A DNA stretch of 32,969 bases from NCBI GenBank assembly GCA_027047045.1, contig JALTWL010000312.1:1-32969 (forward strand). The letters are read 5' to 3'. Both the position numbers and the translations under genes were made by a program. Shown here in pieces: positions 1-32,969 of this stretch; the stretch's first letter is position 1, and each line of letters opens with the position of its first letter. The notes below the pieces were generated by a model. That model had not been told where the DNA came from, made no database searches, and worked only from the letters and a program-made list of their open reading frames with translations. This stretch comes from Micavibrio sp. (lineage in GTDB: Bacteria > Pseudomonadota > Alphaproteobacteria > Micavibrionales > CSBR16-224).

Positions 1-356
1 TCTGCGTCTTCTGCAATTGCGCTATTTTCTTCTATCCCAATAACGGTTGCGGCTAGATATGATAAAATAGCAGATGAATAACCGCTTCCACAGCCAATAT
101 CTAACACAATATCACTTTTTTTGATATTTGCTGCTTGGATTAGTCTGGCTGTAATTAGAGGTTCTCTTAAATATTGCCCTTTACCTATTGCTATATCTTC
201 ATCTGTATAGGCGATATTTTCTAAATTTTTAGGAACAAAATTTTCTCTTGGAACAGTATTAAAGACTTGTAGTAATTTCTCATCAGTTACTTTATTTGGT
301 AACAATTGGCTATGTATCATATTTTTTTTAGCGATAAGAAACTGTTCGGCCGACAT
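1..356 (-). CDS. pcm: protein-L-isoaspartate O-methyltransferase, 5' part only
   Basis: Translating the minus strand from the ATG at 356 gives 118 codons that run off the window edge, so the C-terminal part is missing. The visible part matches the N-terminal half of the PIMT family: the segment PRENFVP, then Y-T-D-E-D-I-A-I-G-K-G-Q-Y, then the SAM-binding motif I, VLDIGCGSGYSSAIL. The enzyme methylates isoaspartyl residues in damaged proteins so that they can revert to aspartate. A GAGGGC ribosome-binding site lies a few bases before the ATG. The 3' end of a tRNA gene is only 23 bp upstream on the same strand and no terminator is visible between them, so co-transcription is possible (inference). 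Confidence 0.9.
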   Translation of the reverse strand, partial: MSAEQFLIAKKNMIHSQLLPNKVTDEKLLQVFNTVPRENFVPKNLENIAYTDEDIAIGKGQYLREPLITARLIQAANIKKSDIVLDIGCGSGYSSAILSYLAATVIGIEENSAIAEDA

Positions 357-379
357 TTATTGCCCTCATATTTGGTAAA

Positions 380-456
380 TGGTGGGCCCGGAGGGACTCG
401 AACCCCCAACAACACCGTTATGAGCGGTGGGTTCTAACCAGTTGAACTACAGGCCC
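380..456 (-). tRNA. tRNA-Ile2 (anticodon CAT, lysidine type)
   Basis: A complete cloverleaf can be drawn on the minus strand. The acceptor arm is GGGCCTG/CGGGCCC with discriminator A and an encoded CCA. The D arm is GTTC/GAAC. The anticodon arm is CACCG-CTCATAA-CGGTG, and the T arm is GGGGG-TTCGAGT-CCCTC. The anticodon is CAT. The fully paired G1-C72 acceptor end excludes initiator tRNA, and the anticodon arm resembles the minor isoleucine tRNA read as k2C-AU after TilS modification more than elongator Met. Assigning Ile2 rather than Met is inference from arm sequence; the tRNA itself is certain. Confidence 0.85.
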
Positions 457-483
457 ACAATTGCTAGTAACTAACATTAGAGA

Positions 484-512
484 TATATATAGCACAATTT
501 TTAAAATGTAAA
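484..512 (-). promoter_or_regulatory. candidate sigma-70 promoter for the tRNA gene
   Basis: On the minus strand TTTACA (512-507) and TATATA (489-484) are separated by 17 bp. The predicted start falls about 20 bp before the tRNA 5' end at 456. Spacing and position are good, but the region is very AT-rich, so chance matches are likely. Confidence 0.4.
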
Positions 513-521
513 ACATTTTTT

Positions 522-1100
522 TTATTTTATTATTCTTATATTTTTTTGTTTTGTTTGTAATAAAATAGCGCATCTAAGTTCTTGTTCATCTACTGTACCA
601 CCATTTTGTATGTGAGTTTTTTTTGCTTTTTCTGTTAGTTTTCTATCAACTGCCAAATCAGAAAAATGCAAAATAAAAGAGCTTTCCGCCTTTGTTTTCA
701 TATTTTGAGTAACCTCTTTAAGAGTCATAGCATTAAAGTTAAATATTCTAGTTACTTTTTGTCCTATTTCATGATATTTTTTTATCTGTGAAGTTTCATT
801 GCTACTTAAACACTTCCATATTCCTTTTTGTTCAGTTTGTTTTATAAATTCTACTATTTTAGTGTGGTCTTTTAACATAGCGTTTTCAAGGGGAGTGCCA
901 TCTTTATCTGCAATTGTGAAATCAGCCCCCTCAGCAATTAACAATTGTACGACATCAAAATATCCTTTATATGCAGCCCATATAAGGGCAGTAGCACTGC
1001 CACATGGTTGGCGGTAGTTAATATCAACTCCTGCATCTATAATTTCCTTTACAGCTTTAACATCACCTTTTTTTGTTGCGTTTATTAAGTCTTCAGACAT
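522..1100 (-). CDS. ankyrin-repeat protein
   Basis: This 192-residue protein has two recognisable ankyrin repeats and a degenerate third in residues about 1-90. The repeat signatures are A-x-K-G-D-V-K-A-V-K-E-I-I-D-A-G-V-D-I-N, then ALIWAAYKGYFDVVQLLIAEGAD and a D-K-D-G-T-P-L-E-N-A helix start. Residues about 95-192 are Lys-rich and match no family I recognise. No signal peptide or membrane segment is visible, so it is probably a cytoplasmic protein-binding scaffold with unknown partner. It follows divL on the same strand after a 93-bp gap. The ATG at 1100 is used. Confidence 0.85.
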   Translation of the reverse strand: MSEDLINATKKGDVKAVKEIIDAGVDINYRQPCGSATALIWAAYKGYFDVVQLLIAEGADFTIADKDGTPLENAMLKDHTKIVEFIKQTEQKGIWKCLSSNETSQIKKYHEIGQKVTRIFNFNAMTLKEVTQNMKTKAESSFILHFSDLAVDRKLTEKAKKTHIQNGGTVDEQELRCAILLQTKQKNIRIIK

Positions 1101-1193
1101 TTTACATACCTACAATCAGTTAATACACCGATATATTTTAACATAACTTAAGGTATATGTCAATATGATTTTAGGCTAGATAGGTGGCTCGCC

Positions 1194-3512
1194 TCAATTT
1201 GCTATAGGAAAGATACAAGTTACTTCTGTTCCTTTGCCAATTTGGCTTTTTATATTTATATCACCACCGTGTAAGTCAATTAGCTTTTTAACAATGGAAA
1301 GCCCAAGCCCAGCGCCTGCATTTTGCTTTTTGCTAAAGCCTGCTTTTTCAAATGGAGAAAATATTTTATCCAAAACTTCTTTTTCTATACCAACACCTGT
1401 ATCTTTAATAGTTATTGATATGTTATTTTTGTCTTTTTTGGCAATTATATCTATTTTTCCTCCATCTGGGCTAAAACTAATAGAATTGCTGATAAGTTTT
1501 AATAGTATTTGCTTTATTCTGCGTTTATCACCTTTTATTTTACCAATATTTTTTGGACATTTTGTATTTATGTGAATATTGTGCTTTCTTGCCCATTCTT
1601 CAGTTATTTCATATGTAGATTTAATTATTTCGCAGATATTTATTTCTTCAAAATTAAGCTCCATATAACCAGCTTCTATGGTTGATAGGTCTAATATATC
1701 ATCTATTAGGTTAGATAGGCGAGTGCAAGCTTTCATCATTGCTTCTGTATATTCTTTTTGTCGTTCATTCAAATTGCCAAAATATTCATTATTTAATATT
1801 TCGGTAAATCCAGAAATAGCATTCAAGGGGGTGCGAAGTTGGTATGATACATTTGCTAGGAAATCTAATTTTAAACGCTCAGTTTCTTCAAGAGCAGCAT
1901 TTTTTTCTCTAAGTGCTTCTTCAACGTGAGCTTCTTCCGTTACGTCAAAATATCCATTTAATATATTACCATCAGGCAATGGTATAACTGTATATTCCAG
2001 CACATCACCATTGGTACATTTAATGCGATCTTTTCTAAAGTTTCTATCTAATCCATTTTGTACTATTATTTCTTTTATATTTTCCCAGCTATCTTCATCA
2101 AAATATTTTACAAGTTTTTCTACAACATCTGTAATATGTGGTTTTTTGTCCAAATATTCTGGTGGTAAGCTCCATATTTCTGAGAATTTTGGATTCCAAA
2201 GTTTCAAACAGCCATCTTCTCCAAAGACAGCCAACCCTTCGTTTAGGTTGTCTAAAGTTTCTTTTTGTACCGCAAGTAGGGTGTTATATGATGTTTCAAG
2301 TTCAAGGCGACTTGTTACATCTTCGTAAGTAATAATAACCCCGCCCATTGGTCTTGGTACAGCAATCATTCTAAGGGCTGTTCCATCTGGAAGATATTGC
2401 ATTTCTTCATAAGGCTCTAGCAGACTTTCAAACATATCTAGCCATTTTTGGCGGAATTTTTTAAAATCAGATTGTTCTGGCAACTTTCTGTTAGAACGAC
2501 GTTTTTCTAATATTTCAGTAATTTTAGGCTTTGTATTTAGCCATTTACCACTAAATCCCCATAGCTGTTCATAAGCAGTGTTATAAAATTCCAACCTAGC
2601 CTCAGAATCAAAAACAGCAAGAGCAGTTCTTAAATGTTCTAAAACTTCCTGATGGTTAGATATGTGATGTTTAAGCTCTAGCTTTATATTTTCTACTTTT
2701 GTTATGTCATAAGCAAGCCCCAGTATAAAATCTTTGCTTGTTTGTAAGTCTGGAATTTCCCAAATATCAACTAATTTTCTTTTACCATCTACTACCAAAT
2801 GGCGGTTTTCTCTTTGTATATTTGATGTGCCAAGCGCTTTTTGAGCCAAATGTTTTGTGCCTTTTTTATCTTTAAAACTACCACGTTTTGTCGAAGTTGA
2901 TGGAAGCTCTAACTGCTCAGATACAATTGTTGTGCTGCTTGTATCCAATATTTCTTTATATTTATTGTTACACCATTGTATATTTAAATTAGCTTTTCTA
3001 AGCCAAACAGGAAAGGGCATAGAATTTATTACATTTCGCCATTTTTTTTCTTTTTTTTCAATATTGTTTAAATCATTTAAGATTTTTGATATTTTTTGGT
3101 TTTCTTCTGTTATATCTATTGCCCAAATAACATCAAAAATATCATCTGGGTTCATATTTGTAATTGCCCCCCGCTTTCCAATAAGCTTTAGTTGTTTTCT
3201 TTTATTAGCAATAAAAACTTCAATTTGAAAAGGCTCTCCATATTCGGCAAGTCTGGCATACATACCGTCAAAAGCTGCGGCATCACTGGTGGCAAGGGCA
3301 TTTTCTATATCAAGTACAGTTTCAATTTTATCTATTTCTAATAATTTAGTAAATTTGGGAGAAATGGCCTTAGTGCCAACTTTATTCCAGCCACAATATT
3401 CAATTGGGACAGAACGCAAAAAACTCTCTAGCCTTTTATTTTCAAAGGCAAGCATTTGCAATTTTTTCCTAGAAGGAATAATGATGTTTAATATATTTGC
3501 AAAAATACCCAT
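1194..3512 (-). CDS. divL: DivL-type PAS sensor kinase with Tyr in place of the phospho-acceptor His
   Basis: This is a 772-residue multi-PAS protein ending in a histidine-kinase core. Three PAS-like segments lie at about 155-260, 285-400 and 415-530 (for example ALAVFDSEARLEFYN and GLAVFGEDGCLKLWN). The dimerisation helix reads FLANVSYQLRTPLNAI: Tyr557 stands where kinases normally have the phosphorylated His. The ATP-binding boxes are intact: N box (Asn676), DTGVGI at 704-709, FSPF, and GAGLGL at 733-738. A Tyr at this position plus this length is the hallmark of DivL, which in Caulobacter acts with CckA and DivK to control CtrA. No transmembrane helix is clear, though residues 3-13 are hydrophobic. 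I chose the ATG at 3512; a TTG at 3527 is a possible alternative. It is divergent from dnaQ. Confidence 0.88.
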   Translation of the reverse strand: MGIFANILNIIIPSRKKLQMLAFENKRLESFLRSVPIEYCGWNKVGTKAISPKFTKLLEIDKIETVLDIENALATSDAAAFDGMYARLAEYGEPFQIEVFIANKRKQLKLIGKRGAITNMNPDDIFDVIWAIDITEENQKISKILNDLNNIEKKEKKWRNVINSMPFPVWLRKANLNIQWCNNKYKEILDTSSTTIVSEQLELPSTSTKRGSFKDKKGTKHLAQKALGTSNIQRENRHLVVDGKRKLVDIWEIPDLQTSKDFILGLAYDITKVENIKLELKHHISNHQEVLEHLRTALAVFDSEARLEFYNTAYEQLWGFSGKWLNTKPKITEILEKRRSNRKLPEQSDFKKFRQKWLDMFESLLEPYEEMQYLPDGTALRMIAVPRPMGGVIITYEDVTSRLELETSYNTLLAVQKETLDNLNEGLAVFGEDGCLKLWNPKFSEIWSLPPEYLDKKPHITDVVEKLVKYFDEDSWENIKEIIVQNGLDRNFRKDRIKCTNGDVLEYTVIPLPDGNILNGYFDVTEEAHVEEALREKNAALEETERLKLDFLANVSYQLRTPLNAISGFTEILNNEYFGNLNERQKEYTEAMMKACTRLSNLIDDILDLSTIEAGYMELNFEEINICEIIKSTYEITEEWARKHNIHINTKCPKNIGKIKGDKRRIKQILLKLISNSISFSPDGGKIDIIAKKDKNNISITIKDTGVGIEKEVLDKIFSPFEKAGFSKKQNAGAGLGLSIVKKLIDLHGGDINIKSQIGKGTEVTCIFPIAN

Positions 3513-3605
3513 TACTCTTAAAACCAAACCGTTTGGAAATTTATTTTGCCGAAAATATATTATAGCCTATTGATTGATAAAACTAAAAGATATAAGTTAT
3601 AAATT

Positions 3606-4304
3606 ATGCGAGAAATAGTTTTAGACACAGAAACAACTGGCTTTGAACCTGAAGAAGGCCATAGAATAGTTGAAATAGGCTGTATAGAAATTATACATCA
3701 AATACCAACTGGCAAAAGTTATCACCAATACATCAATCCTGAGCGTGATATGCCAGAAGATGCCTATAGAGTTCACGGCCTATCTGAGGAATTTTTAGAA
3801 AAATACCCCACTTTTTTAGAAATAGCAGATGAATTTGAAAATTTCATTGCAGATTCTCCTTTAATTATTCACAACGCAGAATTTGATATGAAATTTATCA
3901 ATTTTGAACTAGAAAAAATTGGTAAAAATCCAATACCAATGCAAAAAGCAATTGATACTTTGCAAATGGCAAGGAATAAATTTCCAGGCGCGCCTGCAAC
4001 ATTAGATGCGCTTTGCAGGCGTTTTGAAATTGACAATTCAAATAGGGTGCTACATGGCGCTTTACTAGATGCAGAGCTATTATCTGAGGTATATTTAGAA
4101 TTATTAGGGGGCAGGCAAAGAGGGCTTAGCTTTCAAGATGATAACAGTAAAAATAACAATATCTCAATTAAAACTGGGGGGATAAAATATGGTAAAAATC
4201 AAATAAGAAAACCCAGAGTTTTTCCCATACCAGAACAAGAAAAAAGTGCTCATATAAATTTACTAAAAGAGCTGCCCAACAATCTTTGGGGAAATTTTAA
4301 ATAA
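3606..4304 (+). CDS. dnaQ: DNA polymerase III epsilon subunit (3'-5' proofreading exonuclease)
   Basis: This 232-residue protein carries the DEDDh exonuclease motifs: Asp7 and Glu9 in LDTETTG, Asp94 in HNAEFD, and His150 and Asp155 in HGALLDAELL. Residues 1-170 form the exonuclease domain and about 175-232 form a Lys/Asn-rich tail of the kind that binds the polymerase alpha subunit. It would remove mismatched 3' nucleotides during chromosome replication. Length and the early start of the catalytic motif fit dnaQ better than a general DEDDh exonuclease. The start is ATG at 3606; no strong ribosome-binding site is visible. It is divergent from divL with a 93-bp spacer. Confidence 0.93.
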   Translation: MREIVLDTETTGFEPEEGHRIVEIGCIEIIHQIPTGKSYHQYINPERDMPEDAYRVHGLSEEFLEKYPTFLEIADEFENFIADSPLIIHNAEFDMKFINFELEKIGKNPIPMQKAIDTLQMARNKFPGAPATLDALCRRFEIDNSNRVLHGALLDAELLSEVYLELLGGRQRGLSFQDDNSKNNNISIKTGGIKYGKNQIRKPRVFPIPEQEKSAHINLLKELPNNLWGNFK

Positions 4305-4373
4305 AAATTCGCATGATTTATTTGATTTATTGCGTATAATTAGTATCAGAGCAATTTTTAAGGGTGGTGCACT

Positions 4374-5291
4374 ATGTTAAAATACGGCTTTATTTTTACT
4401 ATTATCTTTGTAACATTACTTGCAAATACTGCTTTTGCTAGTGAAAGAATTGGGGTTATTGCAGAAATCGAAGGAAATGTAACTATTACATCAAAAAATG
4501 GGCAAACCAAAATAGCCCAAATAGATGAAGCTTTATTTTTAGGGGATATCGTAACAACAGGTAAAAATTCTAGAGCCTTTATATTTTTGGTAGATAATAC
4601 GGAATTCACCCTTTCAGAAAATGCAAAATTTAAAGTAGATGAATATAATTATAGCCCAAATAGCATAGATACAAATAAAGCTAGATATTCAGTAATTGAA
4701 GGTGCTTTTAGATATGTAAGTGGGCTGGTTGCTAAAAAGGATAGCCCAGATATTAAAATTGAAACTCCATTTGGCTCTATTGGTATTAGGGGGACAGATT
4801 TTACTGTGGCTAAAGCTACTGGTGGGGGATATGATATTCTTTTAGATGATGGGGAAATTAAAGTTGCAAATGAAAAAGGCTCAACGATTTTAAAACCAGG
4901 CTACGGCACATCTGTAAAAAGCCGAAGACATATGCCAACACTGGCAAAAAGATGGAATAAAAGCAAAATACAAAGACTAAGAAAAGCCGTTCACCTAAAA
5001 AGAGGAAAAGCCATAAGGGCGCGCCTAGAAAATATTAGAAAACAGCGAAAAGATAATTTTATTAAAAGAAATAAAGAAAGAATTAAAAATAACTTAAATA
5101 AAAAGCTTAAAAATAAAGAAATGTTAAAACAAAGAGGAAAGCCACTTCCTCAAAAAATGAATAAAATTAACCGTCAAGGGCAAAAACAGGGAAGTTTTAA
5201 GCCGACAAATATATCGCCCCATAAGGCTAAAATATCAAATAAGCCCAGAAAAGTAAAAAAACCTAAAGTAATTAGACGAAATAGAAGATAA
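4374..5291 (+). CDS. secreted FecR-domain protein with a very basic C-terminal tail
   Basis: The protein has 305 residues with a signal peptide at 1-22 (hydrophobic core, then AFASE). Residues about 40-155 form a FecR-type domain, including LGDIVTTGKNSRAFIFLVDN, LSENAKFKVDEY and ETPFGSIGIRGTDFTV. From about residue 175 to the end it is an extremely Lys/Arg/Asn-rich, low-complexity tail with no predicted fold. The FecR domain in such stand-alone exported proteins is of unknown role; this is not the TonB-linked sigma regulator, since there is no FecI gene or membrane anchor. The ATG at 4374 has AAGGG about 10 bp upstream, and a TATAAT lies at 4335-4340. The tail could bind an acidic surface such as a polyanion (inference only). 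Confidence 0.85.
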   Translation: MLKYGFIFTIIFVTLLANTAFASERIGVIAEIEGNVTITSKNGQTKIAQIDEALFLGDIVTTGKNSRAFIFLVDNTEFTLSENAKFKVDEYNYSPNSIDTNKARYSVIEGAFRYVSGLVAKKDSPDIKIETPFGSIGIRGTDFTVAKATGGGYDILLDDGEIKVANEKGSTILKPGYGTSVKSRRHMPTLAKRWNKSKIQRLRKAVHLKRGKAIRARLENIRKQRKDNFIKRNKERIKNNLNKKLKNKEMLKQRGKPLPQKMNKINRQGQKQGSFKPTNISPHKAKISNKPRKVKKPKVIRRNRR

Positions 5292-5379
5292 AATTTTAAC
5301 GAATTTTCTTGAAATAGCTAGCAGTTGAGAATATCATACTTAAACTCAAGTTGAATAAAAATAAGAAACTGTTTAAGTA

Positions 5380-6012
5380 ATGAAAAATTCAAAACATAAT
5401 ATGCAAATAAAATTTTATGAGGGTGATTTGCCAGATAGATTAAATCTTGGTAATATTGTAGCGGTTGACTGTGAAATGATGGGGCTAAACCCTGTTCGGG
5501 ATAGACTGTGTTTAGTACAAATTTCTGCGGGTGATGGGGTTTGTCATTTAGTAAAGTTCAAACGTGGCGAATATAATGCTCCAAATTTAATATCTATATT
5601 GTCATCACCCAAAATAACCAAAATATTTCATTTTGCCAGAAGTGATGTGGCAACCTTAATGGCATATTTAGGAGTGTTAACAGCCCCCGTTTATTGCACT
5701 AAAATTGCCTCAAAACTTGTTAGAACTTTTACCCAACATCATAATTTAAAAACTCTTTGTCGGGAATTTTTGGAAGTTGAGCTCAGCAAGCAACAAACTT
5801 GTACTGATTGGGGGGCAGATAGCCTAAATGACGAACAGTTAGAATATGCAGCCTTAGATGTGCTGTACTTACATAAAATAAAAGATGAATTAGATAAAAT
5901 GCTTATTCGTGAAGATAGAGTTGAACTTGCCAATGCTTGCTTTGAATTTTTGCCCTCAAGGGCTGTGCTAGACTTGGCAGGTTGGGACGATGTTGATATT
6001 TTTGAGCATTAA
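5380..6012 (+). CDS. rnd: short ribonuclease D-type 3'-5' exonuclease
   Basis: This 210-residue protein has the DEDDy nuclease motifs: Asp30 and Glu32 in VAVDCEMMGL, Asp89 in FHFARSDV, and Tyr156 with Asp160 in LEYAALDVLYL. The family trims 3' ends of tRNA and other stable RNAs. It is about half the length of E. coli RNase D because the C-terminal HRDC domains are missing, which is usual for the short alphaproteobacterial form. The first ATG at 5380 has no good ribosome-binding site; an in-frame ATG at 5401, just before the conserved part, is an alternative. The gene precedes mdh by 38 bp on the same strand. Confidence 0.88.
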   Translation: MKNSKHNMQIKFYEGDLPDRLNLGNIVAVDCEMMGLNPVRDRLCLVQISAGDGVCHLVKFKRGEYNAPNLISILSSPKITKIFHFARSDVATLMAYLGVLTAPVYCTKIASKLVRTFTQHHNLKTLCREFLEVELSKQQTCTDWGADSLNDEQLEYAALDVLYLHKIKDELDKMLIREDRVELANACFEFLPSRAVLDLAGWDDVDIFEH

Positions 6013-6035
6013 ATAAATAATATAACTAAAACTAA

Positions 6036-7046
<1,011 letters not shown>

Positions 7047-7097
7047 ATATATAAGCATATATTAGAAATTAAGCAATATAGTTGTTTTTTTTAATAT

Positions 7098-7158
7098 CTC
7101 CCCACCTTTTTTAGACTGTATAAAAATAATATTTTTAAATAGCCATAAGGTGGGGGAG
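7098..7158. repeat. long inverted repeat between two convergent genes
   Basis: The left arm CTCCCCACCTT (7098-7108) pairs with AAGGTGGGGGAG (7147-7158), eleven base pairs with one bulged G. The flanking T97/A159 can add one more pair. The 38-base middle contains a second perfect hairpin, AAAAAT-AAT-ATTTTT (7122-7136). It lies between the mdh stop (7046) and the mnmC-like stop (7170). No T-run follows the outer stem on either strand, so it is not a standard intrinsic terminator, although it could still halt transcription from both sides or protect 3' ends. Confidence 0.7.
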
Positions 7159-7169
7159 AGTGGTTATAT

Positions 7170-8435
7170 CTATATTACTTCCCCTCTTTTAATAGCTCTT
7201 ACAATGTATCTACCGACATTTACAGCTCTTAGCGTCTTGTTTAAAACAGGGGACGCCTCACAACATGCATCAGAAGCAATAATCTCCCCCGCAAGCAACG
7301 CTGATGTCATACCATGTGAGCCAAGCCCACCAATTAAATATAAATTTGAAAAATATGAACTATATTTAAAATTTATATCCTTTTCTAAAATTTTTCCATA
7401 TTTTAAATCACCATATTCAACTTTCCAATTAACTAATTTAGGTACTCTGCCAATAACTGGAAGATGGTCTTTTGTTGATACCCTAATTTGCGCCCTTGCC
7501 CCAACTAAATTCATATCAATTGTGTTTTTATTTATATTAAGTGCAGGTAAATTTTGAGCTATTTTACTAATATTTTCTGTATTATCTACCATTGTTTCAA
7601 TTATATTGGTAAAATCAGTGCTATTATCTAACCTGTGAAATGTTGCCCCTGCATAATGTATATTTTCCACAGCAGGCGATATGTAACCATCATGCGCAAT
7701 TACTGTTCTTAAATTTTGAGAATATTTATTTGCTTTTATGTGGCTAACCTGCCCTGCGATAAATTGTAAATATTTGCAAAGCCATTTTGTTTGTTCAAAA
7801 TTAGCAATTTCTCTGCCAGAGGCAATAACCACCATATCTGCCTCAAATTTCCCCACCTGCCATTTTTGTTTTTGTCCATTGCGGTCAATTGAATTAATTT
7901 TGCATTTAAATTCTACATCTATCATATCAACATACATATCTAACAACGCTTGGCATAATTTAGGCGGTGATAAATAACCCGCATATGGATAAAATATCCC
8001 GCCACAATTTAAAGCAACCCCTGCTATGTCTTCTGCTTGTTTTTTATTAAGTAGCTTTACTGAACTATTGTCCCAACCAGTATTTTTAAATATATCAATA
8101 TTTCTTTTTTTAATTTTTAAATTATAATTAAGCATTAAACAGCCACTTTGCTTAAAGCTAGTTTTATCGCCTATTTCTTGCAAAATATTTTTGGCATATA
8201 AAAATGATTGTTTATAAAAATCTCCAAAATCTGAACTCTTAGCCGTTAATCTTGGATAGGCAACCCCAATTATATTACCAGATGCCTCATTTGCTATTTT
8301 ATTATTTTTTTCAACTATCTTGACCCTTATCCCCCTTTTTGCAAGCGCAAAAGCAATGGCGCAACCTGCAATTCCTGCTCCAATTATAATTGCTGTTTTC
8401 GGTTTTTGGGCTTTGGTGAAATATTGATTTTGCAT
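7170..8435 (-). CDS. FAD-dependent oxidoreductase, stand-alone MnmC C-terminal (cmnm5U demodification) type
   Basis: This 421-residue protein has the FAD-binding GAGIAG (19-24), then E-A-S-G-N-I-I-G-V-A-Y-P-R-L at about 50-63, GGIFYPYAGYLSPPKLCQAL in the middle, and near the C-terminus GLGSHGMTSALLAGEII. These are the signatures of the oxidase half of MnmC, which removes the carboxymethyl group from cmnm5(s2)U34 in tRNA. In E. coli that domain is fused to an N-terminal SAM methyltransferase (about 660 residues in total); here no methyltransferase domain is present. I chose the ATG at 8435; a TTG at 8450 would add five residues. A different DAO-family amino-acid oxidase is possible but less likely given the motifs. 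Confidence 0.75.
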   Translation of the reverse strand: MQNQYFTKAQKPKTAIIIGAGIAGCAIAFALAKRGIRVKIVEKNNKIANEASGNIIGVAYPRLTAKSSDFGDFYKQSFLYAKNILQEIGDKTSFKQSGCLMLNYNLKIKKRNIDIFKNTGWDNSSVKLLNKKQAEDIAGVALNCGGIFYPYAGYLSPPKLCQALLDMYVDMIDVEFKCKINSIDRNGQKQKWQVGKFEADMVVIASGREIANFEQTKWLCKYLQFIAGQVSHIKANKYSQNLRTVIAHDGYISPAVENIHYAGATFHRLDNSTDFTNIIETMVDNTENISKIAQNLPALNINKNTIDMNLVGARAQIRVSTKDHLPVIGRVPKLVNWKVEYGDLKYGKILEKDINFKYSSYFSNLYLIGGLGSHGMTSALLAGEIIASDACCEASPVLNKTLRAVNVGRYIVRAIKRGEVI

Positions 8436-8594
8436 TTTTAATATGCTCAAAATTGTTAAACTATATCTATTTTAAACTAAAAAGAAATATCGGCAAAATC
8501 TTTATTGTAAAAAGAACTATCTTTAAGATATTCTATATATAGCTTTTATTGCTTATTTTTTGTTTAACTCTAATTTTATGGGTTGGCTTTTTTT

Positions 8595-9071
8595 ATGTTT
8601 AAAATTCTTTTTGTATGTACTGGTAATATTTGCCGTTCTCCAACTGCGGACGGAATTATGAAGAAAATAATTGCTGACAATGGCCTATCTAATAAAGTTA
8701 TAGTAGATTCTGCGGGTACACATGGATACCATGTTAACAGCCCACCCGACAATAGAGCAACTGCCACTGCTAAAGCTAACGGTATTGATATTAGTAATCT
8801 AAGAGCCAGAATGATAAATACCAATGACTTTTTAGAATTTGATATAATGCTGGCTATGGATAGAGGACATTTAGAATTTATGCAACAAATGCAACCATCG
8901 GCAAGTAAAGCAAAAATTGATATATTTTTAAACTATGCCCAAAATATTGATGAAATTGATGTGCCTGACCCTTACTATGGCACAGGTGACGGTTTTCAAT
9001 ATGTTTTTGATTTAATACAAAATGGTTGTGATGGGCTTTTAAAAAATATAAAACAAAATTATATAAAATAA
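8595..9071 (+). CDS. low-molecular-weight protein tyrosine phosphatase family
   Basis: This 158-residue cytoplasmic enzyme has the P-loop VCTGNICRSP with nucleophile Cys8 and Arg14, and the general acid Asp125 in VPDPYYGTGDGF. The length is typical. Substrates in the family range from phosphotyrosine proteins to small sugar-phosphate adducts; the mammalian homologue LMW-PTP-A has been reported to act as a protein-ribulosamine-5-phosphatase. The next gene, 26 bp downstream, is a fructosamine-kinase family member, which suggests the second role here (inference). I used the ATG at 8595; a TTG 12 bp upstream is also open. It is divergent from the mnmC-like gene. Confidence 0.93.
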   Translation: MFKILFVCTGNICRSPTADGIMKKIIADNGLSNKVIVDSAGTHGYHVNSPPDNRATATAKANGIDISNLRARMINTNDFLEFDIMLAMDRGHLEFMQQMQPSASKAKIDIFLNYAQNIDEIDVPDPYYGTGDGFQYVFDLIQNGCDGLLKNIKQNYIK

Positions 9072-9097
9072 TTTTTATAATATTTGGGAATAGTTAT

Positions 9098-9967
9098 ATG
9101 ATAGGAAATCTTCCACCTGAATTATATCAAGAATTACTAGATGCTTTAGATGATAAAAAAATCATCACTATATCGCCACTTTCGGCAGCGCGTGATGCTT
9201 TTATATATAGGCTATATTTAAAAGATGGCAAACAACTAGTCGCTAAAATGTCTAAAAAAGGTGGCATAAATTTAGAAATATTCATGTTAAACTATCTACG
9301 TGATAAAGGGGGGCTGCCCGTTCCAGAAATAATATATTCATCTGATAGCTTAATTATAATGGAATATGTTTTATCTGACTGGGAGAGAAGTAAAAAAGTA
9401 GAAGAAAATGCAGCGGAGCTTTTATCAAAATTACATATGGTTGAAAGTGATAGCTATGGCTTTGAAAAAACAACCTCTATTGGTCCCTTAGAGCAACCAA
9501 ATCCCCAAAATGATGATTGGGTAAGCTTTTTTATTGAAAATCGTTTGCTTTATTCTGGCAATTTAGCCCTACAAGAAGGTAAATTTAAAAAAGGACAAAT
9601 GAAAAAGCTAGAAAAACTATGCCGTAAAATACCAGATATTATTACTAAGGCTGAAATTTCTTCTCCTCGCCTTATTCATGGTGATTTATGGGACGGCAAT
9701 ATTTTAAGTTCAAAAAGCAAAGTAATCGCCTTTATAGACCCTGCAATTTACTATGCTGACCCTGAAATAGAGCTTGCCTTTACAACTTTATTTAATACAT
9801 TTGGACAAAGTTTCTTTAGAAAATACAACGAATTTATCAAAATTAGAGAAGGCTTTTTTGAAGAAAGAAAAGATATATATAATCTCTATGCGCTACTAGT
9901 TCATGCTAGAATATATGGCTATAGTTATGCCCGCAGGGCAGAAAATATTATTGATAAATTTCTATAA
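9098..9967 (+). CDS. fructosamine/ribulosamine-3-kinase family protein
   Basis: This 289-residue protein has an aminoglycoside-phosphotransferase-like kinase fold: Lys in LVAKMSKKGG, Y-G-F-E-K-T-T-S-I-G-P-L-E-Q-P-N typical of FN3K, DDWVSFFIENRLL, the catalytic loop HGDLWDGN (194-201) and metal-binding Asp214 in AFIDPA. FN3K enzymes phosphorylate C3 of sugars attached to protein lysines, which makes the adduct fall off. Bacterial homologues are reported to prefer ribulosamines and erythrulosamines. It appears to form an operon with the phosphatase gene just upstream. It is convergent with dacA, with only 7 bp between stop codons. Confidence 0.88.
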   Translation: MIGNLPPELYQELLDALDDKKIITISPLSAARDAFIYRLYLKDGKQLVAKMSKKGGINLEIFMLNYLRDKGGLPVPEIIYSSDSLIIMEYVLSDWERSKKVEENAAELLSKLHMVESDSYGFEKTTSIGPLEQPNPQNDDWVSFFIENRLLYSGNLALQEGKFKKGQMKKLEKLCRKIPDIITKAEISSPRLIHGDLWDGNILSSKSKVIAFIDPAIYYADPEIELAFTTLFNTFGQSFFRKYNEFIKIREGFFEERKDIYNLYALLVHARIYGYSYARRAENIIDKFL

Positions 9968-9974
9968 AATTATT

Positions 9975-11117
9975 TTATTTGCCAAATAGAAATTGTTTAG
10001 CTTTTTTGATTGTTTTTGGAAATAGTCCAAGCTCCCCAATGTTTGCGCCTGTAAATATTGGATATTTTTTAGTTGGAAAGCCTGGTATTTCTATCTTAAC
10101 TATGCCTATTTTTTTTCCTTTTTTAACGGGTGCTGGAATTGGACCTTCAAAACTAACACTTAGCTTTACTTTATCTTTTTCGGCTTTTGGCAAAGTTAAA
10201 GTTATATCTTCTTTGACTATAAGCGGAACAGTATCTGCAACACCCAGCCAAACGGGTGCATCGGCGACTTTATCACCTGACTTTAAAATATTATAATTAT
10301 CAAAGCTTCTAAAGCCCCATTCTAAAAGCCTAGCTGGCTCATCTGCCCGTTCTTTTTCACTATCAAGACCATTTATGACCAAAATCAACCTTCTTTTCCC
10401 TCTAATAGCAGATGCTATCAGTCCATATCCAGCATCTTCTGTATGTCCAGTTTTAATTCCATCAACCCCGATATTTCTAAATAAAAGAGCATTTCTATTT
10501 TGCTGAGTAATATTATTATAAGTAAATTCTTTTTCTGAAAAATAATGATAATATTGTGGGAAATCTTTAATTACATGTTCTGCAAGTATCGCTAAATCTC
10601 TAGCAGTTGAATAATGATTTTTATCTGGCCAGCCGCTAGCATTAACAAAATTGCTATTTTTCATACCTAAGGCATGTGCCTCTGCTGTCATGGCATTTGC
10701 AAATACTTCTTCTGTGCCTGATATTCCTTCTGCCAAAACAATTGTTGCGTCATTGCCTGACTGAACTATTACTCCTTGCAATAAGTCTTCAACACTGACT
10801 TTGCTACCAAGCTCTACAAACATTTTTGAGCCGCCTTTTTTCCATGCTTTTTTACTAACAGAGAATTTATCACTAAGCGCTATTCTTTTTTCTTCTAAAG
10901 CCTGAAACACCATATAAACTGTCATAAGTTTACTCATAGATGATGTTGGCATACGGACATCAGCATTTTTTTCTAGCAAAACCGTACCCGTTGCAAGCTC
11001 TATTAAAATAGCTTGTTTTGCTTTAGTGCTTTGTGTTGGAATGGCAAAAGCTAAGCTACTCCCCATAAATGAGAATATAAAAATTACAAAAAAAATAATG
11101 AATGCTTTTTTAAACAT
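9975..11117 (-). CDS. dacA: D-alanyl-D-alanine carboxypeptidase (PBP5/6 family)
   Basis: This 380-residue periplasmic penicillin-binding protein trims the terminal D-Ala from peptidoglycan pentapeptides. It has a signal peptide (1-25, ending AFA), the SMSK active-site motif with Ser60, SGN at 120-122 and KTG at 222-224. A C-terminal beta domain (about 280-360) and a basic last stretch, KTIKKAKQFLFGK, are likely to form the amphipathic membrane anchor. I used the ATG at 11117; an in-frame TTG at 11156 would overlap rlpA and push the signal peptide inward. It is the last gene of the long minus-strand envelope cluster, 28 bp after rlpA. Confidence 0.94.
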   Translation of the reverse strand: MFKKAFIIFFVIFIFSFMGSSLAFAIPTQSTKAKQAILIELATGTVLLEKNADVRMPTSSMSKLMTVYMVFQALEEKRIALSDKFSVSKKAWKKGGSKMFVELGSKVSVEDLLQGVIVQSGNDATIVLAEGISGTEEVFANAMTAEAHALGMKNSNFVNASGWPDKNHYSTARDLAILAEHVIKDFPQYYHYFSEKEFTYNNITQQNRNALLFRNIGVDGIKTGHTEDAGYGLIASAIRGKRRLILVINGLDSEKERADEPARLLEWGFRSFDNYNILKSGDKVADAPVWLGVADTVPLIVKEDITLTLPKAEKDKVKLSVSFEGPIPAPVKKGKKIGIVKIEIPGFPTKKYPIFTGANIGELGLFPKTIKKAKQFLFGK

Positions 11118-11145
11118 AGCTATATATTTCTTTCTTTTATTTTGA

Positions 11146-12213
11146 CTAATTTTCAATAATTATTTTAACTGGAGCTAAATATCCCAGATTTTTTATGTCA
11201 TAACTCAATATATTAGCGGCTTGCACACTGTCTATTGGTCCTAGTCTTACACGATATAATTTTCTATTGCTAACATTTATTTCACTAATATCAACAGGCG
11301 CTAATTTAGACAATTTTTGTCCCAACCTATCCGCATTATCATAGATAGAAAATGCTCCTGCCTGTATATAGACTTTCTTCTCTAAACTAGACGAATTGTT
11401 ATTGTATTTTGAGGAAACATTGTGATTGTTATATATTTGTTGCTTATCTCTTATAATAACTGGTCTTTGCAGGCTTTCTGGCAAATATGGCTCTTTGACT
11501 TTACCCATGGGTATATATTGAAAATCCATAGTTGCATCACTTTTAAGATAAGCAACTTCTTGTTTGGCATCATATCTTACAGAGTTATTTATGTTTATGT
11601 CATTGTAAGCAAGATTGCTAGCCGAGCTGGTATTTAGCTGTCTTCTAACCCAAGCATAATCCATCTTGCTAGTATTATATCCATTTTTTGCCATTTTGGC
11701 TGCAAATTTACTTTCTTCTGGCAAAACTTGTATTCTAACCTTGGCTGTACCTTTTTTTATTATCCCTAGCCTTTTGGCCGCAGCCTTTGATAAATCTATG
11801 ATACGACCCTTAGCATATGGTCCTCTATCATTTACGCGAACAACAACGCTGCGCCCATTTTCTAGATTATCAACTCTGACAAAAGCTGGAATTTGCAAAG
11901 TCCTGTGAGCGGCAGTCATTGCATATTGGTTATAAATCTCTCCATTAGCGGTTCTTTTACCATGAAAATTAGGTCCATACCAAGACGCCATACCTGTTTG
12001 TACCAAGTAAAAATCCTCTCTTGGATAATATCTTTTACCTGCGATTTTATAAGATGAGCCAACTTTATAATTTCCCTTTGAATAAGAGCTGTGGCTTGGC
12101 CCCAAAAGCTTTTTTGTATAGTGGCTAGCAAGCTCTATTGATGAGCAACCAGAAGTTATAAAACTAATTACAATTACCATAAATATTTTAACTTTTGATA
12201 TTTCACCTAGCAT
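11146..12213 (-). CDS. rlpA: RlpA-like septal-ring lipoprotein / lytic transglycosylase with SPOR domain
   Basis: The protein has 355 residues. A lipoprotein signal ends at TSGC, with Cys23 as the lipidated residue. The double-psi beta-barrel domain lies at about 72-165, with GMASWYGPNFHGKRTANGE, and the conserved VNDRGPY (128-133) and RIIDLSKAAA with Asp140. Residues about 280-355 form a SPOR domain (VYIQAGAFSIYDNADRL ... RVRLGPI), which binds denuded glycan at the division site. Homologues in Pseudomonas cleave such glycans. A GAGGAT ribosome-binding site precedes the ATG. It lies between the mltB-like gene and dacA. Confidence 0.94.
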   Translation of the reverse strand: MLGEISKVKIFMVIVISFITSGCSSIELASHYTKKLLGPSHSSYSKGNYKVGSSYKIAGKRYYPREDFYLVQTGMASWYGPNFHGKRTANGEIYNQYAMTAAHRTLQIPAFVRVDNLENGRSVVVRVNDRGPYAKGRIIDLSKAAAKRLGIIKKGTAKVRIQVLPEESKFAAKMAKNGYNTSKMDYAWVRRQLNTSSASNLAYNDININNSVRYDAKQEVAYLKSDATMDFQYIPMGKVKEPYLPESLQRPVIIRDKQQIYNNHNVSSKYNNNSSSLEKKVYIQAGAFSIYDNADRLGQKLSKLAPVDISEINVSNRKLYRVRLGPIDSVQAANILSYDIKNLGYLAPVKIIIEN

Positions 12214-12234
12214 AAAATAAAATCCTCAAAAAAA

Positions 12235-13215
12235 TTACTGGTTAATTTTGTCCGATAACAGACCAACGGCAGTGGCAAAATAAGTAGATTTATTCCACTT
12301 CATAATCACCCTATAATTATTATACACTAAATAAGTTTCAATGTCTTTACCATTTGTAAATTCTATTAGTGATGCTTTCATATCTATATCTGTAGGAAGT
12401 CTTTGACCATTTAATTTTCTAACCCCAACTGCGTCCCAATAGTTTAAGTCTTTTTGTAATTTAAGCCCGAGTAAATTTTTATCAATTGCTTTTGTAACTT
12501 TTACTTTTCTTCCCCATTTTTCACCTTCTCTCCAGCCACTTTGCTTTAAGTAATTAGCCGCAGAGGCAAAAATATCGGCCTTTGTATTCCAAATATCAAT
12601 TTTGCCATCTTGGTTAAAATCAACTGCTAGCCTAAGAAAACTAGAAGGCATAAATTGACATTGCCCCATTGCACCCGCCCAAGAACCTTGCATTTCGTCT
12701 AAATCAATATGCCCTTCTTGTAATATTTTAAGGGCAGCAATTAGCTCAGCTGTAAAAAATTTACTTCGCCTACTATCATACGCAAGTGTTGTTAAAGCCT
12801 CTATTACGTTAAAACTACCCATATAAGTACCATAATTTGTTTCAATCCCCAAAAGTGCAACAATTATATGTTTGGGAACACCGTATTTATCGCTAATATC
12901 CGTTAAAACTGAGCTATATTTCCTTAAAAATTTGCGCCCATCATAAATACGTTTTTTAGATAAAATATTTTTTTTATATTGAAAAAAGCTAATTGTTTTT
13001 TCTGGCTGTTTTCTATCAAGAGAAATAATTCTCTCTTTATATTCAACATTTGCAAACGCTCTGTTCAAGGTGGCTATTTCAATTCCTTGTGAGGCCGCGT
13101 AAAATTTAAATTTTTTAATCCAAATCGCTAAATCTTCAGGATTTTTAGTTTTGGCATAAACCTCACCGCTAGCAAAGATAAAAATAAACAATAATAATAA
13201 CAGAATTTTTTTCAT
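12235..13215 (-). CDS. mltB: MltB-type lytic murein transglycosylase
   Basis: This 326-residue exported enzyme cleaves the glycan backbone of peptidoglycan to form 1,6-anhydro ends. The signal peptide is at 1-21 (K-K-I-L-L-L-L-L-F-I-F). The catalytic Glu125 is in LLGIETNYGTYMGSF, followed by QGSWAGAMGQCQFMPSSF and a D-F-N-Q-D-G-K-I-D-I-W segment typical of SLT3/MltB. No lipobox is seen, so this is a soluble periplasmic form, and no C-terminal peptidoglycan-binding domain is present. I used the ATG at 13215; the TTG at 13233 would add a short tail before the signal peptide. It starts 24 bp after the tolB stop, where pal would be expected. Confidence 0.9.
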   Translation of the reverse strand: MKKILLLLLFIFIFASGEVYAKTKNPEDLAIWIKKFKFYAASQGIEIATLNRAFANVEYKERIISLDRKQPEKTISFFQYKKNILSKKRIYDGRKFLRKYSSVLTDISDKYGVPKHIIVALLGIETNYGTYMGSFNVIEALTTLAYDSRRSKFFTAELIAALKILQEGHIDLDEMQGSWAGAMGQCQFMPSSFLRLAVDFNQDGKIDIWNTKADIFASAANYLKQSGWREGEKWGRKVKVTKAIDKNLLGLKLQKDLNYWDAVGVRKLNGQRLPTDIDMKASLIEFTNGKDIETYLVYNNYRVIMKWNKSTYFATAVGLLSDKINQ

Positions 13216-13239
13216 AAATAGATATATTCTCAATATTTT

Positions 13240-14574
13240 TTAAGGGTTAATTGGTGACCACGCGGGATCAGATGCGTCTTGGGGGGTTTTTAGTTCTTTT
13301 TCACTAAAGCCTGTTAAATCTATCGTATATATTCTAACTTTACGCTTTTGCCCCCGATAGCCGATAGGTTTTTCCTTAAAATAGGCAAGAACTCTGCCAT
13401 TTGGCGCCCATGTTGGTCCTTCAACATGGCGTGCTTCTGTAATTAACCTTTCCCCACTGCCATCTGGTTTAATAACTCCAATATAAAATTTACCTTTTAA
13501 CATCTTGGTAAAAGCAATTAAATCCCCCCTAGGCGACCAGACAGGGCCTGCATATCTTCCTTCTCCAAAACTTATGCGACTAATACCACTACCGTCAGCA
13601 TTCATAACATATAGCTGTTGTGTCCCCCCCCTATCTGATTCAAATACCACTCTTTTACCATCTGGTGAGTAAGAAGGACTTGTATCTATTGCCATATTTG
13701 TGGTTAATCTAGACACTCCTCTAGTACGTAAATCCATAGTATAAATATCACTATTGCCTTTATTAGAAAGACTCATAATCACTTTATTGCCATCTGGGGA
13801 AAATCTAGGAGCAAAAGTCATACCTGGAAAATTGCCAAGTAATTCTTGTTTACCGCTATCTATGTCATATAGATAAACTCTTGGCTTATTATCAACATAT
13901 GCCATATAAGTTATTTGCTGTTGGGTTGGAGAAAATCTAGGAGTTAAAACTAAATGCCTGCCATCAGTTAAATATTTATGATTTTCACCATCTTGATCCA
14001 TTATTGCTAAACGTTTTACACGGGCATCAGCAGGACCAGTTTCTGATATATATACTATTCTTGTATCAAAATAGCCATCTTCCCCAGTCATACGGCTGTA
14101 AATAACATCTGATATTATATGAGCGATACGTCGCCAATTATCTGGCGTTGTCATATAAGCAACACCTGCGATTTGTTTTTCTAAAATCACGTCCCAGAGC
14201 CTAAATTCAACCCTTGTTCTACCATCAACAGAGCGAGAAATATTACCTGCCACCACAGCTTGCGCCCTAGTAGAGCGCCAACCTCCAAAATCTGGGGATT
14301 TAACTAAATCCTTACTATCTTGCACATGTAAGTTAGATGGAAAAACATCAAAAAGTCCTGTTTTTTCAAGATTATTTCTAATTACTTTTACAATTTTTTT
14401 TGCCAGTAATTGATGTTCATCTATTTGAGCGTAAAAATCGGGAATTGCAACTGGAATTACCTGCATATTGCCAGATGCTATTTTAACTGATAGCGGCTCT
14501 GCCTTAGCTATATTGCTGTATAAAAACAACATAGCTACTGTAAGTGTTATAATTTTAAATATTATTTTTTGCAT
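13240..14574 (-). CDS. tolB: Tol-Pal system periplasmic protein TolB
   Basis: This 444-residue protein has a signal peptide at 1-25, an N-terminal alpha/beta domain at about 30-165 (including VEFRLWDV), and a six-bladed beta-propeller at about 175-440. The propeller shows repeated S-P-D-G-K or S-P-x-G-D turns, such as SPSYSPDGKRVVFESDRGG and PVWSPRGDLIAFTK. TolB links Pal to the TolQRA complex during outer-membrane constriction. It follows tolA by 20 bp. The gene for its partner Pal, usually directly downstream, is not in this window. Confidence 0.97.
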   Translation of the reverse strand: MQKIIFKIITLTVAMLFLYSNIAKAEPLSVKIASGNMQVIPVAIPDFYAQIDEHQLLAKKIVKVIRNNLEKTGLFDVFPSNLHVQDSKDLVKSPDFGGWRSTRAQAVVAGNISRSVDGRTRVEFRLWDVILEKQIAGVAYMTTPDNWRRIAHIISDVIYSRMTGEDGYFDTRIVYISETGPADARVKRLAIMDQDGENHKYLTDGRHLVLTPRFSPTQQQITYMAYVDNKPRVYLYDIDSGKQELLGNFPGMTFAPRFSPDGNKVIMSLSNKGNSDIYTMDLRTRGVSRLTTNMAIDTSPSYSPDGKRVVFESDRGGTQQLYVMNADGSGISRISFGEGRYAGPVWSPRGDLIAFTKMLKGKFYIGVIKPDGSGERLITEARHVEGPTWAPNGRVLAYFKEKPIGYRGQKRKVRIYTIDLTGFSEKELKTPQDASDPAWSPINP

Positions 14575-14594
14575 GTAATACCTACTATTTTGCT

Positions 14595-15500
14595 CTAAAA
14601 CATATCCTTAGGGTCAAATGTTACTATGATTTCCTTCCAAAGTGAATATTTATCTGCAGGTAATTCTAGTGGAGAACATTCAGGGCTTTTTACAGCTCTT
14701 AGTGCTGCCTCTGCTGCTATTTTAAAAAAGCTATCTTTTTTATAGTGAGCCTGATTTAGTATTTTTGCCGCTTTGACTGTTCTGTCTTGATTAACCAGCA
14801 TATGTATTTCAATTACCATATTTTCTATATTTTTTGCCCCAACTGGAATTGACCAACATGCTGCAAGCTGTTTTCTAAGCGCATCTATCTCGCTAATAGT
14901 TAGCTCATCTCCAAGCGGAAGGGCGGGGCTGTTAATATCACTATCGTCTATATTTATTTTATCTAAAAAACTTTTTTTACTATCTATTTCTTTTTTTATA
15001 TCCTCTTTTACTTTATGTTTTTCGGTTTTTTCCTGACCTTCTGCTAAATTTTTTAAAAGTGAAGAAAAATCTTTTTGCTTTTCATTTTTATTTTTAGGCT
15101 TTTCTTGCTTTTGAGGTGGTTTTTTAATTGGTTTGTCAGCAATTTTTTTTGGTTTAATCTCTTTTTTGGGAGGAGCAGGTGGTTTTTTGCTGTTTTTCTT
15201 AGGCTCTAACTTATTAGTTGCCGCCTTTGGTGGTTTTTTTTGCTTGGTGAGTTTTTGGATAGATTTTACCTTATTTTTTACCTTATCCTCTGTCTTTTTC
15301 TTTATATCTTTTTTGGGGCTTTTGGGTTTTATTTTTTTATCTGTTTGGCTTTTATCTGCTATTTTGATTATATCAACCATAACAGTTGGAGCAGAAGGGG
15401 GAGTATTTTTTTTTGTCAAAAACCACCCAGCCCCAAAACTTAACAATAAAATTACTGCTATGTGTAATAAAACTGATAAAGATATAATTCTAAGTCGCAT
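14595..15500 (-). CDS. tolA: Tol-Pal system protein TolA
   Basis: This 301-residue protein has one N-terminal membrane helix (about 7-28). A long Lys/Pro-rich periplasmic linker (about 45-185) is followed by a C-terminal TonB-like domain (about 200-301, with QLAACWSIPVGAKN and ADKYSLWKEIIVTFDP). It transmits proton-motive energy from TolQR to TolB/Pal in the outer membrane. The linker is less Ala-rich and more Lys/Pro-rich than in E. coli, in keeping with the AT-rich genome. It lies between tolR (14 bp) and tolB (20 bp). Confidence 0.95.
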   Translation of the reverse strand: MRLRIISLSVLLHIAVILLLSFGAGWFLTKKNTPPSAPTVMVDIIKIADKSQTDKKIKPKSPKKDIKKKTEDKVKNKVKSIQKLTKQKKPPKAATNKLEPKKNSKKPPAPPKKEIKPKKIADKPIKKPPQKQEKPKNKNEKQKDFSSLLKNLAEGQEKTEKHKVKEDIKKEIDSKKSFLDKINIDDSDINSPALPLGDELTISEIDALRKQLAACWSIPVGAKNIENMVIEIHMLVNQDRTVKAAKILNQAHYKKDSFFKIAAEAALRAVKSPECSPLELPADKYSLWKEIIVTFDPKDMF

Positions 15501-15514
15501 TTTTACAATATAAT

Positions 15515-15952
15515 TTATTCATTTTGGGTAATAAGAGCAATTTTATTCAAGCCTGCTTTATTTACTAAGACCATAACATGCATTGCCTTGCCATAGTTAA
15601 TATTTTTATCGGCTCTTATATATACTTGCTGTTGCATAGATTTACCCGCTATATGTCTTAAATTATTTAAAAGCTCTTTTTCACTAACAATATTTTTACC
15701 AAAATATATATTGCCCTTTTTATCTATAGTTATCTCCACTGGTTTGCTATCTTGTTTACTTAGATTATTTGCTTTTGTATCGGGTAGCTCTATTTTAATT
15801 CCAGCCGTTAAAAGAGGCGCAGTTATCATAAAAACAATCAATAAAACAAGCATAACATCAACAAATGGAGTAACATTAATTTCTGCCATTGGGCGATGAG
15901 CTTTACTTCTACCATGTGATGTTTTTATACGCCCTTGTAATTTAGCTCCCAT
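15515..15952 (-). CDS. tolR: Tol-Pal system protein TolR (ExbD family)
   Basis: This 145-residue inner-membrane protein has a single helix, INVTPFVDVMLVLLIVFMIT (25-44), containing the proton-path Asp32, and a periplasmic domain ending VLVNKAGLNKIALIT. The family also includes ExbD; the immediate tolA and tolB downstream decide for TolR. Its stator partner TolQ is normally encoded directly upstream, but the gene found there is an N-formylglutamate-amidohydrolase-like one, 12 bp away. Confidence 0.94.
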   Translation of the reverse strand: MGAKLQGRIKTSHGRSKAHRPMAEINVTPFVDVMLVLLIVFMITAPLLTAGIKIELPDTKANNLSKQDSKPVEITIDKKGNIYFGKNIVSEKELLNNLRHIAGKSMQQQVYIRADKNINYGKAMHVMVLVNKAGLNKIALITQNE

Positions 15953-15964
15953 TTTATGGTCTCT

Positions 15965-16762
15965 TTAAAATTTATATAAATTATGTTGTTTTAAAAGTGG
16001 CACTAAACTTTCCAGTAAAATATCTGCCATTTTTTTTGCACTATCCTCAGTATCTACCATATCTTGCCTAAATTCAACTATTAGCGAAGGCAAGCCCTTT
16101 GATGTGGCCTGATTTTTAACTGTATTGTTAAAATCTTCTCCATCTTTTAAAGAATATGGCTGATTGTCACCAATAGAAAATTTAGAATTATTATTTTTTA
16201 AATTTTTTATAACATCTTTAGATATTGAATGCTCATCTGACCAAAGTATCCCCATTTCCCAAGGTCTTTTTTCCCCATCAATAACAGGTGCAAAACTATG
16301 AATTGATATTAAAATTGGCTTTACTTCATTACTTAAAAAGCTATCAACTGTCGTTTGAATTGCCTGTTGGTATGGCATGTATATTTCATCTATTCTGGCT
16401 TGTCTTTCTTCTTTCGTTAAATTTTGATTTTTAGGAATATAAGTGCCAAAACTCACTTCTGGCATACAATCTTTCCTGTCAATACTGCGATTAACATCAA
16501 CAACCAGTCTTGAATAATTGGCAACCAGAGTAATTGCTGAGAGTTTTTCTCCTATATATTCTCCTATCCATCTTGTACCTATATCGTAAGTTATATGTCT
16601 TTTTCTATCTTCTTTTGAAATGCCTAAATAATTCAATTTTTCTGGAAAGGCTTCCCCCGCATGATCACATATGACAATTATAGGTGTTTTTGGCAACATT
16701 TCTTCCCTTAAAATATAAAATGGAGCTAAATCTTTTGCTGTGAGTAATTTATATTTTGACAT
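15965..16762 (-). CDS. N-formylglutamate amidohydrolase-like protein
   Basis: This 265-residue protein has the FGase family motifs: V-I-C-D-H-A-G-E-A-F-P with Asp33 and His34, YDIGTRW, NYSRLVVDVNR, SIHSFAPV and VEFRQDMV. Members hydrolyse N-formyl- or other N-acyl-glutamate in histidine breakdown, but many stand-alone homologues have no assigned substrate. No hut genes are nearby. The reading frame stays open for 50 codons upstream, but that part overlaps rodA in another frame and encodes a hydrophobic shadow, so I use the ATG at 16762. Its place between rodA and tolR could mean a role in envelope metabolism (inference). Codon use looks like that of its neighbours. Confidence 0.85.
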   Translation of the reverse strand: MSKYKLLTAKDLAPFYILREEMLPKTPIIVICDHAGEAFPEKLNYLGISKEDRKRHITYDIGTRWIGEYIGEKLSAITLVANYSRLVVDVNRSIDRKDCMPEVSFGTYIPKNQNLTKEERQARIDEIYMPYQQAIQTTVDSFLSNEVKPILISIHSFAPVIDGEKRPWEMGILWSDEHSISKDVIKNLKNNNSKFSIGDNQPYSLKDGEDFNNTVKNQATSKGLPSLIVEFRQDMVDTEDSAKKMADILLESLVPLLKQHNLYKF

Positions 16763-16817
16763 TTTATTTATTTCTAATTTTTTAATTGCTAAGTTAAGAG
16801 ACAATTTTATACTCCTT

Positions 16818-17945
16818 TTACAATTTTCTTGCAAATTTAAATTCACGATGAATACGAACAGAAAGCATAAGCCCAAAACCAAATAAAACTGCAAGCATGG
16901 CAGACCCACCATTAGAAATCATAGGCAAAGGCACGCCAACAACGGGAATTAGCCCCATTACCATTGCAATATTTATAAAAACATATAAAGCAAAATTAAC
17001 CGTAATTCCAGCACAAACTAGTCTTCCATATTGATTATAGCTACTTCTAGCAATTAAAAATCCATAAGCTATAATTAGCGCTAATACAGTAAATATTCCA
17101 ATCCCTCCTAAAAAGCCCCATTCTTCAGCTAAAAGAGTAAAAATAAAGTCTGTTTGCTTTTCTGGTAAAAAATTCAAATGGCTTTGAGTGCCTTGCAAAA
17201 ATCCTTTTCCTTCAATCCCGCCAGAGCCTAGTGCTATTTTTGACTGCATAATATGATAGCCTGAGCCTAATGGGTCTTTTTCTGGATTCAAAAAAGTAAC
17301 AATACGCTGTTTTTGATAATCTTTTAATAAAAAATGCCAAATAAATGGTGCCACACTAATAGCAGAAGCACCAACCGCAGCAAACATCCAAAGAGGAACT
17401 CCAGCTAGAAAAAATATTGAACCAGATACCATAATAATTATTAGAGCTGTTCCCAAATCAGGCTGCATCAAAACAAGAGCTGCTGGAATTATTACCAATA
17501 TCAAAGGCCTTACTAATAAAAATGGATTTTTTACATTTTCTAAATTATAGCTATGAAATATGCGCGCAAGTGCCATAACTGTTGTTATTTTCATGACCTC
17601 AGATGGCTGCAACCTCATAAATCCAAGGTCAATCCATCTTTGCGCCCCCATACCTATATGACCTTTAAGCTCTACTGCAACTAACAATAATAAAGACACT
17701 ATATAAGCAGGATATGACAGCTTTAACCACCAACGAATATCAATAAAAGCCACAATTAACATACCACAAAAACCAGCAATAAATCTGACTAAATGCTTAA
17801 AAGCCCATGGCTGCCAACTGCCATTTGCAGCGGAATAAAGCGCAACAACACCAATTGTAGCTGTTAAAATTATCAATATGATAAGCCCAAAACTAAGCCT
17901 TGATAATTTTTGTTGAAATGTTAAATATTCTTTATTGTTAAACAT
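16818..17945 (-). CDS. rodA: rod-shape SEDS glycosyltransferase RodA
   Basis: This 375-residue polytopic membrane protein has about ten helices. SEDS-family signatures are G-x-x-R-W-I-D-L-G-F-M-R-L-Q-P-S-E-V-M-K, MQPDLGTALII, LPEKQTDFIFTLLAEEWGF and GVPLPMISNGGSAML. RodA polymerises glycan strands with PBP2 in the elongasome. The stop of mrdA lies 2 bp before its start, which indicates translational coupling. RodA rather than FtsW is supported by the neighbour mrdA and the chain mreC-mreD. Confidence 0.95.
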   Translation of the reverse strand: MFNNKEYLTFQQKLSRLSFGLIILIILTATIGVVALYSAANGSWQPWAFKHLVRFIAGFCGMLIVAFIDIRWWLKLSYPAYIVSLLLLVAVELKGHIGMGAQRWIDLGFMRLQPSEVMKITTVMALARIFHSYNLENVKNPFLLVRPLILVIIPAALVLMQPDLGTALIIIMVSGSIFFLAGVPLWMFAAVGASAISVAPFIWHFLLKDYQKQRIVTFLNPEKDPLGSGYHIMQSKIALGSGGIEGKGFLQGTQSHLNFLPEKQTDFIFTLLAEEWGFLGGIGIFTVLALIIAYGFLIARSSYNQYGRLVCAGITVNFALYVFINIAMVMGLIPVVGVPLPMISNGGSAMLAVLFGFGLMLSVRIHREFKFARKL

Positions 17946-17947
17946 AT

Positions 17948-19777
17948 CTAAATTCTAAGTGCAGGATTTCTTTCTTTTGTTTTAATTATTATATCTTTGG
18001 CAATTGGTGCTGCAGCCTTAGAGCCACTTCCACCATGTTCAACTATAACCGTACAGATATATCTTGGATTTTTAGTAGGAGCAAAGCCCGTAAATAAAGC
18101 ATGATGGCGATATTTCCAAGGTAGGTCTGAATTTTTAATTCCCTCAGCTCTTTGTTTTTTGGTTATTCTTCTTACCTGTGATGTTCCAGTTTTCCCCCCC
18201 ATTTGAAAGCCCTTATCAGTAATTTGTGAAGAATTAGCTGTTCCTTTCTTAGAATTAACAACATCAGACATACCCTTAATTACAAGTTTTAAATATTTTT
18301 TATTTAGCCCTAAATATTTATATTTTTTTTGTCTTGATTTTTTTCCATCAATAGAATGTATCAATGTTGGCTTAACGGCATAGCCACCATTTACCATTCT
18401 AGCTGTCATTGTCGCTAGCTGCAGTGGAGTTGTTTGAATATAGCCCTGCCCAATTGATGCAACTATGGTTTCCCCAATATGCCATTTTTGTCCAAACCGT
18501 CCCATTTTCCAGTGTTTATCTGGGATTAGCCCCGCTGCCTCTGAGGGGATTTCTATACCCAATTTTTGCCCAAGCCCCAATTTTCTTGCCATTTTAGCAA
18601 TTTTATCTATACCTACTTGCCTTGCAATATCGTAAAAGTAAATATCACAAGACTCAGCAAGTGCGGATATAACGTCTACTTTTCCATGTCCTGCGGCTTT
18701 CCAACAGTGAAATTTATCGCTACCAACTTCTATATATCCATTACAAACAACATTGTGCGAGGGCTTAATTATACCACTTTCAAAGGCAGCTAAAGCCGTT
18801 ACCATCTTAAAAGTAGATGCGGGTGGATATTGTCCAGATACTGTTTTATTTGTTAAAGGCTTGCCAGGATTAGATAAAAGTTCTTCCCATTGTTCCGCAG
18901 ATATTCCACGAGTAAATAAATTAGGGTCAAATGATGGGCTAGAGCTCATTGCATATATTTCACCAGTTTTTGCATCCATTACAACAACACAAGCACTTTT
19001 TTCTTGAGCCAGTCTGGTTTGGCAATAAATTTGTAACTCTGCATCAATAGATAGCTCAATTCTTTTACCATCATGCCCTTCTTTTCTAGATAGTTCACGT
19101 ATTTCTCGCCCAACTGCGTTAATTTCTACTTGAGAAATACCAACACTTCCGCGCAATATCTTATCATATTTTTTTTCGATACCTGTTTTACCTATTTTAA
19201 AGCCAGGTAAACTCATAATTGGCTCATCTGTGAGCTCAGCAGAATTCACACTCCCCACATATCCAACAATATGCGCGCTTGCCTCCCCCATAGGGTATGC
19301 TCGCACCCTACCCTCATCAATAGATATTCCTGCAAGATAGGGTAAATTAGCCTCTATTTTTGCAACTTGTTCCCAACTAAGTCCGTCCTTTATCATTACA
19401 GGAGTAAATGAACGTTTTCTTTTGATTTCTTTTTTTATCTTTTTTTCTTCTCTAATGCTAAGAGGAATAAAATCTCTAATTTTTTGTATTAATATATCAA
19501 CATCTTCTGCTTGTTCTGCTATCAAAAAAACTCTAAAATCTTGCTCATTTACAGCTAAAGGCACACCAAAACGGTCAGTAATTGAACCACGATTAACTGG
19601 TAAATATTTAACACCTATACGATTTTTATCCGATAAAGTTTTATAATGCTCCTTTTGAGTTACTTGCAAATAACCAAGTCTTGCCCCCAGCCCAATAAAA
19701 ATAGCTCCGTGCAAACCCCCAAGTAGTAGGCTACGTCTTGAAAAACGTTGATATCTTTCTAAATCACTTTTTGCCAT
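17948..19777 (-). CDS. mrdA: penicillin-binding protein 2 (elongation transpeptidase)
   Basis: This 609-residue class B PBP has a membrane helix at about 16-37, a pedestal/dimerisation domain (about 45-240, with NRGSITDRFGVPLA), and a transpeptidase domain (about 260-600). Active-site motifs are STFK with nucleophile Ser321, SCD at 376-378 and KTG at 529-531. It cross-links peptidoglycan during side-wall growth together with RodA. The SCD form of the second motif and the company of mreC, mreD and rodA identify it as PBP2, not FtsI. It starts 11 bp after the mreD stop. Confidence 0.96.
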   Translation of the reverse strand: MAKSDLERYQRFSRRSLLLGGLHGAIFIGLGARLGYLQVTQKEHYKTLSDKNRIGVKYLPVNRGSITDRFGVPLAVNEQDFRVFLIAEQAEDVDILIQKIRDFIPLSIREEKKIKKEIKRKRSFTPVMIKDGLSWEQVAKIEANLPYLAGISIDEGRVRAYPMGEASAHIVGYVGSVNSAELTDEPIMSLPGFKIGKTGIEKKYDKILRGSVGISQVEINAVGREIRELSRKEGHDGKRIELSIDAELQIYCQTRLAQEKSACVVVMDAKTGEIYAMSSSPSFDPNLFTRGISAEQWEELLSNPGKPLTNKTVSGQYPPASTFKMVTALAAFESGIIKPSHNVVCNGYIEVGSDKFHCWKAAGHGKVDVISALAESCDIYFYDIARQVGIDKIAKMARKLGLGQKLGIEIPSEAAGLIPDKHWKMGRFGQKWHIGETIVASIGQGYIQTTPLQLATMTARMVNGGYAVKPTLIHSIDGKKSRQKKYKYLGLNKKYLKLVIKGMSDVVNSKKGTANSSQITDKGFQMGGKTGTSQVRRITKKQRAEGIKNSDLPWKYRHHALFTGFAPTKNPRYICTVIVEHGGSGSKAAAPIAKDIIIKTKERNPALRI

Positions 19778-19788
19778 ATTTAATTTTT

Positions 19789-20340
19789 TTAAGGTTTGAA
19801 TTTAAGCAAGTATTTTAATTTATGAAATAACACAACAATAAACGGAAAAATCAAAGCCGTCAAAACAGCATTAACAATAGATGGCAAAAAATTAAATAAA
19901 TACCAATTAAAAATACTAATTGCCCACCATTCTAAAGTAAAAAAAATCAAACTAATTGTACCAAAAGAAAGCCAAATTACATTAAAATTTTGACCAAGTA
20001 GAAATTTTCTTTGGCTTTTTACTGTAATTGACATACCAATAAACAATATTGCGCTTATCCCAAAAGGAAGGCCAACGATTAAATCATATATAATCCCAAC
20101 AGAAAAAACTGCCCATATAGGTAGTAATTTGGGTATAAATAGTGATATATAAAAAATAGTTGCAATTAAAAAACTGGGGTGAACTTCACTAAATAAATGA
20201 TAGTCAAGTGAAACTATATCAAGCATAAAGAAAAGTAAAAATACACTATAAAATAAAATATGATAAAAATAAGACAGCAGCATATCAAAAGTAATTTTTT
20301 TATGTGAGTTTGAAAAATTATTAAATATCATAAGGCTCAT
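19789..20340 (-). CDS. mreD: rod-shape membrane protein MreD
   Basis: This 183-residue, strongly hydrophobic protein has five or six membrane helices and the MreD-like stretch LPIWAVFSVGIIYDLIVGLP followed by GISAILFIG. MreD is a membrane part of the elongasome with MreC. Sequence conservation in this family is low, so the position between mreC (12 bp) and mrdA (11 bp) carries much of the call. The N-terminal 20 residues, rich in Asn and Ser, precede the first helix. Confidence 0.9.
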   Translation of the reverse strand: MSLMIFNNFSNSHKKITFDMLLSYFYHILFYSVFLLFFMLDIVSLDYHLFSEVHPSFLIATIFYISLFIPKLLPIWAVFSVGIIYDLIVGLPFGISAILFIGMSITVKSQRKFLLGQNFNVIWLSFGTISLIFFTLEWWAISIFNWYLFNFLPSIVNAVLTALIFPFIVVLFHKLKYLLKFKP

Positions 20341-20352
20341 TTTTAAAAATCA

Positions 20353-21231
20353 CTATTCTATATTACCGTGTAAAAGCGCATCATTTATAAAAAAATCAAC
20401 AACCTTTACATATTCTGTTTGTTTTAAGTTATCCAGTGCCATTACTTGTATTTTTTCACTATCACTAGAAACTATTTTTCCAACAGGTAAGTTAGGAGGA
20501 AGCACTCCACCATCACCCGATGTAACCACTCTTGCCCCAATTTTAACCTTACTATCTAGCGGCATATGTTCTAAGGACATTATATTGGTATTGTTACCGC
20601 TAAGTATTGCTCTTGTTCTTGTATTTTCTATTGTAACTGGCAAGCGAGAGTTTAAATCTGTTATCATCAAAATGCGAGAGGCATTTTTACCCACTTCTAT
20701 CACTCTACCTATTAGAGCTTTTTTTCCAATTACAGCCTGTCCTTTTTTCACTCCATCTAGGCTGCCAATTGGTATCAATACGGTTTTAACAAAGTTACCG
20801 CCAGGGTCTGCGACTATTCTAGTTGATAAATATTTGTAATCTTGGGTAGCTTGAAAGTTAAGTAAAGATTTCAATCCTCTATTTTCTGCCTCAAGTTTAA
20901 GCGCTATATCATACCATTGTTGTAAACGCATATTTTCTTCTTGCAGTCTGATATTTTCTGCCTTTAAATCCCTAATATTTGCCACCCCCTCTATTTGTAA
21001 GGCTGCATTTTTAATCGGTGTTGATATCGTAGATAAAATAGGCGTAACCATATCTGTAAAAAAGACCCTAGCCTTTTCTATGGCGGGAGAGTTAATTTTA
21101 TGCAAAAAAACCCCAAGCAAAGCTATAACTATAAAAACTGCAGGCAATATTTTGGTAAATATTGCATGAATTGGCACAGATGATACTGCCACCTTTGGGT
21201 GTGCTGGTTTTATATTATTTCTATTAACCAT
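20353..21231 (-). CDS. mreC: rod-shape determining protein MreC
   Basis: This 292-residue bitopic protein has a membrane helix at about 27-47, a coiled coil at about 78-118 (L-K-A-E-N-I-R-L-Q-E-E-N-M-R-L-Q), and a beta-rich C-terminal domain with GSLDGVKKGQAVIGKKALIG and VVTSGDGGVLPPNLPVGKIV. MreC scaffolds PBP2 and RodA on the periplasmic side. mreB, normally directly upstream, is absent; rsmH precedes mreC by 122 bp. Confidence 0.95.
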   Translation of the reverse strand: MVNRNNIKPAHPKVAVSSVPIHAIFTKILPAVFIVIALLGVFLHKINSPAIEKARVFFTDMVTPILSTISTPIKNAALQIEGVANIRDLKAENIRLQEENMRLQQWYDIALKLEAENRGLKSLLNFQATQDYKYLSTRIVADPGGNFVKTVLIPIGSLDGVKKGQAVIGKKALIGRVIEVGKNASRILMITDLNSRLPVTIENTRTRAILSGNNTNIMSLEHMPLDSKVKIGARVVTSGDGGVLPPNLPVGKIVSSDSEKIQVMALDNLKQTEYVKVVDFFINDALLHGNIE

Positions 21232-21296
21232 AAATTTAAGTAACTCTTTTAGAAAGTATATTTATAATCATTTTACTTAAAAACTAAATGTAGATA

Positions 21297-21324
21297 GATA
21301 TACATTTTCTCTATTGATTGTAAA
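21297..21324 (-). promoter_or_regulatory. possible promoter for mreC
   Basis: In the 122-bp gap between rsmH and mreC, TTTACA (21324-21319) and TATATC (21302-21297) are separated by 16 bp on the minus strand, about 65 bp before the mreC ATG. It is the largest gap in the envelope cluster, so an internal promoter here is reasonable, but the match is weak in AT-rich DNA. Confidence 0.25.
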
Positions 21325-21353
21325 GCAAAAACTTATATAAATCTAATATTTTA

Positions 21354-22319
21354 TTAAACCATATTCTTAACACCCCACCGAAGGCGAGCAGAACGCGCTC
21401 TTGGATTTGCCTCTATTTCTTCATCTGTTGCTTTTATTGCTTTTTTATCTAGCAATTTAAAGCTAACATTTGGTTGTTTTTGACTATCAGATAAAATAGG
21501 AATATTTGCCTCTATACTGTGTCTTGAGCCTCTTGGGGTTAAACCTGCTTTTTCTCTGAAAAATCTTTTAACTATTCGCTCCTCTAGCGAATGGAAGGTA
21601 ACAACGACTAGCCTACCACCTGTATTTAATAATTTTTCTGCCCCGACAAGAGCTCTTTTTAACTCTCCTAGTTCATCATTTACAAATATTCTAATGGCTT
21701 GAAAGCTTCTTGTTGCTGGATGTATTTTATCTTTTTTGCTTGCGGGAAGTGCTTTTTCTATTAGATGCGCAAGCTCACCTGTGGTTGTAATTGAGGATTT
21801 TTTTCTTGCCTCAATTATTTTTCGTGCAATACGGCGAGAGCGCCTTTCTTCCCCATATTTATATAAAATATCGGCAATTTCTTCTTCTGAATATTCATTT
21901 ACAATATTATAAGCGCTAAGAGTTTGGCTTTTATCCATTCTCATATCAAGAGGACCGTCCTTTTGAAAAGAAAAGCCTCTGCCCTTATCATCTATTTGCA
22001 TTGAAGACACACCAATATCTAAAACTATGCCATCAATTTTATTTAAGTATTTATCCCCAACAAGCCCGTGCATATCACCAAAACAACCCCGAATTATAAT
22101 TAAACGTTCTTTATATTCTTTTTGCATTGCTTTGGCTTTTTTAATTGCTATGTCATCTCTGTCTATTGCAATTACAATATTGTTCTTGTCATTATCTAAA
22201 ATTGCCTTTGTATAGCCGCCAGCACCAAAAGTGCCGTCAATGAAAACCCCACCATTTGGTGATAATTTTTCCAAAACCTCCCTTAACATGACGGGGATAT
22301 GAGAAGGGCTTGCCAACAT
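21354..22319 (-). CDS. rsmH: 16S rRNA (cytosine1402-N4)-methyltransferase
   Basis: This 321-residue SAM-dependent methyltransferase modifies C1402 in the decoding centre of 16S rRNA. The N-terminus reads H-I-P-V-M-L-R-E-V-L, followed by motif I with GTFGAGGYT (29-37), then VLDIGVSSMQIDDKGRGFSF, DMRM and, near the C-terminus, RSARLRWG. It follows mraZ by 4 bp, as in the standard dcw cluster. The genes that usually come next (ftsL, ftsI, murE) are not there; mreC follows instead. Confidence 0.97.
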   Translation of the reverse strand: MLASPSHIPVMLREVLEKLSPNGGVFIDGTFGAGGYTKAILDNDKNNIVIAIDRDDIAIKKAKAMQKEYKERLIIIRGCFGDMHGLVGDKYLNKIDGIVLDIGVSSMQIDDKGRGFSFQKDGPLDMRMDKSQTLSAYNIVNEYSEEEIADILYKYGEERRSRRIARKIIEARKKSSITTTGELAHLIEKALPASKKDKIHPATRSFQAIRIFVNDELGELKRALVGAEKLLNTGGRLVVVTFHSLEERIVKRFFREKAGLTPRGSRHSIEANIPILSDSQKQPNVSFKLLDKKAIKATDEEIEANPRARSARLRWGVKNMV

Positions 22320-22323
22320 GGTG

Positions 22324-22776
22324 CTATTCCCTTGCTGGCGGGATTGTTAGCTTTTGTCTTTGTACGTTATCGCGCGCTTCTTGCAGGCGTTTTTGTAGCA
22401 TTTCTGGCTGCCATATTTGAAATTTCTGCCCCATACCAACAAAGGCGACTTTATCTGATAATTGACAAAATTCTCGCAAGTCTTCTGGCAAAACCACCCG
22501 CCCATCACTGTCAAACGGGAGCTGTCTTGCCTCTGCAAAAATTGAGGTGGCAAGGTCATCTTGACTATCAGAAAACAAGTCAAAATGGTCAAGTCTTTGA
22601 GCAATTTTTTCCATATCATCCATACCAAACCCTTCTAGAGAGTTATATTTTCTTGATTTAAATACAACAATTCCTTGAAAAGGATTACAAGATAAGGCAG
22701 AACGGAAATTAGCAGGCACAGACACTCTGCCTTTTGCATCAATTTTATTTATATATGTAGATAAAAATAAAGCCAT
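22324..22776 (-). CDS. mraZ: transcriptional regulator MraZ
   Basis: This 150-residue protein has two AbrB-like (SpoVT) DNA-binding repeats, each with the DxxxR signature: DAKGR at 13-17 (then VSVPANFR) and DSDGR at 89-93 (then VVLPEDLREF). MraZ assembles into a ring and binds short direct repeats with about 10-bp period near its own promoter, controlling the dcw genes. It is the first gene of the thirteen-gene minus-strand run. A 275-bp upstream region holds a hairpin (22812-22852) and a four-copy 10-bp repeat (22991-23030). Confidence 0.96.
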   Translation of the reverse strand: MALFLSTYINKIDAKGRVSVPANFRSALSCNPFQGIVVFKSRKYNSLEGFGMDDMEKIAQRLDHFDLFSDSQDDLATSIFAEARQLPFDSDGRVVLPEDLREFCQLSDKVAFVGMGQKFQIWQPEMLQKRLQEARDNVQRQKLTIPPARE

Positions 22777-22811
22777 ATCACCGCACTGTTAATTAACTAC
22801 CCAAATAGGCT

Positions 22812-22852
22812 GTATCCCCACAGGAGAAATTTTATTTCTCCTAAGAGGATAC
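22812..22852 (-). promoter_or_regulatory. strong two-part hairpin in the mraZ leader
   Basis: The outer arms GTATCC (22812-22817) and GGATAC (22847-22852) pair over 6 bp. A symmetrical 4x4 internal loop follows, then a perfect 9-bp stem AGGAGAAAT/ATTTCTCCT (22822-22830 and 22834-22842) with a 3-base loop. It ends 36 bp before the mraZ ATG. No T-run follows, so it does not look like a simple terminator. An overlapping shorter hairpin, TCCT-AAG-AGGA, could compete with it. The structure is read directly from the sequence; a regulatory role is inference. Confidence 0.6.
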
Positions 22853-22990
22853 GACCATATTCACAAGTAACTTCACTTATTTTCTGTCCACCCTAACTTT
22901 TTTATGTTTGGGGCTTTTTTTAATTTTCGCTTCAAAATTCCACAAAGCCTGAGATTATTTTTATTTTTTTTCGAATCTTCTATTAACTTC

Positions 22991-23030
22991 ATGGTATTAT
23001 ATGGTATAACATGGTATTGTATGGTAACAC
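22991..23030. repeat. four tandem 10-bp repeats (ATGGTA-N4)
   Basis: The hexamer ATGGTA starts at 22991, 23001, 23011 and 23021, exactly one helical turn apart. The four-base spacers TTAT, TAAC, TTGT and ACAC are AT-rich. It lies in the divergent region between mraZ (ATG 214 bp away) and the DUF1232 gene (ATG 21 bp away). Same-face spacing with four copies is the arrangement described for MraZ operators in other bacteria, though those have different cores (TGGG-type in E. coli, AAAGTG-type in mycoplasmas). Confidence 0.65.
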
Positions 23031-23051
23031 AAGGGAAATTTTGGAGAAAAA

Positions 23052-23423
23052 ATGTTTAAACGTTTAAAAGCATGGGTAGAAGAAGTAAAAAAAGATATAG
23101 CCGTCCTTTGGCTAGCCAGCAAAGATGAAAGAACACCTAACGGTGCGCATTTAATGTCTAGTATAGTACTTGCATATGTACTAAGCCCAATTGATTTAAT
23201 ACCAGATTTTATCCCAGTAATTGGTTATTTAGACGATGTGCTTATAATTGCCCTTGGAATTAAGCTAGCTATTAAGTGGATACCAGCAGAGCTACTTGCA
23301 GAATTTAGGGTTAAAGCTAAAGAAATTGCCCAAATGCCCAAAAGTTATAAAGGAGCATTTGTTATTATCCTAACATGGATATTATTTATATTGTTACTAG
23401 TAACTTGGCTAATGGAAAAATAA
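23052..23423 (+). CDS. DUF1232 (YkvA-like) membrane protein
   Basis: This 123-residue protein has the DUF1232 core at about 30-75: Y-V-L-S-P-I-D-L-I-P-D-F-I-P-V-I-G-Y-L-D followed by DVLIIALG. A C-terminal membrane helix spans about 98-118. The biochemical role of the family is unknown. TTGGAGAA forms the ribosome-binding site before the ATG at 23052. The four-copy ATGGTA repeat ends 21 bp before the start codon and could act on this gene. Confidence 0.88.
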   Translation: MFKRLKAWVEEVKKDIAVLWLASKDERTPNGAHLMSSIVLAYVLSPIDLIPDFIPVIGYLDDVLIIALGIKLAIKWIPAELLAEFRVKAKEIAQMPKSYKGAFVIILTWILFILLLVTWLMEK

Positions 23424-23512
23424 TATAATTTTTTTACACCCTTGATTTTATATTGTAAATAAGTTACTAACTTCTCTTTATGGGTAATTATTTTATTTAA
23501 GGAATCGGGCAA

Positions 23513-23917
23513 ATGGAAGCTGTTGTACTTGTTATTCATTTAATTATTGCGCTTGTTATTGTTGTTACTATTTTACTGCAACAATCAGAAGGTGGGGGGC
23601 TTGGTATTGGCGGTGGAGGTATGGGTAATTTTGCCTCTCAGCGTTCAACGGCTAATTTTATGACTAAACTTACAACCATCTTAGGTATTGCCTTTGTTGC
23701 AACTAGCCTAACTCTTGCTATAATGGCTAGTGGTAAATCTGAAAAAGCAAAATCATCTATACTTGACGTTACAATAGAAGAGGCTGTTGATATAAAATCT
23801 TCTATTTCTTCTGATGGCTCAAAAGATGGAGCAATAAATAAATCAGACAAAGACAAAGCCGGGACAGTCAAAGATGATGTCCCAACCCCACCTAAGGGGC
23901 TATCACCAGAAAAATAA
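23513..23917 (+). CDS. secG: protein translocase subunit SecG
   Basis: This 134-residue protein has two membrane helices (about 4-22 and 52-72) joined by the hallmark loop LLQQSEGGGLGIGGGGMGNF. A hydrophilic Asp/Lys/Ser-rich tail of about 60 residues follows, as in other alphaproteobacterial SecG. It supports SecYEG-mediated export. A TTTAAGGAA ribosome-binding site precedes the ATG. It is followed by pyrG, an arrangement common in alphaproteobacteria. Confidence 0.94.
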   Translation: MEAVVLVIHLIIALVIVVTILLQQSEGGGLGIGGGGMGNFASQRSTANFMTKLTTILGIAFVATSLTLAIMASGKSEKAKSSILDVTIEEAVDIKSSISSDGSKDGAINKSDKDKAGTVKDDVPTPPKGLSPEK

Positions 23918-23986
23918 TTAAATATTTTACTTAAAAAAACTATTGTAATAGTTATATTATACTAAATGCTACGGGGGAGATAGTTT

Positions 23987-25618
23987 ATGCAAGCTAAATA
24001 TATTTTTATTACTGGTGGGGTTGTATCGTCTTTAGGTAAGGGAATTGCTGCTGCTGCACTGGGGGCATTACTACAGGCTCGCGGTTATAAAGTGAGGATA
24101 AGAAAACTTGACCCATATTTGAATATTGACCCTGGCACTATGAGCCCCTATCAACATGGAGAAGTTTTTGTAACCGACGATGGTGCAGAAACAGACCTTG
24201 ATTTAGGACATTATGAAAGATTTACAGGCGTATGCGCATATATGAGTGATAATATAACTGCAGGGCGCATATATTCTAGAGTTTTAAAAAAAGAAAGACG
24301 TGGCGATTATTTAGGGGCAACAATCCAAGTAATTCCACATGTAACTAATGAAATAAAAGAATTTATTGCAACTGATAACAATAGGGAAGATTTTATCATA
24401 TGTGAGATTGGTGGAACTATCGGCGATATAGAAGGACTTCCATTTTTAGAGGCTATTCGTCAATTTGGCAATGAAGTTGGCACATCTAGAGCTATGTTCA
24501 TACATGTTACCTTGCTACCCTATATACCCACAGCAGGAGAACTTAAAACTAAACCAACCCAACATTCCGTCAAAGAGTTATTGTCGGTTGGCATTCAACC
24601 TTCTTTACTTTTATGTCGCTCTGATAGAAAAATCCCCAAAGAAGAAAGACGCAAAATTGCGCTTTTTTGTAATGTTGATGAGAAAAATGTAATTGCTGCT
24701 CTTGATGTAAATAGCATATATGAAACTCCAATTAGCTACAGTAAAGAGGGGCTGGATACCCAAGTTCTAAAATATTTTAATATAGAACCAAAATCACTAG
24801 ACATTACAAATTGGCAAAAAATAATAAATAATTTAAATAATCTTAAAGATAAAGTAAATATCGCAGTTGTTGGTAAATATGTTGGGCTGCCAGATAGTTA
24901 TAAATCTATATCAGAAGCTTTAACACATGGTGGAATTGCTAATAACTGTAAGGTGAATATAAAATTTATTGATGCAGAAGAATTAGAAAATATATCAGAA
25001 GAAAAAGTTAAAGAAAAACTATCCAATTTTGATGGAATTTTAGTACCAGGTGGTTTTGGTGATAGAGGAACAGAAGGCAAAATTGCAACCGTTAAATTTG
25101 CCAGAGAAAATAATATTCCCTATCTTGGTATTTGTCTTGGTATGCAAATGGCGGTTATTGAATTTGCTAGAAATGTTGCAAATATTAAGGGAGCTAATTC
25201 TACAGAATTTGACAATTGTACTGAGCCTGTAATTGCTCTTATGACAGAATGGACAACCGCCAAAGGTGCTAGAGAACAAAGAAGCAAAGACATGGATAAA
25301 GGCGGAACTATGCGACTTGGTGCTTATAAAAGTAAATTAAAAGAGGGGAGTAAGATTTACAATATATATGGCACGCAAAAAATTATATCTGAAAGACACA
25401 GACATAGATATGAGGTTAATATAAATTACAGAGATATTTTAGAAAAAGCAGGATTGGTATTTTCTGCCATGTCACCAGATGGAATATTACCAGAAGCTAT
25501 AGAAATACCTAACCACTCTTGGTTTGTTGGCGTTCAATATCACCCCGAATTTAAATCTAGGCCTTTTGAACCACATCCGTTATTTGTATCTTTCATTAAG
25601 TCAATGCTTAAAAATTAA
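23987..25618 (+). CDS. pyrG: CTP synthase
   Basis: This 543-residue enzyme makes CTP from UTP, ATP and glutamine. The N-terminal synthetase domain (1-270) has the P-loop-like [26 protein letters not shown] and [11 protein letters not shown]. The C-terminal glutamine amidotransferase domain (about 290-540) has the triad Cys383 in GICLGMQ, His519 and Glu521 in QYHPEF. The length is normal. GGGGGAGA forms a strong ribosome-binding site. The usual following genes in related bacteria (kdsA, eno) are absent. Confidence 0.98.
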
Positions 25619-25722
25619 ATTTATTGTAATTATTTAGATAAGCTAATCTTGCTTTTAATTTATAATCATGGCACGATGTAGCTGCAAGTGTAACAATACA
25701 TAAATTTAGAAGGTGAACAACA

Positions 25723-26349
25723 ATGTATGAAGACAATAAATGGCAAATAGTTGAAGGTGCTGCAACTGAACCTTTTGTTAAATCTGTAAATCCTATTGCA
25801 GGTAAACATATGGTGAGCGTGGGGAGCGCCAAAATTGAATGGAGGCAACTACCTTTTTATAAAAATGTTGCACTTGTGCGGGTTGCAGACAGCAGTTGGG
25901 ATAAAGGAATTGGGCCTTTTTGGTTTTTAGCAAAACAGGGACAAATGTTTCACCTAGATGGTTCAAGCACCCCAATTCATGAGGCAAATGAGCTTGCTCC
26001 AGTCGAAATTACTGAGGAAAATGCTCTAGATTACCTACGATTTTTTTGCTATTTCGTACATGGAGATGAAGGACCATTTTTGATAATAGAAGATATAGAA
26101 GATGACGCTTTTGACCACTCTAAAATGGACGATGCCATGCGCAAAGTTATTGAAGGCTCGATACAACCTGCATCTTATGAAGGTAAAAATGAAAAAGGTG
26201 AGTTTCAAACAACAGGTATGGTTCTATATGGTGATGCTCTATTTGCCGCTAGATTTTCTATGACAGAAAATGGACTAATTGAAATGACAGATGATGAGCC
26301 GATTGCCGCAGACTTGCCCGTAACAAATAAACGTCCAGCCACATCGTAA
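25723..26349 (+). CDS. uncharacterised 208-residue acidic protein
   Basis: I do not recognise the family. The protein is acidic, has no signal peptide or membrane helix, and has a compact, well-mixed composition that suggests a folded cytoplasmic protein. Recognisable stretches are WRQLPFYKNVALVRV (about 40-54), I-G-P-F-W-F-L-A-K-Q-G, YFVHGDEGPFLIIEDIED (about 109-126) and a Pro-rich acidic end. Codon use resembles the neighbours. A GAAGGTGAA ribosome-binding site precedes the ATG. It lies between pyrG and a FemAB-like gene (25 bp gap), which may be co-transcribed. Confidence 0.75.
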   Translation: MYEDNKWQIVEGAATEPFVKSVNPIAGKHMVSVGSAKIEWRQLPFYKNVALVRVADSSWDKGIGPFWFLAKQGQMFHLDGSSTPIHEANELAPVEITEENALDYLRFFCYFVHGDEGPFLIIEDIEDDAFDHSKMDDAMRKVIEGSIQPASYEGKNEKGEFQTTGMVLYGDALFAARFSMTENGLIEMTDDEPIAADLPVTNKRPATS

Positions 26350-26374
26350 AAGCATCTATTATTGCTAGAAAAAT

Positions 26375-27328
26375 ATGAAAGATTTAACCATAAATATAAT
26401 ATGGGATAGTGTGTCTGTTGCAAAATGGCAGAAATATTTTTTAAAAATAGACAAACCAAATATAATACAAAGCCCTGCATATGCCTATGCTATACGTGAT
26501 ACGAAACAACAGGTAACTAAATTTGGTATCATTACCTTAAATAAAAAAACTATTGGAATTTTACAAGCTCAAGAAATTAAATTATTTGGCTTTTTGCATT
26601 TTATTTTTATTGATAGAGGTCCAATTTGGTTTGATGACAATATTTCAAGTGATGTTATTGAAGCTTTTTTTAAAAAACTAAATGATATTTTTCCCAAAAG
26701 ATTTGGACGAATGCGAAGAATAATGCCAGAATTAAAAGAAACTAGCAAAAACAGTCAAATACTCTTAAATGCTGGGTTTAAACAAAAATCAGCAGGATAT
26801 AAAACTATATGGATAGATATTTCCAAAGACCTAGATACTATTCGGACTAATTTTGTAGGTAAATGGCGCAGTTCCCTTAAAAAAGCAGAAAAATCAAACT
26901 TAGATATAAAGGAAATACCAACATTTATTGGGCTTGACTTGCTTTTACAAAGATATATGCAAGATAGGTTGCAAAAAAAATATGCTGGCACAAGCCCTAA
27001 AATGATTAAATCCTTAGTTAAATATTCAAATAATAAAATAAATTATTCAATTTTGTTAAATATCAGAAAAAATGGTGAAGATATTGCAATGGGGCTGTTT
27101 TTTATTCATGGAAATTCTGCCACCTACCAAATAGGTTGGACAAATAATATAGGTAGAAAATACAATGCTCATAATTTAATGTTGTGGCACATCATTAAAA
27201 TTTTAAAGCAAAAAAATGTTAAATTCTTGGATTTGGGTGGAATAAATACCAATACTGCTAAGGGAGTTACAAAATTCAAACAATCAATGGGGGGAGAACA
27301 ATATAATTTAATTGGTATTTATAGCTAA
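26375..27328 (+). CDS. FemAB-like / GNAT-fold aminoacyl- or acyltransferase
   Basis: This 317-residue protein has two consecutive acyltransferase-like folds. In the first, the segments IIQSPAYAYAI (about 30-40) and IDRGPIWFDD are typical of FemAB-related proteins. In the second, W-R-S-S-L-K-K-A-E-K, YQIGWTN, H-N-L-M-L-W-H and LDLGGINTNTAKGVTKFKQS match the C-terminal end of the family. Gram-positive members add amino acids to the peptidoglycan stem; in Gram-negatives the role is mostly unknown. It starts 25 bp after the unrecognised 208-residue gene. Confidence 0.8.
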   Translation: MKDLTINIIWDSVSVAKWQKYFLKIDKPNIIQSPAYAYAIRDTKQQVTKFGIITLNKKTIGILQAQEIKLFGFLHFIFIDRGPIWFDDNISSDVIEAFFKKLNDIFPKRFGRMRRIMPELKETSKNSQILLNAGFKQKSAGYKTIWIDISKDLDTIRTNFVGKWRSSLKKAEKSNLDIKEIPTFIGLDLLLQRYMQDRLQKKYAGTSPKMIKSLVKYSNNKINYSILLNIRKNGEDIAMGLFFIHGNSATYQIGWTNNIGRKYNAHNLMLWHIIKILKQKNVKFLDLGGINTNTAKGVTKFKQSMGGEQYNLIGIYS

Positions 27329-27333
27329 ACTGA

Positions 27334-27873
27334 CTAAATCGCAGATTTCACCCCTGCTCTTAGAATTGAGTTCCAAAAAAATTGATTTTCCTTTTCATTT
27401 ACATCTTGTTTTCCTTCAACACTTGCCTTTAATAACTGCCCATTTTCAAATATAAGAATCAATACAAGATTATAGCCTGTTTTATTTACTTTTAACTTAC
27501 CAAAGCCAAGCGAACCCTTACTTTTAATAGATTGATATGGTAAAGAATATCCTTCAAAACGCATCATTTTCAAACGAAATTCTTCTAATTCTTTAGCGCT
27601 ACCTTGTATTTGTGAATTACCATACAATATTCGTTGCACATCAATTGTCCCAAGCCTATTAAATTTTTGAATAGGAACACCCAAAAGTTTAAATACAGCT
27701 TCCTTTCCCATACCTATTTGCAATTTGGAGGTTTTGTTTTTTAACTCTTCTTTATCTTTAAATAAGTCTGTATTAACGTCCTTATCATTAAGTGGCATGC
27801 AGGCGTTTAGAAAAATTGTAAATATTAGTATAATAATATTATATTTGGCTAATTTTCTATGTTTTACAACCAT
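27334..27873 (-). CDS. BamE/SmpA-like lipoprotein
   Basis: This 179-residue protein has a basic N-terminus, a hydrophobic core (N-I-I-I-L-I-F-T-I-F) and the lipobox LNAC with Cys25. Residues about 48-70 (L-Q-I-G-M-G-K-E-A-V-F-K-L-L-G-V-P-I-Q) match the start of the SmpA/OmlA-type fold found in BamE. The rest (to 179) is more divergent, with predicted beta strands. True BamE is an outer-membrane assembly factor of similar or shorter length; I call only the fold type. It is convergent with the FemAB-like gene, 5 bp away. Confidence 0.6.
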   Translation of the reverse strand: MVVKHRKLAKYNIIILIFTIFLNACMPLNDKDVNTDLFKDKEELKNKTSKLQIGMGKEAVFKLLGVPIQKFNRLGTIDVQRILYGNSQIQGSAKELEEFRLKMMRFEGYSLPYQSIKSKGSLGFGKLKVNKTGYNLVLILIFENGQLLKASVEGKQDVNEKENQFFWNSILRAGVKSAI

Positions 27874-27934
27874 AGTTTAAGACTGCCCTTAATTTACACT
27901 TAAATATTTTAGATATGTAACCACAAAAAAAGCT

Positions 27935-28381
27935 CTACACAATTACAAAACTGGTAGAATTGGAAGTTTCACTTGCGGAAAAACTACCAACATCAGTATT
28001 TGGTGAAGAATATACATCACTATTTACAAAAGTACTACCATCTGTATTATTTACTGGTTTGTAACTTTCGCCTTCGTATGAGTTTGTCCTTTGTGTAGTT
28101 TTATCATTTTGTAGCATGCGGTCTTTTTCTGTTGCTGTTTCAGAACGTTTAAAAGCCTCTATTTGTTTTTCTGTGGGAAATTGTCTAATAACATCACCTG
28201 TTTCACTAGAGCGTATCTCTATGATAGCCAAATCAAGAAAGTTATCCATTCTAATCCTAGTAGAAAAAAAGCTATCTGCGAAATTAACCCGAGAATCATT
28301 AGAAATAACAGAAGACTCACCCGCTATAGACCTTGTCCCCATCAATGGGGCAACTCCAACTATGTTAACGGCATCAATCAT
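27935..28381 (-). CDS. small FlaG-like protein with Ser/Asn/Thr-rich tail
   Basis: This 148-residue protein has a short conserved middle at about 47-78: L-A-I-I-E-I-R-S-S-E-T-G-D-V-I-R-Q-F-P-T-E-K-Q. This resembles the FlaG/YvyC core (V-x-D-x-x-T-G-E-V-I-R-Q-I-P). Residues about 85-148 are low complexity (Ser, Asn, Thr). FlaG-type proteins influence flagellar filament length, but no other flagellar gene is in the window. GAGAGAAG gives a plausible ribosome-binding site before the ATG at 28381. It is divergent from the coiled-coil gene. Confidence 0.55.
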   Translation of the reverse strand: MIDAVNIVGVAPLMGTRSIAGESSVISNDSRVNFADSFFSTRIRMDNFLDLAIIEIRSSETGDVIRQFPTEKQIEAFKRSETATEKDRMLQNDKTTQRTNSYEGESYKPVNNTDGSTFVNSDVYSSPNTDVGSFSASETSNSTSFVIV

Positions 28382-28413
28382 ATTACTTCTCTCACATAAA
28401 ATACTGCCCTACT

Positions 28414-28437
28414 TACCATTGTACCATTATTTCCCAT
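28414..28437 (-). promoter_or_regulatory. ATGGGA/ATGGTA repeat before the FlaG-like gene
   Basis: On the minus strand ATGGGA (28437-28432), ATGGTA (28427-28422) and ATGGTA (28419-28414) occur 10 and 8 bp apart, ending 32 bp before the FlaG-like ATG. The core is the same as in the four-copy repeat near mraZ, and it also reads towards the nearest start codon. The spacing is less regular, so it may be chance. Confidence 0.3.
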
Positions 28438-28484
28438 AATAGTCAAGCCGGCCTTCAACTTGGTCTTATTCTATAATTATATAC

Positions 28485-28499
28485 TTAACAAATAGTTAA
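28485..28499. promoter_or_regulatory. perfect CtrA-type full site TTAA-N7-TTAA
   Basis: TTAA (28485-28488), seven bases, TTAA (28496-28499) matches the CtrA consensus exactly. It sits in the 209-bp divergent region between the FlaG-like gene and the coiled-coil gene that leads into zauP/zapA. In DNA this AT-rich a few such matches per window are expected by chance, so position is the main support. Confidence 0.4.
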
Positions 28500-28590
28500 A
28501 ATAATTTGTCTGTTAGATGTTTTATATTGATTTTTTATGCATTATTATGTAAGTAAGACAAGTAAGAATATCAATTTGGAGGTAAGCACC

Positions 28591-29328
28591 ATGTTTAGAA
28601 AAAAGAAAGATAAAGCTCAAAATACTCAAAGTGCCGAACAGCAACTTAAAAGCTCTCGGGTTAAATCGCCAAGACAAGTATATTTAGAAGAAAGAAAAAA
28701 AACTGCGCAGGCAAAATTAGCGCAAAAACTTGCAAATGAAAATGCTCAAAATGTTGTTCGTCAAAAACAAACTGAACTAACCGTAGCCCTTGATAGTCTT
28801 AAGGTTAAACTTGATGAGGATATAGCTAAAAAATGCAAGCTTGAACTAGAAGATGTAAATAAACTATCTAAATCCGTTAAAGATAGCCGTGAAATAATAG
28901 CTGCGCTAGAAGAAAAACTTGCCAAAGAAAGAAAATCATTGGCTACAAATGTAAAATCTCTATATAGAGCTGAAAAAAAGTTAGCAAAATCATCTAGGCC
29001 TCTTAGCAAACAATATCACCAAGATTATAAAAAAACAGAAAAATCTGGACTTGTGGAGCTTAAAAAAGCACAAAGACAGGAAAAACAAATCAAAAAAGAG
29101 ATGAGAAAAAATCTGCGTAAAGAAAAAATAACAACGGTTAAAAATACTTTAAAAGCCTCTTTATCTTATAGTTTTGCACTGGCAGCCGCCATTCCAGATG
29201 TTACAATTAAACTAATAAGAAGTATGGTTGGCGCAGTTAAAGAGCTTAGCTTTACATTTAACCGTGTTGCCAAACGCGCTAGTCAAGAATATAAAAAACC
29301 AACCAGATTTACAAAAATGCGTAGGTAA
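28591..29328 (+). CDS. basic coiled-coil protein of unknown function
   Basis: This 245-residue Lys-rich protein is mostly alpha-helical, with heptad-like Leu/Ala/Lys patterns at about 30-130 and a second basic helical stretch at about 140-190. It is followed by a more hydrophobic segment (S-Y-S-F-A-L-A-A-A-I-P-D-V-T-I, about 200-216) and a basic end. I know no family. The ATG at 28591 is chosen because GGAGG lies 8 bp before it; the open frame extends 18 codons further upstream without one. It precedes the zauP-like and zapA genes on the same strand, with an 84-bp gap. Confidence 0.75.
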   Translation: MFRKKKDKAQNTQSAEQQLKSSRVKSPRQVYLEERKKTAQAKLAQKLANENAQNVVRQKQTELTVALDSLKVKLDEDIAKKCKLELEDVNKLSKSVKDSREIIAALEEKLAKERKSLATNVKSLYRAEKKLAKSSRPLSKQYHQDYKKTEKSGLVELKKAQRQEKQIKKEMRKNLRKEKITTVKNTLKASLSYSFALAAAIPDVTIKLIRSMVGAVKELSFTFNRVAKRASQEYKKPTRFTKMRR

Positions 29329-29412
29329 AGTTATACTACTAGTTGCTTGATATTTTATTTAAAAGCAATTATTATTTTGATATATAAGTTTAAATTTTGA
29401 AAGGTCATAATA

Positions 29413-29631
29413 ATGAAGTCTGACGTTGTATCGTTACTAGAGAAACTTAGTAAGTCCGTTCTTGGATTGGAAAAGGCTGTGACTGAACATGAAAAAAAAT
29501 GGTTGCAAAAATTGGGGGAGCCTGAACTTTTTAGTTTTGCAAATGAAAATGATAAAAAATTTAAGCAGGCCATGGCATCTAAGCTAGACAATACGATTGA
29601 ACGTTTAGAAAAATTATTGGCAGAGGAGTAA
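29413..29631 (+). CDS. small coiled-coil protein in the ZauP position
   Basis: This 72-residue, mostly helical protein starts V-V-S-L-L-E-K-L-S-K-S-V-L-G-L-E-K-A-V and ends I-E-R-L-E-K-L-L-A-E-E. It lies directly before zapA with a 5-bp gap. In Caulobacter the gene just upstream of zapA encodes ZauP, a small coiled-coil protein that works with ZapA to focus the Z-ring. Position, size and helical character fit that protein, but identity at this length is weak. The ATG at 29413 has AAAGGT upstream. Confidence 0.7.
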   Translation: MKSDVVSLLEKLSKSVLGLEKAVTEHEKKWLQKLGEPELFSFANENDKKFKQAMASKLDNTIERLEKLLAEE

Positions 29632-29636
29632 ATTTA

Positions 29637-30041
29637 GTGTCTGAAATTACAATTACCATAAATGGTAGAAATTATGATATTTCTTGTGAGGCTGGGCAAG
29701 AAAATTGGGTTTTTGACTTAGCTTCCTATGTTGACCAAAAGGTAAAAAATATAGCTAATTCTGGAGCAGCTTACAATGATTCTCATCTATTGGTTTTAGC
29801 CAGTTTAATTTTGACTGATGAAATTTTTGCAAATAAAGGCTCATCTGACTTGAGCAAGTCAGATATTACAGAGGAATTAAAAGCTGATAACAGTAAAGAA
29901 ATAGAAGAATTAAAAGCCGAACTTACAAAAGCACATGATGAAATTGTAAAATTGAAAGCAGAAAGAAAAGAAATTCTAACTGTAGCAGAAAATTTGACTG
30001 AAAAAGTAGAAGGGTTAACAGAAAAAGTAGCATCAATGTAG
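29637..30041 (+). CDS. zapA: cell division protein ZapA
   Basis: This 134-residue protein begins at a GTG at 29637 preceded by GAGGAG, the end of the previous gene. The N-terminal ZapA globular domain (1-65) reads I-T-I-T-I-N-G-R-N-Y-D-I-S-C-E-A-G-Q-E and L-L-V-L-A-S-L-I-L-T-D-E-I. Residues about 70-134 form a Lys/Glu-rich coiled coil. ZapA crosslinks FtsZ filaments at the division site. It is followed by the 6S RNA region and the 5-FTHF cyclo-ligase gene, the classic order. Confidence 0.9.
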   Translation: MSEITITINGRNYDISCEAGQENWVFDLASYVDQKVKNIANSGAAYNDSHLLVLASLILTDEIFANKGSSDLSKSDITEELKADNSKEIEELKAELTKAHDEIVKLKAERKEILTVAENLTEKVEGLTEKVASM

Positions 30042-30077
30042 GGTTACTATAACTAACTTAAGGGCGGTTATTTTTAA

Positions 30078-30240
30078 GGAGGTTGGCTGCAAATTGCGTT
30101 AGATTTCTACATCGCGGGGACCGATAATTTTATTGAGGGAGCTGTCCCTGTCTAGACCGTGGTCTAGTTATAACGGCACCCACCTGGTGAGAACTGGGTC
30201 TTAGCGGATAGCTTTAATCGACGGATTGTGTGGCACCTCC
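30078..30240 (+). ncRNA. ssrS: 6S RNA
   Basis: The 330-bp gap between zapA and the 5-FTHF cyclo-ligase gene carries a structured region closed by GGAGGT (30078-30083) and ACCTCC (30235-30240). Inside lie GGGAGCTGTCCC, CTAGACC-GTGGTCTAG and GGCACCCACCTGGTGAGAACTGGGTC, typical of alphaproteobacterial 6S RNA. 6S RNA mimics an open promoter and binds sigma-70 RNA polymerase in stationary phase. The mature ends are estimated from the closing stem. The remaining 126 bp after it, before the next gene, hold no feature I can support. Confidence 0.88.
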
Positions 30241-30371
30241 ACCATTTTTAAAATTACTTAATTTTAACTCTGGATTTTTGTTAAATAATTTATAAAATGG
30301 TTACTAGCTTTAAAACTAATATATTTTTTAATATATGGTTATATTAAAAAAATTTAAAAAAGGAAATATTT

Positions 30372-30971
30372 ATGCAACTACAAGCGGAAAAAAAATTGGT
30401 GGTAGATAAAGACACACTCAGAGATAAACACCTAAATGCTAGGGTTTCTGTATCACCTGTTATAATTCAACACTATGCCGCAGAAATTGCCAGCAAGATA
30501 CTAAATAATTTTAACTTTGATGGGAAAATTGTTGCGGGTTATTGGCCAATTAAAGGGGAAATTGATATAAGACCAATCTTAATGCATTTGTCAAATAAAG
30601 GGGTTACTTGTGCTTTGCCTGTGGTTAATAATGAAAATCAGCCACTATCTTTTTACAGTTGGAACAGTAAAACCAAGATGGTTGATGGTGTATTTAATAT
30701 TCCAGTTCCTGATATAAATGATAGTGATGTTAAAATTGTTACTCCTGACATTTTACTAGTACCATTTGTTGCTTATGATAGACGCGGGCATAGGCTTGGT
30801 TATGGTGGTGGATATTATGATAGAACGATTACAGCTTTACGTAGCTCTGGCTCTGTTAAGGTAATCGGAATTGGTTTAACTGTACAAAAAACTCAAGATT
30901 TACTACCAATTGATGATACAGATGTTGCGCTTGACTATGTTGTAACTGAACGTATGATAGACAGATTTTAA
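30372..30971 (+). CDS. 5-formyltetrahydrofolate cyclo-ligase
   Basis: This 199-residue enzyme (MTHFS family, ygfA/fau in E. coli) turns 5-formyl-THF into 5,10-methenyl-THF using ATP. It shows V-A-G-Y-W-P-I-K-G-E-I-D near the N-terminus and the C-terminal motif VPFVAYDRRGHRLGYGGGYYDRT. The length is usual. AAAGGAAA precedes the ATG at 30372. Its place directly after 6S RNA repeats the ssrS-ygfA pairing known in E. coli. Confidence 0.95.
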   Translation: MQLQAEKKLVVDKDTLRDKHLNARVSVSPVIIQHYAAEIASKILNNFNFDGKIVAGYWPIKGEIDIRPILMHLSNKGVTCALPVVNNENQPLSFYSWNSKTKMVDGVFNIPVPDINDSDVKIVTPDILLVPFVAYDRRGHRLGYGGGYYDRTITALRSSGSVKVIGIGLTVQKTQDLLPIDDTDVALDYVVTERMIDRF

Positions 30972-31020
30972 CATATCTATTTTTTAAGGCTAAATAACTT
31001 ATTTTAATATTTGAGGCTAT

Positions 31021-31866
31021 ATGACAATTAGAACTCTTTTTTTAGGCGATATAGTCGGCAAAGCTGCTTGTGATGTAATTGTAAAACAACTCCCAATATG
31101 GAAACGTGATTGGTGCTTGGACTTAGTTATAGTCAATGGTGAAAATGCGGCAAATAACGGGCTTGGCATTACTTCTGCTATTTGTAATGAACTTTACCAA
31201 GCAGGGGTTGATTGCATTACAACTGGAAATCATGTATGGGACAGTAGAGAAATTATTCCACATATAAAAAAAGATAGCAGACTGTTGCGCCCTGCAAATT
31301 TTGTTGAAGGAACTTTGGGACAGGGGCATGTTATCCTTAAGACCACAAATGGTGCAAATATTTTAATTATCAATATTTTACTTCGTCTTTTTGTAAAAGA
31401 GTTATCAGAAAATCCTTTTTTCACAGTAAGGGAGCTATTGCAAAAATATAAACTGGGCCGTGATGTGCAGGCAATAATTATTGATGCGCATGGAGAAGCA
31501 ACCAGTGAAACAACCGCAATGGGACATATGTGTGATGGGCAGGTATCACTTGTTGTTGGCACTCATACCCATATTCCAACGTCAGATGGGCATATAATGC
31601 CAAACGGCACTGCATATCAAACAGATGCTGGTATGTGTGGAGATTACAACAGCGTACTTGGTTTTGATAAAGGTGCAGCGGTAGAGCGTTTTTTAAATAA
31701 AGTTCCTCAACCACGTATGAAAATTGCCAATCATAAAGATGTTACTATTGCTGGTGTTTATGTTGAAATTGATGAAAAAACTGGGCTTGCCACTAAAATA
31801 GAGCAAGTAATATTTGGTGGTTGCTTGAAACAATCACTCCCTGTTATAATGCGCAGTGGTAATTAG
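31021..31866 (+). CDS. YmdB-like metallophosphoesterase (TIGR00282)
   Basis: This 281-residue phosphodiesterase family has metal ligands visible as Asp10 in LGDIVGKA, Glu41 and Asn42 in GENAANNGLG, Asn70 and His71 in TGNHVWD, His157 in DAHGEATSE, and His182 and His184 in GTHTHIPT. Bacillus YmdB hydrolyses cyclic nucleotides and affects biofilm and sporulation. The gene follows the 5-FTHF cyclo-ligase by 49 bp, a neighbourhood common in alphaproteobacteria. The cyclic-nucleotide substrate here is inferred from the family. Confidence 0.92.
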   Translation: MTIRTLFLGDIVGKAACDVIVKQLPIWKRDWCLDLVIVNGENAANNGLGITSAICNELYQAGVDCITTGNHVWDSREIIPHIKKDSRLLRPANFVEGTLGQGHVILKTTNGANILIINILLRLFVKELSENPFFTVRELLQKYKLGRDVQAIIIDAHGEATSETTAMGHMCDGQVSLVVGTHTHIPTSDGHIMPNGTAYQTDAGMCGDYNSVLGFDKGAAVERFLNKVPQPRMKIANHKDVTIAGVYVEIDEKTGLATKIEQVIFGGCLKQSLPVIMRSGN

Positions 31867-31898
31867 AAAACTTTTTAAAACTGGAGATTATTGTACAA

Positions 31899-32507
31899 AT
31901 GGGCAAGCGTATTTTACAGTTTTTTATTGTAATATTATTGTTAATATCTGGACTAATTATATATGCCTATGTCGCATCACAAAAAGAGCTTCCTGCATAT
32001 TGTAGCTATGATGGTAGCTTTGGGCAGTATTTCACTGAAGATTCTAAAGATGTAAATAATGAAGAAATTACTATTAAAAAAACAACCTATGTTGATAGCT
32101 CTACTTTAAATGCTCCTGAAAATATACTTGTAATTCCAGCAGCTGATGGTACAGAAAATTACTATAGAATTGAAATTGCCGACACTCAAGAAAAGCATGC
32201 TGTTGGTTTAATGTACCGTGAAAAATTAGACATAGATTCTGGTATGTTGTTTATATTTGATAAGCCCAAACCTGCTACTTTTTGGATGAAAAACACCTAT
32301 ATTCCACTGGATATTATATTTATTGATGAAGATGGTAAAGTAGTAGACTTATATGAAAATGCTAGGCCAGAATCAGAAGAATATATACATAGCACAGAGA
32401 ATGTAAAAGCTGTACTGGAACTAAATGCTGGTGCAGTTGCAAAATTAGGAGTTAAAGTAGGAACGAAAATTTATCACCAAATTTTTGAAAAAGAGGAAGA
32501 AGAATAG
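31899..32507 (+). CDS. membrane-anchored DUF192 protein
   Basis: This 202-residue protein has an N-terminal signal/anchor helix at about 5-27 and a DUF192 domain at about 85-198. The domain signatures are EKHAVGLMYREKL, GMLFIFDKPKPATFWMKNTY, PLDIIFID and AVLELNAGAVAKLGV. The function of the family is unknown. The domain would face the periplasm. CTGGAGA precedes the ATG at 31899. It is convergent with the next gene, the two stops being only 1 bp apart. Confidence 0.9.
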   Translation: MGKRILQFFIVILLLISGLIIYAYVASQKELPAYCSYDGSFGQYFTEDSKDVNNEEITIKKTTYVDSSTLNAPENILVIPAADGTENYYRIEIADTQEKHAVGLMYREKLDIDSGMLFIFDKPKPATFWMKNTYIPLDIIFIDEDGKVVDLYENARPESEEYIHSTENVKAVLELNAGAVAKLGVKVGTKIYHQIFEKEEEE

Positions 32508-32508
32508 C

Positions 32509-32823
32509 CTAGCTACTATTTGGTGATAAATAACAAGGTGTACAGCGAAACGGTTCTTGATTTTCAAATTCAACAAGCAAAAGTGCTGAGCGTTTTTTTA
32601 CAGTATCTATAATTGCAGAAGATACATTCGGCAAGATTGCATGATGTTCTTTTGTGCCAATTACAATACTATTATCTGGTTGTACCGCAAATAGATATGG
32701 GCCTTTTTCTCTGTTATGGTCAAGCACAGAATGTCTTAGCATAAAAAAAGCAACCGCATTTCTATCATTTGTAAATACTTCGTAATCTTTGACTATTGCC
32801 TGTGTTGGTACATGTTCTATCAT
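32509..32823 (-). CDS. uncharacterised 104-residue protein
   Basis: I do not recognise the family. The protein is a compact mixed alpha/beta chain without a signal peptide or membrane helix, with stretches YLFAVQPDNSIVIGTKEHHA and LLLVEFENQEPFRCTPCYL. The two cysteines near the C-terminus (FRCTPC) form a CxxC pair. Its ATG (32823-32821) overlaps the TGA stop of the upstream gene (32822-32820) as ATGA, which indicates translational coupling, and supports that both are real genes. Confidence 0.65.
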   Translation of the reverse strand: MIEHVPTQAIVKDYEVFTNDRNAVAFFMLRHSVLDHNREKGPYLFAVQPDNSIVIGTKEHHAILPNVSSAIIDTVKKRSALLLVEFENQEPFRCTPCYLSPNSS

Positions 32824-32969
32824 CGCTCAGACCCCTCCTCACTATTTTGAGTAACCTCAGCAACTGTTTTTGGTATTCTTCTTTGTCCACCACCCATAGC
32901 AGGTGAAGGAGCTACAGTTTTAGTTGCAACAGATGCTTGAGCATTTGCCGTTGGAGCAGAAGTACTAAG
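32820..32969 (-). CDS. C-terminal end of an unidentified gene, cut by the window edge
   Basis: The minus strand from 32969 reads 49 codons to a TGA at 32822-32820, with the frame open at the edge. The visible end is Ala/Thr/Pro-rich (S-T-S-A-P-T-A-N-A-Q-A) followed by S-P-A-M-G-G-G-Q-R-R-I-P-K and an acidic end, as in a flexible linker and tail. I cannot assign a family from this part. The stop overlaps the start of the next gene as ATGA. The likely start lies beyond the window. Confidence 0.55.
   Translation of the reverse strand, partial: LSTSAPTANAQASVATKTVAPSPAMGGGQRRIPKTVAEVTQNSEEGSER

Follow-up and report, generated by a model that had tools for sequence, protein, structure and literature searches.

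A conserved box array upstream of mraZ as a putative MraZ operator interlocked with the mraZ promoter in Micavibrio-like Alphaproteobacteria

Four direct repeats of ATGGTA lying between the divergent mraZ and DUF1232 genes of a Micavibrio sp. genome very probably constitute an MraZ operator that is interlocked with the minus-strand mraZ promoter, as judged by comparing mraZ upstream regions across relatives. The window, by which we mean the whole 32,969-bp stretch of DNA that was analyzed (contig JALTWL010000312.1), contains this array at 22991-23026. The array sits roughly 215-250 bp ahead of the mraZ start codon, and its boxes are directed away from mraZ.

Results

The array and its flanking genes

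A first-pass annotation had claimed four exact copies of ATGGTA, and these were confirmed on the plus strand at 22991, 23001, 23011, and 23021, with an exact 10-bp period. No other array of this kind is present in the genome of 2,171,169 bases, and a second three-box array was absent even when two mismatches, or a free fifth base plus one mismatch, were allowed. Within the window, a two-box pattern with at most one mismatch gave five matches as compared to 0.26 expected.

The divergent flanking genes were likewise as annotated, with mraZ on the minus strand (22324-22776, ATG at 22776; PF02381, E = 2.5e-20) and the DUF1232 gene on the plus strand (23052-23423, ATG at 23052; PF06803, E = 2.1e-14). 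The 21 bp reported between the array and the DUF1232 start codon holds if counting begins where the last 10-bp unit ends; from the last ATGGTA, which ends at 23026, the distance to 23052 is 25 bp.

The presumed binder and autoregulator, MraZ, contains two MraZ/AbrB-type domains, matched by PF02381 in two stretches, with the D-x-x-GR-x-x-x-P motifs DAKGRVSVP and DSDGRVVLP, and it matches MraZ chains with solved structures. At residue 14 (window 22737-22735, minus strand), alanine, serine, or glycine is found in the window's genus and its sister genus, and lysine, arginine, or glutamine in most of the order. A covariation of this residue with an A preceding box 3 (4/7 versus 2/55, p = 0.0009) was considered and dropped, because several of the loci belong to one family and exceptions exist.

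Conservation of the array upstream of mraZ

The window's MraZ was used to search 55 related genomes, of which 32 gave a match, and 30 of the resulting loci were read. In relatives the array appears as CCAT boxes (ATGG when read on the other strand) that recur every 10 bp, and all 30 mraZ loci of these order relatives, which are Micavibrio-like Alphaproteobacteria, carry it 48-390 bp upstream of mraZ. A wider set combined the window with 80 named records, whose titles often read Micavibrio sp. or Alphaproteobacteria MAG and whose genomes partly overlap those of the first set. Here, a four-box score of at least 13/16 was reached by 76 of the 81 mraZ loci, as compared to 3 of 1600 shuffled upstream regions; of the low-scoring loci, at least L088 is truncated by a contig end.

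A strict pattern, CCATN6CCATN6CCATN6CCA, was then matched against 114 order relatives in which the presence of mraZ was determined by profile search. The array was present in 44 of the 72 genomes with mraZ and in none of the 42 without. Every one of the 51 places matched shares the strand of mraZ and lies 48-390 bp upstream of it. This presence pattern is without exception, and the associated Fisher p of 1.8e-12 overstates its strength, since kinship was left uncorrected. Of the 28 mraZ genomes lacking a strict match, those that were inspected do have arrays, in which a box is degenerate or absent. The 42 relatives with no mraZ match include highly complete genomes; one family (f3) has no genome among those matching MraZ, and mraZ was also not found in parts of another (f4).

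The first-pass annotation had proposed looking for the same repeat upstream of mraZ in relatives; across the order, the repeat keeps its place, its 10-bp period, its number of copies, and its dependence on mraZ. The fourth base of the box is T in all four window boxes and G in most boxes 2 and 3 of relatives, with TGG kept, and the nearest relative, from the same genus as the window, is intermediate, with TGGGA in box 1 and TGGTA in boxes 2-4. The earlier proposal of an MraZ box with a distinct core therefore stands in its first part, which the comparison supports well, while the core differs from TGGG by a single base (TGGT) and is not an unrelated sequence.

An mraZ promoter interlocked with the boxes

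To describe the promoter, 62 loci were anchored on an upstream TTGAC plus boxes; this anchoring selects TTGAC and CCAT, and not the GnTAT that follows. Read towards mraZ, these loci share the composite TTGAC-N3-CCAT-N6-CCATGnTATCCCAT, in which box 2 runs into CCATGnTAT[C/A]CCAT (n = 62) and TGnTAT represents an extended -10 element. In the -35 element, TTG is present in 62/62 loci, A in 57/62, and C in 55/62. The G, T, and A of TGnTAT are found in all 62, and its last T in 60. The spacer between the -35 and the extended -10 is 18 bp.

In the register of the TTGAC of relatives, the predicted -35 of the window's mraZ promoter is TTGTGT (23032-23027, minus strand), and the predicted extended -10 is TG-T-TATACC (23003-23011, minus strand), corresponding to the TGnTAT found in 60-62 of the 62 loci. 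From their placement, transcription of mraZ would start near 22996. By consensus, both the -35 (TTGTGT) and the -10 (TATACC) are weak, and a simple consensus scan of the window did not list the promoter, which counts against this reading.

Counted from the -35 towards mraZ, the first putative MraZ box (23021-23026, plus strand) adjoins the -35 and is CCA in most anchored loci, and the second (23011-23016, plus strand), in the promoter spacer, is CCAT in 62/62. The third (23001-23006, plus strand) overlaps the mraZ -10 and is CCAT in 61-62 of the 62, and the fourth (22991-22996, plus strand) aligns with the CCAT of box 4 in relatives. The boxes thus cover the spacer, the -10, and the start region, an arrangement most naturally read as repression by occlusion.

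The composite across the class

The query TTGACN3CCAN7CCATGNTATCCCAT was run, with at most two mismatches, against 142 genomes of the class. Twenty-five genomes gave a single match each, as compared to none for the reversed control, and the ten places inspected using an MraZ profile test were all in front of mraZ. The promoter-operator composite alone thus locates mraZ in many families of Alphaproteobacteria. The window itself is unmatched by this query because its core and -35 differ, which makes it a divergent member.

The two 20-bp halves of the window's array are alike, as might be expected if slippage had generated a short tandem repeat without function. However, the boxes are kept from species to species although the spacers change, and their 10-bp phase is maintained throughout the order and class. 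Conservation contradicts such an origin, which was rejected as having next to no likelihood.

The DUF1232 side

Because the repeats are directed towards DUF1232 and lie near its start, they could instead be read as an operator for that gene only, bound by another regulator, and control of DUF1232, in place of mraZ or alongside it, had been raised in the first-pass annotation. However, the window and the same-genus relative are the only cases in which DUF1232 adjoins the array, and an adjacency limited to one genus cannot explain the conservation. The family's genus g2 has secG and pyrG on the divergent side, the array stands without DUF1232 at dozens of mraZ loci, and no array accompanies the DUF1232 relatives found elsewhere (G002, G006, G008). 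This reading is contradicted by the comparison of relatives and was rejected as highly improbable.

A DUF1232 promoter may nevertheless be held within the MraZ operator in this genus, with MraZ repressing both sides. This two-way arrangement would add to the MraZ operator reading, and we entertain it as a tentative possibility. The DUF1232 start is 25 bp from the last box, and the T core makes each box TGGTATnnT, a possible extended -10 towards DUF1232, as seen in the window at TGGTATTAT, TGGTATAAC, and TGGTATTGT. In the same-genus relative, the nearest to the window, a perfect extended -10, TGGTATAAT, is directed towards DUF1232. A weak candidate promoter towards DUF1232 (22983-23010, plus strand) consists of TTAACT, 16 bp, and TATAAC with a TG in front, an extended -10 identified by consensus match only. 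Against the arrangement, the T core also occurs in relatives with secG as the divergent gene and so did not arise only for DUF1232, the plus strand is without a good -35, and consensus matches are common in AT-rich DNA. A more specific proposal, which we regard as rather unlikely, is that the change from TGGG to TGGT in this genus let the operator also serve as several extended -10 elements for DUF1232, creating a two-way MraZ-controlled promoter through which DUF1232 joined the MraZ regulon.

Genes behind mraZ

On the minus strand at 16818-22776, mraZ and rsmH are followed by mreC, a probable mreD, an mrdA-type transpeptidase gene, and an FtsW/RodA-family gene, in place of ftsL-ftsI. The probable mreD of the window scores below the Pfam cut-off. 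With these genes located behind mraZ-rsmH, cell-elongation genes may be under MraZ here. In another genome (G003), the genes behind mraZ-rsmH appear, as read from the sequence, to be a short ftsL-like frame and a transpeptidase gene. The same-genus relative (L073:2992-4862) has no rsmH behind mraZ within the 2.2 kb examined and has a convergent 470-aa frame instead, and its array is kept. That the array is kept where mraZ lacks its usual neighbours suggests that autoregulation is its conserved role.

The mraZ leader

The position of the promoter predicts an untranslated mraZ leader of about 220 nt (22777-22996, minus strand). A strong hairpin lies within it (22808-22856, minus strand; about -29 kcal/mol by local folding), with no clean U tract. 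In three members of the family (G001, G002, and G005; loci L073, L072, and L006), a similar place is taken by hairpins of -23 to -24 kcal/mol that precede T runs and resemble terminators. The wider signal is modest, with 15 of 75 leaders passing a terminator filter as compared to 12 of 225 shuffles, and a comparison of the leader with Rfam gave no credible match.

Discussion

In the proposed mechanism, an MraZ ring would touch the DNA along a single face, meeting one box at each helical turn, and in doing so would cover the spacer, the -10, and the start site, keeping RNA polymerase away. MraZ would thereby hold down transcription of mraZ itself and of the downstream genes, namely rsmH and probably mreC-mreD-mrdA-rodA. 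The fourth box base would have gone from G to T in this genus, and the cognate MraZ should tolerate T. Exact candidate MraZ sites are now available in Micavibrio-like bacteria, and the natural variation in box core, orientation, and position can be used to probe how the MraZ ring reads DNA.

Long mraZ leaders with a terminator were reported, among the species examined in 2016, only in Rhodobacteraceae (PMC5089854). The UpsM leader of Rhodobacter sphaeroides is a long mraZ leader with an intrinsic terminator (PMC5089854), and the leaders of three relatives of the window resemble it in layout; the window's own hairpin differs from the UpsM terminator in having no clean U tract. The window's family may represent a second, perhaps independent, case of long terminator-bearing mraZ leaders.

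No description of this alphaproteobacterial operator was found in the literature searched, which included neither subscription papers nor regulon databases, and an earlier prediction may exist. Operators of the same general kind are found in other bacteria. In E. coli K-12 (b0081), three boxes, TGGGaaattg TGGGgcaaag TGGGaataag, have their TGGG at 292, 302, and 312 of locus L152, 20-43 bp ahead of the mraZ ATG. The E. coli and window arrays both lie upstream of mraZ and repeat a TGG core with a period of exactly 10 bp. While the E. coli boxes point to mraZ from a position downstream of the -10, those of the window are directed away from mraZ and overlap the region from -35 to -10, a difference that counts against the operator reading, and the fourth box base is G in E. 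coli and T in the window.

The MraZ of Burkholderia cenocepacia binds a fragment with four 7-nt repeats separated by 3-nt spacers, which its authors think are read by an octameric ring (PMC7761207). Four repeats and a 10-bp period are thus common to this site and the window. However, the B. cenocepacia site is located downstream of the -10, over the start site, and the motif sought by its authors was a repeated GTG (PMC7761207). For Mollicutes, PMC8475190 cites Fisunov 2016 for an MraZ site composed of AAAGTG[T/G] direct repeats in the mraZ promoter, and describes the M. genitalium repeats as occurring nowhere else in the chromosome. On that account, the Mollicutes and window sites are both direct repeats within the mraZ promoter, whereas their core sequences differ. 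The site is of a known kind; what is new, as far as the searched literature shows, is its layout in Alphaproteobacteria and its TGGT core.
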